From the NCBI RefSeq assembly GCF_900018785.1, contig NZ_FCOY01000007.1, forward strand, positions 557,313 to 621,312: 64,000 nt of DNA, given 5' to 3'. Both the position numbers and the translations under genes were made by a program. A model generated the notes under the pieces. It was not told the DNA's origin, ran no database searches, and saw only the letters and a program-made list of their open reading frames with translations. This document shows positions 1-64,000 of the stretch, piece by piece. Source of the stretch: Xanthomonas massiliensis. GTDB taxonomy: Bacteria; Pseudomonadota; Gammaproteobacteria; Xanthomonadales; Xanthomonadaceae. The number at the start of each line of letters is the position of its first letter. Position 1 is the stretch's first letter.

Positions 1-5
1 CGCTG

Positions 6-566
6 ATGCTGCACACCCAGGTCCACCTCACCCTCCCCGCCTGGATCGACGCCGCCGTCGATACCGACCGCGCCTATCCGGGCGATGCCGACAAGGTCGG
101 CCTGGCGATCGCGCTGTCGCGGCTGAACGTGGAACACGGCAGCGGCGGCCCGTTCGGCGCGGCGGTGTTCGGCCCGGACGAGCGCATCATCGCGGTGGGC
201 GTGAACCGGGTGGTGCCGCAGCACACCTCGCTGGCCCACGCCGAGAACATGGCCTACATGCTGGCCCAGCAGAAGGTGCAGGATTTCCGCCTCAACGCCA
301 CGCGCGCGCCGGTCACCCTGGCCACGTCCTCGCAGCCGTGCTGCCAGTGCTACGGCGCCACCATCTGGGCCGGCATCGACCGCCTGCTGATCGGCGCGCG
401 CGCCGAGGACGTGATGGCGCTGACCGAGTTCGACGAAGGCCCGCTGCCGGCCGACTGGGTCGGCGAACTGGAGCGCCGCGGCATCGCCGTGGTCCGCGAC
501 GTCGCCCGCCAGGAGGCCTGCGCGGTGCTGCGGCACTACGGCGAAGGCGGCGGCGCCCGCTACTGA
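6..566 (+). CDS. Nucleoside deaminase (cytidine/guanine deaminase-like fold)
   Basis: A 186-residue zinc-dependent deaminase of the CDA/guanine-deaminase/TadA-like fold, expected to hydrolyse the exocyclic amine of a purine or pyrimidine base or nucleoside. The zinc site is visible as HAE in SLAHAENMAY (about residues 78-81) and the PCxxC-type motif QPCCQC (about 111-116); a flexible GGPFGAAV substrate segment precedes it. Length and motif spacing fit free nucleoside/guanine deaminases rather than tRNA-specific TadA, but the exact substrate cannot be read from the sequence. The ATG lies five bases from the window edge, so a slightly longer upstream start cannot be excluded. rlmM follows 20 bases downstream on the same strand and is probably cotranscribed. 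Confidence 0.85.
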   Translation: MLHTQVHLTLPAWIDAAVDTDRAYPGDADKVGLAIALSRLNVEHGSGGPFGAAVFGPDERIIAVGVNRVVPQHTSLAHAENMAYMLAQQKVQDFRLNATRAPVTLATSSQPCCQCYGATIWAGIDRLLIGARAEDVMALTEFDEGPLPADWVGELERRGIAVVRDVARQEACAVLRHYGEGGGARY

Positions 567-586
567 CGCCCTACCGGAGCCGCATC

Positions 587-1636
587 GTGGACGCCCTGCT
601 TTGCTACTGTCGCGCCGGCTTCGAGCCGGAGCTGGCCGCCGAACTCGGCGAACGCGCCGCCGAGGCCGGCCAGCCCGGCTACGCGCGCGCGCGCCGCAAC
701 GACGGCTATGCCCTGTTCTTCTGCGAGAACGCCGACGCGCTGTCGCGGCAGCTGCCGTGGCGCACGCTGGTGTTCGCGCGCCAGAAGATGCGCGTGATCG
801 CCGAACTGGAAGGGCTGCCGGCCAGCGACCGCATCGCCCCGATGCTGGCGGCCCTGGCCGGCCACCGCCCGTTCGGCGACGTCTGGGTGGAACATCCGGA
901 TTCGGACGCGGGCAAGCCGCTGGCCGGGCTGGCGCGCAGTTTCGGCAATGCCCTGCGCCCGGCGCTGCGCAAGGCCGGCCTGCTCGGCGAGAAGGCCGAT
1001 CCGCGCCGCGGGCGCCTGCACGTGTGCTTCCTGGACGGCGACCATGCCGTGCTGGGCGCGGCCGACCCGCGCGACAGTGCGCCCTGGCCGCTGGGCATCC
1101 CGCGCCTGCGCCAGTCCGCGGACGCACCCTCGCGCTCGGCGCTGAAGCTGGAGGAAACGCTGCTGACCCTGCTCGATGCGGACGAGCGCGCGGCCTGGCT
1201 GCGCCCGGCGATGACCGCGGCCGACCTGGGGGCCGCGCCCGGCGGCTGGACCTGGGTGCTCACCCGCCACCACGTGCGCGTCACCAGCGTGGACAACGGC
1301 CCGCTGCGCCCGCAGCTGCTGGATACCGGCCTGGTCGAGCACCTGCGCGCGGACGGCTTCCACTGGCAGCCGCCGCAGCCGCTGGACTGGATGGTCTGCG
1401 ACATGGTCGAGCAGCCGCGCCGCGTCGCCGCGCGCATGGCCACCTGGCTGCGCGAAGGCTGGTGCCGGCGCACGATCTTCAATCTCAAGCTGCCGATGAA
1501 GAAGCGCTGGGACGAGACTCGCCTGTGCCTGGACATCCTGCGCGAGCAGGCCGGCGGGCCGCTGGAGCTGCGCGCCAAGCAGCTCTACCACGACCGCGAG
1601 GAGATCACCGTGTTCGCCAGCGCGCAGGGATCCTGA
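587..1636 (+). CDS. rlmM: 23S rRNA (cytidine-2'-O)-methyltransferase RlmM
   Basis: A 349-residue RlmM-type enzyme that methylates the 2'-OH of C2498 of 23S rRNA using SAM (known for the family). The N-terminal third is the THUMP-like RNA-binding region. The C-terminal Rossmann methyltransferase has the SAM loop ADLGAAPGGWTW near residues 211-222, an acidic VCDMVEQP segment and NLKLPMKK with the catalytic-type lysine near residue 303. The GTG at 587 was chosen because family members start with a short VDALLCYCRAGFE-like segment and a CCGGAG ribosome site lies 7 bases upstream; the open frame extends further 5' only inside the deaminase gene. It ends facing the TonB receptor gene, with a strong hairpin between them. 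Confidence 0.93.
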   Translation: MDALLCYCRAGFEPELAAELGERAAEAGQPGYARARRNDGYALFFCENADALSRQLPWRTLVFARQKMRVIAELEGLPASDRIAPMLAALAGHRPFGDVWVEHPDSDAGKPLAGLARSFGNALRPALRKAGLLGEKADPRRGRLHVCFLDGDHAVLGAADPRDSAPWPLGIPRLRQSADAPSRSALKLEETLLTLLDADERAAWLRPAMTAADLGAAPGGWTWVLTRHHVRVTSVDNGPLRPQLLDTGLVEHLRADGFHWQPPQPLDWMVCDMVEQPRRVAARMATWLREGWCRRTIFNLKLPMKKRWDETRLCLDILREQAGGPLELRAKQLYHDREEITVFASAQGS

Positions 1637-1664
1637 GCCCGCGTCCCGGGGAAGGACGCTGCGC

Positions 1665-1697
1665 GCCAGGCCCGGCCGGCAACCGGCGGGGCCTGGC
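1665..1697. terminator. Hairpin between convergent rlmM and TonB receptor genes
   Basis: A 15-bp GC stem (arms 1665-1679 and 1683-1697, one mismatch, 3-base CAA loop) between two gene ends that face each other. No clear U-tract follows, as is common in very GC-rich genomes. It could serve both strands. Confidence 0.6.
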
Positions 1698-1742
1698 CAG
1701 TCCCGGTCGCGTCCCGCGCCGCCGGCCGGGACGCTGGGGCCG

Positions 1743-3890
1743 TCAGAAGCGCCAGTCCAGGCTCACCGCGTAGTTGCGCGGGGCCCCGTAATAGCCGATC
1801 TGGTACAGGCTGCCGATGTACTTCTCGTCGGTGATGTTCCTGACGTTGAAACGCAAGGTGGCGTTGGGCAGGAAATCCCAGGCGAGGAAGGCGTTGAGCA
1901 CCGCGTAGCTGCCCTGGCGGACGGTGTAGCCGCTGTAGCTGTCCGGTGCCGAGGTAGTGCTGCTCTGCCAGCGCCCGCTGACCCCGAAGGACAGGGCGGT
2001 GTAGCTCGGCAGGCGCGCGCTGAGGGCCAGGTTGACGGTGTTGCGCGGCACCCACGCGTAGGTGCCCTGGTCGTCCTGCTCGTCCAGGCCCTCCATCTTC
2101 ATGTGGGTGTAGCCGAACACCAGGTCCAGGTAGTCGTTGAGCTTGCCGGTGACCTCCAGTTCCACGCCCTTGGATTCCACGTCCTTGGGAACGTAGAAGT
2201 ACTGGAAGGTGGTCAGGTCCATCCCGCCGTAGATCGCCAGCCCCTTCTGCTTGGCATCGAACAGCGCCAGGGTGGTCAGCAGCCGCTTGTCGAGCCAGTC
2301 GGCCTTGGCGCCGATTTCGTAGTTGACGCCCTTGGTCGGCGCCAGGTAGGCCTGGTTGATGTCCTGCTGGTCCTGCGGCTGGTAGATGTCCGAATAGCTG
2401 ACATAGCCGGTCACGTGGCCATCGAAGTCCCAGGTCAGGCCGGCGTAGGGGCTGACGTGGCTGTCGCTCTGCTCGAACGGCACGCCGCTGGTCACGCCAT
2501 CGCGATGGAACGCGGCATAGTTGAAGCCGACCACGGCCTTGAGCCGGTCGCTCAGGGCGACGCGGGTCGCGCCGTAGCCGCGCTTGAGGCGCTGTCCAAG
2601 GGTGTCCGGGGCCTGGCGCGCGCCCCAGACCGGCTCGGGGATCGCGTTGCCGGCATAGGGGAAGCCCGGCAACGCACCGAAGGCCGGATCGTCCGAATCG
2701 GTGGCGTTGTACCAGCTGTCCTGGTGGCTCTGCGCCAGGCTGAAGCCCAGCATGGCCTCCTGCTCGCGCCCGAACAGCGTGTAGCTGCCGTTGAGCGAGA
2801 CCGTGCCGAGATTGGCGGTGGTCTTGTCCTGCCCCTTGTAGGGCCAGCCGTACAGGCCTTCGCCGGTGGCCGGGTCCAGCCCGGTGGTGGTGTAGGCGAA
2901 GAACAGCTGGTCGTCGGCGGTGCTGCGCCGGTAGTCGTAGGACAGCTTCAGCTTCCAGTCCGCACCGAGCTGCTGGGTGTATTCCAGGAAACCGGTCTGG
3001 TTGTTGGTGTTCCAGTAGGTCCAGTCCTGGGTGGTCGAGGCGCTGCGGCTCCACGAGGTCTGGCTGCCGTCCAGGTAGTTGAAGCTCAGCGCGCCCCACA
3101 TGTTGCCGGTGCTGTCGGCCTGCTGGTACGAGTAGCCGGCCGTCAGCGTGCCGTTCTCGCCGATCTGGCCATCGACCACGCCGTACAGGAAGGTGCGCCG
3201 CTTGTCGTAGTCGCGCAGGTACGAGCCGCCTTCCTCGTGGGCGGCGACCATGCGCACCGCCCAGCTGCCGTCGGTGGTCAGCGGGCTGGAGTAGTCCACC
3301 TGCTCGCGCTTGGTCCCCCAGGAACCGTAGCTGATCCCGACGCTGCCCTGCTCGTCGTTGGTCGGGCGCTTGCGCACGTAGTTGATGGTGCCGGCGGCAT
3401 TGCCGACGCCGGTGAGCAGGCCGTTGGCGCCGCGGATCACCTCGATCTTGTCGAAGCCGAACGAATCCATCGCCCCGGTGACGATGCCCCAGCCGTTGGG
3501 CAGGCCGACGCCGTCGATCTGGGTGTTCTCGATCTCGAAGCCGCGCGAGAGGTAGTTGGTCCGGTTGGTCTCCCATTCCTCGACCTGGATGCCGGTGGCC
3601 AGGCGCAGCGCATCGTTGAGGCTGTTGGCGCCGAACTGCTGCATCTGCTCCTGGCTGACCGTGCTGATCGACTGCGGGGTGTCCTTGAGGGTCAGGTCGA
3701 GGTTGGTGGCGCCGTTGCTGACGCGCTCGGCGCGCTGGGCGACGACCAGCACCTTGTCCAGTTCCGTGGCGGGGCTGCCCTGGACGGCGGTGCCGGCATC
3801 CTGTGCGTGGGCATGGACGGCGGCCAGCAGGCCCAGGGCCAGCAGGGAGGGGCGCGGCAAGCCGGCGGAGCGATGGCGAGAAATGGACAT
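1743..3890 (-). CDS. TonB-dependent siderophore receptor
   Basis: A 715-residue outer-membrane receptor for ferric siderophores, driven by TonB-ExbBD. After a typical signal peptide (cleavage near AVHAHA-QD, residue ~29) comes the plug domain (about residues 60-180, with DTPQSISTVSQEQM and the IEVIRGANGLLTGVGNAAG signature of the FpvA/FhuA-like siderophore family), then a 22-strand barrel ending in the aromatic residue F (LDWRF). The ATG at 3890 was preferred over an in-frame ATG 108 bases upstream because it puts the signal peptide at the N-terminus. A Fur-box-like AT-rich sequence lies about 70 bases upstream in an otherwise GC-rich region, so iron repression is likely. The ligand cannot be inferred. 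Confidence 0.93.
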   Translation of the reverse strand: MSISRHRSAGLPRPSLLALGLLAAVHAHAQDAGTAVQGSPATELDKVLVVAQRAERVSNGATNLDLTLKDTPQSISTVSQEQMQQFGANSLNDALRLATGIQVEEWETNRTNYLSRGFEIENTQIDGVGLPNGWGIVTGAMDSFGFDKIEVIRGANGLLTGVGNAAGTINYVRKRPTNDEQGSVGISYGSWGTKREQVDYSSPLTTDGSWAVRMVAAHEEGGSYLRDYDKRRTFLYGVVDGQIGENGTLTAGYSYQQADSTGNMWGALSFNYLDGSQTSWSRSASTTQDWTYWNTNNQTGFLEYTQQLGADWKLKLSYDYRRSTADDQLFFAYTTTGLDPATGEGLYGWPYKGQDKTTANLGTVSLNGSYTLFGREQEAMLGFSLAQSHQDSWYNATDSDDPAFGALPGFPYAGNAIPEPVWGARQAPDTLGQRLKRGYGATRVALSDRLKAVVGFNYAAFHRDGVTSGVPFEQSDSHVSPYAGLTWDFDGHVTGYVSYSDIYQPQDQQDINQAYLAPTKGVNYEIGAKADWLDKRLLTTLALFDAKQKGLAIYGGMDLTTFQYFYVPKDVESKGVELEVTGKLNDYLDLVFGYTHMKMEGLDEQDDQGTYAWVPRNTVNLALSARLPSYTALSFGVSGRWQSSTTSAPDSYSGYTVRQGSYAVLNAFLAWDFLPNATLRFNVRNITDEKYIGSLYQIGYYGAPRNYAVSLDWRF

Positions 3891-3961
3891 TTGACTACCC
3901 GGATGGCTGAGGTTCCGGACATGGCGATGGGCGCCATCCCCGGGGCGGCGGCATTCTACAT

Positions 3962-3980
3962 GGAAATAATTCTTATTTGC
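3962..3980 (-). promoter_or_regulatory. Putative Fur box upstream of the siderophore receptor
   Basis: On the minus strand this reads GCAAATAAGAATTATTTCC, matching 12 of 19 positions of the classic Fur consensus. It stands out as an AT-rich island and lies 72-90 bases before the receptor start. It is a weaker match than the hemP box at 35330. Confidence 0.5.
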
Positions 3981-4154
3981 CCGGAATCGACGGTGCACTG
4001 GCGGGCGATGGCCGCAGCCGGGCGTGGCCGTTCATCGCCGGTTGCCATCGCCGGCAGCCGCGCAGGGGCTCGCGGAACGCGGCTCGGGCCAGCCGGTACG
4101 GCTGGCCCGCCCCGCCGCGGCGGCCGCCACCCTGTCCCGGGGCGGGCGGCGGGG

Positions 4155-4965
4155 CCAGCCACCGCCACCCCGCGGTCCTCGGCGCCGCCGAGACTGCGGC
4201 ACGACGTGGCCTCCGTTCCGGGGCCATCGGCAGCTGTCGGCCCCCGTTGCGATCTCCGGATTGCGATTTCCGGATTGCGGCTTCCGGGCTGCGGGCGCCG
4301 GCGGCCGGTGCAGGCGCCGGTTCGGGGAAAGCCATCCACCGTCCACCCCGGTCCTCGGTGCCGCCGAGACTGCGGCACGGCGAGCCCCCTCGTTCCGGAG
4401 CCATCGGCAGCTGTCAGCCCTCCGTTGCGATCTCCGGATTGCGATCTCCGGATTGCGATCTCCGGATTGCGGCTTCCGGGCTGCGGGCGCCGGTGGCCGG
4501 TGCAGGCGCCGGGTCGGGGAAAGCCATCCACCGTCCACCCCAGTCCTCGGTGCCGCCGAGACCGCGGCACGGCGGCCCCCTCGTTCCGGGGCCATCGGCA
4601 GCTGTCAGACTCGTTGCGATCTCCGGGCTGCGACTTCCGGATTGCGGCCTCCGGGCTGCGGGCGCCGGCGGCCGGTGCAAGCGCCAGGTCCGGCAAGGCC
4701 ATCCACCGCCCACCCGGTCCTCGGTGCCGCCGAGACGGCGGCCCGGCGAGCCCCCTAGTTCCGGGGCCCGCGGCAGCTGTCCGCCCCCGCTGCGATCTCC
4801 GGATTGCGGCTTCCGGGCGGCTGGTGCAGGCGCCGGGTCCGGAAAAGCCATCCACCGTCCACCCCGGTCCTCGGTGCCGCCGAGACTGCGGCACGGCGAG
4901 GCCCCCGTTGCGGCCTCCGGGCTGCGGGTGCCGGCGGCCGGTACAGGCCCCGGCAGCGGCCCCCC
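4155..4965. repeat. Intergenic array of five degenerate ~115-190-bp tandem repeats
   Basis: Between the siderophore receptor and the dehydrogenase lie about five head-to-tail copies of one GC-rich unit, beginning near 4155, 4332, 4524, 4699 and 4848 (spacings 177, 192, 175, 149, last copy shorter). Each unit has, in order, a CCATCCACCGTCCACCCC block, a small stem (CTCGG-TGCCG-CCGAG), a GCGGCACGGCGAG block, a CCATCGGCAGCTGTC block, and one to three copies of a 14-bp subrepeat (GATTGCGATCTCCG) followed by GGCTTCCGGGCTGCGGGCGC. Copies differ mainly in subrepeat number. The apparent long reading frames on both strands are compositional artefacts of the repeat. No family is recognised. Confidence 0.85.
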
Positions 4966-4989
4966 CCTCGCCGCCCGCACCCGGCTGGC

Positions 4990-5955
4990 TCAGTCGCTGG
5001 CCGGCTCGCCCAGCAGGTAGCGGTACATGCTGGAAATGTCCTGCCGGGCATAGCCGGCCTCGGCGCCGGCCTGCCACAGCGTGGCGATCTGGCCCAGGCC
5101 CGGCAGCTCCAGCTCGGCCGGCGCCGCCTCGCGCCAGGCCTGCAGCGCCAGCGCCGCATCCTTGGCCCCCCACTGCAGCGCCATCTCGGTGGAGAAGTCC
5201 TGGCGGCCGATCTTGCCCAGCTTGCCCTGGATGTAAGGCGAGGCCAGCGGCCCGCCGTCGAGCGTGGCCCACAGCTGCCCGGCGCTGAACCCCAGCGCGT
5301 GCGCCAGCGCCGCGGTCTCGGCGATGCCCTCCATCATCGACACCAGCCAGGCGTTGACCACCAGCTTCATCCGCGTGCCGGCCCCGGCGCCGCCCAGCCA
5401 TACCGTCGCCCGCGAAATGGCGCCGAACACCGCGGCCAGGTGCGCGCCGGCGGCCTGCGCGGCGGCGTCCCCGCGCGGCCGCGGCGGGGCCTCGCCCAGG
5501 GTGTCGCTGGAGGCCAGGATGGTGATCCTGGCTTGCTCGGCCGGCCCCTTGGTCCCGGATACCGGCGCATCGACGAAGAACAGGTCCGGCCGCCGCTGCG
5601 CGACCGCGCGCGCCAGCGCCGTGGTGCCATCCAAGCCGATGGTGCCCATCTGCACGTAGACCGCGTCCTGCGGCAGGGCCTCGAGCGCCGGCCCGCCTTG
5701 CTCGCCGGCGAGCATCACCTGTCCGGTGACCTCGGCCGTGGTCAGCATGCTGATCGCCACCGCCGCCGCCGCCGCGGCCTCGGCGGCGGTGGCATGGACG
5801 TGGGCACCGGCATCCTGCAGCGCGCGCGCCTTGTCGATCGAGCGGTTCCACACGTGCACCGGGAACCCCGCCTTGAGCAGGTTGCGCGCGAACGCCGCGC
5901 CCATGATGCCGAGCCCTAGCACCGCCACCGGCGGCCGGGTGGATTGACTGTTCAT
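4990..5955 (-). CDS. NAD(P)-dependent beta-hydroxyacid dehydrogenase (HIBADH family)
   Basis: A 321-residue 3-hydroxyisobutyrate dehydrogenase/GLYR-type reductase. The N-terminal Rossmann fold shows GLGIMGAAFARNL (about residues 15-27) for NAD(P), followed by the substrate motif VDAPVSGTKGPA (about 127) and the catalytic lysine helix GAGTRMKLVVNAWL with its conserved K and N (about 180). The C-terminal all-helical domain completes the usual length of ~290-320. The ATG at 5955 has an AGGAG ribosome site about 10 bases upstream. It probably oxidises or reduces a small beta-hydroxy or semialdehyde compound; the exact substrate is not evident and no pathway genes sit beside it. It is divergent from the gene at 6110. 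Confidence 0.85.
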   Translation of the reverse strand: MNSQSTRPPVAVLGLGIMGAAFARNLLKAGFPVHVWNRSIDKARALQDAGAHVHATAAEAAAAAAVAISMLTTAEVTGQVMLAGEQGGPALEALPQDAVYVQMGTIGLDGTTALARAVAQRRPDLFFVDAPVSGTKGPAEQARITILASSDTLGEAPPRPRGDAAAQAAGAHLAAVFGAISRATVWLGGAGAGTRMKLVVNAWLVSMMEGIAETAALAHALGFSAGQLWATLDGGPLASPYIQGKLGKIGRQDFSTEMALQWGAKDAALALQAWREAAPAELELPGLGQIATLWQAGAEAGYARQDISSMYRYLLGEPASD

Positions 5956-6109
5956 GCCGATGAACTCCTGTGTTCTTGCGAAGGATCCGGGACCGATGCT
6001 CCCGCGGGGGCGATGATGATGCCGTTCATCGCCGCCGCCCGCACGGCGCGCCCGTCTCATCCGCTGCAATGGCCGGGCGGCACACTGCGGTTTCCCCAAG
6101 GAGGCCCGC

Positions 6110-6832
6110 ATGCGCGAGATTGAACTCCACGACCCGGCCGGCTTCGCCGCCGAATTCCTGCGGCTGACCCTGCTGCAGGGTTTCCAGTCGCTGACCAAGC
6201 GCGACCTGGAACTGCTGATCTTCGTGCTGCTCGAACGCGACGGCGCCATCGCCCACGCCGACAGCAACGCCGAGGTCGCCGCACGCCTGCGCGTCACCCC
6301 GGCCAAGGTGCGCGCCCTGCGCCGCGACGGCTACGCGCGCTGGCGTATGCTGGTGCCCGAGGATCCGGACCGGGCGATGGCGCGCATCATCGCCGCCGCG
6401 CTGACGCCGGCGGCCATCCGCGCCGGCAGCCGCCATGTCGGCGAACGCAGCCGCAAGGACGGGTTCCTGGCCGTGCGCATCGAGCATCCCGACGACGCCG
6501 CGCGCTTCGAGCAGGCCATCGTCGAGGTCGGCGCGGTGCCGGTGTACGAACGCAACCGCCAGGTGCTGGCGGTGCGCTTCGACACCCTGGTGCGCCTGTC
6601 CGAACGCTGGGGCCACCTGCAGCCGGACCCGGCCGCCGTGCTCGGCCAGCTGCGGCGCCTGGCCCCGGCCAGCGACGAGCTCGCCGCGCTGCTGGCCAAG
6701 GACCTGGGCGAACTGCACTGGCGCGACGTGCGCGAGGCGCTGAACGGGCTCGGCGCCAAGGCCGTGGCCGACAGCGCCGGCGACGGCCTGAAGGGACTGC
6801 TGCGGCTGCTGTTCCCGTTCCTGCCGGGCTGA
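6110..6832 (+). CDS. Hypothetical protein, HTH-like N-terminal region
   Basis: I do not recognise this 240-residue protein. The start is secure: a strong AAGGAGG lies 6 bases before the ATG. The N-terminal ~75 residues are predicted mostly helical and include SNAEVAARLRVTPAKVRALRRDGYARW, which has the spacing of a helix-turn-helix. The middle part is mixed, and the C-terminus ends in a hydrophobic FPFLPG tail after an amphipathic GDGLKGLLRLL helix. No signal peptide or transmembrane segment is clear. It stands alone between the divergent dehydrogenase and the convergent ubi operon, so context gives no function. Codon use matches its neighbours, so it is likely a real resident gene. Confidence 0.75.
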   Translation: MREIELHDPAGFAAEFLRLTLLQGFQSLTKRDLELLIFVLLERDGAIAHADSNAEVAARLRVTPAKVRALRRDGYARWRMLVPEDPDRAMARIIAAALTPAAIRAGSRHVGERSRKDGFLAVRIEHPDDAARFEQAIVEVGAVPVYERNRQVLAVRFDTLVRLSERWGHLQPDPAAVLGQLRRLAPASDELAALLAKDLGELHWRDVREALNGLGAKAVADSAGDGLKGLLRLLFPFLPG

Positions 6833-6850
6833 GTGCCCCGGCGCGGCGAT

Positions 6851-8032
6851 TCAGCCGAGCCCGGAGGCGTGGCGCCACAGCGCCGAGCGCAGCGGCGCGC
6901 AGCGCCCGGCCAGCCCCAGCGCCGGCCCGCGCGCCAGGGCCAGGTGCATCTCCTCGCTGGAGAACAGCGCGTTGATCGCCTCGAATCCGTAGGCGGCCAG
7001 GGTGTCCTCGCTGCGCCGCTCGCGCGCCCAGCGCTGCAGCCGGTGCGGTGCGTCCCAGCGCAGCCGCCGCGCCTGCGCGTGGCGCACCGTCGCCGCCAGC
7101 GCCGCCACGTCGCGCAGGCCCAGGTTCACCCCCTGCCCGGCCAGCGGGTGCACCACGTGCGCGGCATCGCCCACCAGCACCACGCGCCCGGCCACGTAGG
7201 CATGCGCCAGCTGCCGGCGCAGCGGGAATGCCGCCCGTGCAGAGGCCAACTCCATCCGGCCCAGGCGCGCGGCGAAGGCGCGGGTCAGGGCGTCGCCGAA
7301 CCCGGCCTCGTCCAGGCCGAGCACGCGCTCGGCCTCGTCCTGCGGCAGCGACCACACGATCGAGCCGAGCCCTGCGTCGCAGGGCAGCAATGCCAGCGGC
7401 CCGCCCGGCAGGAAACGCTGCCAGGCGGTGTCCTCGTGCGGGCGCTCGCTGCGCACGTAGGCCACCACGCCGCGCTGGCGGTAGTCGTGGGCGGCCACGT
7501 CCAGCCCGGCCAGCCCGCGCAGGGTGGAGCCGGCGCCGTCGGCGGCCACCGCGACCGCCGCCTCCAGGCGGCGGCCATCGTCCAGGCGCAGGCGCACGCC
7601 GTCGGCATCCTGTTCCAGCGCCTCCACCCGCGCCGGGCAATGCAGCGCCACCCCGGCCGGCGCCAGCGCCGCCCACAGGCGGTCCACCAGCAGGCCGTTC
7701 TCGACGATCCAGCCCAGCTGCGCCCGGCCCAGCGCATCGGCATCGAAGCACAGCTCGCCGCCACCGCCGGCGTCCCACACGCGCATGCGCCGGTAGGCAT
7801 GGGCGCGGCGCGTGCGCACGGGATCCCACACCCCCAGCCGCGCCAGCAGGGAGGCGTTGTCCGGGGCGAAGGCATACACGCGCAGGTCGCGCGGCTGCGG
7901 CTGCCAGGCGGCCGGCGCGTGGCCCTCGACCAGGGCCACCTGCAGGCCGGCCTCGGCCAGGGCCAGCGCACAGGCGGCGCCGACCACGCCGCCGCCGACG
8001 ACCACCGCATCGGTGCGCGCGCGCCGGCTCAC
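6851..8032 (-). CDS. UbiH/UbiF/VisC-family FAD-dependent hydroxylase
   Basis: A 393-residue class A flavin monooxygenase of the ubiquinone-pathway family (UbiH, UbiF, UbiI). It shows the FAD dinucleotide motif VVGGGVVGAACALALA at the N-terminus, the second FAD motif GDAAHVVHPLAGQGVNLGLRD (positions ~280-300) and the intermediate DG segment AADGAGSTLR. The GTG at 8032 was chosen because it overlaps the upstream ubiH stop as GTGA and has GGGAG 6-7 bases before it; an ATG at 8050 lies inside ubiH. The two paralogues form one operon and probably perform different ring hydroxylations of the same quinone precursor in the membrane. Which position this copy hydroxylates is inferred only from order. 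Confidence 0.85.
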   Translation of the reverse strand: MSRRARTDAVVVGGGVVGAACALALAEAGLQVALVEGHAPAAWQPQPRDLRVYAFAPDNASLLARLGVWDPVRTRRAHAYRRMRVWDAGGGGELCFDADALGRAQLGWIVENGLLVDRLWAALAPAGVALHCPARVEALEQDADGVRLRLDDGRRLEAAVAVAADGAGSTLRGLAGLDVAAHDYRQRGVVAYVRSERPHEDTAWQRFLPGGPLALLPCDAGLGSIVWSLPQDEAERVLGLDEAGFGDALTRAFAARLGRMELASARAAFPLRRQLAHAYVAGRVVLVGDAAHVVHPLAGQGVNLGLRDVAALAATVRHAQARRLRWDAPHRLQRWARERRSEDTLAAYGFEAINALFSSEEMHLALARGPALGLAGRCAPLRSALWRHASGLG

Positions 8033-9243
8033 GCCGCCTGCTCCCGGCACAGCCGCGGCACCTCGCCGCGGAAGCCCATCGCCCCGCCGACCAGCAGCGA
8101 CTGCAGGCCCGGCAGGCGCGCGGCGGCCAGCAGGCCGGCGCTGCGCAGCGGCCGCAGCAGCGGCGTGTCGTTGGCGGTCAGGCGCGCCAGGCCGCCGGAG
8201 AACCGCAGCGTCTGCTCGCGGTCGGGCGCGCGCCGGCGCCGGTATTCCTCCAGCAGCGCGGCGCTGCCCGGATCGGCCGCATCGCCCGGCCCGACCAGCT
8301 CGGCCAGGGTCAGCGCATCGCGCAGGCCCAGGTTGAATCCCTGCGCCCCCAGCGGATGGATGGTCTGGGCGGCGTTGCCCAGCAGCACGGCGCGTGCCCC
8401 GGCCTGCGCCTGCGCCAGCACCTGCACCAGCGGGTAGGCGCTGCGCTCGCCGCTGGCCAGCAGGCGCCCGGCGCGCCAGCCGAGGGCGCGCTGCAGGCGC
8501 GCCAGCCAGCCGGGTTCATCCAGGGCCGCCACCGCGGCGGCCTGCCCGCGCGCCACCCCGTGGACCACGCCGTAGTGGCCGTCGCCCCGCGGCAGCAGCG
8601 CGGTCGGGCCGTGGTCGCCAAAGCGCTCCCAGGCGGTGCCGTCGGGCGCGCGTTCGCTGCGCAGACGCGCCACGAACAGGGTCTGGTCGAAGTCGTGCTC
8701 GTCGATGCCGATGCCGAGCGCGGCGCGCACCGCGCTGCGCGTGCCGTCGGCACCGACCAGCAGCCGCGTGCGCAGCACGTGCTCGCCGTCGCCGTCGGCG
8801 ATGCGCACGCCGCGCCAGCCCGGCTGCGCCTCGACCAGGCCGACGAAGCGGGCCGGCCGGTAGCGCACCAGTCCCGGCAGCTCGGCCATGCGTGCCTCCA
8901 GCGCCTGGCCGAAATCGCGCGCGACCACCACCTTGCCGAACCAGTCGCGGCCGTAGTCGGCCGCGGCCAGCAGCACGCGGCCGAAGTCGCCCTCGCGGCT
9001 GACATGGATGCGCCGGATCGGCCCCGGCGGGCTGCGCAGGTGCGCCATCACCCCCAGCGCGGTCAGCGCATTGACGGTGGCCGCGGAGAAACTCAGGTTG
9101 CGCTGGTCGAACACCGCCGGCAGGGCATCGGCGGCAGCGGCCTCCACCAGGGCCACGGCGGTGCCCTGGCGGGCCAGCGCGATCGCCAGGCTGGCGCCGA
9201 CCAGGCCGCCGCCGACGATGAGGACATCGTGATCTGCAGTCAT
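8029..9243 (-). CDS. ubiH: 2-octaprenyl-6-methoxyphenol hydroxylase-like (UbiH)
   Basis: A 404-residue flavin hydroxylase of aerobic ubiquinone synthesis, best matching UbiH by the DVLIVGGGLVGASLAIALA start, the FDQRNLSFSAATVNAL segment and NAAQTIHPLGAQGFNLGLRDALTL in the FAD domain. It needs NAD(P)H and O2 and works with the membrane Ubi complex (family knowledge). The ATG at 9243 was taken over an in-frame ATG 39 bases upstream because TATCAT lies exactly 6 bases before it, an arrangement shared with four other genes here and suggesting a leaderless mRNA. There is no Shine-Dalgarno. Its stop overlaps the next hydroxylase by 4 bases. Confidence 0.87.
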   Translation of the reverse strand: MTADHDVLIVGGGLVGASLAIALARQGTAVALVEAAAADALPAVFDQRNLSFSAATVNALTALGVMAHLRSPPGPIRRIHVSREGDFGRVLLAAADYGRDWFGKVVVARDFGQALEARMAELPGLVRYRPARFVGLVEAQPGWRGVRIADGDGEHVLRTRLLVGADGTRSAVRAALGIGIDEHDFDQTLFVARLRSERAPDGTAWERFGDHGPTALLPRGDGHYGVVHGVARGQAAAVAALDEPGWLARLQRALGWRAGRLLASGERSAYPLVQVLAQAQAGARAVLLGNAAQTIHPLGAQGFNLGLRDALTLAELVGPGDAADPGSAALLEEYRRRRAPDREQTLRFSGGLARLTANDTPLLRPLRSAGLLAAARLPGLQSLLVGGAMGFRGEVPRLCREQAA

Positions 9244-9249
9244 GGCCCC

Positions 9250-9255
9250 ATGATA
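9250..9255 (-). promoter_or_regulatory. -10 element of ubiH, probable leaderless start
   Basis: TATCAT on the minus strand, 6 bases before the ubiH ATG. Initiation about 7 bases after a -10 would fall on the A of ATG. No convincing -35 element was seen. Confidence 0.5.
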
Positions 9256-9298
9256 CGGGGCCGCGCCGGGTACCGCCGGCACGGTCGCGGGCCGGCGC

Positions 9299-9304
9299 TA
9301 GAAT
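9299..9304 (+). promoter_or_regulatory. -10 element upstream of the BtuM-like gene
   Basis: TAGAAT between the divergent ubiH and BtuM-like genes. It overlaps an in-frame ATG at 9303, so that ATG would not be in the transcript. This supports the downstream start at 9336. Confidence 0.4.
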
Positions 9305-9335
9305 GTCCCGTCCCCCCGAATGGCGCGTCCTCCGC

Positions 9336-9944
9336 ATGAACGTCCCGGCCTCGTCCTCCACCCCGCTGCGCGTGTTCGTGCTCGCCGTGCTGGCCCTGCT
9401 GATGCTGGCCAGCCGCGCCCATCCGTTCGACCACTTCACCCCGCCGGATGCGTCCTGGGCGGCATTCTTCCTCGGCGGCTTCTACCTGCGCCGCTGGACG
9501 CGCTGGGCATTCCCGCTGCTGATGGCGCTGGCGGTGGCGATCGACTGGGCGGTGATCCACGCGCAGGGCATCGACTTCTGGCGCCACTACTGCGTCTCGG
9601 CCGCCTACTGGTGCCTGATCCCGGCCTATTTCGTGCTGTGGGCCGGCGGCAGCTGGCTGGCCCGGCATTACCGCGGCGCCGGCTGGACGGCACTGGCGAA
9701 GGCGCTCGCGGCGCTGGTGGTCGCGGCCGCGATCTGCCAGCTGCTGGCCCAGGGCAGCTTCTACTGGATCAGCGACAGCGTGCCGCAGCCGACCCTGGCC
9801 GGCTGGTGGCGCAACTACCTCGACTGGCTGCCGTCCTACCTGCGCACCGCCACCGCGTACGTGGCCGTCGCCGCGGTCCTGCAGGTGGCCGGCGAACACA
9901 TCGCCCGCCGCCTGGCCGGGCGCGGCGCGCCGGCCGCGCGCTGA
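9336..9944 (+). CDS. Six-helix membrane protein, candidate BtuM-like cobalamin transporter
   Basis: A 202-residue integral membrane protein with about six hydrophobic segments. The first helix is followed by RAHPFDHFTPPDASWAAFFL, and a later segment carries a lone membrane-facing cysteine in HYCVSAAYW (residue ~86) before LIPAYFVLWAGG. It overlaps by TGATG a PduO-type cobalamin adenosyltransferase. BtuM proteins are solitary ECF-type S-components of Gram-negatives of this size that take up and decyanate B12 through a conserved cysteine and are often next to adenosyltransferases (established knowledge). The match here rests on size, topology, the cysteine and the neighbour, so the assignment is an inference. 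The start at 9336 is preferred because the -10-like TAGAAT overlaps the earlier ATG at 9303. Confidence 0.6.
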   Translation: MNVPASSSTPLRVFVLAVLALLMLASRAHPFDHFTPPDASWAAFFLGGFYLRRWTRWAFPLLMALAVAIDWAVIHAQGIDFWRHYCVSAAYWCLIPAYFVLWAGGSWLARHYRGAGWTALAKALAALVVAAAICQLLAQGSFYWISDSVPQPTLAGWWRNYLDWLPSYLRTATAYVAVAAVLQVAGEHIARRLAGRGAPAAR

Positions 9945-10504
9945 TGGGCCACCGGCTCAGCCGCATCTACACCCGCACCGGCGACGACGGCAGCACCGGC
10001 CTGGGCGACGGCAGCCGCACCGGCAAGGATTCCGCGCGCGTGGCCGCTTATGGCACCGTGGACGAGGCCAACGCCGCGCTCGGCCTGCTGCTGGCGGTGC
10101 CGGGCCTGCCGGCGGACGTGCGCGACCTGCTCGCCGGCCTGCAGCACCGGCTGTTCGACCTGGGCGGGGAACTGTGCATCCCCGGCCGGGCCGTCGTCAC
10201 CGCCGCCGACGTGGCCGCGCTGGAGCAGGCGCTGGATCGCTACAACGCCACGCTGCCGCCGCTGAAGGAGTTCATCCTGCCGGCCGGCGGCGAGGCCGCG
10301 GCCCGCTGCCACCTGGCGCGCACCATCGTGCGCCGCGCCGAGCGCGAGACCGTGGCCCTGTCCCGCCACGAGGCCGTGCGCCCGGAGGCGCTGGCCTGGC
10401 TCAACCGGCTCTCGGACCTGCTGTTCGTGCTGGCGCGGGTGCTGGCACGCGCCGCCGGCGCCGGCGAGGTCGCCTGGCAGCCGGCGCCGCGCGCGCCAGC
10501 CTGA
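9944..10504 (+). CDS. Cob(I)alamin adenosyltransferase, PduO type
   Basis: A 186-residue ATP:cob(I)alamin adenosyltransferase that makes adenosylcobalamin. The diagnostic N-terminal ATP site is present (IYTRTGDDGSTGLGDGSR, residues ~8-25), followed by AYGTVDEANAALG and, in the helical bundle, the RTIVRRAERETVAL and LNRLSDLLFVLAR signatures. Length is normal for the trimeric PduO/MMAB family. The ATG overlaps the stop of the membrane protein upstream as TGATG, implying translational coupling and a shared role in B12 salvage. No de novo cobalamin genes are visible in the window. Confidence 0.93.
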   Translation: MGHRLSRIYTRTGDDGSTGLGDGSRTGKDSARVAAYGTVDEANAALGLLLAVPGLPADVRDLLAGLQHRLFDLGGELCIPGRAVVTAADVAALEQALDRYNATLPPLKEFILPAGGEAAARCHLARTIVRRAERETVALSRHEAVRPEALAWLNRLSDLLFVLARVLARAAGAGEVAWQPAPRAPA

Positions 10505-10565
10505 CACGCGCCGGCCCGCCCCTGCATACGACTTTCCGCCGACAGCGCCGGCCACGCCGACCGGC

Positions 10566-10571
10566 TAAAGT
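10566..10571 (+). promoter_or_regulatory. -10 element of the HDAC-like gene, probable leaderless start
   Basis: TAAAGT followed by 6 bases (GGCGCG) and the ATG at 10578. No Shine-Dalgarno is present. Same geometry as ubiH, ksgA, the apaH leader ORF and dusB. Confidence 0.5.
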
Positions 10572-10577
10572 GGCGCG

Positions 10578-11486
10578 ATGCTGGTCTTCTCCCACCCCGC
10601 CTGCCTGGACCACGACCCCGGTCCGGACCATCCCGAGTGCCCGGACCGCCTGCGCGTGGTGACCGAGGCCCTGCGCGGCGCCTACCCCGACCTGCAATGG
10701 CGCGAGGCGCCGATCGCCACCCTGGGCGACCTGGCGCGCGTGCACGAGCGCGAGCAGATAGACGCGATCCTGGAGCCGCGCTTCGAGGGCCACCGCATGG
10801 TCGATGCCGACACGGTGATGTCGCCCGGCTCGGCCCAGGCGGCGCTGCGCGCGGCCGGCGCCGGCGTGGCCGCGGTGGACGCGGTGATGCTGGAACAGAC
10901 CGACACCGCCTTCTGCGCGGTGCGCCCGCCCGGCCACCATGCCACCGGCCAGGCGTCGATGGGCTTCTGCCTGTTCAACAACATCGCCGTGGCCGCCGCC
11001 TATGCCCTAGACAAGTACGGGCTGGAGCAGGTGGCGATCGTGGACTTCGACGTCCACCACGGCAACGGCACCCAGTCGATCTTCGAGCGCGAGCCGCGGG
11101 TGCAGTACTTCAGCAGCCACGAGTCGGGGCTGTATCCGTACTCCGGCGGGGTGCACGAGCGCGGCGTGGGCAACATCCACAACGCCCTGCTGCCGCCGGG
11201 CAGCGGCGGCTTCCGCTTCCGCAACACCTGGGCCGAGCAGCTGCTGCCGCTGCTGGAGGCGTTCCGGCCGCAGCTGCTGCTGGTGTCGGCCGGCTTCGAC
11301 GCGCACATGCGCGACCCGCAGGCCGACCTGATGCTCGATACCGAGGACTTCGGCTGGATCACCGCCGAGCTGCGCCGCATCGCCCGCCACCATTGCGCCG
11401 GACGCCTGGTCTCGCTGCTGGAAGGCGGCTACGACCTGGAGGCCCTGCGCGAATGCTCGGTGGCCCACGTGGCCGGGCTGCGCTGA
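10578..11486 (+). CDS. Histone deacetylase-fold amidohydrolase
   Basis: A 302-residue class II HDAC-like zinc amidohydrolase (HdaH, acetylpolyamine or acetoin-utilisation AcuC relatives). The active-site motifs are all present in order: AVRPPGHHA (about 114-122), DFDVHHGNGT (155-164) with the zinc-binding Asp/His pair, SAGFDAH (about 241-247) with the second zinc Asp, and LLEGGYD near the end. In bacteria such enzymes remove acyl groups from small amides or lysines; the substrate is not indicated by the neighbours. The start is set by the TAAAGT-N6-ATG arrangement. It sits directly upstream of lptD but with a separate likely transcript. Confidence 0.9.
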   Translation: MLVFSHPACLDHDPGPDHPECPDRLRVVTEALRGAYPDLQWREAPIATLGDLARVHEREQIDAILEPRFEGHRMVDADTVMSPGSAQAALRAAGAGVAAVDAVMLEQTDTAFCAVRPPGHHATGQASMGFCLFNNIAVAAAYALDKYGLEQVAIVDFDVHHGNGTQSIFEREPRVQYFSSHESGLYPYSGGVHERGVGNIHNALLPPGSGGFRFRNTWAEQLLPLLEAFRPQLLLVSAGFDAHMRDPQADLMLDTEDFGWITAELRRIARHHCAGRLVSLLEGGYDLEALRECSVAHVAGLR

Positions 11487-11575
11487 ATCCCCGCCCTCGC
11501 CCCGACCGCGGCTTCATTGCCCGCATGCGCCCGTTGGGGCAAGCTAGCCGCCGTTTTCCGTCCCGAATAGAGCGC

Positions 11576-13969
11576 GTGACTCGAGTCCTCCGCCTGCTTC
11601 CGCTGCCGCTCGGCATCGCCCTGAGCCTGCCGGCCATGGCCGCCGAAAAGCCGCCGAACTGGGCGCTGTGCCCGGCCGGCGAGATCCTGCCCGGCTTCGA
11701 CCAGGCGCCGCCGCCGGACCACAAGGCCGCCGCCGAGCGCACCGAACTGCCCACCGACATCGAGGGCGACCTGCTCAGCGGCACCGACGTGGTGCCCCAG
11801 TACCAGGGCAACGTGGCGGTCAAGCGCGGCGACCAGTTCCTCGGCGCGGACAGCCTGACCTTCGACACCGACACCGGCAACTACCTGGCCAAGGGCAACG
11901 TGCGCTACTCGGATTCCTCGATCCGGGTACTGGCCGATCGCGCCGAGGGCAACCAGGACAGCGACAGCCACAAGATCAGCGACATCCGCTACGAGCTGGT
12001 GGCCCGGCGCGGCAACGGCCAGGCCGACTCGGTGGACATCCAGGGCGCGACCGGGCGCATGCACCAGTCCACCTACACCACCTGCGACCCGGCCCAGCCG
12101 GTGTGGAAGATCGGCGCGCGCGAGATCGACGTGGACAACGACGAGGGCTTCGGCACCGCCCACCACGCGGTGATCCGCATCGGCGGGTTCCCGGTGATGT
12201 ACGCGCCCTGGTTCAAGTTCCCGATCGACGACCGCCGCTCCACCGGCCTGCTGTTCCCGGAGCTGAGCCTGTCCGGCCGCAACGGCCTGGACTACACCCA
12301 GCCGATCTACCTGAACCTGGCGCCGAACTACGACGACACGCTGTACCCGCGCATCATGACCCAGCGCGGCTTCATGCTCACCAACGAGTTCCGCTACCTG
12401 TACGGCAGCGGCCGCGGCACCCTCAACGCGGCCTACATGCCGCACGACGACCTGCGCGACAGCTACCGCGGCCGCTTCAACTTCTCCGGCTACCACAACC
12501 TCAACAGCAACTGGCAGGCCCGCGCCAGCATCAACTGGGTCAGCGACGAGCGCTACGTGGAGGATTTCTCCAGCCGCCTGGTCGGGGTGACCGCCTCCAA
12601 CCTGCAGAGCACCGTCGGCCTGTACGGCACCGGCCGCTACTGGACCGCCGGGATCATGGCCGACCGCTGGCAGCTGACCGACTACACCCTGGACGAGAGC
12701 TCGCTGGCCTACAACCGCCAGCCGCGGCTGTACCTGAACTGGGATCGCCCGTTCGGGCGCTGGTTCGAGGCCGGCGTGTACGCCGAGGCGGTGCGCTTCA
12801 CCCATGGCGACGTGCATCCCAAGTACTACGATGCCGCCAGCGACGACTACCTGCACGTCCCCGGCGCCGGCTACGAGATGGGCGGCGGCTCGCGCCTGGA
12901 CATCAAGCCCTACATCTCCATGCCGCTGGCCGGCCCGGCCTGGTTCCTGACCCCGAAGCTGGCCTGGCGCTACACCGCCTACCAGCTCGACAAGGACCTG
13001 GCCGACACCCTCGGCGGCAACCGCAACCCGACCCGCAGCCTGCCCATTGCCAGCCTGGACGCCGGCCTGTACTTCGACCGCGACGTCACCTGGCGCGGCA
13101 CCGGCTATCTCAACACCCTCGAGCCGCGCCTGTTCTACCTGTACGCGCCCTACCGCAACCAGGACGACCTGCCGCTGTTCGACACCCGCGCCTTCACCTT
13201 CAGCTGGGGCCAGCTGTTCCGCGACAGCCGCTACACCGGTGCCGACCGCCAGAACGACGCCAACCAGGTGACCCTGGCCCTGACCTCGCGCCTGCTGCGC
13301 CAGAGCGACGGCCAGGAGAAGCTCTCGGCCAGCATCGGCCAGATCTTCTACCTGAGCGATTCGCAGGTGAACCTGGACCCCAACGACCACAGCAACGACA
13401 ACGTCATCGGCCAGGGCCGGTCGGCCTGGGTCGCCGATGTCAACTACATGGTCAACGACCGCTGGACCATGGGCGCCAGCTACCAGTGGAACCCGACCTA
13501 CCGCAATGCCGACCTGGCCAGCTTCCGCACCCGCTACCTGATCGGCGAGGAAGGCATCATCAACCTGGCCTATCGCTACCGGCGCAACGGCTCGGACGGC
13601 ACCGACCAGCTCAAGCAGGCCGACCTGTCGTTCCTGTACCCGATCAACCCGAGCTGGAGCGTGGTCGGCCGCTACTACTACTCGCTGCTGGACAGCAAGC
13701 CGCTGGAGATCATCGGCGGCGTGCAGTGGGACAGCTGCTGCCTGGCCGTGCGCGTGCTCGCCCGCCGCTACGTGCGCAACCGCGAAGGCGAGATGAACAA
13801 CGCCCTGCAGGTGGAGTTCGTGCTCAAGGGCCTGGGCTCGGCCGGGCAGGACACGGACCGCACCTTGCGCCGTGCTATTCTCGGCTACAACCGGGATGAC
13901 CTCTATCTGGTCCCGCCGAGCAACACCGCGACCACCCCGGACGACTACGATCCCAATCTGATTCCATGA
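11576..13969 (+). CDS. lptD: LPS-assembly outer-membrane protein LptD
   Basis: A 797-residue LptD, the outer-membrane barrel that with the lipoprotein LptE inserts lipopolysaccharide into the outer leaflet. A signal peptide (cut after PAMA, residue ~22) leads into the periplasmic OstA/jellyroll domain (about 50-190, with TDVVPQYQGNVAV and DSLTFDTDTGNY), then the large barrel. The four cysteines that form the essential disulfides in the family are at residues 32, 170, 721 and 722 (ALCPAG, YTTCDP, WDSCCLA). The GTG start at 11576 gives a signal peptide of ordinary length. Its last codons overlap the surA ATG by 4 bases (ATGA), and SurA is the chaperone that folds LptD, so the pair makes functional sense. 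Confidence 0.95.
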   Translation: MTRVLRLLPLPLGIALSLPAMAAEKPPNWALCPAGEILPGFDQAPPPDHKAAAERTELPTDIEGDLLSGTDVVPQYQGNVAVKRGDQFLGADSLTFDTDTGNYLAKGNVRYSDSSIRVLADRAEGNQDSDSHKISDIRYELVARRGNGQADSVDIQGATGRMHQSTYTTCDPAQPVWKIGAREIDVDNDEGFGTAHHAVIRIGGFPVMYAPWFKFPIDDRRSTGLLFPELSLSGRNGLDYTQPIYLNLAPNYDDTLYPRIMTQRGFMLTNEFRYLYGSGRGTLNAAYMPHDDLRDSYRGRFNFSGYHNLNSNWQARASINWVSDERYVEDFSSRLVGVTASNLQSTVGLYGTGRYWTAGIMADRWQLTDYTLDESSLAYNRQPRLYLNWDRPFGRWFEAGVYAEAVRFTHGDVHPKYYDAASDDYLHVPGAGYEMGGGSRLDIKPYISMPLAGPAWFLTPKLAWRYTAYQLDKDLADTLGGNRNPTRSLPIASLDAGLYFDRDVTWRGTGYLNTLEPRLFYLYAPYRNQDDLPLFDTRAFTFSWGQLFRDSRYTGADRQNDANQVTLALTSRLLRQSDGQEKLSASIGQIFYLSDSQVNLDPNDHSNDNVIGQGRSAWVADVNYMVNDRWTMGASYQWNPTYRNADLASFRTRYLIGEEGIINLAYRYRRNGSDGTDQLKQADLSFLYPINPSWSVVGRYYYSLLDSKPLEIIGGVQWDSCCLAVRVLARRYVRNREGEMNNALQVEFVLKGLGSAGQDTDRTLRRAILGYNRDDLYLVPPSNTATTPDDYDPNLIP

Positions 13970-15327
13970 TCAAGATTCCCTCCGCGTTCCTCGCCACGCT
14001 GCTGGCGTTCTCCATCGTGGCCGCCGTTCCGGTGCACGCACAGACCACCCAGCCCCTGGACCGCATCGCGGCCGTGGTCAACGAGGACGTGATCCTGCAG
14101 AGCGAGCTCGATCGCGCCCTGCAGAACGTCCGCAGCCAGTACGCCGGCCACGAGGACCAGCTGCCGCCCCAGGACGTGCTCGAGCGGCAGGTGCTCGAGC
14201 GCCTGGTGCTGGTCAAGCTGCAGGTCGAGCGCGCCGCCGACAGCGGCATCCGCGTCAGCGACGAGGAGCTCAACCGCGCCGTGGCCGCCATCGCTCAGCA
14301 GAACAACACCACGGTGGACGGACTGCGCGCCGAACTGGCCAAGCAGGGCATGTCCTACGACGACTTCCGCAGCTCGGTGCGCGACGAGATCACCATCCAG
14401 CGCCTGCGCCAGAGCTTCGCCCAGAGCCGCATCAGCGTGAGCGAGGGCGAGGTCGACGCGGCCCTGGCGCAGCAGGCCACCTCCGGCGCCCAGTACCACC
14501 TGGCGCACATCCTGGTGGCGCTGCCCGAGGGTGCCACCGCCGACCAGATCGCCACCGGGCAGAAGAAGATCGACGGCATCAAGCAGCTGATCGACAAGGG
14601 CGAGATGGACTTCTCCGCCGCGGCGGTGCGCTACTCCGACAGCCCCAACGCGCTGGAAGGCGGCGACCTGGGCTGGCGCAGCCTGGACGAGATCCCCAAC
14701 GCGTTCGCCCAGCTGATCGGCGGCATGAGCGCCGGGCAGGTGGTCGGCCCGCTGCGCGGCCCCAGCGGCTTCCAGCTGCTCAAGCTGGTGGAAGTGCGCG
14801 ACGCCAACAGCGGCGGCGCCAAGCAGACCGTCACCGAATACCATGCCCGCCACATCCTGGTGCGCGTCAACGAGCAGCAGGACGAGGCCGCCGCCAAGGC
14901 CAAGATCGACACCCTGCGCGCGCGCCTGGTCGGCGGGGCCGACTTCGCCGCCCTCGCCAAGGAGTCCTCCGAGGACGCCAGCAGCCGCGGCCAGGGCGGC
15001 GACCTGGGCTGGTTTCCGGTCGATGCCTTCGGCCCGGACTTCGGCCAGCACGTGGCCGCGCTCAAGGACGAGGAGATCTCGCAGCCGTTCCGCAGCGACG
15101 CCGGCTGGCACATCGTGCAGCTGGAAGGCACCCGCCAGACCGACGTGACCGACCAGAGCAAGCGTGCCCAGGTGCGCGAGACCATCGGCCGGCGCAAGCT
15201 GGAGGAGGAGTACAACCGCTTCCTGCAGGAACTGCGCGGCGATGCCTACGTCAACTTCCGCCAGCCCGGCCAGGATGCCGCCGCGCCGGCGGCAGCGCCG
15301 GCGACCACGCCTCCGCCGGGCAAGTGA
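13966..15327 (+). CDS. surA: Periplasmic chaperone/peptidyl-prolyl isomerase SurA
   Basis: A 453-residue SurA. A signal peptide ends near PVHAQT (residue ~26). The N-terminal chaperone module (to ~165) contains DRIAAVVNEDVILQSELD and the LERLVLVKLQ helix. Two parvulin rotamase domains follow (about 170-275 with YHLAHILVALPEGA, and about 285-385 with YHARHILVRVNEQ), each with the GGDLGW signature. The C-terminal helix (VRETIGRRKLEEEYNRFLQELR) closes the chaperone core, followed by a low-complexity Ala/Pro tail. It helps fold outer-membrane barrels including LptD. The usual next gene, pdxA, is not present; a hairpin terminator follows. Confidence 0.95.
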   Translation: MIKIPSAFLATLLAFSIVAAVPVHAQTTQPLDRIAAVVNEDVILQSELDRALQNVRSQYAGHEDQLPPQDVLERQVLERLVLVKLQVERAADSGIRVSDEELNRAVAAIAQQNNTTVDGLRAELAKQGMSYDDFRSSVRDEITIQRLRQSFAQSRISVSEGEVDAALAQQATSGAQYHLAHILVALPEGATADQIATGQKKIDGIKQLIDKGEMDFSAAAVRYSDSPNALEGGDLGWRSLDEIPNAFAQLIGGMSAGQVVGPLRGPSGFQLLKLVEVRDANSGGAKQTVTEYHARHILVRVNEQQDEAAAKAKIDTLRARLVGGADFAALAKESSEDASSRGQGGDLGWFPVDAFGPDFGQHVAALKDEEISQPFRSDAGWHIVQLEGTRQTDVTDQSKRAQVRETIGRRKLEEEYNRFLQELRGDAYVNFRQPGQDAAAPAAAPATTPPPGK

Positions 15328-15348
15328 GCGGTTGGACCCGATGCAGAT

Positions 15349-15379
15349 GAAGAGGGCGGCCCGGCGGGCCGCCCTCTTC
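15349..15379 (+). terminator. Strong hairpin after lptD-surA
   Basis: Perfect 14-bp inverted repeat (arms 15349-15362 and 15366-15379, 3-base loop), 22 bases after the surA stop. No long U-tract follows. Confidence 0.75.
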
Positions 15380-15491
15380 GCATCCGGGTGCCGGCCATGA
15401 GCATCCCGGCCCGAGACCGGGACCTCCTTGCCGGGGCCCCTGGCCGTGACATCGCAGCATTTCCCGGCCCGGGCAGGACCGGGGCAGCCTG

Positions 15492-15497
15492 TAGAAT
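15492..15497 (+). promoter_or_regulatory. -10 element of ksgA, probable leaderless start
   Basis: TAGAAT followed by GCCGCG and ATG at 15504. The surrounding GCCTGTAGAATG is shared almost exactly with the dusB start at 39908-39925. No Shine-Dalgarno is present. Confidence 0.55.
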
Positions 15498-15503
15498 GCC
15501 GCG

Positions 15504-16304
15504 ATGACTTCCGCTCCCGCCGGCTTCACCGCGCCCGCCAAGAAGGCCCTGGGCCAGCATTTCCTGGCCGATCGCCACTACATCGACCGCATCGTGCAGG
15601 CGATCGACCCCAGGCCGGGCGACACCGTGGTGGAAATCGGGCCGGGCCAGGGCGCCATCACCCTGCCGCTGCTGCGCCGCTACCCGCAGCTGACCGTGAT
15701 CGAGTTCGACCGCGACCTGGTCGGGCCGCTGGCCGCCGCCGCCGCGCCGCTGGGCGAGCTCGACATCGTCCACCGCGACGTGCTGTCGGTGGACTTCACC
15801 GCCCTGGCCGCCGGGCGCCGCCTGCGCCTGGCCGGCAACCTGCCCTACAACATCTCCTCGCCGATCCTGTTCCACGCGCTCGACCACGCGGCGGTGATCC
15901 AGGACATGGTGTTCATGCTGCAGAAGGAGGTGGTGGACCGCATGGCCGCCGCCCCCGGCAGCAAGGTCTATGGCCGGCTCAGCGTGATGCTGCAGGCCTG
16001 GTGCGAGGTCACGCCGCTGTTCGTCGTGCCGCCGGGCGCGTTCCGGCCGCCGCCGAAGGTCGATTCGGCGGTGGTGCGCCTGGTGCCGCGCGTGCCGGCG
16101 CAGGTCGGCATCGACGATCCGGCGCGCTTCGCCCGGCTGGTCAAGGCCGCCTTCGGCCAGCGCCGCAAGACCCTGCGCAATGCCCTCAGGGACGTGTGCG
16201 ACGCCGCCACGATCGAATCGGCGGGCATCCGCCCGGACGCCCGTGCCGAACAGCTGGCGGTGGCCGACTTCATCCGCCTGGCGAACCTGCCGCCGGCTTC
16301 CTGA
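15504..16304 (+). CDS. rsmA: 16S rRNA dimethyladenosine transferase RsmA/KsgA
   Basis: A 266-residue KsgA that dimethylates A1518 and A1519 of 16S rRNA during late 30S assembly. It shows the start motif KKALGQHFL, the SAM loop VVEIGPGQGAITLPLL (about 40-55), the acidic FDRDL, and the catalytic NLPYNIS (about 112-118); the C-terminal domain has FRPPPKVDSAVVRL and GQRRKTLRNAL. Start choice is firm because the coding match begins within a few codons and TAGAAT lies 6 bases upstream. The canonical pdxA upstream and apaG downstream are both missing here. Confidence 0.95.
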   Translation: MTSAPAGFTAPAKKALGQHFLADRHYIDRIVQAIDPRPGDTVVEIGPGQGAITLPLLRRYPQLTVIEFDRDLVGPLAAAAAPLGELDIVHRDVLSVDFTALAAGRRLRLAGNLPYNISSPILFHALDHAAVIQDMVFMLQKEVVDRMAAAPGSKVYGRLSVMLQAWCEVTPLFVVPPGAFRPPPKVDSAVVRLVPRVPAQVGIDDPARFARLVKAAFGQRRKTLRNALRDVCDAATIESAGIRPDARAEQLAVADFIRLANLPPAS

Positions 16305-16347
16305 CACCCACCCGGCGCGGCATCTGGGCGCAGGCGCGTCCTGGCCC

Positions 16348-16353
16348 TAAACT
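16348..16353 (+). promoter_or_regulatory. -10 element before the apaH leader ORF
   Basis: TAAACT followed by GTGTGC and the ATG at 16360, 74 bases before the apaH start. Same -10/6-nt/ATG geometry as four other starts in the window. Confidence 0.45.
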
Positions 16354-16359
16354 GTGTGC

Positions 16360-16437
16360 ATGAACGAGCTGCACGCCCGGACCGCCATGGCCGCCCCCCC
16401 TCGCCTGGTCCGGCCCATCCGGGAGGCCCGCCGATGA
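16360..16437 (+). CDS. Putative 25-residue leader ORF coupled to apaH
   Basis: A 25-codon frame from an ATG placed 6 bases after TAAACT (likely leaderless). It ends in TGA at 16435-16437, overlapping the apaH ATG (16434-16436) as ATGA. The peptide starts MNELHARTAMAAPP and is Arg/Pro-rich, with no recognised function. A GGGAGG within its final codons is also the ribosome site of apaH, so ribosomes reading the leader would cover or reach the apaH start. This is inferred from sequence geometry only. Confidence 0.4.
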   Translation: MNELHARTAMAAPPRLVRPIREARR

Positions 16438-17345
16438 GCGTGTGGGCCATCGGCGACCTGCAGGGGTGCTACGACGTCACCCAGCGGCTGCTGGAAAAGA
16501 TCCGCTTCGACCCGGCCGCCGACCGTCTGTGGTTCTGCGGCGACCTGGTCAACCGCGGCGGCCAGTCGCTGGAAACCCTGCGCCTGGTGCACTCGCTGCG
16601 CGAGCACTGCGAGGTGGTGCTGGGCAACCACGACCTGTCGCTGCTGGCCGTCGGCGCGCGCAGCGAGGAGGAGCAGCGCAAGGTCAACGCCGACCTGCTG
16701 CGCGTGGTCACCGCCCCCGACCGCGACGATCTGCTGGACTGGCTGCGCCTGCGCCCACTGGTGCAGGTGGACCGCGAGCTGGGCTGGATGATGGTGCACG
16801 CCGGCCTGGCGCCGAAGTGGACCACGCAGCTGGCCGAGAAGTACGCGCGCGAGGTCGAGCAGGTCCTGCACGGCAACAACTACCGCAAGCTGCTGCGCAA
16901 CATGTACGGCGACAAGCCGGTCTGGTCGCCGTCGCTGACCGGCCACGACCGCCTGCGCGCGATCATCAACTTCTTCACCCGGATGCGCTACTGCACCCCG
17001 CGCGGGCGCATCGGCATGGAGGACAAGGGCACCCCCGGCACCCAGGCGCAGGGCCTGTACCCGTGGTACGAGGTGCCCGGCCGGGTCGAGCGCGACCTCA
17101 AGCTGGTGTTCGGGCACTGGTCCGCGCTCGGCCTGACCATCACCCAGGGCGTGCACGGCATCGACACCGGCGCGGTCTGGGGCGGCAAGCTCACCGCGCT
17201 GCAACTGGACAGCGAGGACCTGCATGTCGTGCAGGTACCCGGCCTGGACGTGCCGGCACCACCGCCGCAGGCCCGACCGCCGCGCCGGCGCCCGCAACGG
17301 CGCAAGCAGGGCGGCAAGCCCGCGGCGGCGACCAGCGGCGACTGA
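16434..17345 (+). CDS. apaH: Symmetrical bis(5'-nucleosyl)-tetraphosphatase ApaH
   Basis: A 303-residue ApaH that splits diadenosine tetraphosphate into two ADP. The metallophosphatase motifs are in order: GDLQGCYD (8-15), FCGDLVNRGG (35-44), LGNHD (about 63-67), and the C-terminal GHW site (VFGHWSALG) before GVHGIDTGAVWGG. A basic Pro/Arg/Lys-rich tail of about 30 residues extends past the family core. The ATG at 16434 has GGGAGG 7 bases upstream and overlaps a short leader ORF. apaG, normally just upstream, is absent. Confidence 0.94.
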   Translation: MSVWAIGDLQGCYDVTQRLLEKIRFDPAADRLWFCGDLVNRGGQSLETLRLVHSLREHCEVVLGNHDLSLLAVGARSEEEQRKVNADLLRVVTAPDRDDLLDWLRLRPLVQVDRELGWMMVHAGLAPKWTTQLAEKYAREVEQVLHGNNYRKLLRNMYGDKPVWSPSLTGHDRLRAIINFFTRMRYCTPRGRIGMEDKGTPGTQAQGLYPWYEVPGRVERDLKLVFGHWSALGLTITQGVHGIDTGAVWGGKLTALQLDSEDLHVVQVPGLDVPAPPPQARPPRRRPQRRKQGGKPAAATSGD

Positions 17346-17348
17346 GGC

Positions 17349-17363
17349 GCCGCCCCAGGCGGC
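17349..17363. terminator. Short hairpin between convergent apaH and folA
   Basis: GCCGCC-CCA-GGCGGC in the 18-base gap between the two facing stop codons. Small, but placed to end transcription from both sides. Confidence 0.35.
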
Positions 17364-17867
17364 TCAGGCCGGCACGCGCCGGTGCAGCTCGACGAAGGCG
17401 AAGGCAAACGGATGGCGGGCATCGGCCGGATGCGCGCTGCGCGACGTCGCCTGCCACTGCCCGGCGGGCAATGGCGGGAAGAACGCGTCCGCGTCGGCCA
17501 GGATCGTGTCCACGCAGGTCAGGTGCAGTACCTCCGCCCGCGGCAACAGCAACGCGTAGACCTCGCCGCCGCCGATCACCCACAGCTCTCCGGCCCCGGC
17601 CGCGGCGGCCCGGGCGATGGCCGCCTCGGGCGAGGCCAGCGCCTCCATGCCGGCGAACGGCGCGCTGCCGGAACGGCTCAGCACCAGGTTCAGCCGCCCC
17701 GGCAGCGCGCGTCCGAGCGATTGCGCGGTCTTGCGCCCCATCAGCACCGGCTTGCCCAGGGTCAGCGCCTTGAAGTGCTTCAGGTCGTCCGGCAGGTGCC
17801 AGGGCAGAGCGTTGTCGCGGCCGATGGCGTGGCGGCGGTCCATCGCCGCGATCATCGACAGCCTCAT
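17364..17867 (-). CDS. folA: Dihydrofolate reductase
   Basis: A 167-residue DHFR reducing dihydrofolate to tetrahydrofolate with NADPH. Visible signatures are MIAAMDRRHAIGRDNALPWHLPDDLKHFK (the Met20-type loop with the substrate Asp at about residue 28), GKPVLMGRKTAQSLG, and VIGGGEVYALLLP for NADPH. It is the last gene of lgt-thyA-YcxB-like-folA. Its ATG overlaps the previous stop as ATGA, so it is translated from the same mRNA as thymidylate synthase, which produces its substrate. Confidence 0.95.
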   Translation of the reverse strand: MRLSMIAAMDRRHAIGRDNALPWHLPDDLKHFKALTLGKPVLMGRKTAQSLGRALPGRLNLVLSRSGSAPFAGMEALASPEAAIARAAAAGAGELWVIGGGEVYALLLPRAEVLHLTCVDTILADADAFFPPLPAGQWQATSRSAHPADARHPFAFAFVELHRRVPA

Positions 17868-18379
17868 CGCGATGCCCCGGCGTCGGCCCAGGCCGCCAGC
17901 AGCGGCGCCACATCCTCGCGCCCGGCCCAGCGATCGGGCAGGTACAGGTGGCGGCCGTCACGCCCGGCCACATAGACGAAACGACCGCGCCACACCCGCA
18001 CGACGTCGCCGCGCGCCTGCAGGCGCACGCCCTCCTCGTCGCCGGCGCCGAACACCAGCACGCCGTCGCGCAGTTCCAGCACCAGGTCCGGCATCGCCGC
18101 CTGGCCGGCCAGCGCGCGCCGCCGCCAGCGCCGGAACTCCACCACGGGCATGCCCGCCAGCACCGCGGCCAGCAGCACCAGCACCGCCACCGGCGCGGCC
18201 AGCAGCGGGCGCGCCGCCGGTTGCCACAGCAGGCAGGCGAGCCCGGCCCCGGCCAGCAGCAGCGCCGCCAGCAGCGGCCAGCGCTGGCGGCTGCGGAACG
18301 CCAGCCACTGCAGGTAGTGCCCGCGCAGGTAGGCCATGTCGCGCCGCAGGCGCACCGGCCCGGCCGCGGCCGCGCTCAC
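17864..18379 (-). CDS. Two-helix membrane protein, YcxB-like C-terminal domain
   Basis: A 171-residue protein with two adjacent hydrophobic helices (around [19 protein letters not shown] and [19 protein letters not shown]) and a soluble C-terminal part in which [13 protein letters not shown] and HLYLPDRW recall the YcxB-like domain. The GTG at 18379 overlaps the thyA stop (GTGA) and is the coupled start; an internal ATG at 18337 is the alternative. It lies between thyA and folA in one operon, with 4-bp overlaps at both ends. Function is unknown, and the YcxB match is by pattern only. Confidence 0.75.
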
Positions 18380-19170
18380 ACCGCCACCGGCGCCTTGATC
18401 GGCGGATGCGGGTCGTAGCCTTCGATGGCGATGTCGTCGTAGCGGAAGCCGAACACGTCCTTCACCGCCGGATTGAGCCTGAGCCGCGGCAGGGCACGGG
18501 GCGTGCGCGCGAGCTGCTCGCGCGCCTGCTCGACGTGGTTGGAATACAGGTGCGCGTCGCCGAGCGTGTGCACGAAATCGCCCACGCCCAGGCCGGTGGC
18601 CTGGGCCACCATGTGGGTCAGCAGCGCGTAGCTGGCGATGTTGAACGGCACGCCCAGGAAGATATCGCCGCTGCGCTGGTACAGCTGGCAGCTGAGCTTG
18701 CCGTCCACCACGTAGAACTGGAACAGCGCATGGCAGGGCATCAGCGCCATCGCCGGCAGGTCGCCGACGTTCCACGCGCTGACCACCAGCCGGCGCGAGT
18801 CGGGATTGCGCCGGATCTCCTCGACCACCCACCTGATCTGGTCGATCTCGCTGCCGTCGGCCGCCTGCCAGCGCCGCCACTGCTTGCCGTACACCGGGCC
18901 GAGCTCGCCGTCCGCGTCGGCCCACTCGTCCCAGATGCTGACCTTGTTGTCCTTCAGGTAGGCGATGTTGGTCTCGCCCTTCAGGAACCACAGCAGCTCG
19001 TGGATGATCGAGCGCAGGTGCAGCTTCTTGGTGGTGACCAGCGGGAAGCCTGCGTTGAGGTCGAAGCGCATCTGCCAGCCGAACACGCTGCGCGTGCCGG
19101 TGCCGGTGCGGTCGGACTTCTCGGTGCCGTGCTCGAGCACGTGCTGGAGCAACTGCAGGTACTGCTTCAT
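18376..19170 (-). CDS. thyA: Thymidylate synthase ThyA
   Basis: A 264-residue ThyA that methylates dUMP to dTMP, oxidising methylene-THF to DHF. Markers are the [12 protein letters not shown] loop with the phosphate Arg, [11 protein letters not shown], the catalytic cysteine in [13 protein letters not shown] (about residue 146), [19 protein letters not shown], and HLYSNH near the end. The length is that of the E. coli enzyme. The start overlaps the lgt stop by ATGA. Coupling with folA downstream suits recycling of DHF. Confidence 0.96.
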
Positions 19171-20075
19171 GGCCTGGCCTCCGCCGGCGGCGGCACCGGC
19201 TGCAGGATGGGGGCGCGGCGCGAGAGCGCCAGCAGCACCAGGCCGAGGACGACCAGCGGCAGGCTCAGCACCTGGCCGCGGGTCAGCCAGCCGAAGGCCA
19301 CGTAGACGCCGTTGTCGGGCATGCGCACGAACTCGATGCAGAAGCGGAAGATGCCGTACAGCAGCGCGAACAGGCCGGAGACCGCATAGCGCCGGCGCGG
19401 CTTCATCGAGAACGTCCACAGCACCGCGAACATCACCACGCCTTCCAGGAAGGCCTCGTAGAGCTGGGAGGGATGGCGCGCGTAGCGATCCAGCAGGCCG
19501 GCGGCGTACTGCTGGTGGATCTGCGCGGCCGACAGCAGCTGTTCCATGGCCGGCTGGCCGGCGGGCACGTCCGACAGCGGCGCGCGCGGGAAGATCACGC
19601 CCCAGCCGGCTCCGGTGAACTTGCCCCACAACTCGCCGCCGACGAAGTTGCCGACCCGGCCCAGCCCCAGGCCCAGCGGCACCAGCGGGGCGACGAAATC
19701 GACCACGTCGAAGAAGTGCTGGCCGTGCCGGCGCGTCCACCACGCCACCGCCACCAGTACGCCGACCAGGCCGCCGTGGAAGCTCATCCCGCCTTCCCAG
19801 ACCTTGAACAGGACCAGCGGGTTGTGCAGGAAATCGCCCAGCGCATAGAACAGCATGTAGCCGATGCGCCCGCCCAGCACCACGCCGAGCATCGAATAGA
19901 ACAGCAGGTCGGAGAAGCCGTCCTGGGTCACGCCCGGCAGGCGCCCGGCCCGTACCCGCAGCCGCCCCAGCCACCAGGCGGTGACGAAGGCCAGCAGGTA
20001 CATCAGGCCGTACCAATGCACCTGGACCGGACCGAGCGAGAAGGCGATGGGATCGATCTGGTGCAGGTAGATCAT
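19167..20075 (-). CDS. lgt: Prolipoprotein diacylglyceryl transferase Lgt
   Basis: A 302-residue inner-membrane enzyme that transfers diacylglyceryl from phosphatidylglycerol to the lipobox cysteine of prolipoproteins. It has seven or so membrane helices. The conserved loops are [10 protein letters not shown] and the Lgt signature [15 protein letters not shown], with [12 protein letters not shown] and the C-terminal [11 protein letters not shown] also typical. It is the first gene of the lgt-thyA-YcxB-folA operon. The ~70 bases upstream hold no other gene. Confidence 0.95.
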
Positions 20076-20148
20076 GGGCGCAGCGGGAACCCGCAGGGGA
20101 GAGGCCGCCTATTCTGCCATCCGCGTCCGCGCACCGGCCGAACCGCGT

Positions 20149-20640
20149 TCAACCGAGCAGTTGCGGCCGGTCCGGCAGGGCGTCGCGCGGATGGCCCTCT
20201 TCCGGCGGCGGGAAGTGCTCGGCCAGCAGCGCCGAGACCGCGGCCACGCCGTCCAGCGCGGCCTGCTCGGCCTGCCCCTGGCGCAGCAGCGCCTCCATGT
20301 GCCGGCAGATCGCCTGCCAGCGCGCCGCCTCCACCCGCGTTGCGGCGCCGCGGTCGGCCACGATCTCGATGGCGTGGTCGGCCAGCAGCAGGTAGATCAG
20401 CACGCCGTTGTTGTGCTCGGTGTCCCAGGTGCCCAGCCGGGCAAAGGCCTGCAGCGCGCGTTCGCGCGGGGTGGTCCGGCGCCACAGCGCCGACGGCGGC
20501 AGGTCCTGCTCGATGGCCAGCATCACCTGGCCGCCGTGGGTCCGCTCGCCGGCGGCGATCGCCGCGGCGATGCGGTCCATGGCCGCCGGCGGGAACAGCC
20601 TGCGGGCCGAAGGCGAGAACACATGGCGCCACCAGCGCAT
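20149..20640 (-). CDS. TPM-domain protein (second TPM gene of the lemA locus)
   Basis: A TPM phosphatase-like domain of about 163 residues when started at the ATG at 20640: MRWWRHVFSPSARRLF, then GERTHGGQVMLAIEQDLP and the GVLIYLLLADHAIEIVADRG core. Related bacteria carry lemA followed by a large signal-peptide TPM protein and then this small one. The ATG overlaps, as TGATG, the stop that the larger gene would use in its ancestral frame. In the sequence as given the two are in one frame because of a shift in a run of seven G, so a single 453-residue product (20149-21510) would be read. See the entry at 20640-21510. Confidence 0.75.
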   Translation of the reverse strand: MRWWRHVFSPSARRLFPPAAMDRIAAAIAAGERTHGGQVMLAIEQDLPPSALWRRTTPRERALQAFARLGTWDTEHNNGVLIYLLLADHAIEIVADRGAATRVEAARWQAICRHMEALLRQGQAEQAALDGVAAVSALLAEHFPPPEEGHPRDALPDRPQLLG

Positions 20641-21510
20641 CACCAGCTCCCCGAGGCGCCGCCGCCTCCGCTGCTGCCACCGCCGCCGGACCAGCCACCA
20701 CCCCCACCGCAAGCCCCCCCAGCCGCCGCGGTTGACGAAGTTGCCCAGCGAGATGCCGAGCAGGCCGTAGAACAGGCCGAACACGGCGGCGAGCCCGGCC
20801 ACCGGCAGCAGCGAGGAGAACAGCCAGGCGACGACGCCGGCCGCCCCGCCGGTGAACAGGCTGCGCAGCGGCCGCGGGGCGCGGCCGAAGATGCCGCGCA
20901 CGACGCTGGCGGCGATGAAGGCGGCGAACAGGGCGAAGATCCAGTCCGGGCTGCGATCGCCCTGGCGGGCCGGGTTGCTGGCGACCGGTGCCGGCAACGC
21001 CTCCTCGCCATCGACCAGCTTGACCAGCACCGCGGTGGCGTCGACGACGCCGCCGGCATAGTCGCCCTGGCGGAAGTGCGGGACCAGGTATTCCTGGATC
21101 ACGCGGTTGGCGATGGCGTCGGGGATCGCCCCCTCCAGCCCGTAGCCGGGCTGGATGCGCACGCGGCGGTCGTCCTTGGCCACCACCAGCAGCACGCCGT
21201 CGTCCACGCCCTTGCGCCCCAGCTTCCACTGGTCGTAGACGCGCTGGGTGTACTGCTCGATGGTCTCCGGCTGGGTGCTGGGCACGATCAGCACCTGCAG
21301 CTGGCTGCCCTTGCGCTGCTGCAGGTCCTGCGCCTGCTGCACCAGCTGCTGCTTCTGCGCCGCATCGAGGGTGCCGGTGGTGTCCACCACTGGCGAGTCG
21401 AGCGCGGGGATCGCCGCCAGCGACTGCGCCAGCGCGGCCAGCGGCAGCACGGCCAGCAGCAGCGCCAGCAGCCCCCACTGGCGCCGACGCGACGCGCGCA
21501 CGGGACTCAT
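20640..21510 (-). CDS. Signal-peptide TPM-domain protein (YgcG type), frameshifted near the C-terminus
   Basis: A YgcG-like protein: N-terminal signal peptide (to ~LAALAQ), a TPM domain (about 40-165, with VVDTTGTLDAAQKQQL, GVLLVVAKDDRRVRIQPGYGLEG and VPHFRQGDYAGGVVDA), then one or two membrane helices and a Gly-rich tail. The family tail is a run of Gly with WSGGGGSSGGGGASGSW and a stop. Here that tail is encoded in a neighbouring frame ending at 20640, while the frame carrying the TPM domain leaves it at the G7 tract (20714-20720) and runs through into the next TPM gene. Removing one G would restore the normal ending. Either an assembly or sequencing error, or a real slippage site. Confidence 0.7.
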
Positions 21511-21541
21511 GCCCTCGCCCGGGAGGCCATCGCCACGGGGC

Positions 21542-22165
21542 TCAGTTCGTCGGTGCCGGCTGCGGCGCCGCCGGCTGCGGGGCCGGGCTGCCGAAATCGA
21601 CCGTCGGCGCCTGCGAGACCTGGGCCTCGTTGGCGACGCTGAAGTTCGGCTTCTCCTTGGCGCCGGTGACTTTGGCGGTGAGCACCTGCGGGAACTGGCG
21701 GATGTAGGTGTTGTAGTCCTGCACCGACTGGATGTAGCGGCCGCGCGCCACGGTGATGCGGTTCTCGGTGCCCTCCAGCTGCGCCTGCAGGTCGCGGAAG
21801 GACTGGTCGGCCTTCAGCTGCGGGTAGTTCTCGCTGACCACCAGCAGCCGCTGCAGCGCGCTGCCGAGCTCGCCCTGCGCCTGCTGGAACTGCTGCAGCG
21901 AGCCGGCATCCTCGGCGTTGACCTGGATCTGGCCCACGCGCGAGCGCGCCTCGGTGACCTGGGTCAGCACCTGCTGCTCGTGCTGGGCGTAGCCCTTGAC
22001 CGTGTTGACCAGGTTGGGGATCAGGTCGTAGCGGCGCTGGTACTGGTTGAGGACTTCCGACCAGGCCGCCTTGGTCGCCTCGTCCTTCTGCTGGATGGTG
22101 TTGTAGCCGCAGCCGCCCAGCAGCGAGGCGAGCAGGACGAGGATCAGGGAACGCGACAGGCGCAT
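21542..22165 (-). CDS. lemA: LemA family lipoprotein
   Basis: A 207-residue LemA protein with a lipoprotein signal (LLASLLGGC, lipidated Cys near residue 19) followed by the helical LemA fold: GYNTIQQKDEATKAAWSEVLNQYQRRYDLIPNLVNTVKGYA is the family hallmark. A Pro/Ala tail ends the protein. The ATG at 22165 is chosen over one 36 bases upstream because it begins the signal peptide and has GGAG upstream. It is the first gene of a lemA-TPM-TPM operon (31-bp gap), a conserved trio of unknown envelope function. Confidence 0.9.
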   Translation of the reverse strand: MRLSRSLILVLLASLLGGCGYNTIQQKDEATKAAWSEVLNQYQRRYDLIPNLVNTVKGYAQHEQQVLTQVTEARSRVGQIQVNAEDAGSLQQFQQAQGELGSALQRLLVVSENYPQLKADQSFRDLQAQLEGTENRITVARGRYIQSVQDYNTYIRQFPQVLTAKVTGAKEKPNFSVANEAQVSQAPTVDFGSPAPQPAAPQPAPTN

Positions 22166-22246
22166 GGCGTGACTCCGCACGTGGATACCGGCGGCAAGCA
22201 TGCCACGGGGCGGGTCACGTTGGCACTCACGCCACGCGGCGGGGCG

Positions 22247-22993
22247 TCATTGCTCCGGCCCGGCGATGCCGCGCGCCTCGGCGCGACGGCGCATCAGCAG
22301 GTTGAGCACCTCCACCAGCACCGAGAAGCCCATCGCCGTGTAGATGTAGGCCTTGGCGACGTGAATGTCGAAGCCATCCAGCACCAGCACCACGCCGATC
22401 AGCAGGATGAAGGCCAGCGCCAGCATCTTCACCGTCGGGTTGTGGTCGATGAATTCGCCCAGCGGGTTGGCGGCCAGCAGCATCACCGCCACCGCCAGCA
22501 GGATCGCGGCGACCATCACCGGGATGTGGTCGGCGATGCCGACCGCGGTGATCACCGAGTCCAGCGAGAACACGATGTCCATCACCGCGATCTGCGCGAT
22601 CACCAGGCCGAACACCGCGGTGGTGCGGCCGGCGCCGGGATCGGCCTCCTCGCCGCCATTGATCAGCTCGCGGATCTCGCTCACGCCCTTCACCAGCAGG
22701 AAGCCGCCGCCGACGATCAGCACCAGGTCGCGCACCGAGATGCCCATCGCGCCGATGTGGAACAGGTCGCGCTGCATGTGCGCCAGGTAGGCCAGCGACA
22801 CCAGCAGCGCGATGCGCGTGCAGCAGGCCACGGCGATGCCCAGGCGCCGCGCCAGCGGCCGGCGCGGCTCGGGCAGCTTGCTCACCGCGATCGAGATGAA
22901 CACCAGGTTGTCCACGCCCAGCACGATCTCCAGTGCCGACAGGGTGAACAGGGTGATCCAGACTTGGGGATCGGCCAGGAATTCAAGGGACAT
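22247..22993 (-). CDS. TerC-family integral membrane protein
   Basis: A 248-residue TerC/YgdQ/YoaE-type membrane protein with about seven helices. The family signature is present: LEIVLGVDNLVFISIAVSKLP near the N-terminus and the mirrored FSLDSVITAVGIADHIPV in the second half, each carrying the buried Asp. TerC relatives are linked to manganese efflux or metallation of exported proteins in several bacteria; the ion here is not indicated. It stands alone, 43 bases before dgkA on the same strand, and may share its transcript. Confidence 0.88.
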   Translation of the reverse strand: MSLEFLADPQVWITLFTLSALEIVLGVDNLVFISIAVSKLPEPRRPLARRLGIAVACCTRIALLVSLAYLAHMQRDLFHIGAMGISVRDLVLIVGGGFLLVKGVSEIRELINGGEEADPGAGRTTAVFGLVIAQIAVMDIVFSLDSVITAVGIADHIPVMVAAILLAVAVMLLAANPLGEFIDHNPTVKMLALAFILLIGVVLVLDGFDIHVAKAYIYTAMGFSVLVEVLNLLMRRRAEARGIAGPEQ

Positions 22994-23035
22994 CGCGGTT
23001 GTGGACCTCGCAAAGGGAAAGGGGGGAGCGCACGG

Positions 23036-23416
23036 TCACAGCCGGGGCGCGACCACGATCAGCCCCCAGCACAGCGCCACGTTGAGCAGCAGCACGAACA
23101 CCGCGGCCGAGCCCATGTCCTTGGCGCGGCCGGCCAGCTCGTTCCATTCGGCGCCGTAGCGCTCGATCAGTGCCTCGATGGCGGAATTGACCAGTTCCAT
23201 GGCCAGCACCAGCAGCACCGGGCCGGCCAGCAGCACCTTCTCCACCGGACCGTGCCCCAGCCACAGGCCCAGCGGGACCAGCACCACCGCCAGGCACGCC
23301 TCCAGGCGGAAGGAGGATTCGTGCCGCCAGGCCGCGCGCAGGCCCTGCCACGACCAGCGCGTGGCCATCAGCAGGCGTTGCGGGCCGCGCGGGAGATTGC
23401 CGATCTTGTCAGCCAT
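23036..23416 (-). CDS. dgkA: Diacylglycerol kinase DgkA
   Basis: A 126-residue trimeric membrane kinase that phosphorylates diacylglycerol, recycling it from lipid and membrane-derived glucan synthesis. It has three transmembrane helices and the family motif LAMELVNSAIEALIER, followed by RAKDMGSAAVF, both in the active site. The N-terminal amphipathic helix includes WQGLRAAWRHESSFR. Length matches E. coli DgkA (about 120). Confidence 0.93.
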   Translation of the reverse strand: MADKIGNLPRGPQRLLMATRWSWQGLRAAWRHESSFRLEACLAVVLVPLGLWLGHGPVEKVLLAGPVLLVLAMELVNSAIEALIERYGAEWNELAGRAKDMGSAAVFVLLLNVALCWGLIVVAPRL

Positions 23417-23563
23417 GCCGGCCCCCGCAGGCGCAGGCGCCGACCAGACGGCCGGGAGGATTCATCGCGGGGACGAAGGAGGCGTGGAGTGCGCATTTTG
23501 CCATATCGGCCCGTTCCACGCCCCGCGCTACCATTTCGGCCCTGCCCAACGCGTATCGCCGCC

Positions 23564-24262
23564 ATGTCCCGGTTCCTGCTGCTGCTCGCCTGCCTGCTCG
23601 TGCTGCCCGCCGGCGCCGCCGTGCCGCTACCGGATCCCACCCAGGTCTCCAACGGCGGCTGGGAGGCGGACATGCAGCGCTTCGCCGCGCTCGACGCCGC
23701 CACGCCGCCACCGCGGCATGCGCTGCTGTTCGTCGGCAGCTCCTCGATCCGGTTCTGGGACACGCTGGCCACCGACTTCCCGGACTGGCCGGTGATCAAC
23801 CGCGGCTTCGGCGGCTCGCAGGTACGCGACGCCACCGCATACGCCGGCCGCATCGTGGTGCCCTACCGCCCGCGCGCGATCGTGTTCTACGCCGGCGACA
23901 ACGACATCGAGGCCGGCCGCAGCCCGGAGCAGGTGCGCGATGACGTGCATGCCTTCGTGGTGCGCGTGCGCCGCGACCTGCCGCGGGTGCCGGTGTTCTA
24001 CCTGTCGATCAAGCCGAGCCCGTCGCGGCAGGCGCTGTGGCCGCGGATGGCGCAGGCCAACGCGCTGGTGCGCGCCGACCTGGAACGGCTGGACGACGTG
24101 CACTACGTGGACGTGGCCACGCCGATGCTCGGTGCCGACGGCCTGCCGCGGCCGGCGCTGTTCCGCGCCGACCGGCTGCACATGCAGCCCGCCGGCTACG
24201 CGCTGTGGACCCGGGCCCTGGCGCCGGCGCTGCATGCACGGCTGGACGCGGCCGCCCGCTGA
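23564..24262 (+). CDS. Exported SGNH/GDSL-type hydrolase
   Basis: A 232-residue secreted or periplasmic SGNH hydrolase. A signal peptide (LLLLACLLVLPAGAA) precedes block I, FVGSSSIRFW, with the nucleophile serine. The block II glycine (NRGFGGSQ), block III FYAGDNDIEAG (with N replacing the usual GxND pattern as GDND), and block V with the catalytic DRLHMQPAGY pair are all seen. It resembles platelet-activating-factor acetylhydrolase-like SGNH esterases. The substrate is unknown. It is divergent from dgkA and followed by the VOC gene 58 bases downstream. Confidence 0.88.
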   Translation: MSRFLLLLACLLVLPAGAAVPLPDPTQVSNGGWEADMQRFAALDAATPPPRHALLFVGSSSIRFWDTLATDFPDWPVINRGFGGSQVRDATAYAGRIVVPYRPRAIVFYAGDNDIEAGRSPEQVRDDVHAFVVRVRRDLPRVPVFYLSIKPSPSRQALWPRMAQANALVRADLERLDDVHYVDVATPMLGADGLPRPALFRADRLHMQPAGYALWTRALAPALHARLDAAAR

Positions 24263-24320
24263 CGCGACCGTAACCCCGGCGGTGCTATCCCCGGTGCCGA
24301 CAGCCACCGAGGAGGACGCC

Positions 24321-24797
24321 ATGACCGCCACGCCGCGCCCGGTACCCGAGGGCTTCCACAGCATCACGCCCTACCTGGTCGTCGACGGCGCCGCCGCCGC
24401 GATCGACTTCTACCGCGAGGCCTTCGGCGCCGAGGAGCTGATGCGCCTGCCGATGGGCGAGAAGCTCGGCCATGCCGAGATCCGCATCGGCGACAGCATC
24501 GTCATGCTGTCCGACGAATGGCCGGAGATGGAGCTGCTCGCGCCCCCGCACCGCGGCGGCGCCACCTCCAGCTGCGTGCTCTACGTGGCCGACGTCGATG
24601 CCGCCTTCGCCCGCGCGCTGCAGGCCGGCGCCCGCGCCGAGCGCGCGGTGGAGACCCAGTTCTGGGGCGATCGCACCGGCACCGTGGTCGATCCGTTCGG
24701 CCACCGCTGGTCGCTGGCCACGCACGTGGAGGACGTGCCGGACGACGAGATGCGCCAGCGCATGCAGGCCTGGAGCGCGGCCGCCGAGGTCAGCTGA
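24321..24797 (+). CDS. VOC-family (glyoxalase/bleomycin resistance-like) protein
   Basis: A 158-residue protein with two VOC beta-alpha-beta-beta-beta modules: the first holds SITPYLVVDGAAAAIDFYREAFGAEE and the second VLYVADVDAAFARALQAGA ending in DRTGTVVDPFGHRWSLATH. This is the PhnB/YdfO-like subgroup, often annotated as glyoxalase-like. Conserved His/Glu metal ligands are not complete, so catalysis is uncertain. A GGAGGA ribosome site sets the ATG. It converges on the ABC permease gene with only 21 bases between stop codons. Confidence 0.88.
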   Translation: MTATPRPVPEGFHSITPYLVVDGAAAAIDFYREAFGAEELMRLPMGEKLGHAEIRIGDSIVMLSDEWPEMELLAPPHRGGATSSCVLYVADVDAAFARALQAGARAERAVETQFWGDRTGTVVDPFGHRWSLATHVEDVPDDEMRQRMQAWSAAAEVS

Positions 24798-24818
24798 CCC
24801 CGGCGCGCCGCGCCCGGC

Positions 24819-26056
24819 TCACTGCTGGCGCAGCGCCTCGATCGGGTCGAGCTGGCTGGCCTTGCGCGCCGGGTAGTAGCCGAAGAACAGGCCGGTGGCC
24901 ACCGAGAAGCCGGCCGCCAGCGACACCACCTTCCAGTTCAGCGCCACCGGCAGCGATCCGAACCGGCTGGCCAGCAGCGCGCCGGCCACACCGATGGCGA
25001 TGCCGATGGCGCCGCCGCCCAGCGAGATCAGCATCGCCTCGGCCAGGAACTGGCGGCGGATGTCGCCCGGGCCGGCGCCCACGGCCATGCGCAGGCCGAT
25101 CTCGCGGATGCGCTCGGTCACCGACACCAGCATGATGTTCATGATGCCGATGCCGCCGACGATCAGCGAGATCGTCGCCACCGCCCCGAGCAGCCAGGAC
25201 ATCAGCCGCGTGGTCTCGTTGCGGGTGGAGACGATCTGGGCGATGTTGCGCACGCTGAAGTCGTCCTCGGCGCCGGGCTTGATGCGGTGGCGCTGGCGCA
25301 GCAGCGATTCCACCTCGCCCTGCACGTAGTCCAGGTCCTTGGCGTCGGCCACGGTCAGGCTGACCTGCATCACCGCCCCCGGCGGCAATCCGGCGATGCC
25401 CATCAGGCGCCCGCGCCCGGTCTCCAGCGGCACCAGGACCACGTCGTCCTGGTCCTGGCCGAAGCTGCCCGGCCCCTTGGGCTTGAGCGTGCCGACCACC
25501 TCGAACGGCACCCGCCCCAGGCGTACCGTCTGGCCGACGCCGCTGTCGTCGCCGAACAGGGTCTTGCGCACGGTGTCGCCGAGCACGACCTTCTTGGCCG
25601 CCGTGCCGTAGTCCTGGGTGTCGAAGCCCTGGCCCTGGTCCAGCGTCCAGCTGTTGATGGCGAAGAAGTCCGGCTGCACGCCCTGCCAGCTGGTGGAGGC
25701 GTTGTTCTCGGCATACACGGCCTGCACGCTGCCGCGCAGCAGCCCGGCCACGTACTGCACCTCCGGGATCTGCTCGCGGATCGCCGCCACGTCGCCCTCG
25801 CGCAGGGTGAAGAAGCTGGCCGCGCTCTGCCGCGCGCCGCCGCCGCCCGGCCCGCGCCCGGCACCGGGCATGATGTCCAGGCGCTGCGCGCCGAGGCCGG
25901 ACATCTGCTTGTCGATCTGCGCCTGGGTGCCCTGCCCGACCGAGACCATCACGATCACCGCGGCGATGCCGATGATCACGCCCAGCGAGGTCAGCGCGCT
26001 GCGCATCCAGTTGCCGCGCAGCGAGTACAGCGCGGTGCGCAGGATGTCGGCGAAGG

Positions 26057-26060
<4 letters not shown>
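24819..26060 (-). CDS. MacB-like ABC transporter permease
   Basis: A 413-residue permease with the MacB core: one N-terminal helix, a large periplasmic domain (about 45-275) and three C-terminal helices (FtsX domain with GGIGIMNIMLVSVTERIREIGLRMAVGA, typical of macrolide exporters). It lacks the ATPase domain that MacB carries in one chain; that domain is encoded by the gene upstream. With the adaptor at 26764 it would form a tripartite efflux pump needing an outer-membrane channel not found here. A stretch of glycines (GPGGGGARQ) in the periplasmic part is unusual. The ATG overlaps the ATPase stop (ATGA). Confidence 0.9.
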
Positions 26061-26763
<703 letters not shown>

Positions 26764-26767
<4 letters not shown>

Positions 26768-28317
26768 CGCGCCGCCCGCTCGCCGGTGACCAGCAGGTCG
26801 CCGGCCTTCAGGCCGCCGCCGGCGATCTCGGTGCTGCTGCCGTCGCTGGCCCCGACCCGCACCGTCACCGGCCGCGGCTTGCCGCCCACCAGCCGGTACA
26901 CGGCCACCCGGCGCGCATTGACCAGGGCCGCCAGCGCCGCATCCCAGCGTTGCTGGCGATCGGCGTCGAGGCTGGCGCGGAAGGGCGCGAAGTCCTGCTT
27001 GATGCGCTCGGCCATGCGCTGGCGGATCTGCGCCTGCAGGTCGCCGCCGCTCCCACCGGCGCGCGGCGCCGGTCCCATGCCCGGCGGCGGCATGGCCGCA
27101 CCGGTACCGGCACCGGCCGCGGCGGCCGGGCGCCGCGCCTGCTGGCGTTCGCGCATGGCGGCGAGCGCGGTATCGAAGGCCGCCTGCTGCTCGGCGGACA
27201 GGTCCAGCCCGGCCGCGGCCTGGGCCAGGTCGTCGCCGAGGCCGCCACCGCCCTCGCCCTGCGGCGGGCGCGGCGCCGGCGCGGCACCGGCCGGCGCTGC
27301 CGCGGTGCTGGCCTCGGCCGGCTTGTAGCGCAGCGCGGCGCTGGCCACCTTGAGCACGTCGCGGCGCTCGCTGACGGCGATCTCGGCATTGACCGTCAGC
27401 CCCGGCAGCAGGGTGCCGTCGCTGTTGTCCACGGTGACCACCACCGGGTAGGTCACCACGTTGTTGGTGGTGGTGGCCGACAGCCGCACCTGCTCGACCG
27501 TGCCCTGGAAGCGCCGCTCCGGGAACGCGTCGGCGGTGAAGCTCACCGACTGGCCGGCCTTGACCTGGCCGATGTCCGACTCGTCCACCGCCAGCTCGAT
27601 CTTCATCTTCGACAGGTCTTCGGCGATGGTGAACAGCTCCGGCGACTGCAGGCTGGCGGCCACGGTCTGGCCGGGCTCGATGCTGCGGGTGAGCACCACC
27701 CCGTCCACCGGCGCGCGGATCACGGTGCGCTCCAGGTTGATCTCGGTGGCGTGGGTGGAGGCGAGCTGCTGGACGATCTGCGCCTGCGCCGAGTTCACCG
27801 CCGCGCGCGCCTGGTCCAGCGCGGCGCGGGCCAGGTCGACGTCGCTGCGCGCGACAAGCTTCTGCTCGCCCAGCTCGGCCTTGCGGGTGTAGTCCAGCTC
27901 GGCGTTCTTCAGCGTGGCCTGGGCGTTGGCCAGGGTCGCGCGCGCGGCGGCCACCAGCGCGTCGCCCTGGCGGATCTGCGCCTGGTAGGTGCTCGGGTCG
28001 ATGCGGGCGATGACCTGGTCCTTCTTCACCGGGTCGTTGTAGTCCACCAGCACGTCGGTCACCTGGCCGGAGATCTGGCTGCCGACGGTGACGGTGGAGA
28101 TCGCGCTCAGCGTGCCGGTGGCCGAGATCGCCACGCGGATGTCGCCGCGCTCCACCGGTGCGGTGCGCCAGCCATCGGCTGCGGCGCTGCCGCGCTGGTG
28201 CCACGCATACCCGCCCGCGGCGGCGACGACGAGCACCGCCAGCACGGCCAGCGCCCAGCGCCAGCGGGAGGAACGGGAAGGAGCACGGACGGGACCACGG
28301 GGAGAAGGCTGGGACAT
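26764..28317 (-). CDS. MacA-like periplasmic adaptor (HlyD family) with long C-terminal insertion
   Basis: A 517-residue membrane-fusion protein. After a membrane anchor (about 18-38) come the barrel-sandwich hybrid (SATGTLSAISTVTVGSQISGQV), a coiled-coil hairpin (about 95-200) and the beta-barrel domain (about 215-330). It is about 130 residues longer than typical MacA (~370-390). The extra part lies between the barrel and the final membrane-proximal strands (about 325-460) and has Pro/Ala/Gly linkers around two helices, LSAEQQAAFDTALAAMRERQQAR and a second DLQAQIRQRMAERIKQDFAPFRASLDADRQQRWDAAL-type helix. The insert resembles Spy/CpxP-like LTxxQ helices by eye. The ATG at 28317 begins the anchor segment; an upstream ATG is less likely. 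Confidence 0.88.
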
Positions 28318-28508
28318 GGCGGATCGCGTGGAGGGGATGCCTGCCACCAACGCCCGGGCGCGCCCGGCGTTGACACGAAGCGCCGGAAACCCCGGAGGCG
28401 GCCGGCCACCGGATGGCGCCGCGGGCCGCCTCCCGCGCTATTGCGCCGACGCCGTGCCGTCCCGCCGGCTGCCCCGGCCGCCCGGTTGCCCACACCCGGC
28501 AGAAACGG

Positions 28509-28543
28509 CCGAGGCCCCGGGCGTTGCATGCCCGGGGCCTCGG
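28509..28543 (-). terminator. Terminator hairpin after the OmpR-type regulator
   Basis: 14-bp perfect stem (arms 28509-28522 and 28530-28543) with a 7-base GTTGCAT loop, about 20 bases after the regulator stop on the minus strand. Confidence 0.7.
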
Positions 28544-28563
28544 TGCGGCTTCCGCGTTCGACC

Positions 28564-29277
28564 TCAGCCGGCCGGCTGGGCGATGTCGGCGATGCGGTAG
28601 CCGGCGCTCTGCACGGTGTGCAGCAGCGGCCGGTCGAACGGCTTGTCGATGATCTTGCGCAGGTTGTACAGGTGGCTGCGCAGGGTGTCCGAATCGGGCA
28701 GGCCGTTGCCCCAGATCTCGCGCTCGATCTCCTGACGGCTGACCACCCGCGGCGATTCGCGCATCAGGATGGTGAGCAGCTTCAGCCCGATCGGCGAGAG
28801 CTGCAGCTCGGTGCCGGCGCGGGTGACGCGCATGCTGACCGGGTCGAGCACCAGGTCGGCCACCTTGAGCACCTCGGCCCCGACCTGGCGGCGCTCGCGG
28901 CGGATCAGCGCGCGCAGGCGCGCCTCCAGTTCCTGGATGGCGAACGGCTTGGTCAGGTAGTCGTCCGCGCCCTGGCCCAGGCCGGTGAGCTTGTCGTCCA
29001 GGGTGTCGCGGGCGGTGAGCATCAGCACCGGCGTGGACTTGCGCGCCTCGTTGCGCAGCCGGCGGCAGACCTCGATGCCGTCCAGGCGCGGCAGCATCAG
29101 GTCCAGGATGATCACGTCGTAGCTGTTCTCGGCGGCGAGCCGGTAGCCGTCCAGGCCATCGAGCGCGTAATCCACCTCGAAACCGCGTCCTTCCAGGTAT
29201 TCGCCGATCAGCTCGGAGATGTTGCGGTTGTCTTCAACGATCAGGACAAGGCCCGACGTTTCCTTCGTCTGACGCAT
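28564..29277 (-). CDS. OmpR/PhoB-family response regulator (no adjacent kinase)
   Basis: A 237-residue two-domain regulator. The receiver domain (1-125) has VEDNRN with the acidic pair, the phospho-accepting Asp in VIILDLMLPRLDG (about residue 55), the TAR threonine and KPFAIQELEARL lysine. The winged-helix DNA-binding domain (about 140-232) ends in TLRSHLYNLRKIIDKPFDRPLLHTVQSAGYRI. No histidine kinase gene lies on either side, so its partner is unknown. It is followed by a strong terminator and sits between the efflux operon (same strand, downstream) and tesA. It might control the MacAB-like genes, but nothing in the sequence proves it. Confidence 0.9.
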   Translation of the reverse strand: MRQTKETSGLVLIVEDNRNISELIGEYLEGRGFEVDYALDGLDGYRLAAENSYDVIILDLMLPRLDGIEVCRRLRNEARKSTPVLMLTARDTLDDKLTGLGQGADDYLTKPFAIQELEARLRALIRRERRQVGAEVLKVADLVLDPVSMRVTRAGTELQLSPIGLKLLTILMRESPRVVSRQEIEREIWGNGLPDSDTLRSHLYNLRKIIDKPFDRPLLHTVQSAGYRIADIAQPAG

Positions 29278-29346
29278 GGGATGCCTCTGTCTTCAGCTTT
29301 GTGAAAGATGCCGGGTCCGGCATCTACATGGCGTGAAGACCGGGCG

Positions 29347-29982
29347 TCACAGCAACGGACGCAGCCGCGGCCAGACGTTGTCCAGCACCCGCGGCTGGCC
29401 GGCGGCGGTGGGATGCAGGCCATCGGCCTGCATCAGGCCGGGCTGCAGCGCCACACCCTCCAGCAGGAACGGCACCAGCGCCACCTTCTCGCTGCGCGCC
29501 AGGCCGGCATAGACCGCGGCCAGGCGCTGGCGGTAGGCCGGCCCGTAGTTGGGCGGCACGTCGATGCCCAGCAGCAGCACCCGGGCGCCGGCCTGGCGGC
29601 TGAGCGCGATCATCCGTTGCAGGTTGGCCCGCAACTGCGCCGGGGCCAGCCCGCGCAGCGCATCGTTGCCGCCCAGCTCGATCACCACCACCGCGGGACG
29701 GTGCCTTGCCAGCAGTCCCGGCAGCCGGGTCAGCGCGCCGGCCGAGGTCTCGCCGCTGATGCTGGCGTTGACTACCGTCGGCGGCGACTTCATCTCCTTC
29801 TTCAGGCGCAGGTCGAGCAGGTTGACCCAGCCGCTGGCAACGGGGATGTTGTGGGCGGCACTGAGACTGTCGCCGACCACCAGGATCGGCCCGTTGCGAC
29901 CGCCCGGCGCGGCCATGGCCAGCGGCGCCAGGCAGGCCAGCAGCACCAGCAGCGCCACGCGCCAGATTCCCGTTCCCTGCAT
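29347..29982 (-). CDS. tesA: Periplasmic arylesterase/lysophospholipase TesA
   Basis: A 211-residue SGNH hydrolase of the TesA family (thioesterase I/protease I/lysophospholipase L1). It has a signal peptide (VALLVLLACLAPLAMA), block I VVGDSLSAAH with the nucleophile Ser, block III IELGGNDALRG, and the Asp/His dyad in QADGLHPTA. The ATG at 29982 has GGGGAG 8 bases upstream. It is divergent from the ybbA-like ATPase, as in E. coli, and the two gene starts lie almost on top of each other, so their promoters must reach into each other's coding region. Confidence 0.92.
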   Translation of the reverse strand: MQGTGIWRVALLVLLACLAPLAMAAPGGRNGPILVVGDSLSAAHNIPVASGWVNLLDLRLKKEMKSPPTVVNASISGETSAGALTRLPGLLARHRPAVVVIELGGNDALRGLAPAQLRANLQRMIALSRQAGARVLLLGIDVPPNYGPAYRQRLAAVYAGLARSEKVALVPFLLEGVALQPGLMQADGLHPTAAGQPRVLDNVWPRLRPLL

Positions 29983-30004
29983 GCGGAGGCTCCCCATCGA
30001 TACC

Positions 30005-30715
30005 GTGGATACGACATCCTTCCCCGCCGCCGCGGTGGCCGTCGCCGCCGAAGGCGTCGGCAAGTCGGTCAGCGGCCCGGAAGGCACGCTGCACATTCTT
30101 CAGGACGTGCACTTGACCGTCGGTGAAGGCGACAGCGTGGCCATCGTCGGCGCCTCCGGCTCGGGCAAGACCACCCTGCTCGGCCTGCTCGCCGGGCTGG
30201 ACCTGCCCAGTACCGGGCGCGTGGTGCTGGCCGGCACCGACCTGAACACCATCGACGAGGAAGCGCGTGCGGCCCTGCGCGCGCGCCTGGTCGGCTTCGT
30301 GTTCCAGGGCTTCCACCTGCTGCCGGCGCTGACCGCCGAGGAGAACGTGGCACTGCCGCTGGAGCTGGCCGGGCGCGAGGATCCGGCACGGGTGCGCGAA
30401 GTGCTCGACGCGGTCGGGCTCGGCAATCGCGCCCGCCACTACCCGCGCACGCTTTCCGGCGGCGAGCAGCAGCGCGTGGCCATCGCCCGCGCCTTCGTCG
30501 CGCGCCCGCGCATCCTGTTCGCCGACGAGCCCACCGGCGCGCTCGACCAGACCACCGGCGACCAGGTCAGCGACCTGCTGTTCGCGCTCAACGCGCAGGC
30601 CGGCACCACCCTGGTACTGGTCACCCACGACATGCGCCTGGCGCGCCGTTGCCGCCACGTCTACCGCATCGACCACGGCCACCTGCAGGCGCACGCGATG
30701 GACGGGACGGCATGA
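30005..30715 (+). CDS. ybbA: YbbA-like ABC transporter ATP-binding protein
   Basis: A 236-residue ATPase (244 if the in-frame ATG at 29981 is used). Walker A GASGSGKTTLLG, Q-loop GFVFQGFHLLPALTAEENV, signature LSGGEQQRVAIARAF, Walker B ILFADEPTGALD and H-loop THD are all intact. It partners the large FtsX-type permease that follows (ATGA overlap). The start is uncertain. The GTG at 30005 gives the usual short N-terminus (DTTSFPAAAVAV) and avoids overlap with tesA. A GGAGG at 29985-29989 lies closest to neither candidate, and no ideal ribosome site is visible. The family's role is thought to be release of envelope lipids or lipoproteins. Confidence 0.9.
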   Translation: MDTTSFPAAAVAVAAEGVGKSVSGPEGTLHILQDVHLTVGEGDSVAIVGASGSGKTTLLGLLAGLDLPSTGRVVLAGTDLNTIDEEARAALRARLVGFVFQGFHLLPALTAEENVALPLELAGREDPARVREVLDAVGLGNRARHYPRTLSGGEQQRVAIARAFVARPRILFADEPTGALDQTTGDQVSDLLFALNAQAGTTLVLVTHDMRLARRCRHVYRIDHGHLQAHAMDGTA

Positions 30716-33192
30716 ACGTGCTGCGCCTGGCCGCGCGTTCGCTGCGGCGCGAGTTCGGTGCCGGCGACCTGCTGACCGTGTTCGCCGCGCTGGTGCTGGG
30801 CGTGGCGGTGATGACCGCGGTGGGCACGCTGGTAGGCCGGGTCTCGCTGGCCCTGCGCAGCAGCACCGCCGAGGTCATGGGCGGCGACCTCGGCCTGGCC
30901 GGGCGCACCGATATCCCCGGGTCCTTCGCCGCCGAGGCGCACCGGCGCGGGCTGCGCAGCCTGCGCATGGTCAGCTTCCCCAGCGTACTGTTCCACGGCG
31001 AGGCCAGCCAGATGGCCACGGTCAAGGCGGTCGGCGAGGGCTATCCGCTGCGCGGCCAGCTGCTGGTCGCCGGCGGCGCCACCGCCGCGGCGCACGCGGC
31101 GGGCACGCCGCCGCCGGGCCAGGCCTGGGTCGATCCGCGCCTGCTCGACGGACTCGGCCTGAAGGTCGGCGACGAGATGGATTTCGGCGCCGGCACGCTG
31201 AAGGTGGCCGGCCTGATCCGCAGCGAGCCGGACGCGGCCGACGGCTTCCTGCAGCTGTCCCCGCCGGTGATCGTCAACCGCGCCGACGTGGACGCGCAGG
31301 GCCTGCTCGGCCCCGGCAGCCGCGCTGCCTACCGGCTGATGTTCGCCGGCGATCCGGCCGCCGTGGCCGCCATGCGCGAATGGCTGGCACCGCGCAGCCG
31401 CGGCTTCCGCCCGGTGGGCCTGGACAACGGCCAGCGCGGCCTGCAGAGCACCTTCGACCGCGCCGGCCGCTTCCTGTCGCTGTCGGCGCTGCTGGCGGTG
31501 CTGCTGGCCGGCGTGGCCACCGCCCTGGCCGCCAACCGTTTCGCGCTGCGCCGGATCGACGCGGTGGCCGTGCTGCGCTGCCTGGGCGCACGCCAGCGCG
31601 ACATCCTGGCGATGCTGGCGCTGGAACTGGTGCTGCTGGCGATCCCGGCCTGCGCGCTCGGCGTGGCGCTGGGCATGGCCGCGCAGGAAGGCCTGGTGGC
31701 GGTGCTGGGTTCGCTGGTGCCCGGCCAGCTGCCGTTGCCGCAGGCCGCCCCGGCGCTGGCCGGGGCCGGCATCGGCCTGGTGCTGCTGCTCGGCTTCGCC
31801 CTGCCGCCGCTGCTGCGCCTGCGCGGGGTGCCGCCGATGCGCGTGCTCAACCGCAGCTATGCCCGCATGCCGCCGGTGTCGATGCTGGCCTACCTGGCCG
31901 CGCTTGCGGCCACCCTGGCCCTGGCGATCCAGGCCGCCGGCGACGTGCTGCTGGCGTTGTGGGTGCTGGGCGGGCTGGCGGTGCTGGCGGCGCTGGCCGG
32001 CGGCGTCGGGGCGCTGCTGCTGGCGCTGGTGCGCGGCGTGCAGCACCGCCTGCGCGGCCCGTGGAAGCTGGGCCTGGCCGCGCTCGGCCGGCGCCGCGCG
32101 CTGAGCGTGGTGCAACTGGTCGGGCTGGCGCTGTCGCTGTGCGCGCTGCTGTTGCTGGCGGTGGTCGGCCCGGGCCTGCTCGGCCAGTGGCGGGCGCGCC
32201 TGCCGGCCGACACGCCCAATTACTTCCTGCTCAACATCCAGCCCGACCAGACCGATGCGGTGGTGGCCGCGCTGCACGGGCTGGGGGTGGCCGACGCGGA
32301 CGTGGAGCCGTTCGGCACCGGCCGCCTGCTGGCCATCAACGGCCAGCCGCCACGCCGTACGGACGGCGGCGGCGATGGCGAGGAGGACGACGCCGACCGC
32401 CCGGTCAACTTCTCCTGGCGCCACACCTTCCCCGCGGCCAACACGCTGGTCGCCGGGCGCTTCTGGGAGGCCGCCAGCCACGCGCCGGAAGCCTCGGTCG
32501 AGCAGGGCTGGGCCGAGCGCTACGGGGTGGGGCTGGGCGATCGCATCCGCCTGTCGCTGGGCGACGAACAGCGCGAGTTCACCGTGACCTCGCTGCGCAA
32601 GGCCGAGTGGGATTCGTTCCGGGTCAACTTCTTCGTGCTGCTCAATGCCGGCGCGGTGGGCGATGCGCCCTACAACCTGATCTCCAGCTTCCACCTGCCG
32701 CCGGCACGCGTCTCCGGCCTGGCCGCGACCCTGCGCCAGTTCCCCAACGTCTCGCTGCTGGATATCGACGCGATCCTGCAGCGCGTGCGCGAAGTGGTGG
32801 ACCGGGTCGGCCAGGCGATCGGCGCGGTCATGACCTTCAGCCTGCTCGCCGGTGCGCTGGTCCTGCTGGCGGCATTGCAGGCCACCGCCGGCGAGCGCCG
32901 CTACGACACCGCGGTGCTGCGCACCCTGGGCGCGCGCAGCGGCCAGTTGCGCGCGGCGGTGCTGGTGGAGTTCGGCATGCTCGGCGGGCTGGCCGCGCTG
33001 CTGGCCGTCGCCGCCGCCGCCGGCATCGGCGCGCTGGTCTCGCGCCGGGCCTTCGACCTGGCCGCCGCCCCGCCCTGGCCCGGCCTGCTGGCCGGCGCCG
33101 CGGTCGGCATCGCGCTGAGCATGCTGGCCGGCTGGTGGGGGACGCGGCGCATCCTCCGGGTACCGCCGGCGGTGGCATTGCGCGAGGAATGA
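30712..33192 (+). CDS. ybbP: YbbP-like FtsX-domain ABC permease
   Basis: An 826-residue permease with ten or so membrane helices: one N-terminal, a periplasmic domain (about 45-245), a first FtsX triplet (about 255-370), two central helices, a second periplasmic domain (about 495-690) and a final triplet with VLRTLGARSGQLRAAVLVEFGMLGG. This is the doubled MacB/LolCE-like layout of YbbP. A charged low-complexity loop (GGGDGEEDDAD) sits near residue 550. It is coupled to the ATPase upstream by ATGA and followed by a hairpin terminator. Confidence 0.92.
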   Translation: MNVLRLAARSLRREFGAGDLLTVFAALVLGVAVMTAVGTLVGRVSLALRSSTAEVMGGDLGLAGRTDIPGSFAAEAHRRGLRSLRMVSFPSVLFHGEASQMATVKAVGEGYPLRGQLLVAGGATAAAHAAGTPPPGQAWVDPRLLDGLGLKVGDEMDFGAGTLKVAGLIRSEPDAADGFLQLSPPVIVNRADVDAQGLLGPGSRAAYRLMFAGDPAAVAAMREWLAPRSRGFRPVGLDNGQRGLQSTFDRAGRFLSLSALLAVLLAGVATALAANRFALRRIDAVAVLRCLGARQRDILAMLALELVLLAIPACALGVALGMAAQEGLVAVLGSLVPGQLPLPQAAPALAGAGIGLVLLLGFALPPLLRLRGVPPMRVLNRSYARMPPVSMLAYLAALAATLALAIQAAGDVLLALWVLGGLAVLAALAGGVGALLLALVRGVQHRLRGPWKLGLAALGRRRALSVVQLVGLALSLCALLLLAVVGPGLLGQWRARLPADTPNYFLLNIQPDQTDAVVAALHGLGVADADVEPFGTGRLLAINGQPPRRTDGGGDGEEDDADRPVNFSWRHTFPAANTLVAGRFWEAASHAPEASVEQGWAERYGVGLGDRIRLSLGDEQREFTVTSLRKAEWDSFRVNFFVLLNAGAVGDAPYNLISSFHLPPARVSGLAATLRQFPNVSLLDIDAILQRVREVVDRVGQAIGAVMTFSLLAGALVLLAALQATAGERRYDTAVLRTLGARSGQLRAAVLVEFGMLGGLAALLAVAAAAGIGALVSRRAFDLAAAPPWPGLLAGAAVGIALSMLAGWWGTRRILRVPPAVALREE

Positions 33193-33199
33193 GCCCGGC

Positions 33200-33229
33200 G
33201 CGAGGCCGTCGCCGGGACGGCGGCCTCGC
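33200..33229 (+). terminator. Terminator hairpin after ybbP
   Basis: 9-bp perfect stem GCGAGGCCG / CGGCCTCGC with a 12-base loop, directly after the ybbP stop codon. Confidence 0.5.
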
Positions 33230-33292
33230 CCGTGCCGCGCCTGGCGGCGGATCCGGCGAGCGCGCGCACGCCCGGCGCGGCCCCGTTCCCCG

Positions 33293-33350
33293 GCGCGTCG
33301 CGTCGCGCCATACTTTCCCCCGCGCGTCGCATCGCGCCATCCTTTCCCGC
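33293..33350. repeat. Two tandem copies of a 29-bp sequence upstream of the DUF486 gene
   Basis: The block beginning GCGCGTCGCGTCGCGCCATA at 33293 recurs with a few changes at 33322. The pair lies 28-85 bases before the next ATG and may contain its promoter or an operator. Nothing else is evident in the 185-bp gap besides the ybbP terminator. Confidence 0.6.
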
Positions 33351-33377
33351 CTTCAACGATTCCCCGCCGGGACCGCC

Positions 33378-33731
33378 ATGCCTGCCCTGCCCTTCACCGC
33401 GTATCTCTATCCGGTGCTGCTGCTGATCGCCAGCAACGTGTTCATGACCTTCGCCTGGTACGGGCACCTGAAGTACCGCAGTGCGCCACTGGTGGCGGTG
33501 ATCCTGGCCAGCTGGGGCATTGCCTTCTTCGAGTACTGCCTGCAGGTGCCGGGCAACCGGATGGGCAGCGCAGTCTATTCGGCGCCGCAGCTCAAGGGCA
33601 TCCAGGAGGTGATCACGCTGCTGGTGTTCGCCGGGTTCTCGGCGCTGTACCTGGGCCAGCCGCTGAAGTGGAACCACTGGGCGGCGTTCGCGCTGATCCT
33701 GGTCGCGGCGCTGCTGATGTTCAAGGAATAG
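33378..33731 (+). CDS. DUF486/DMT-like small membrane protein
   Basis: A 117-residue protein with four membrane helices, matching the DUF486 group of small multidrug-resistance-like membrane proteins: LIASNVFMTFAWYGHLK near the start, SWGIAFFEYCLQVPGNRMG and QLKGIQEVITLLVF in the middle, and LKWNHWAAFALILVAALLMFKE at the end. Transport substrate unknown. A long frame containing it runs back through ybbP, but the ATG at 33378 is the only start giving a proper N-terminus. Confidence 0.87.
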   Translation: MPALPFTAYLYPVLLLIASNVFMTFAWYGHLKYRSAPLVAVILASWGIAFFEYCLQVPGNRMGSAVYSAPQLKGIQEVITLLVFAGFSALYLGQPLKWNHWAAFALILVAALLMFKE

Positions 33732-33750
33732 CCATCGCCGCGGCGGGGAC

Positions 33751-33789
33751 CGGCAAGGGCGGCGTCCTTGCGGATGCCGCCCTGCCGGA
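33751..33789. terminator. Hairpin between convergent DUF486 and DUF6607-like genes
   Basis: A 13-bp stem with a single bulged A (arms 33751-33764 and 33777-33789). It can act for both facing genes. Confidence 0.6.
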
Positions 33790-33869
33790 TTCGCCCTCGC
33801 GCCGCCGGGACAGTCCGGCTGGCGGCGTGCGCATACCCGCGCGTTACGTGGTATCCGTGCCGGCGGCGA

Positions 33870-34820
33870 TCAGGGCGCGGCCGGCGCCGGCTCCACCCAC
33901 TGCGCGAACAGCGCGTCGATCTGGGCATCGTCGACCGGCTTGCCGGCCTGGACGTCCTCGGCCTGGGTGAACAGCGGCATGATCAGCGCCATGCCGTCGA
34001 TCTTGGTCTTCAGGTGCACGCCCGGCGGCGTGTCCAGGTAGGCGGCCCAGCGCTGGCGTACCCGCGCCCAGTAGCCCGAGGTCGCCTTCCAGTAGGCATA
34101 GGCCGGCGCGAAATCGACTTCCCTGGTGCGCACGTAGTCGTTGAAGCCGAACTCGCGGGCGATGCTTTCCTGGCTGCCGTCGGGCTTGCGCAGCACCTTG
34201 GTGTTGAACTGCTCGTGGGTCCATCCGCCGGGCGTCAGGGTGTGGCGGTTGACCACCGCCAGCGCGTTGTAGTCGCTGCGCCGGGTGTACTCGCGGCGCG
34301 GCAGCGGACGCCAGCTCAGGTCGCTGGTCCAGGTCGGATGGCCGTCGCTGTAGTCCCAGCGGCCGGTGCCGCAGTAGCGCGGCGCATCGCTGACCTCGAA
34401 CACGCACTGGGTCCAGGCGCCGTGCGTCTGCGCAGCGGGGATCTCGCGCACGCGCCAGGTCTGGCCGGCGGTGTACTCGAAGCGGCGCGGGGCCTCGTAG
34501 GTCCAGTCCTGGCGCCAGTGCTTGGTCACGTAGCCGCTCTTGGGATCGACCAGCAGGTGCTGCAGGACGATCTTGGTGGGCGTGTCCTCGACCACCACCA
34601 CCGTCTCGCTGCCGGCGCTGTGCTCGGCGGGCGCGCGCTCGTAGCCGGGCTTGAGCAGCACGGTCTCGTCGAAGGTGAAGTCGACGTCGTACTCGCCCTG
34701 CATGGAGAGGATGGTCTGGCGGTCGCGTGCCGGGTCGGCCGGCTGTGCCAGGGCGGTGCCGGCCAGCAGCAGCAACGTGCCGGCCATGAGGGCTGCCGTG
34801 AATCTCGGGGTCGCTTTCAT
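33870..34820 (-). CDS. Exported DUF6607-like protein
   Basis: A 316-residue protein with a clean signal peptide (LLLLAGTALAQ). The mature part is rich in Trp and Tyr (QDWTYEAPRRFEYTAGQTWRVRE, GTGRWDYSDGHPTWTSDLSWRPLPRREYTRRSDYNAL), a pattern I associate with the DUF6607 family, whose genes often sit near hemin-uptake genes. It probably acts in the periplasm, but no reaction is known. hemP lies 277 bases upstream on the same strand with a hairpin in between, so cotranscription from the Fur-controlled promoter would need read-through. Confidence 0.75.
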   Translation of the reverse strand: MKATPRFTAALMAGTLLLLAGTALAQPADPARDRQTILSMQGEYDVDFTFDETVLLKPGYERAPAEHSAGSETVVVVEDTPTKIVLQHLLVDPKSGYVTKHWRQDWTYEAPRRFEYTAGQTWRVREIPAAQTHGAWTQCVFEVSDAPRYCGTGRWDYSDGHPTWTSDLSWRPLPRREYTRRSDYNALAVVNRHTLTPGGWTHEQFNTKVLRKPDGSQESIAREFGFNDYVRTREVDFAPAYAYWKATSGYWARVRQRWAAYLDTPPGVHLKTKIDGMALIMPLFTQAEDVQAGKPVDDAQIDALFAQWVEPAPAAP

Positions 34821-35059
34821 GGGATCAGGGGATCTTCAGTTGGGAAATCCGGCATCCGGGGCTGGCCACGGGCACCTGGCATCGTGCAACGCCTGCGCAG
34901 GCGGCATCGCCCGCAGCGCGGACAAGGCGCGCCTGCGGTCGACACCGGCACGTGCACAAGGCCCGTACCGCCCGGCATTCCGGACCAGAACAGGACCCCC
35001 GGCACGGACGCGGCCGCGAGGTGCCGCGGGCCGGAGCCGAGGGGGAGAGAGACATGCGA

Positions 35060-35091
35060 AGGCCGGCCGCGCCGGATGGCACGGCCGGCCT
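35060..35091 (-). terminator. Hairpin after hemP
   Basis: 10-bp perfect stem AGGCCGGCCG / CGGCCGGCCT with a 12-base loop, 7 bases past the hemP stop codon on the minus strand. Confidence 0.55.
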
Positions 35092-35097
35092 GGCCGG

Positions 35098-35295
35098 TTA
35101 CTTGGTCAGGATCAGCTTGTCGTTGCTGGTGTGGCGCAGGCGATAGACCTTGTCGCCATGGCGGATCAGCACCTCGCGGCCGCCCTTGAGCAGGGCCGCG
35201 CTGTCGATCATGTCGGCGGCCGGCACGGCCTGAGGGGCCGGGCGGTTGCGCAGGGTCAGGACTTCGGGGCGGAACGGTACGGTCTGGGCGGACAT
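35098..35295 (-). CDS. hemP: Hemin uptake protein HemP
   Basis: A 65-residue HemP-family protein. The conserved second half is clear: IDSAALLKGGREVLIRHGDKVYRLRHTSNDKLILTK, the typical (S/A)xxLF-GxxxxxIxHxGxxYxLRxTxxGKLILTK pattern. The ATG at 35295 gives the usual size of 60-80 residues. A near-perfect Fur box lies 35 bases upstream, so expression should rise under iron limitation. Family members promote expression or function of haem receptors, but no haem receptor gene is adjacent here. Confidence 0.9.
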   Translation of the reverse strand: MSAQTVPFRPEVLTLRNRPAPQAVPAADMIDSAALLKGGREVLIRHGDKVYRLRHTSNDKLILTK

Positions 35296-35329
35296 CGCGG
35301 GGTCTCCAAGGCGGCGCTTCGAAATGAGA

Positions 35330-35344
35330 TGATAATGATTCTCA
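35330..35344 (-). promoter_or_regulatory. Fur box upstream of hemP
   Basis: TGATAATGATTCTCA matches 13 of 14 positions of the 7-1-7 Fur inverted repeat (TGATAAT-n-ATTATCA) and lies 35-49 bases before the hemP start, in a local AT-rich patch. Best regulatory match in the window. Confidence 0.85.
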
Positions 35345-35421
35345 CAAGCATTGCAACCCGCCTGCACCCGCCATCCGGGCATGCGCTCATGCCCCGCCCC
35401 GGATGCCCCATCCCACCGCTG

Positions 35422-36399
35422 TCAGGCCACCGCCTGCTCCACCTGGCGCCAGCCGCCTTCGTCGATGCGCCCGAGCACGTCCAGCGCCGCCAGGTTCTCG
35501 CGCAGCTGCTCCACATGGCTGGCCCCGAGGATCACGCTGGTCACCCGCGGATTGCGCAGGCACCAGGCGATGGCCAGCACTGCCGGCCGCTCTCCCAGCG
35601 CCCCGGCCACGGCGACGAAACGCCGCGCGCGCTCCAGGCGCCGTGCCTGCGGCGAGCCCAGCACTTCCTCGCGCAGCCAGTCCAGCCCGGGCAGGGCCAG
35701 GCGCGAGCCCGGTTGCACGCCGTCGTCGTACTTGCCGGTCAGCAGCCCGGACGCCAGCGGCGACCAGGTGGTCAGGCCCAGGCCGGGTTCGTCGTACAGC
35801 GGTGCGTACTCGCGCTCGACCCGTTCGCGGTGCAGCAGGTTGTACTGCGGCTGCTCCACCACCGGCCCGTACAGGCCGTGGGTCCGGGCGAAATCGGCCG
35901 CCTCGACGATGCGCTCGGCCGGCCACTCGGAGGTGCCCCAGTACAGCACCTTGCCCTGGCGTATCAGCGTGTCCATGGCCTGCACGGTCTCGGCCACCGG
36001 CACGTCCGGATCGGGGCGGTGGCAGTAGTACAGGTCCAGGTAGTCCACCCGCAGCCGCCGCAGGGCCGCGTGGCAGGCATCGAACACATGCTTGCGCGAG
36101 AGCCCGCACTGGGTCGGCCGCGGCGACTCGGCCGCGCCGAAGTAGACCTTGCTGGACACGCAGAAACCGTCGCGCGGCAGGCGCAGGTCGGCGATGACAT
36201 CGCCCATCACCTGCTCGGCGCGCCCGTGCGCATAGACCTCGGCGTTGTCGAAGAAGGTGACGCCGTGGTCCCAGGCGGTGGCGACGAGGTTGCGTGCCTG
36301 GTCGCGGTCGATCTGCTCGCCGAAGGTGACCCAGGCGCCGAAGGACAGGCGCGAGATCGGCAACCCGGTCGCGCCGAGGCGACGGTAGGTCATGTCCAT
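35422..36399 (-). CDS. Aldo/keto reductase (Kv-beta/YghZ-like subgroup)
   Basis: A 325-residue TIM-barrel NADPH reductase. Catalytic residues are visible: Asp and Tyr in FFDNAEVYAHG (about residue 50-58), Lys in VSSKVYFG (about 84) and His in YYCHRPDPDVPV (about 118). The NADPH-binding C-terminal segment VTSVILGASHVEQLRENLAAL and the GLTTWSPLASGLLTGKYDDG stretch match the voltage-gated K+ channel beta-subunit-like bacterial AKRs. The natural substrate is unknown. The ATG at 36399 (MDMTYRRLG) has GGAG about 9 bases upstream, with TAGAAT at 36434-36439 as a likely -10. Confidence 0.9.
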   Translation of the reverse strand: MDMTYRRLGATGLPISRLSFGAWVTFGEQIDRDQARNLVATAWDHGVTFFDNAEVYAHGRAEQVMGDVIADLRLPRDGFCVSSKVYFGAAESPRPTQCGLSRKHVFDACHAALRRLRVDYLDLYYCHRPDPDVPVAETVQAMDTLIRQGKVLYWGTSEWPAERIVEAADFARTHGLYGPVVEQPQYNLLHRERVEREYAPLYDEPGLGLTTWSPLASGLLTGKYDDGVQPGSRLALPGLDWLREEVLGSPQARRLERARRFVAVAGALGERPAVLAIAWCLRNPRVTSVILGASHVEQLRENLAALDVLGRIDEGGWRQVEQAVA

Positions 36400-36433
36400 G
36401 GGGAAGGCTCCTGCGGGCTCGGTACGATGCGGC

Positions 36434-36439
36434 ATTCTA
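36434..36439 (-). promoter_or_regulatory. -10 element of the aldo/keto reductase gene
   Basis: TAGAAT on the minus strand, 34 bases before the ATG, leaving room for a ~28-base leader with a GGAG ribosome site. Confidence 0.4.
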
Positions 36440-37209
36440 GGACGCGCCCGCGCCCGGGCCCTGCACACGGCCACGGGCAAGTCGCCCGTGGACGGGGACC
36501 CTCCCCTTCCCTGGCCGTCGGCGAGCGGCATCGGAAGGCAGGCCCATCGCCGGTTGGCGACCGGCCACGCGCACCTGCGATGTCCTCGGGGAGGGTGCTT
36601 CCCCCACCCTAGCCATCCATGTCCGGGAAGACTCCATTTCCATTCGGCCAACTGCACCGCAAGGCAGGTCCTTCGCCAGCCGCCGTCCCGCGCGGATATC
36701 CGGCCGCGCTCCCCAGGGAAACGATATCTGGCTGCCCCCTTGGGGAAACGGTGTCTTTCGCCTGGGCCCTCCCTTCCCGGGGAGAGCCCTCCGTTTCCAT
36801 GGAGCACGTTCTTCCCGTTCGGCGCACCCACTTCCCCTTGGTCCGCACACCGACCGGACGGCGGCAGACCACGACGCTCGCACGCCCCCGGCGACCTCCA
36901 TCACCGCCGCACGACGGACCTGGAACGCGCCGAAGCGCGCCGGCAAGGCACCTGTGCCCGACGCACCTGGACATCGCCACCCCGGACATGCGTCTCTCCC
37001 GCCTCCCGGCACGTGCGCCTCTCCCGCCTCCCGTCACGGCGCACCGGCCGTCCTGCCCGGCGGGGGACGCCGGCGCACGCCCTCGCGGTGCCGTTTCAGC
37101 GACTCAGGCGCCCCCGCGCAGCGCCGCCCGCGCATCCCCGGTCCGGCCGTCACGCGCGGGCGCCGTGGCCTTGCCCGGGGCACCGTCGCGGCGCCGCCGA
37201 TGGCGATTG
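36440..37209. other. 770-bp intergenic region without a recognisable gene
   Basis: No reading frame here looks like a real protein on either strand. Visible structure: an 8-bp hairpin at 36471-36491 (CCACGGGC-AAGTC-GCCCGTGG), two near-copies of a 25-bp sequence around 36993 and 37018 (CTCTCCCGCCTCCC core), and several purine/pyrimidine-skewed C-rich runs. It may be a decayed gene or a long leader. Confidence 0.6.
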
Positions 37210-37238
37210 TTGCCCGGTGGTCCCGCCTGCTCTAGGCT
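37210..37238 (+). promoter_or_regulatory. Probable promoter of nupC-ribokinase
   Basis: TTGCCC (37210-37215), 17-base spacer, TAGGCT (37233-37238), followed by a 37-base leader with GGGGAAA before the nupC ATG. Confidence 0.45.
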
Positions 37239-37275
37239 TCCCTGTCTTTTGTCTTTTCGCCTGCGGGGAAAACCG

Positions 37276-38577
37276 ATGGTCGAGGGTGTGTGGAGGGTCG
37301 GCTTCGGCCTGTTCGGCCTCGCGGTGCTGCTGGGCATCACCTGGCTGTTTTCCAACAACAAGCGCGCGGTGGACTGGCGGCTGGTCGGCACCGGCGTGAG
37401 CCTGCAGATCGCCTTCGCCGCCTTCGTGCTGCTGGTGCCGGGCGGGCGCGAGATCTTCGACTGGCTCAGCCAGGGCTTCGTGAAGATCCTCTCGTTCGTG
37501 GCCGAAGGCTCGAACTTCATCTTCGGCAGCCTGATGGACGTGCCCAAGAACGGCTACATCTTCGCCTTCCAGGTGCTGCCGACCATCATCTTCTTCTCGG
37601 CGCTGATGGGCGTGCTCTACCACCTGGGCGTGATGCAGGCGATCGTGCGGCTGATGGCCTGGGCGATCACCAAGGTGATGCGCGTGTCCGGCGCGGAGAC
37701 CACCAGCGTGTGTGCCAGCGTGTTCATCGGCCAGACCGAGGCGCCGCTGACCGTGCGCCCCTACATCGCCAAGATGACCCAGTCCGAGCTGCTGACGATG
37801 ATGATCGGCGGCATGGCCCACATCGCCGGCGGCGTGCTCGCCGCCTACGTGGGCATGCTCGGCGGCAACGACCCGGTGCAGCAGGTCTTCTATGCCAAGC
37901 ACCTGCTGGCCGCCTCGGTGATGGCCGCGCCGGCCACCCTGGTCATCGCCAAGATCCTGGTGCCGGAGACCGGCGAGCCGCTGACCCGCGGCACGGTCAA
38001 GATGGACGTGGAGAAGACCACCAGCAACGTGATCGACGCCGCGGCCGGCGGCGCCGGCGACGGCCTGCGCCTGGCGCTGAACATCGGCGCGATGCTGCTG
38101 GCCTTCATCGCCCTGATCGCGCTGGTCAACTGGCCGCTGACCTGGCTGGGCGACGTCACCGGCCTGGCCCAGGCCATCGGCAAACCGACCAACCTGTCCA
38201 CCATCCTCGGCTACCTGCTCTCGCCGGTGGCCTGGATCATCGGCACGCCCTGGGCCGACGCCACCACGGTCGGCTCGCTGATCGGGCAGAAGGTGGTCAT
38301 CAACGAATTCGTCGCCTACACCGAGCTTTCGCAGATCGTGAACGGCCAGGTGCCGGGCATGGCGCTGAGCAAGGACGGCGCGCTGATCGCGACCTATGCC
38401 CTGTGCGGCTTCGCCAACTTCAGCTCGATCGCCATCCAGATCGGCGGCATCGGCGGGCTGGCGCCCGAGCGCCGCCACGACCTGGCCCGGTTCGGCCTGC
38501 GCGCCGTGCTGGGCGGCTCGATCGCCACCTTCATGACCGCCACCATCGCCGGCGTGCTGACCCACTTCGGCGGCTGA
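37276..38577 (+). CDS. nupC: NupC-family concentrative nucleoside transporter
   Basis: A 433-residue inner-membrane H+- or Na+-coupled nucleoside importer (CNT family). Its core motifs are present: SVFIGQTEAPLTVRPYI (first helical hairpin with the Gly-Gln-Thr-Glu-Ala-Pro nucleoside site), the middle GGMAHIAGGVLAAYVGMLG, INEFVAYTELSQ (second hairpin with N-E-F), and YALCGFANFSSIAIQIGGIG near the end. About eight helices plus two re-entrant hairpins fit the CNT fold. It is followed after 22 bases by a ribokinase-like gene, so the pair probably imports nucleosides and phosphorylates the released sugar or nucleoside. Confidence 0.94.
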   Translation: MVEGVWRVGFGLFGLAVLLGITWLFSNNKRAVDWRLVGTGVSLQIAFAAFVLLVPGGREIFDWLSQGFVKILSFVAEGSNFIFGSLMDVPKNGYIFAFQVLPTIIFFSALMGVLYHLGVMQAIVRLMAWAITKVMRVSGAETTSVCASVFIGQTEAPLTVRPYIAKMTQSELLTMMIGGMAHIAGGVLAAYVGMLGGNDPVQQVFYAKHLLAASVMAAPATLVIAKILVPETGEPLTRGTVKMDVEKTTSNVIDAAAGGAGDGLRLALNIGAMLLAFIALIALVNWPLTWLGDVTGLAQAIGKPTNLSTILGYLLSPVAWIIGTPWADATTVGSLIGQKVVINEFVAYTELSQIVNGQVPGMALSKDGALIATYALCGFANFSSIAIQIGGIGGLAPERRHDLARFGLRAVLGGSIATFMTATIAGVLTHFGG

Positions 38578-38599
38578 TTCCGCAAGAGAAGCAATACCG

Positions 38600-39565
38600 A
38601 TGAATTCCGTGACCGTAGTCGGTTCGTTCAACGTCGACCATGTCTGGCGCTGCGAAGCCCTGCCCGCTCCCGGCGCCACCGTGTCCGGCGCCTACTCCAC
38701 CGGCCCGGGCGGCAAGGGCTTCAACCAGGCCGTCGCCGCTGCGCGCGCCGGCGCCGCCACCCGCCTGGTGTGCGCGCTCGGTGCCGACGCCGGCGGCGCC
38801 CTGGCGCGCGAGCTGGCCCAGGCCGACGGCATCGAACTGCTCGCCGCCGACAGCACCGAGCCCACCGGCACCGCCGGCATCTACGTGGAAGGACGCGGGC
38901 GCAACACCATCGTGGTCGGCCCGGGCGCCAACGCGACGCTGGACACGGCCTTCGTCGATACCCACCGCAGCGCCCTGGCCCGCGCCTCGGTCGTCCTGGT
39001 CCAGCTCGAATCGCCGCTGGAGACGATCGTCCACGCGCTGCAGATCGCGCGCGAGGCCGGCGTGACCACGGTGCTCAACCCGGCGCCGGCCAACGCGCCC
39101 TCGAGCATGGCCCTGCGCGGGCTCGCCGACATCCTCACCCCCAACGAGACCGAGTTCTCCGCGCTGCTGCTGCGCTACGTCGGCGAGCGCCTGCCGGCCG
39201 AGGACGTGGCCTCGCTCGACGGCGCGCGCCTGCATGCGCTGTGCCGGCAACTGCTGCCCGAGGGCACCGTCGTGGTCACCCTGGGCGCGGTCGGCGCGTT
39301 CGTGTCCCATCCCGACACCGGCCTGCGCGGCGATGCCACGCCCTATTACCGCGTCGCCGCCGACGTGGCCCAGGCGATCGACACCACCGGTGCGGGCGAT
39401 GCCTTCAACGGCGCGCTGGCCGCATCGCTGGCGCGCGCGCCCGATGCGCCGTTCCAGTCCCACGTGCGCTTCGCCAACCGCTACGCCGCCCGCTCCACCG
39501 AGCGCGCCGGCGCGGCCGCGTCGATGCCGCGCAAGGAAGAACTCGAGCCGCTGCCACCGGCCTGA
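38600..39565 (+). CDS. rbsK: Ribokinase / PfkB-family sugar or nucleoside kinase
   Basis: A 321-residue PfkB-family kinase. It has the N-terminal GSFNVDHVWRCEALPAPGATV with the GGKGFNQAVAAARAG signature (about 36-50), and the C-terminal DTTGAGDAFNGALAA with the catalytic Asp and anion hole (about 255-269). The GATVSGxxxxxGPGGKGFNQA pattern matches ribokinase, although nucleoside kinases of the same fold are an alternative given the nucleoside transporter upstream. Translated from its own ATG 22 bases after nupC. Confidence 0.87.
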   Translation: MNSVTVVGSFNVDHVWRCEALPAPGATVSGAYSTGPGGKGFNQAVAAARAGAATRLVCALGADAGGALARELAQADGIELLAADSTEPTGTAGIYVEGRGRNTIVVGPGANATLDTAFVDTHRSALARASVVLVQLESPLETIVHALQIAREAGVTTVLNPAPANAPSSMALRGLADILTPNETEFSALLLRYVGERLPAEDVASLDGARLHALCRQLLPEGTVVVTLGAVGAFVSHPDTGLRGDATPYYRVAADVAQAIDTTGAGDAFNGALAASLARAPDAPFQSHVRFANRYAARSTERAGAAASMPRKEELEPLPPA

Positions 39566-39910
39566 ATCACCGGCCGGTGGTCGCGCCGGCCGGCCAGGGA
39601 AGCCAGCAGGCCCGGCCATGCGGATGACCACGGCGTTCGTCCGGGCAAGAGGGATCGGACCTGGGCAGCGTCGGCCGCCAGGACCCAAGATGTGCTGGCA
39701 CCGTTTGCGCCATGGCGACGCCGTGATCCAGTAGGTCACCGAGCCCACCCGCGCGCGCCGGCATATTGCCGACGCATCCCGGCATGGCCCGCCTGGCATG
39801 TGCAAGACGGCCGACGAAGGAACGCATTGCACCAGGCGCCCCATCCTGGGCGCATCGCCACCGTGACCGGGGCGGACCGGGGCCGGAACGGCCGCCGCAG
39901 GCCCTGCCTG
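39566..39910. other. Intergenic region between ribokinase gene and dusB
   Basis: About 345 bases with no supported gene. Frames here are short and lack family resemblance. A GC hairpin-like CACCGGCCGGTG follows the ribokinase stop, and the dusB promoter lies at the right end. Confidence 0.5.
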
Positions 39911-39916
39911 TAGAAT
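39911..39916 (+). promoter_or_regulatory. -10 element of dusB, probable leaderless start
   Basis: TAGAAT followed by GGCGCC and ATG at 39923. The context GCCTGTAGAATG is identical to that of ksgA. No Shine-Dalgarno is present. Confidence 0.55.
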
Positions 39917-39922
39917 GGCGCC

Positions 39923-40921
39923 ATGCGCATCGGCCCCTACCTGATCGAACCGGCGGTGGTCCTGGCCCCGATGGCCGGGGTCACCGACAAGCCGTTCCGC
40001 CAGCTGTGCAAGCGGCTCGGCGCGGGGCTGGCCGTGTCGGAAATGACGATCAGCGACCGGCGCTTCTGGGATACGCCCAAGTCGCGCACGCGCATGGACC
40101 ATGACGGCGAGCCGGCACCGGTCAGCGTCCAGATCGCCGGCACCGAGCCGGGCCAGCTGGCAGAGGCCGCACGCCACAACGTGGCCAACGGCGCCCAGAT
40201 CATCGACATCAACATGGGCTGCCCGGCCAAGAAGGTATGCAACGCCTGGGCCGGTTCGGCGCTGATGCGCGACGAGGCGCTGGTGGGACGCATCCTGGAC
40301 GCGGTGGTCGGCGCGGTGGACGTGCCGGTGACGCTGAAGATCCGCACCGGCTGGGACTGCGACCACCGCAACGCCCCGGCCATCGCGCGCATCGCCGAGT
40401 CCGCGGGCATCGCCGCGCTGGCCGTGCACGGGCGCACTCGCGACCAGCACTACACCGGCATCGCCGAGTACGACACCATCGCCGCGATCAAGGCGGCGCT
40501 GTCGATCCCGGTGATCGCCAACGGCGACATCGACAGCCCGCGCAAGGCCGCCGCGGTGTTGCGCCATACCGGCTGCGATGCGGTCATGGTCGGCCGCGCC
40601 GCGCAGGGCAACCCGTGGATCTTCGGCCAGATCGCGCAATTCCTCGCCGACGGCCGCGAACTGCCGCCGCCGACGCTGGCGCAGGTGCGCGACGTGCTGC
40701 TCGACCATCTGCGGGCGCTGCATGCGTTCTACGGCGAACCGCAGGGCGTGCGCATCGCCCGCAAGCACCTGGGCTGGTACGCCAAGGACCATCCGCAAGG
40801 CGCCAGCTTCCGCGCGGCGGTCAACCGGGCGCAGACGCCGGAGGTGCAGCTGGCGATCACCCGCGACTACTTCGACGCGCTGATCGCCGGCGTCGCTCCC
40901 GCCCTGCCGGCCGCCGCCTGA
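39923..40921 (+). CDS. dusB: tRNA-dihydrouridine synthase DusB
   Basis: A 332-residue FMN-dependent Dus enzyme reducing uridines in the tRNA D-loop. It shows LAPMAGVTDKPFRQLCK (flavin), SVQIAGTEP, the catalytic NMGCPAKKVCNAWAGSAL (cysteine near residue 100, with the DusB-type KKVCN rather than DusA-type), VTLKIRTGWD, AVHGRTRDQHYTG and IANGDI, ending with VMVGRAAQGNPWIF. In enterics dusB precedes fis, but here no fis follows; a terminator hairpin does. The start is set by the TAGAAT-N6-ATG arrangement. Confidence 0.93.
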   Translation: MRIGPYLIEPAVVLAPMAGVTDKPFRQLCKRLGAGLAVSEMTISDRRFWDTPKSRTRMDHDGEPAPVSVQIAGTEPGQLAEAARHNVANGAQIIDINMGCPAKKVCNAWAGSALMRDEALVGRILDAVVGAVDVPVTLKIRTGWDCDHRNAPAIARIAESAGIAALAVHGRTRDQHYTGIAEYDTIAAIKAALSIPVIANGDIDSPRKAAAVLRHTGCDAVMVGRAAQGNPWIFGQIAQFLADGRELPPPTLAQVRDVLLDHLRALHAFYGEPQGVRIARKHLGWYAKDHPQGASFRAAVNRAQTPEVQLAITRDYFDALIAGVAPALPAAA

Positions 40922-40970
40922 CCCGACGGCGCACGGCCGCGCGGCGCGGCGCCCGGGAACGGAAACGGAA

Positions 40971-40997
40971 AACGGCCGGGCATCGAGCCCGGCCGTT
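40971..40997. terminator. Terminator hairpin between convergent dusB and nuclease-like gene
   Basis: 11-bp perfect stem AACGGCCGGGC / GCCCGGCCGTT with an ATCGA loop. It is preceded by an A-rich stretch that would be a U-tract for the minus-strand gene. Confidence 0.75.
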
Positions 40998-41029
40998 CGT
41001 GTCTGGCCGTGATGCCGGCGGCGTCCGGC

Positions 41030-41977
41030 TCAGATCGACAGGTCGACCGAGATCGCGCAGTGGTCCGACAGGTGCTCGGGCGCGTGCGTCTGCTCGTAGG
41101 TGTATTCCTCGAAGGAGCCGTCGCGGTAGGTCTTGGCCGCCGCCGGGCTGAGCACGATGTGGTCGATGTAAGAATCGAAGGTCGAGCAGGCAGGCCGGCG
41201 CGCGCCGGGCAGGTCCTTGAGCATCACGCCGGCCTTGGTGCTGTGCCGGATCTCCCACCACAGCTTGTCGTTGGGCTTGCCCAGGCGACGGTTCCAGTCG
41301 CCGAGGATCACGTAGGGCACGGACGGATCGGCCTCGCGCGCGGCGATCCACTGCTGCAGCACGTCGGCCTGGTTGAACACGGTGCTGCAGGTCGGCGTCG
41401 GATCGTTGCTGTCGAAGCAACCGCTCTTGAGGTGGACCCCCAGCAGGCGCAGCGGCTGGCCGTCGCGGGCATGCACGGTGATGTCCACGCCCCAGCGCAG
41501 GTTGGCATCGCCCAGCGCCAGCGCGGACAAATCCGGATTGCGCTGCACTTGCAACCCCTTGCGCACGGCAAAGCCCACGCCCTGGTTGCGGATGTGCAGA
41601 CCCGGCTCGCCACGGCATTCACCGCTGCGCCCACTGGCTGGACGGGTGGAAAAATAGATGTCGTACTTTTCCGGAGTGAACACGCGCGCGGCGGCCGCGG
41701 CCGATTCCACTTCCTCGATGGCGAACACGTCGGCGTTCACCTGGGACACGTAGTCGCGCATCTTCGCGTAGTCGGCCTCGATGCGCGGGCGGCAGCCCAC
41801 GCCGTCGAACTCGGCCAGGTGCTCCATGTTCCAGGTGGCCACGCGCAGGGTGGCGGCCGAACCCACTGCAGTGGGCGGCGCGGGCGTGCGGGTGGGCGGG
41901 CTGGCGCACGAGGCCAGCAGCAAGGCGAGCAGGGCGACGCCGGGCAGCAGGCGGCGGACGGGGAACAAGGGCTTCAT
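41030..41977 (-). CDS. Endonuclease/exonuclease/phosphatase-family lipoprotein
   Basis: A 315-residue exported protein with a lipobox (ALLLASC, Cys near residue 24). The EEP fold shows LRVATWNMEHL at its start, AIEEVES with the metal-binding Glu, GVHLKSG, VILGDWNRRL with the Asp-x-Asn pair, and IDHIVLSPAA...LSDHCAISVDL, with the catalytic Asp-His, at the end. It could be a surface DNase or a phosphodiesterase. Cysteines in GCRPR, SGECRGE, SGCFDS, PTCSTV and PACSTFDS suggest disulfides, in line with export. The ATG at 41977 starts the signal peptide and has GGAG upstream. Confidence 0.87.
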   Translation of the reverse strand: MKPLFPVRRLLPGVALLALLLASCASPPTRTPAPPTAVGSAATLRVATWNMEHLAEFDGVGCRPRIEADYAKMRDYVSQVNADVFAIEEVESAAAAARVFTPEKYDIYFSTRPASGRSGECRGEPGLHIRNQGVGFAVRKGLQVQRNPDLSALALGDANLRWGVDITVHARDGQPLRLLGVHLKSGCFDSNDPTPTCSTVFNQADVLQQWIAAREADPSVPYVILGDWNRRLGKPNDKLWWEIRHSTKAGVMLKDLPGARRPACSTFDSYIDHIVLSPAAAKTYRDGSFEEYTYEQTHAPEHLSDHCAISVDLSI

Positions 41978-42028
41978 CGGAACTCCGTTCGGGGCCATGG
42001 CCCCAGTTTCGACATTTCAGAAAAGGAA

Positions 42029-42051
42029 GGGCCGGAGTATGCCTCCGGCCC
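42029..42051 (-). terminator. Terminator after the second TonB receptor gene
   Basis: 9-bp perfect stem GGGCCGGAG / CTCCGGCCC with a 5-base loop. On the minus strand it is followed by a T-rich TTCCTTTTC, a good intrinsic terminator. Confidence 0.75.
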
Positions 42052-42099
42052 GTCTTGGATGATGCCACGCCGGGGTGCACGGGCCCCCCGGTGCGGGCG

Positions 42100-44607
42100 T
42101 CAGAACGAACCGCCGAAGGTCACCGCGATCGTACGCGGCGCCAGCACGCCGTAGTACGGGGTGCCGTAGTACCAGTCGGAAGCGCCGCTGACCCCCTCGG
42201 CAACCGCCTCGGCCTTGCCCTGCTGGGTCACCCACTGCGTCGTGGTGGCATAGGTATAGGCCTTGCGGTCGAGCAGGTTGAAGATGTTCAACTTCAGCTC
42301 GGGCTTCTTGATGAAACCGATGTCGGGCAGGTTCACGCCGCCGTTGAAGCTCACCTGCGTGTAGCCGCCGACCTTCTCGGTGTTCATGTAGTCGCCGTAG
42401 CGCTCGCCCGAGTAGCGCGCCTTCAGCGACGCCCAGAACTCGCCGTTGCTCCAGCTGATGCGCGCGCTGGCGATGTTCTTGGGCGTGTTGACCAGCTGCT
42501 TGCCGTACAACGGATAGGCACCGTCGTCGCCGGTGTCGATCAGGCCCTTGGTGCGCACCTCGGCCTCGGTGTAGGTGTAGGACAGGTAGCCCTTCCAGTG
42601 CTGGCTGAAGGCCACGCTGCCTTCCCAGTTGACGCCGCGCATGCGCACCTTGGGGATCCAGACATAGGTATCGAGGCCGGTGTCCTGGTCATACCCGTAC
42701 ATCTGCTTGTTCTTGTAGTCGCTCTGGTAGACCAGCGCCGCCATGCCGTAGCGATCGCCGTAGTAGCGCCAGCCCAGATCGTGGGTGAGCGCCTCCTCGG
42801 GCTTGCTGTCGGAAACGCCCGCAGCCTGATTGAAGACGATGGCATTGGTCTTCGGAATGCGGAAGGTCTTGGCGACCCCGTAGAAGAACTGGTTCTGGTC
42901 GTCCAGCTGGTACTTCACGCCCAGCGCCGGGCTCAGCTTGCTGTAGCTCTGGTCGAAGAACGTGGCCAGCTCCTGCTTGGAAGTGGCGCCGGCATCCGCG
43001 CCCGGATACTCGTAGCTGTGGCCCTCGCGGGTGGCGTGGATCCACGATGCACCGAGATTGACCGTCAGCTTGTCCGTCGGGGTCCAGTAGTCCTGGATGA
43101 AGTACTTCTGCACCGTGGTCTTGGCGTAGGTGCGGTACGACTGCATCGCCTTGCCGTCGGCGTAGGTGACGGCGCAGCTGTCGGTATCGGCCCAGACATC
43201 GCACGGATCGCCGGTCTCCTGGTTGACCTTGCTCAGGTCCGCCCAGTTCTGCTGCTGCGAGCGTTCCAGCCACACCCCGTAGGACAGGGTGTGGTCCAGG
43301 CCGATGTTCTGGATGAACTTGGCGACCACGCCCGGCCGCACCGAGCGGTTGTGCGAGAACAGGTAGGTCATGTAGTAGTTGCTGTAGTTGTACGTGCTCC
43401 TGCTGACGGTGGGCAGGGCGCCGTCGTCGTTCAAGTCGGTCCACGCATAGCCGTAGCGGTCGGCCTGGGCCGCCTTGTCCGCGGCGCTGTAGTAGCCCTC
43501 GCGGATGCCATAGCCGTAGCCGGAACCGCCGTTGCCGTAGTAGTAGTACGGCACCACCGACAGGCGCAGGTTGTCGGTGAAGGTGAACTCGCCATCGGCG
43601 CTGACCATGATGTTCTTGTACGGGTTGCGGGCCAGCTTGGAATAGTAGGTGCCGGCGCTGTAGCTGGTGCTGCCGTAGCCGGTGTAGCTGGTCGGCCAGG
43701 CGCCGTAGGAATTGTCCGGCGAGGTCTGGTCGTAATCGTAGTCGGACTGGATCTGGGCCTTGGTGGCGTTGCGGTAGCGCGCGTTCTGCTGGCGGCTGTA
43801 CTGGAACGAGAAGCTGATCGAATTCTCGTCGTTGATCTGCCACAGCGACTTGCCGTCGATCTTGGTGACGTCCAGCTTGCCGTCGCCCTTCCACTTGTCC
43901 TTGCTGTTGGTGGAATAGGAGATCCAGGAGCGTATCGGGCCGGTGTCGCCGGTGTTCACGCGCACGAAGCTGCGCTGGTAGTCGTAGCTGCCGAAGGACT
44001 GCCTGAAGTCCACCCCGAAATCGTGGGTCGGGTCGATGGTCGACCAGGCGATGTGGCCGCCGGAGGCCCCCATGTCGGGCATGTCGACGTTGGGCGTGCC
44101 CTGCATCACGGTGATGTCGTTGTAGTTCTCGGCATCGCCGTACTGGGTGCCGTAGACCGAATAGCTGCCGGTATCGGTGATCGGCGCGCCGTTGACGGTG
44201 ATGCCGATGGACGAGGCATCGAAGCCGCGCAGGCTGTAGTTGCCGTTGGACAGGCCCGACGGATCGTCGGTGGAGGCGTCCACGCCCGGGATCGAATCGA
44301 TCAGCTGGGTGAAGTTGCTGCCGCCGGCCTCTTCCTGGATCGCCTCGCGAGTCACCGTGGAGATCGCCTTCGGCGCGGTCTGGACCATCATGCTGCCGCC
44401 GCCGAGCACCGGGCTCTTGGCGGTCACGTCGATCTTGTCCAGTTCCTGGACGCGCTTGGTGTCGTAGGCGGAGGTGGTGTTGGACGTGCTCGACTCGGTG
44501 GCCCGGCTCTGGGCCTGGCCGGTGGCTTCCTGGGCCTGGGCGGCGGCAATGGCACCGAACAGGGCGGCGCTCAGCAGCGAGATCCTGGCGATGGGCTGAG
44601 ATGTCAT
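42100..44607 (-). CDS. TonB-dependent receptor
   Basis: An 835-residue outer-membrane receptor. It has a signal peptide (cut near AAAQAQ), then a ~25-residue Gln/Ser/Thr-rich stretch and a TonB-box-like ELDKIDVTA, the plug (about 60-190, with TREAIQEEAGGSNFTQLIDSIPGVDAST and YSLRGFDASSIGITVNGAPI), and a Tyr-rich barrel ending in F (VTFGGSF). Many loops are unusually rich in Tyr, Asn and Gly (YYYYGNGGSGYGYG). Ligand unknown; no Fur box was found, and the family in xanthomonads often takes up plant carbohydrates or metal chelates. Two cysteines (DPCDVW, DSCAVT) may bridge one extracellular loop. Confidence 0.92.
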   Translation of the reverse strand: MTSQPIARISLLSAALFGAIAAAQAQEATGQAQSRATESSTSNTTSAYDTKRVQELDKIDVTAKSPVLGGGSMMVQTAPKAISTVTREAIQEEAGGSNFTQLIDSIPGVDASTDDPSGLSNGNYSLRGFDASSIGITVNGAPITDTGSYSVYGTQYGDAENYNDITVMQGTPNVDMPDMGASGGHIAWSTIDPTHDFGVDFRQSFGSYDYQRSFVRVNTGDTGPIRSWISYSTNSKDKWKGDGKLDVTKIDGKSLWQINDENSISFSFQYSRQQNARYRNATKAQIQSDYDYDQTSPDNSYGAWPTSYTGYGSTSYSAGTYYSKLARNPYKNIMVSADGEFTFTDNLRLSVVPYYYYGNGGSGYGYGIREGYYSAADKAAQADRYGYAWTDLNDDGALPTVSRSTYNYSNYYMTYLFSHNRSVRPGVVAKFIQNIGLDHTLSYGVWLERSQQQNWADLSKVNQETGDPCDVWADTDSCAVTYADGKAMQSYRTYAKTTVQKYFIQDYWTPTDKLTVNLGASWIHATREGHSYEYPGADAGATSKQELATFFDQSYSKLSPALGVKYQLDDQNQFFYGVAKTFRIPKTNAIVFNQAAGVSDSKPEEALTHDLGWRYYGDRYGMAALVYQSDYKNKQMYGYDQDTGLDTYVWIPKVRMRGVNWEGSVAFSQHWKGYLSYTYTEAEVRTKGLIDTGDDGAYPLYGKQLVNTPKNIASARISWSNGEFWASLKARYSGERYGDYMNTEKVGGYTQVSFNGGVNLPDIGFIKKPELKLNIFNLLDRKAYTYATTTQWVTQQGKAEAVAEGVSGASDWYYGTPYYGVLAPRTIAVTFGGSF

Positions 44608-44944
44608 GAATGATCCTTGCAGGACGATGTGGGGAATAAAAGGAAGGCCACCGCTACCGGCACGGCGCCGGTCACGGATTGGGAAGAAGCGGGAACGTCT
44701 GGGTAGCCCACACGGGGCGTAATGAGAAGTTAAAGAATCGTCATGACGGCATTATTGCGGATTTCATTTATCCTTAACAAAATTCGACATTTACTGACAC
44801 AAACCGCCACGAAGATGGCCTGTTCGGCATTCCGCCCGGCCTTCCCCGGGCTGAACGACGGCCGGCGCGGTGCCGATGCAGGTACGCGGGCGCGCGTGTA
44901 TCATGCGCACCCATCTTTTTATCCGAATCAAGGGATATAGCCCG
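44608..44944. other. Shared regulatory region of the TonB receptor and metK
   Basis: 337 bases between divergent genes. It holds an AT-rich core (44720-44800), a 10-bp palindrome CGTCATGACG at 44739-44748 that could be an operator, TATCAT at 44899-44904 as a likely metK -10 (40 bases before its ATG), and an AAGGGA ribosome site for metK at 44930. No SAM or SAH riboswitch pattern was recognised. Confidence 0.5.
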
Positions 44945-46156
<1,212 letters not shown>

Positions 46157-46188
46157 ACCGACCGGCGTTCGCGCCGGCCGCGACGATC

Positions 46189-46219
46189 AAGGCCCGCCTC
46201 GTCCGAGGCGGGCCTTTTT
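46189..46219 (+). terminator. Intrinsic terminator of metK
   Basis: 12-bp perfect stem AAGGCCCGCCTC / GAGGCGGGCCTT, 4-base GTCC loop, followed by TTT. Textbook form. Confidence 0.88.
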
Positions 46220-46314
46220 CTTGGGCGTGTCCCCGGGCGTGCCGCGACGTGGCGGTTCCGCCATCGATGCGCATCCGGTGGCGGCGGCCAGGCCGGCTCC
46301 AGGATTTCGGGACC

Positions 46315-48048
46315 TCAGGACGCCATGCCCTGCGGCGCGCGGTGGCGGTTGCGCCCGAGATAGCGCTCGCGCTTCTTCGGCCGCAGCCGCTGCAGGTCGA
46401 GTTCGATCAGGCCGTCCACCGAGTCGGAGAAGGCCGGGTCCACGCCGAAGGCCAGGAAGCGCACCCCGCCGGGTTCGCACAGCTCGGTGTACTGCCTGTA
46501 GAGCATCGGCAGCTGTGCGCCGAGGGCGTCCAGGTTGCCCTTGAGCACGCCGAACGCGGTCCCGGCGTCGCAGCCGGCGAACTGCGGCGGCGCGGCGCGG
46601 TAGGCGAACGGGCGCCGCGACTCGACCTCGCCGGCATGGCCGTAGAAACTGGAGTAGTAGGCCACGATCTGCTCGCGCGCCTCCACCGGCAATGCCGCGC
46701 TCATCGACACCGCGCCGAACAGGTAGCGCACGTTGGGATGGTGCTGCAGCCAGGCGCCGATGCCCTGCCACAGGTAGTCGATGCTGCGGCTGCCCCAGTA
46801 GTCGGGCACCACGAAGCTGCGCCCCAGTTCCATGCCCTCGGCGATGCGCGGGATGGAGGCGTCCGAATAGCGGAACAGCTCGGCGGTATACAGCCCGGCC
46901 AGGCCGCGTTCGGCCAGCGCGCGCACACCCTCGGCGATGCGGTAGGCGCCGGCGATGCGTGCGGCCGCCTCGTCCCACAGCACGATGTGCTCGTACCAGG
47001 TGTCGTAGCGGTCCAGGTCGGTGCGCCGCCCGGTGCCCTCGCCGACGGCGCGGAAGGTCAGCTCGCGCAGGCGCCCGATCTCGCGCAGCAACGGCGCGTC
47101 GGGCCGCAGCCGGCCGACGCGGATCTGCTTGCCGTCGCCGGTATGGCCCAGCAGGGTCATCGCCGCGACGCCGGCGCGCACCTGCGCCGGGTCGATGGCC
47201 GCGACCAGCGGCGCGTCCTCCTCGGGCGCGGCCACCGGCGCATGCACGTCGCCGCGGGCCAGGGCGTACACCTCGCGGCGCAACTGCCGCAGCAGCGCCG
47301 CATCGTCGAGCGCGGCGGGCAGCGGCTGTGCCTGGCCGACGTGCAGCACCACGCGCCGTTCGCGCCGCTTCAGCGTCTCGCGCGCCAGCAAGGCCGTGCC
47401 TGCCGGCCGGAACAGGGCCGAGGCGCCGTAGAACAGCGCCGAGTTGCGGGCCCGGATGCAGACCGGCAACACCGGTGCCGCGCTGCGCCGGGCGAAGCGC
47501 AGGCAGCCGCGCTTCCAGTCGGCATCGCGCACCCCGGTCAGGCCCAGCCGCGACACTTCGCCCGCCGGGAACACGATCACGCACTGTTCCTGTTCCAGCG
47601 CCTGCTCGATGGCGCGCAACGCGCCGGCACCGGCCGCGTGCGGCCCCAGCACCGGCAGCGGCAGCAGCAGCTCGCGCAGGCCGTCCAGCGCCATCAGCCA
47701 GTCGTTGGCGACGATGCGCACGTCCCGGCGCACCTGGCCGATCGCATCGAGCAGGGCCAGCGCATCCAGCGCGCCGGACGGATGGTTGGCCACCACCAGC
47801 AGGCGGCCGCTGGCCGGCACCCGGCCGAGGGCCGCCGGATCGACCCGGTAGCGCACGCGCAGGTGGTCCAGCGCCGCGCGCACGAAGCCGAACCCGTGCA
47901 GGTGCCGGCTGTCGGCGAGGAAGGCCTCGGCCTCGTCCAGCCCGGACCACTTGCCGACCACGCGCAGCAGCGGTGCCGCCAGCAGCCGGCGCGGGCCGCG
48001 GAACCAGTGCGGATAGCTCTGCCTGATGCGATGTTCCAGCCGCGTCAT
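46315..48048 (-). CDS. olsF: Bifunctional ornithine-lipid acyltransferase, OlsF type
   Basis: A 577-residue fusion. The N-terminal half is a PlsC-like acyltransferase with NHPSGALDALAL (H-x4-D, about residues 89-100), an FPAGEVSRLG block (about 157-166) and VLPVCIRARNSALFYG; such domains add the O-linked acyl chain (OlsA role). The C-terminal half (about 300-575) is a GNAT-like OlsB acyl-ACP:ornithine N-acyltransferase with LRELTFRAVGEGTGRRTDLDRYDTWYEHIVLWDE, ELFRYSDASIPRIAEGMELGRSFV, and a PDYWGSRSIDYLWQGI motif. This order corresponds to OlsF, which alone makes ornithine lipids. The start at 48048 (MTRLEHR) fits the domain boundary. Ornithine lipids are membrane aminolipids induced under phosphate limitation or stress in related bacteria. 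Confidence 0.85.
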   Translation of the reverse strand: MTRLEHRIRQSYPHWFRGPRRLLAAPLLRVVGKWSGLDEAEAFLADSRHLHGFGFVRAALDHLRVRYRVDPAALGRVPASGRLLVVANHPSGALDALALLDAIGQVRRDVRIVANDWLMALDGLRELLLPLPVLGPHAAGAGALRAIEQALEQEQCVIVFPAGEVSRLGLTGVRDADWKRGCLRFARRSAAPVLPVCIRARNSALFYGASALFRPAGTALLARETLKRRERRVVLHVGQAQPLPAALDDAALLRQLRREVYALARGDVHAPVAAPEEDAPLVAAIDPAQVRAGVAAMTLLGHTGDGKQIRVGRLRPDAPLLREIGRLRELTFRAVGEGTGRRTDLDRYDTWYEHIVLWDEAAARIAGAYRIAEGVRALAERGLAGLYTAELFRYSDASIPRIAEGMELGRSFVVPDYWGSRSIDYLWQGIGAWLQHHPNVRYLFGAVSMSAALPVEAREQIVAYYSSFYGHAGEVESRRPFAYRAAPPQFAGCDAGTAFGVLKGNLDALGAQLPMLYRQYTELCEPGGVRFLAFGVDPAFSDSVDGLIELDLQRLRPKKRERYLGRNRHRAPQGMAS

Positions 48049-48158
48049 CGCCAAGATCCCATGTCGTTGCCCGGGATCAGGCTGGCGGCGGCACAGGTCA
48101 GTGCCGTGACAACGGTGCGTCAGTGCGGTGACCGCGCCTGCCCGCCCTCCACAAACGA

Positions 48159-48184
48159 GGAAGGCCGCCCGGGGGCGGCCTTCC
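48159..48184 (-). terminator. Terminator hairpin after sucCD
   Basis: 11-bp stem GGAAGGCCGCC / GGCGGCCTTCC with a 4-base loop, about 24 bases beyond the sucD stop on the minus strand. Confidence 0.7.
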
Positions 48185-48207
48185 AGCATCGTGCAGCGCG
48201 CGCGGGA

Positions 48208-49086
48208 TCAGCCGCGCTTGAGGCGCTCGGCGATGGCCGCGCCCAGGTCGCCCGGGGTGCGCACCGTGGTCACGCCGGCCGCTTCCAGCGCGGCGAACTT
48301 GCCCTCGGCCGTGCCGGTGCCGCCGGAGGCGATCGCACCGGCGTGGCCCATGCGCTTGCCCTTCGGCGCGGAGGCGCCGGCGATGAAGCCGACCACCGGC
48401 TTCTTGACGTGGGCCTTGATGTACTCGGCCGCGGTCTCCTCGGCGTCGCCGCCGATCTCGCCGACCATGATGATGCCCTCGGTCTGCGGGTCCTCGTTGA
48501 ACAGCTTGATGCAGTCCACGAAGTTCAGGCCGTTGATCGGGTCGCCGCCGATGCCGATCACGGTGGACTGGCCCAGGCCGGCGGCGGTGGTCTGCTTGAC
48601 CGCCTCGTAGGTCAGCGTGCCCGAGCGCGAGACGATGCCGATCTTGCCCGGCATGTGGATGTGGCCCGGCATGATGCCGATCTTGCACTCGCCGGGGGTG
48701 ATGATGCCCGGGCAGTTCGGCCCGATCAGCACCACGTCCGGATGCTCCTTGAGCACGTTCTTCACGCGCAGCATGTCCAGCACCGGGATGCCCTCGGTGA
48801 TGGCCACCACGATCTTGATGCCCGCGGCGATCGCCTCGAGGATCGCGTCGGCCGCGAACGGCGGCGGCACGTAGATGACCGAGGCGTCGGCGCCGGTGGC
48901 CTTGACGGCCTCGTCGACGGTGTCGAACACCGGCAGCTCGATGTGGGTGGTGCCGCCCTTGCCGGGGGTGACACCGCCGACGACCTGGGTGCCGTATTCG
49001 ACCATCTGGGTGGCGTGGAAGGTGCCCTGCTGGCCGGTGAAGCCCTGCACGATCACCTTGGTGTTCTTGTGTACGAGAACGGACAT
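48208..49086 (-). CDS. sucD: Succinyl-CoA synthetase alpha subunit SucD
   Basis: A 292-residue alpha subunit. It has the CoA-binding N-terminal part ([29 protein letters not shown]), [34 protein letters not shown] and the phosphohistidine loop [17 protein letters not shown] (about 246-262). It interconverts succinyl-CoA and succinate with ATP in the TCA cycle. It follows sucC on the same strand after a 158-base gap that contains no other gene. Placement next to pilS is typical of the Xanthomonadaceae. Confidence 0.97.
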
Positions 49087-49244
49087 TCGTTGAGTCCTCT
49101 AATGCTGAAAGTGGATCGGCTCCGGGACATCCCGCGTTCCGCCATGCGTCACGCGGGCCGGGCCGGCCTGCGCGTCCCCCGCGCCTTCCCGGATCGGGGC
49201 GGCGGCGGGCGCACGGGCGGGCGCGGTGCCCGGGGCCATGCGCG

Positions 49245-50414
<1,170 letters not shown>

Positions 50415-50811
50415 GCGTCACCGTGGAAGATGGGAACGAACGCACCGTCTCACGCGGCCGGGGCGGCAAGCCACGGCCCGGGATGCACGGGCGGCCCGCC
50501 ATTGTCGCCGACCGCGCGCCGGCGCGCAAAAAACCGTGCCCTGCGCGGGCCGGCGGCGCGCATTCCGGACCGGCTGCCGCGTCCTTCGGCCCGGCCACTG
50601 CGCACGTCCATCCGGCGCCCGCCCCCTTTTGTGCCCGGCACCGCGACCGCGTCCGCGGACCGCGTCGGTGCACGCCGGGCGTGCCCACGCTCGGCCTCAG
50701 CGCCTTCCTCCGGCTCGCCGCCCTCCTCCAGCAAGCCCGGACAGGCGCGGCGCGGTGTCGGCGGCAACCGTGCCACCGTACACGCCGGCCCGGAGCCGGG
50801 GGCCGGTCTCC
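50415..50811. other. Intergenic region between divergent sucC and pilS
   Basis: About 400 bases with no supported gene. It contains a perfect 14-bp palindrome (50514-50527) followed by a run of A, and a 7-bp hairpin (50784-50805) immediately before the pilS -10. Several G/C-rich tracts produce spurious open frames on both strands. Confidence 0.5.
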
Positions 50812-50817
50812 GTATAC
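50812..50817 (+). promoter_or_regulatory. -10 element of pilSR
   Basis: TATACT, 29 bases before the pilS ATG, with GGGGGA as ribosome site in between. The -35 is not clear. Confidence 0.45.
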
Positions 50818-50846
50818 TGGTGCCACGCCATCGTCCGGGGGAGCGG

Positions 50847-52460
50847 ATGTCACCGGCCAACCTGTCCCTGATCGGGCACATCCGTTCGGTGCCCCGTCGC
50901 GAGCTGTACTTCTTCGGCCTGTACCGGGTGCTGACCGCCGGCCTGGTGGCCGCACTGGTGTTCAGCCCGCTGGCCGCCACCCTGGCCGAGCCGCGCTTCC
51001 CGCGGCTGGCCGCCGGCGTGGCCGTGGCCTACCTGGTGATGGCCGCGGTGGTGCTGGCCTGGGGCCGCAACGAGCGCTGGCTGCGCCCGATCGTGGCCGG
51101 CAGCGTGCTGGTGGATATCGTCGTGGCGGTGCTGGCCATCCACGCCATCCCCGGCGCCGGCGCCGGCATCGCCATGATGCTGCTGTTCAACGTGGCCTCG
51201 GCGGCGATCCTGCTGCCGCTGGCCGACGGCCTGGCCATCGCCCTGGCCGCCAGCGCCGGCATCGTCGCCGAATACGTGTGGAGCGTGCTGGACGGCGGGC
51301 CGATCGAGCGCTCGCCGGCCGAACTGGCCATGTTCGCGGCCAGCTACCTGGCCCTGGCCTGGATCTGCTTCCAGATCGGCCGGCGCGCGCGCAGCAACCA
51401 GGTGCTGGCCGAGCAGCGCGGCCAGGAAGTGGCCAGCCTGGCCGAGATCAACGAGCTGATCATCCGCCGCATGCGCACTGGGGTGCTGGTGGTCGATGCC
51501 GACAACCGCATCACCCTGGCCAACGAGGCCGCCGCCGCCCTGCTCGGCGACGGCGAGGGCACCCTGGAAGGCGGCCACGTGCTGCTGCCGCGCGTGGCCC
51601 CGCAGCTGGCCGCGCGCCTGGTGCGCTGGCGCGCCAGCGGCGAATCGGGCGAGGCACCGCTGCAGCTTTCGCCGGATCTGCCCGAGGTGCAGCCGCGCTT
51701 CGCCCGGCTGCTGGGCGGCACGCCGCTGACCCTGGTGTTCCTGGACGACGCCACCGTGGTCTCGCGCCGCGCCGAATCGCTGACCCTGTCCACCCTGGGC
51801 CGCTTCTCGGCCAGCCTCGCCCACGAGATCCGCAACCCGCTGGCGGCGATCACCTACGCGGCGCAGCTGCTGGCCGAATCGCGCCACCTCGACGATGCCG
51901 ACCGGCGCCTGCTGCAAATCATCGACCAGCAGTGCCAGCGCACCAACGGCATCGTCGAGAGCGTGCTGGGCATCGCCCGGCGCGACCGCGCCAACCCGGA
52001 GAACGTGGACGTGGGCGAGTTCGTGCGCCGCTTCGTCGAGGACTACCGGCTGACCCTGGGGATGGAGACCGACACCCTGGAAGCCCCCGCCCCCGGTACC
52101 GCCGTGCAGGCCCAGGCCGACCCGCGCCACCTGCACCAGATCCTCACCGCGCTGGTGCACAACGGCTTCAAGTACGGGCGCAAGCTCGACCAGCCGGCGG
52201 TCGTGCGCGTGCGCGCCGCACTGCTGGACGGCCATCCGGTGGTGGACGTGGTGGACCGCGGCCCGGGCATCCCCCCGGCCGTGGCCGAACAGCTGTTCCG
52301 GCCGTTCTTCACCACCTCCGAGCACGGCACCGGCCTGGGCCTGTACATCGCCCGCGAGCTGTGCCGGGCCAACCAGGCCCGCCTGGAATACGTGGCCATG
52401 CCCGGTGGCGGCGCCTGCTTCCGCATCCACCTGCCCGCGCCGCACGCGCTCGCCCCATGA
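50847..52460 (+). CDS. pilS: Type IV pilus sensor histidine kinase PilS
   Basis: A 537-residue membrane kinase. It has about six helices in the first 185 residues (sensing the pilin pool in the membrane, as known for PilS), a PAS-like region (about 200-300), then the dimerisation helix with the phospho-accepting His in [14 protein letters not shown] (about 323-333), the N-box HNGFKYG, G1 DRGPGIPP and G2 [13 protein letters not shown]. It phosphorylates PilR, encoded 67 bases downstream. Start and promoter are supported by the -10 at 50812. The pilS/sucC divergence is a family landmark of the Xanthomonadaceae. Confidence 0.93.
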
Positions 52461-52527
52461 CGCCGTCCCGGCCCGGCTTGCGTATGCTGTGCCCGGGGAA
52501 TCCAGCCAACACCACCGCATTGCCTTC

Positions 52528-53925
<1,398 letters not shown>

Positions 53926-54583
53926 GCGCCCTGCCAAACCGGTGCCTGAACCGAGCGGCGGCGGCCGGTGCAGATCTGCGCATGCATCGCGCAGCTGCAG
54001 GGCCAGCTCCCCCGGCGCGCTGCCAGCATCCGGGTTCGGCCACCCACCGGAGCCGCGTCGTCCACGCGGCGAGGCGCCGGCCGCCGGTCGCGACCCAGGG
54101 CCATGCCCAGGGTTCCTGGTCGCGGATCAGCCGCCCCCGGATACCAGGCGGCCCGATCCGTGCGCTTGTCGCCAGGCCGTGGTTCGCACGGGAGTCCGTT
54201 CGCTGTCCGCTGTCCGCGGGACGCACATGCCCGGTGCGAGAGTGACAGATCCAAGCAAGCGCATGGCAACCCCGCGGCCCGGCGGCAAGCGCCGGACGTG
54301 CCCCGAGCACTTGCGATAGGCGCTGTTCGCGTTCGGTAGGGATGCGATGCCAAGCCGTTGTTTTTTTGTGCTCGCTTCCTACACAACGTATTGAAAAAGC
54401 AAGCCATCCCTACCGAACGCGAACAGCGCCTTGCGATATCTGCCCATATCCAGGCGCCCCAGCTGCAGACCCGCCACCGGTCTGCCCGCGCCTGTCACGC
54501 GGTCGCGCCGTCTCCGGATCCCATTTCCGCCCTCCCGGATCGTCTTCCTACCCCGGCGGTTCGACATCGGCCCCCTGCATGCG
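53926..54583. other. Intergenic region between convergent pilR and PRC-barrel gene
   Basis: About 650 bases without a supported gene. The main content is the MITE-like element at 54319-54430. A small hairpin (53976-53994) may be the pilR terminator. The rest is GC-rich sequence without recognisable features. Confidence 0.6.
54311..54438. mobile_element. MITE-like element with perfect 26-bp terminal inverted repeats and 8-bp target duplication
   Basis: A 112-bp element (54319-54430) begins GGCGCTGTTCGCGTTCGGTA and ends with the exact reverse complement; both arms are 26 bp (54319-54344 and 54405-54430). The 60-bp AT-richer middle holds T7 and a second nested inverted pair, CGTTGT/ACAACG. Immediately outside, TTGCGATA occurs directly repeated on both sides (54311-54318 and 54431-54438), the form of an 8-bp target site duplication. 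It encodes nothing. It could be mobilised in trans by a transposase not in this window. A transcript would fold into a long hairpin. Confidence 0.8.
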
Positions 54584-54612
54584 AAAAAGGCCGCGGATCG
54601 CTCCACGGCCTT
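54584..54612 (-). terminator. Intrinsic terminator of the PRC-barrel gene
   Basis: Stem AAGGCCG / CGGCCTT with extra inner pairs, followed on the minus strand by five T. Located 47 bases past the stop codon. Confidence 0.75.
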
Positions 54613-54658
54613 CCCATGCGTCCTGCGCTGTCGCAGGCCGCGCCACTTCGCGCAGTGG

Positions 54659-55063
54659 CTACTTCGCGTACTGGAACGCTGGCAGCGCCTTGATCGCTGC
54701 CTGGGTCGCGCCCGGCAGCACGAACTTGCCGCCCTGGAAGCGGAAATTCCGTACCGGGATGGCGACGTTGTGGCGATCCAGCCCGACGAACCCGCCGGCC
54801 CCGACGATGGCGTAGGACACCGCGCTGTCCGGGGCGACGATGATGTCGTCGATGGTGCCGACCTTCTGGTTGGACTCGTTGAAGACGGCCTTGCCCAGGA
54901 TGTCCTTCTTGGCGCTCCAGCCCACCGCCACCGTGCGCAGTTCCTCCACCGACACGCCGACCTCGCTGGAGCCGGCCACCTGCGCCGAGGCGACACCGCT
55001 GGCACCCGCGGCCACCAGCGCCGCCACCGCCAACGGCGCCATCTTCCTGATCATCACGTTCAT
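54659..55063 (-). CDS. Exported PRC-barrel domain protein
   Basis: A 134-residue protein with a signal peptide (LAVAALVAAGASGVASAQ) and one PRC-barrel: VGWSAKKDILGKAVFNESNQKVGTIDDIIVAPDSAVSYAIVGAGGFVGLDRHNVAIPVRNF. Exported PRC-barrel proteins of this type bind or sense at the envelope, and some are stress-induced, but the function here is unknown. A GGGAG ribosome site sets the ATG at 55063. It stands alone between pilR and pilB. Confidence 0.85.
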   Translation of the reverse strand: MNVMIRKMAPLAVAALVAAGASGVASAQVAGSSEVGVSVEELRTVAVGWSAKKDILGKAVFNESNQKVGTIDDIIVAPDSAVSYAIVGAGGFVGLDRHNVAIPVRNFRFQGGKFVLPGATQAAIKALPAFQYAK

Positions 55064-55181
55064 GTGTTTCTCCCTAGTCTGGATGTTCCGCGGCGCCGGC
55101 ATCCACGCCGGCGACCGCGCATCCGCACGCTAGGCATGCACGCGTGAGCGCAGGGTGAGGCGGCGGCCTGCGCCGCCCCGG

Positions 55182-56909
<1,728 letters not shown>

Positions 56910-57084
56910 CTATGCGACTTCCCCGGGATCCATCGTGGTGGCACCCGCGACCTGCGCGCCCTGTGCCGGCAACCTCTCCCCAATGGCGCCATCATAGCGT
57001 CCGCTGCCCTCCGGTGGCGGCCATGCCATCGGCCGGACGGCCGCCTTCGCTCATCCTGCAGCGCAGCACGTCCTCAGAGAAGTC

Positions 57085-57252
57085 CTACCCCACGTCCGGA
57101 TTGTCCTGCTGGGCACGTGTTCCCGGGTGCGGCACCCTGCCGCGGTCGGGACTCCCCTCCCGACATTCCCCAAGAGGTGGCACCACCGCCGGCCGCGGAT
57201 CTCCCCGATCCCGCGCGTGACGCCCCGCATGGGCTCGTCGTGATCCGGCTCA
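57085..57252. repeat. 168-bp direct repeat, copy 1
   Basis: Starts CTACCCCACGTCCGGATTGT and ends GTGATCCGGCTCA. It is gap-free and identical to 60606-60773 except for 7 substitutions. It ends exactly at the truncated 3' end of the first RAYT gene and supplies its stop codon. No protein or RNA family is recognised in it. Confidence 0.88.
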
Positions 57253-57711
57253 TCCTGACGAATGAGGCCGCAGCCGCAGATTGGCTTGACAACTGGACCG
57301 GCGATAGTTGGCCGGATCGTCGGTAACGGCGGCCCGTACCGGGTTGGACTCGATGTGGCGACAGCACCGAAGCAGATGATCGTCGCTATGGACCAGGCAT
57401 GCCTTGTAGCGGCCCTCCCACAAGGTTCCAGTACGCCCATGACGACCGTTGAACAGGCCCACGCAACTGCGGTCCAGGCACTGCACCAGCCGCGCAATGG
57501 AATCGGCCGCGGCCGGAGTCAGGAGTAGATGAACAGGATTGTCCATCAGCACATGGGCATGGCGCCGGCAATCGTCATGATTCGCGGCGCCGCGCAGCGG
57601 CTGCAGGTAGCGGAGCCGGTCGCCATCATCGAGAAAACATGGCAACCGGTTATTGCCTCGCTGCATGACGTGCTGAATACCAGGGAGCGAGATGCGCGGT
57701 AGTCGGGCCAT
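57250..57711 (-). pseudogene. REP-associated tyrosine transposase (RAYT), degenerate and truncated copy
   Basis: A Y1-family (IS200/IS605-like) RAYT relative: MARLPRISLPGI start, RGNNRLPCFLDDGDRLRYL, and NGRHGRTGTLWEGRYKACLV are typical. The active site is broken. The HxH motif that reads NHVHLLL in the neighbouring copy is NPVHLLL here, and the tyrosine helix CYRYIELNPVRA has become CCRHIESNPVRA. The C-terminal ~60 residues are missing because the reading frame runs into the 168-bp repeat and stops. A remnant of the flanking GACCCCGTTATT motif lies at 57801-57813. Non-functional by inspection. Confidence 0.85.
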
Positions 57712-57832
57712 GCGCTACATGCTGGCCGATGCGAACGATCCCATCCCTCCGACATCCCCAGTAACCGCGAGTAAGGCGAAGGCCCCGCGTGCTGTAGGCA
57801 AGACCCCGTTATTCCCTTTGCTGCTCTGCTGT

Positions 57833-58219
57833 TCAGACCAGGACGATGTTCTTGTCGTAGCGGGCGACAGCGGCGTCGTGCGTCAACAGACGCAGAGGCT
57901 CGGACAAGGCCTGGGCAACGAGCATCCGATCAAACGGATCACCATGAAGCGGAGGCAACTGTTCGACCGCTGAAGCGTGATTCGCGCGCACTGGCAACAG
58001 ATCGTAGCCGGCGTCTTCGAAATAACCAAGCGCGCGAGCAGCGGAAACAGGCATGCCGCCACGCCCCAGGGAATGCTTGATCGCAATCTCCCAAACGCTG
58101 GCCACGCTTACCCATATGTCGTTGTCCGGCGCGCAGATCAGCTGCCGGGCTTCGGCCGACAACCTGGCATCATCGGCAATGGCCCACAACGCGATATGGG
58201 TATCCAGCAGCAGCCTCAC
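57833..58219 (-). CDS. PIN-domain toxin (VapC-like)
   Basis: A 128-residue PIN-domain RNase, probable toxin of a type II toxin-antitoxin pair. Acidic residues of the active site are in place: LLLDTHIALWAI, the Glu in SVASVWEIAIK, the Asp in GDPFDRMLVAQA and THDAAVARY. This is the subgroup usually paired with Phd-type antitoxins. The GTG start overlaps the antitoxin stop (GTGA) so both are translated together. It lies between two decayed RAYT copies. Confidence 0.9.
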   Translation of the reverse strand: MRLLLDTHIALWAIADDARLSAEARQLICAPDNDIWVSVASVWEIAIKHSLGRGGMPVSAARALGYFEDAGYDLLPVRANHASAVEQLPPLHGDPFDRMLVAQALSEPLRLLTHDAAVARYDKNIVLV

Positions 58220-58470
58220 TCCTGGATGCCCGTGAACAACGAGGCGATCTGCGGGTTGTCGGCGTCGATATCGGCCGGGACGACGAAGGCGCCGCGCGCC
58301 ACGCCGATACGGTGGGCGACGCCCTGTGCATCGCGCCGGATCGGCACCATGCGTACGGCCGGCTTGCCACTCCTGGCGATGATCACTTCGTCGATCACGC
58401 CATCCTCGATCTGGGCGACCAGCTTGGACAGATTGCTCTTGGCCTCGAACATGTTGACGGTGGTACTCAT
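58216..58470 (-). CDS. Phd/YefM-family antitoxin
   Basis: An 84-residue antitoxin with the Phd/YefM N-terminal DNA-binding fold (TVNMFEAKSNLSKLVAQIEDGVIDEVIIARSGKPAVRMVP) and a flexible C-terminus that should bind the PIN toxin downstream. Such antitoxins repress their own promoter, and the -10/-35 pair at 58497-58525 lies just upstream with a short AT-rich repeat-like operator (TTAGCTAGACTTAG). Confidence 0.9.
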   Translation of the reverse strand: MSTTVNMFEAKSNLSKLVAQIEDGVIDEVIIARSGKPAVRMVPIRRDAQGVAHRIGVARGAFVVPADIDADNPQIASLFTGIQE

Positions 58471-58496
58471 GGCGCCGCCTCGGATGGATTGAACTA

Positions 58497-58525
58497 AGTC
58501 TAGCTAACAAGTGTCATTGGTGCAA
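58497..58525 (-). promoter_or_regulatory. Promoter of the toxin-antitoxin operon
   Basis: On the minus strand: TTGCAC, a 17-base spacer and TAGACT, 27 bases before the antitoxin ATG. This is the best sigma-70-like pair in the window. Confidence 0.6.
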
Positions 58526-58540
58526 CGTGTCCCAATGAGG

Positions 58541-58576
58541 GAGTAACGGGGTCCGGAGTAACGGGGTCAGGTTCAC
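58541..58576. repeat. RAYT-associated terminal repeat, left side (one and a half copies)
   Basis: GAGTAACGGGGTC occurs at 58541 and again, extended to GGAGTAACGGGGTCAGGTTCAC, at 58555-58576. The inverted partner is at 60581-60602 on the other side of the second RAYT gene. Such motifs typically flank RAYT genes. Confidence 0.65.
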
Positions 58577-59167
58577 TTACTGAGGCTCGCCTGTCGAGCT
58601 CGCAGCAACTTTGCGAGGCCGATGTGCTGGCCTGGTAGCGACAAAGCGCTGAACCTTGGCTTGGACCATGGCCTGGAAGGGGGTCTTACCCAGTGCGCGC
58701 TGTTGTTGCAGGTACAGCCGGATGACCTTGAGGTCTTCCGGGGTCAAAGTTTCGTGCAGGAGCACCCGATAGGCTGCTGCGCGTTCGGCATCCGTGCGTC
58801 CCAGTGCCAGGAAGGTGGCGTGTGGGCTCAGGCCGGAATGCGGCCGCAAGCCCAGATTGGCCTGGCAGCTGGACCATCGATAGCTGGCCGGATCATCGGT
58901 GATGGCGGCCCGCACCGGGTTGAGCTCGATGTAGCGATAGCACCGCAGCAGATAATCATCGCTATCGACCAGGCAGGCCTTGTAGCGGCCTTCCCACAAG
59001 GTTCCAGTGCGTCCGTGCCGGCCATTGAACAAGGCCACGTAATTGCGGCCCAGCCGTTGCATCAGCCGCGCAATGGAATCGGCCGTGGCTGGAGTCGTAA
59101 GCTTCCCCGATCCGCAGACACCCCATAAGTAGAACTTTCTGGCATGTTTCCCCAGCCAGGAGGTTCC

Positions 59168-59434
59168 ATGAAGAAGTCCCGTTTCACCGAGACCCAGATC
59201 GTCTCGATCCTCAAGCAGGCCGACGCCGGCGTGCCGGTCAAGGACATCTGCCGGCAGGCCGGCATCAGCGTGCCGACCTACTACAAATGGAAATCGAAGT
59301 ACGGGGGCCTGGAGGCCTCGGAGCTGCGGCGGGTCAAGGACCTGGAAGCCGAGAACGCCAGGCTCAAGCGGATGTACGCCGAGCTGGCGCTCGACAACGC
59401 GGCGATGAAGGACCTGATCGCAAAAAAACTGTAG
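59168..59434 (+). CDS. IS3-family transposase OrfA
   Basis: An 88-residue OrfA: KKSRFTETQIVSILKQADAGVPVKDICRQAGISVPTYYKWKSKYGG is the helix-turn-helix, followed by a leucine-zipper-like helix (DLEAENARLKRMYAELALDNAAMKDLI). An AGGAGG ribosome site sits just before the ATG. The frame ends shortly after A7 (59422-59428), the likely -1 slippage site (C-AAA-AAA-A) producing the OrfAB transposase. Confidence 0.93.
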   Translation: MKKSRFTETQIVSILKQADAGVPVKDICRQAGISVPTYYKWKSKYGGLEASELRRVKDLEAENARLKRMYAELALDNAAMKDLIAKKL

Positions 59435-60279
59435 GGCCGGAGCAGAAGCGCGAGGCCGTGCGGTACCTGGTCGAGGTGCACGCGCGGCCCCTGAGCCGGT
59501 CCTGTGATTGCGTCGGGTTGTCGCGTGCGGCCTGGTATCAACCGCCGCTGCATTGGACCGTGCGCGACGCCGAGATCATCGCGGCACTGGCCGGGCAAGT
59601 CGAGAGTCGTCCGACGCGCGGCTTCTGGAAGTGCTGCAAGGTCCTGCGCCGTGCTCGGCCGGACTGGAACCACAAGCGAATCTACCGGGTGTACAAGGCC
59701 ATGGAACTCAACCTCCGTCGCAAGGCCAAGCAGCGGCTGCCCAAGCGCGAACGCGTGCCGCTGTACGTCCCGCGCCTGCCAGACACCGTCTGGTCGGCCG
59801 ACTTCATGGCCGATGCGCTGGCCTGTGGCCGTCGCTTCCGGACCTTCAACGTAGTCGACGACTTCAACCGCGAGGCGCTGCACATCGAGGTCGACACCTC
59901 GATCTCGTCCACGCGTCTGATCCGCATTTTTGAGCAGCTCAAGCGTGACCACGGCTTGCCGCAGGTCCTGCGCACCGACAACGGCCCGGAGTTCCTGGGC
60001 GAGACCTTCGTGCAGTGGGCCAAGCTCAACGGCATGGCCATCCGGTACATCCAGCCCGGCAAGCCCAACCAGAACGCCTACATCGAACGCTTCAACCGGA
60101 CCTTCCGCGAGGAGGTCCTGGACCAGCACCTGTTCACCCGCCTCGACGACGTACGCGAGGCGGCGTACTGGTGGATGCTCGAGTACAACGAGGAGCGTCC
60201 CCATGACTCGCTCGGCGACATGACGCCGGTCGAGTACCGTCAAGCCGCCGAAGGTTCTACTTTTGAAATGTCTGCTTGA
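59431..60279 (+). CDS. IS3-family transposase OrfB (DDE integrase domain)
   Basis: The -1 frame partner of OrfA. It has an HTH_21-like region (RSCDCVGLSRAAWYQPP...AEIIAALAGQVESRPTRGFWKCCKVLRR) and the rve DDE core: first Asp in TVWSADFMADAL, second in VLRTDNGPEFLG, and Glu in NAYIERFNRTFREEVLD. It ends WMLEYNEERPHDSLGDMTPVEYR as is standard for the family. It has no start of its own of good quality, so it is most likely made only as the OrfAB fusion. Confidence 0.92.
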   Translation, partial: VGPEQKREAVRYLVEVHARPLSRSCDCVGLSRAAWYQPPLHWTVRDAEIIAALAGQVESRPTRGFWKCCKVLRRARPDWNHKRIYRVYKAMELNLRRKAKQRLPKRERVPLYVPRLPDTVWSADFMADALACGRRFRTFNVVDDFNREALHIEVDTSISSTRLIRIFEQLKRDHGLPQVLRTDNGPEFLGETFVQWAKLNGMAIRYIQPGKPNQNAYIERFNRTFREEVLDQHLFTRLDDVREAAYWWMLEYNEERPHDSLGDMTPVEYRQAAEGSTFEMSA

Positions 60280-60580
60280 CGGGGAAGCTTACGGAGTGAG
60301 CAATAGATGGACATGATTGTCCATCAGTACATACGCATGAAGCCGACAATCGCAATGATGCAGGGCATCGCGCAGCAGGTGCAGGTAGCGGAGCCGGTCG
60401 CCATCGTCGAGAAAGCACGGCAGCCGGTTGTTGCCTCGCTACACGACGTGCTGAGGAATGCCGGGAAGCGAGATGCGCGGTAGTCGGGCCATGCGCTACA
60501 CCCTGACCGATACGATCGTTTTCATCCCTCCGGCATGCCAGTCGCCGCAAGTAAGGCAAAAGCCCTGTTCACCATAGGCA

Positions 60581-60602
60581 AACTGAACCTGACCCCGTTA
60601 TT
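60581..60602. repeat. RAYT-associated terminal repeat, right side
   Basis: AACTGAACCTGACCCCGTTATT, the inverted partner of the motif at 58555-58576. It directly abuts the second 168-bp repeat. Confidence 0.65.
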
Positions 60603-60605
60603 GCA

Positions 60606-60773
60606 CTACCCCACGTCCGGATTGTCCTGCTGGGCACGTATTCCCGGGTGCGGCACCCTGCCGCCGTCGGGACTCCCCTCCCGGCGTTCCCCAAGAGGTT
60701 GCACTACCGCCGGCCGCGGATCTCCCCAATCCCGCGCGTGACGCCCCGCATGGGCTCGTCGTGATCCGGCTCA
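60606..60773. repeat. 168-bp direct repeat, copy 2
   Basis: Same orientation as 57085-57252, 161 of 168 positions identical, no gaps. It lies between the RAYT terminal repeat and the AT-rich pilin cassette, marking the abrupt change in base composition. Confidence 0.88.
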
Positions 60774-60880
60774 CTTCTCCAGAATCCTGCCAGCTAAAAG
60801 ACGCCCGGGAAGCAAGATGATGCCAAGTACGTGCTAGGCATGCGAACTCATACCGAAATTATTATTAAATTATAAAATAA

Positions 60881-62416
60881 TTATTTGCACCCCTTAACTT
60901 CATATAGTGAGAAGTTATCCGCAGAAGCCGACGGAAGCCTTGCAATATTATTCAATTCAAGGGGCAGGCCAGCACTCGAAACATAACCCAAGTATCTAAC
61001 ATTAAAATCCCAGTCATAAAAATAATCGATTCCTTTGCTACAAATATAATAATTCATCATTCGATCACGAGCAGCAGCATATGCGGCACCATCAACAACT
61101 CCATCAAGATTAAAAACTTCAATCTTGCCCTGCCCGAAATATGATAACGCCCCACTTTGAAACGAACCAACTTGCGCGTTACGTGGGAGTTTATCGACTA
61201 CCCATATCGCAGGCGCCCTATATCCTCGCGCATTCATTCCCCGAGCGTACAAAACATGAACTGGCGTCCACTTCCCCAATATGCTACCGGCACACACTAT
61301 AAATGCGAGAAAGGCCCATATGCCTGCAGCTCTTCGCGACGTCAGAAAGCCACGACTAAAGATAATTTCATTGGCGGAAATCATTCCACACAATATCAGT
61401 AAAACATATGCCGTCAGCAAATATCTATCAAAGAACCAAAACGCCGGCAAGTATAATAAATAAAATATAATATATAACCAAGAAGCGCAAAGCATAACCA
61501 CAACAGTAAAGTCACGCTTTAATACAATATACCTCATGGCAAGGAGCGTAGAAAATCCAACAATAAGTGCACCCACCAATGAAGAACGGAACGGGAAAAT
61601 AAACGCCGAAACATCCTCCAAAATAAAAAAAAGAGCTCTTCCAGATGTCAAATAACCCGACTGATGGAACTGCGTTATCAATTTTACAGCAGCCCCACTC
61701 TCAGGAATTATAGATCCAAATTTTCTTGCGCAGAACAACCACCACGGCGCCACTACTAATAATGCGGAAACCGCCGAATAAAATAGACCCCTATAAAGGC
61801 GAAGCGCCAGACAAGCAATTGCGATGGCAACGCACACAAATACACCATCAATCCGCGACAACAATAATCCACCCAAAGCGAATCCAAGAACAAAAAAACC
61901 TCTCAATTTCGCTTTGCTGACAGCCCCATCAAATAATAATATAGAAATTAATGCCATGAATGTAGATAACGTACTCTCCATCCCATTCAAAGCAACTCGC
62001 AATACTCCGTAACCGCCGACAAAAATTATACCAGTTAAAGTTCCAACAGCTATATTCCCGCCCCCCTTGCGAGTCAGCAACAAGGCGAAAATTATAACAA
62101 CGGCGGGAATGAAGGCAAGAGACAAGACGGAAAGGGCATAAAAAGCAGCGGGACCCTGAAACAACAAAAAAATCGGCGTCGCCAAAAATACGAATAAAGG
62201 CTGAAACCCGCTCGTCTGAGTCATGCCATCCGCGGAAAATCCCAGTCCCGAGCCAATATTACGCGCTATAGAAGCAATATAGTACGTATCGTCCGGGTAA
62301 TATCTCCCATCAATTTCATTAATATTATCGCAGAGCATAAAAACGCCAAGCAATAACGGCAGCATCGGAATGAGAGTCACCGTCAACAAGCGCCAGTTTA
62401 AAATATTTCCATTCAT
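60881..62416 (-). CDS. GT-C-type membrane glycosyltransferase (pilin glycosylation candidate)
   Basis: A 511-residue polytopic protein with about 11-12 membrane helices. The first periplasmic loop carries the GT-C acidic motif (DGRYYPDDTYYIASIARNIGSGLGFSADGMTQTSGFQPL), as in PMT/ArnT-like transferases that use lipid-linked sugars. The C-terminal ~110 residues are soluble and end in SLYEVKGCK. Base composition is strikingly AT-rich relative to the rest of the window, and codon use differs, so it was probably acquired horizontally. It lies downstream of the pilin gene on the same strand, so transfer of a sugar to pilin is a reasonable inference; the donor and acceptor are unknown. Confidence 0.75.
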   Translation of the reverse strand: MNGNILNWRLLTVTLIPMLPLLLGVFMLCDNINEIDGRYYPDDTYYIASIARNIGSGLGFSADGMTQTSGFQPLFVFLATPIFLLFQGPAAFYALSVLSLAFIPAVVIIFALLLTRKGGGNIAVGTLTGIIFVGGYGVLRVALNGMESTLSTFMALISILLFDGAVSKAKLRGFFVLGFALGGLLLSRIDGVFVCVAIAIACLALRLYRGLFYSAVSALLVVAPWWLFCARKFGSIIPESGAAVKLITQFHQSGYLTSGRALFFILEDVSAFIFPFRSSLVGALIVGFSTLLAMRYIVLKRDFTVVVMLCASWLYIIFYLLYLPAFWFFDRYLLTAYVLLILCGMISANEIIFSRGFLTSRRAAGIWAFLAFIVCAGSILGKWTPVHVLYARGMNARGYRAPAIWVVDKLPRNAQVGSFQSGALSYFGQGKIEVFNLDGVVDGAAYAAARDRMMNYYICSKGIDYFYDWDFNVRYLGYVSSAGLPLELNNIARLPSASADNFSLYEVKGCK

Positions 62417-62449
62417 TTTAGATTCCAGCGAAGACGGAGATGGAGCTCG

Positions 62450-62792
62450 GGATCAACTGTGATAGCGACCGATGCCTATTAAGATCGATGTAGCAACAGC
62501 GCTCGTTAGAAATCATTGTCGCCATCAACCACACCTTATAGCGGCCTTAGCATGCATAATAGAGCCATTCAATTTCTGCGCAGGCGATGCATCAACCACG
62601 CAACGGAATTAGCACGGACAAGAAACAAGATGAAGCACAACTGTTGGAACCTGAAATCGCCGACGCTAGGCGCCATACAGCAGGTGCAAGCAGTGAAGCT
62701 GGTAGCCAGCGTCGGGGAAACACGGTAGCCAGTGTCTCTCTGCACCACACGCTAAGGAATACCACGAAACGAGTGCGCTACAGTCAATTCAT
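62450..62792 (-). pseudogene. Fossil RAYT gene between the pilin and glycosyltransferase genes
   Basis: No frame survives, but the sequence aligns by eye along nearly its whole length to the two RAYT copies. For example GATCGATGTAGCAACAGCGC followed by a CTTATAGCGGCCTT block, then GATGCATCAACCACGCAACGG, then CATACAGCAGGTGCAAGCAG, and finally CACACGCTAAGGAATACCAC just before the position of the start codon. Each block occurs in the same order and orientation in the copy at 58577-60492. Similarity looks like 60-70%. It fills most of the 466-base gap before the pilin. Confidence 0.6.
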
Positions 62793-62882
62793 GCGTCGCA
62801 GCCACTCACCAAATTTGCATAGCCATCATGCTTACTTCAATGGACGACCGTGGCCGACTTTTCCGGATTAAGATCAATCAGA

Positions 62883-63293
62883 TCAATTCCGGCACTCGGA
62901 CGGAAGATATTTATTATCTCCAGAAATTCTGACACACATCCAAGAAATCGATCCGCCGCCGTAGTTAGGAATCAGCTCCAATATCATCGACCCAGCAACT
63001 GTAGTAGTCGCCAACCTCAAATGGCCGTCACCAGTACACGATATGGATTCAATATTCTTGCTTGGCAGCCCCGCCACCATTATATTTTGGCATGCAGCCG
63101 AATCTAGAGTGCCGCTGTTAACAGCGTTCTCGACTACAAAAGATTTATATGTGCCCCCCACGATCAACGCCTCGGCAACCCGACTGCGGACCGCATAATC
63201 CTGATACGCAGGTAGCGCCATAGATGCCAATATCGCGATTATTGTCACCACCACCATCAACTCGACCAACGAAAATCCCCGTTCTTGGTTCAC
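62883..63293 (-). CDS. pilA: Type IV major pilin-like protein (PilA)
   Basis: A 136-residue type IVa pilin. A short leader (MNQERG) precedes the prepilin peptidase site [33 protein letters not shown] with Glu5 of the mature protein. Two pairs of cysteines occur (AACQN and ISCTG in the middle; WMCVR and SECRN at the end); the last pair would form the C-terminal D-loop. Translation starts at GTG with only a weak ribosome site. AT-rich like its neighbours. It lies 47 bases after the TPR gene on the same strand and is probably part of one transcript. Pilins of this form make the pilus fibre powered by PilB. Confidence 0.92.
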
Positions 63294-63340
63294 CTCTGCA
63301 GCGCCCCATAAAATATAACTAATCAGAATATAGATCCGCC

Positions 63341-64000
63341 CTAAATCCCAATAGACTTACAACGCATACCGCCCCGTGCCAAATCACTTTTATGGCATGC
63401 ATTAACCAATGCTTCCTGTTTCCACACCAATACTTTGGGCACCACATTTGGAGGATAAACTTTCGAAGCCTCTTGAAATGACCTATCTCCTTGTTCAAAA
63501 CGACCCAAGGCATAGTAGGCGCGACCATAAGCAATCCAAGTCGGCCCATATCCAGCACCATTATAGAACCGCATCGTCTTTGCGGCCTCTAGCGCAGCCT
63601 CATAATTTCCAGTCTCGTAGTAATTTATTGAATACAAGCCAAAAACATACCTCAACGTACCTACATTATAAAACCCCTTATCGACCTGTGCCTGCTCAAG
63701 GGAAATCCCCCTCGCTAAAACATCCCTATGGGGCGCCCAGGTATGTTGCAGGTACCCAAACAATTCAGCGGAAGACTCAGCATAACGCCCCTGCCCCTGA
63801 AGATAATCCGCATAAACTACAGGCTCCTCTCCGTACAGCTTTCTTCGACTCTGTATAGAGGCGAACGCCTTTGTGAGGCCATCATCATCCCCATACTGCT
63901 TCAGCGCAGAAAGATAGTTATAGCCTACTAATCTATCATCCGGATACTGTCGATACATCCAGCTCCACAGAGTCAAGTTATTCTTCCATAATGGCAACGT
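63341..64000 (-). CDS. TPR-repeat C-terminal part of a membrane protein (continues past the window end)
   Basis: At least 219 residues, open at the right edge. [32 protein letters not shown] is followed by several tetratricopeptide-like helical pairs ([101 protein letters not shown]). The LW..M...P....Y.YL pattern resembles the junction after the last membrane helix in TMTC-like transmembrane-TPR proteins, which act as O-glycosyltransferases. Being upstream of pilin and near a GT-C enzyme, it may also serve pilin modification, but its catalytic half is outside the window. AT-rich. Confidence 0.7.

Follow-up and report, generated by a model that had tools for sequence, protein, structure and literature searches.

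How did a long, perfect inverted repeat come to lie between two convergent genes of Xanthomonas massiliensis, and what could have put it there? The earlier note on this DNA had described a 112-bp non-coding element with perfect 26-bp inverted ends and an 8-bp flanking duplication, placed between the converging pilR and PRC-barrel genes, and had read it as a recently moved miniature element (MITE). We examined the anatomy of the element, its surroundings within the window (the whole 64,000-nucleotide stretch of DNA analysed) and its possible relatives and mobilisers. The features of the locus are as follows.

52525–53925, plus strand: gene of a pilR-type sigma-54 response regulator (receiver, sigma-54 interaction and Fis-type HTH domains), flanking, outside the element.
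54311–54318, no strand: left 8-bp copy of the target-site duplication, TTGCGATA, an exact direct repeat abutting the inverted repeat.
54319–54344, plus strand: left terminal inverted repeat, 26 bp, GGCGCTGTTCGCGTTCGGTAGGGATG, read from the sequence.
54345–54404, no strand: interior, 60 bp, 45% GC, covered by ORF, Rfam, terminator and promoter scans.
54405–54430, minus strand: right terminal inverted repeat, 26 bp, CATCCCTACCGAACGCGAACAGCGCC, perfectly reverse-complementary to the left arm, read from the sequence.
54431–54438, no strand: right 8-bp copy of the target-site duplication, TTGCGATA, read from the sequence.
54659–55102, minus strand: PRC-barrel protein gene, converging on pilR, outside the element.

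Direct reading of the sequence gave an element of 112 bp (54319–54430), laid out as TTGCGATA, GGCGCTGTTCGCGTTCGGTAGGGATG, 60 bp, CATCCCTACCGAACGCGAACAGCGCC and TTGCGATA with arms complementary at 26 of 26 positions, exactly as had been described. A repeat search returned arms of 27 bp, as it counted in one chance A/T pair between the two target repeats (final base of the left copy, initial base of the right). Moving the boundary one base outward, to 114 bp, destroys the direct repeat; the consistent reading is therefore an element of 112 bp flanked by an 8-bp duplication. The ORF list contained no frame confined to the element, which bears out its description as non-coding. Furthermore, terminator and promoter scans recognised no consensus on it, and it had no Rfam match. 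The GC content of the interior compares with 69% in the window, where 2.6% of 60-mers are equally AT-rich.

Such an arrangement is rare by chance. In a window scan for perfect inverted repeats with arms of at least 12 bp and a span of up to 400 bp, the element was the sole one with arms above 15 bp (27 bp in this count, next longest 15 bp), and the longest arm in 20 mononucleotide-shuffled windows was 16 bp. Among the other inverted repeats listed in the scan, none had abutting direct repeats of at least 3 bp, and the chance of a given 8-bp direct repeat is about 4^-8. In dinucleotide shuffles the arm was expected 0 times, even with up to three mismatches allowed.

The placement between converging genes was confirmed: pilR, on the plus strand, ends at 53925, the PRC-barrel gene, on the minus strand, ends at 54659, and the 733-bp spacer between them holds the element. 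A pilB-type ATPase gene comes after the PRC-barrel gene. Since the insertion lies downstream of both neighbours, little effect on either is expected, and as it touches no gene, type IV pili are not expected to be affected. On the minus strand near 54582–54611, a GC-rich stem with T residues behind it, seen by eye and not matched in the terminator scan, is likely the terminator of the PRC-barrel gene. Elsewhere in the spacer, positions 53960–54044 matched, with 76% identity across 85 bp, the coding DNA of a dynamin-like GTPase in the same genome (C6:742656-742739, locus L122). This part is possibly a decayed gene fragment, a reading that would fit a spacer far longer than that of the relative described next.

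Among 100 relatives searched, the same pilR/PRC-barrel gene pair was found only in G001, which belongs to a different genus and whose PRC-barrel protein is 71% identical. There the gap between the two genes is 78 bp and contains no trace of the element, which counts against an ancient conserved structure. The two spacers do not align, so that G001 does not offer a formal, base-for-base empty site. A precise empty site was not found among the sampled relatives, which include no other species of the element's genus and lack a close relative with the same spacer. A search of GTDB with the PRC-barrel protein yielded no confirmed relatives.

A full-length search of its own genome (3.69 Mb in 7 contigs) found the element at this one place. 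BLAST searches with the 112 bp gave only short matches, and no second copy, in 395 family, 398 order and 369 class genomes; these samples overlap and comprise roughly 1,100 genomes altogether. No exact match to a 22-mer of the arm occurred in the 84,980 species genomes of the GTDB collection or in viral contigs, plasmid and phage records contained nothing similar to the element, and a full-text search of papers returned no match to the arm. An 18-mer of the arm tip was found in ten viral contigs, each time as a single copy that diverged directly beyond the match, and near matches to the arm in six genomes (G204, G196, G159, G072, G089 and G631) were likewise single-ended and divergent at once. 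Of the two loci whose reading frames were checked in detail, L109 and L110, the former has its match in a long open frame (RLFAFGMDAWNLV). These near matches were rejected as relatives of the element and taken as coincidence, because they are single-ended, immediately divergent and apparently coding, with LFAFG-type peptides such as LFAFGMDA. Thus neither a further copy of the 26-bp arms in the complete or related genomes nor an autonomous element with the same ends, both of which the earlier note had proposed to look for, appeared in the own genome or in any collection searched. That note would have given up its reading for a sequence that had no other copy and was an ancient feature of the orthologous locus, or whose arms belonged to a conserved RNA structure. 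The lack of other copies was indeed observed; ancient conservation and a conserved RNA were not.

Taken together, the 112 bp are probably a MITE-like transposable element that is non-autonomous and owes its insertion to a DDE transposase generating 8-bp target duplications. The mobility of the element is well supported. As judged from the anatomy, a DDE transposase supplied in trans would have recognised the two identical 26-bp ends, cut or copied the element and joined it to the pilR/PRC-barrel spacer at nicks staggered by 8 bp, and gap repair would have yielded the TTGCGATA duplication. A recent move would fit the perfect repeats, though they do not prove it. Of the label MITE, the part that stands is a non-coding insertion with the hallmarks of a transposon; membership of a MITE family and the mobiliser are unproven, because two features usual in MITEs, further copies and an autonomous element with the same ends, were looked for and not found. 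The AT-rich interior, the single copy and the absence from the orthologous gene pair suggest that the element was probably carried in from elsewhere. Similarly, as the genome yielded no matching transposase, the element is probably stranded now, its mobiliser lost or absent.

It is unlikely, though the best of the alternatives, that a full-length insertion sequence (IS) arrived at this site and lost its transposase gene in place. Such a remnant would be single-copy, would have intact ends within a target duplication and might have no relatives, all as observed. However, both ends are intact to 26 bp, the 60 bp between them hold no recognisable transposase remnant, and no full-length relative is known. 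Judged from this sequence, movement as a 112-bp miniature element is more likely than deletion in place, because both ends are intact with merely 60 bp between them.

A hairpin maintained by the host between the convergent genes, be it a bidirectional terminator, an RNA or a protein-binding palindrome, would agree with the site between two 3' ends and with the very stable predicted fold of the element (−63.9 kcal/mol as RNA, z −10.3; −41.5 kcal/mol as DNA, z −10.9). Such stability is, however, expected of any long inverted repeat, the scans recognised neither a U-tract terminator nor an Rfam family, and the element is missing from the orthologous gene pair. As this explanation also leaves the exactly abutting 8-bp direct repeat unaccounted for, we consider it very improbable.

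That RAYT-like genes 3–6 kb downstream (57250–57711, and 58577–59062 continued at 60292–60539) made the element as a REP/BIME-type palindrome is scarcely credible despite the GTAG within its arm, as REPs are high-copy and short (PMC3733652) and the genome has no further copy of the arm outside this element. The element is thus no multicopy REP. As to the RAYT-like region itself, the second gene is interrupted by an IS3-type element (59096–60293), and its flanks (58836–59096 and 60292–60539) are 83–85% identical to the first gene (57260–57758). Between the two genes lie a PIN-domain protein and a small upstream antitoxin-like partner (57833–58510 and 58216–58470), likely a type II toxin-antitoxin pair.

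With a MITE-like element as the preferred reading, the question of its mobiliser follows. An 8-bp duplication and ends starting with GG are compatible with the IS6, IS256, ISL3 and some other families. Searches of the own genome for IS6, IS256 and ISL3 transposases found none; IS66, ISAs1, IS1 and ISKra4 are other families with 8-bp duplications. In the IS3 element of the window, the ends are CGTAAGCTTCCCCG and the duplication is 4 bp long (GAGT); the ends of the 112-bp element are indeed different, as had been stated. Nine IS1595-type transposase matches, mostly near-identical copies with 8-bp duplications, were found in the own genome. An IS1595 (ISXO2-type) parent was nevertheless rejected because of the ends of these resident elements, CCTGATTAGC (CCTGATTAG ends), which are unrelated to the arms. 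The IS1595-type element itself is about 1.06 kb long and present in about eight near-identical copies on contigs C4, C5, C6 and C7 (loci L039, L045 and L048). As the copies are near-identical and their 8-bp duplications intact where read, the genome holds a recently active IS.

The IS6/IS26 group shares the 8-bp duplication, and the first nine bases of the element, GGCGCTGTT, agree with the consensus of IS6 ends, GGTTCTGTTGCAAA, except at the two positions where this consensus varies most. Positions 10–14, in contrast, all differ (CGCGT in the element, GCAAA in the consensus), including the highly conserved G10 (PMC6807381). A derivation from IS6/IS26 was therefore rejected: G1, G2 and G7 are present, but the 14-bp end GGNNCTGTTGCAAA is not matched, with G10 and positions 11–14 differing. 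The two MITEs listed for the IS6 family measure 227 and 336 bp (PMC7986276). Duplications of 8 bp were also seen at the IS256 and ISL3 loci examined in relatives. IS256 has long terminal repeats as well, and its ends in order-level relatives are, for example, GGACCTGTCCG and GGGACTGTCC; against a small set of reference ends, they resembled the arm no better than shuffled arms did. For the ISL3 ends (GGCTCTTCG / GGTTCTTCG), likewise with few reference ends, similarity to the arm lay in the same range as for shuffled arms (p about 0.07–0.2). Matching ends were not found at the IS256 and ISL3 loci examined in relatives. The parent is therefore missing from the searched data or belongs to an IS family outside those searched. 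That the 26-bp ends are the sole trace so far of an undescribed transposon family or subgroup, whose parent would make 8-bp duplications and have GGCGCTGTTCGCG ends, is a doubtful suggestion.

In its general build the element resembles MITEPsy1, MITEAba12, RUP and Correia/NEMIS, which are around 100–115 bp long, noncoding and AT-rich, with terminal inverted repeats and a target-site duplication (PMC3189936, PMC6382973, PMC2229807). MITEPsy1 measures 100 bp (PMC3189936), MITEAba12 111–114 bp (PMC6382973), and Correia/NEMIS elements have 24-bp terminal inverted repeats (PMC2229807). The duplication of 8 bp differs in length from those of MITEPsy1 (4 bp) and MITEAba12 (9 bp). Furthermore, these MITEs occur in multiple copies, and for some of them a parent IS has been identified, whereas the present element is single-copy and no parent was found. 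It is thus of a kind already known, MITE-like, and an orphan among all data searched. As such, it illustrates cleanly what a stranded miniature element looks like: it has the hallmarks of transposition, and no relative turned up in its own genome or among the roughly 1,100 genomes sampled from its family, order and class. If its parent were found, the orphan would be linked to its transposase and would indicate a source from which this lineage acquired DNA horizontally.
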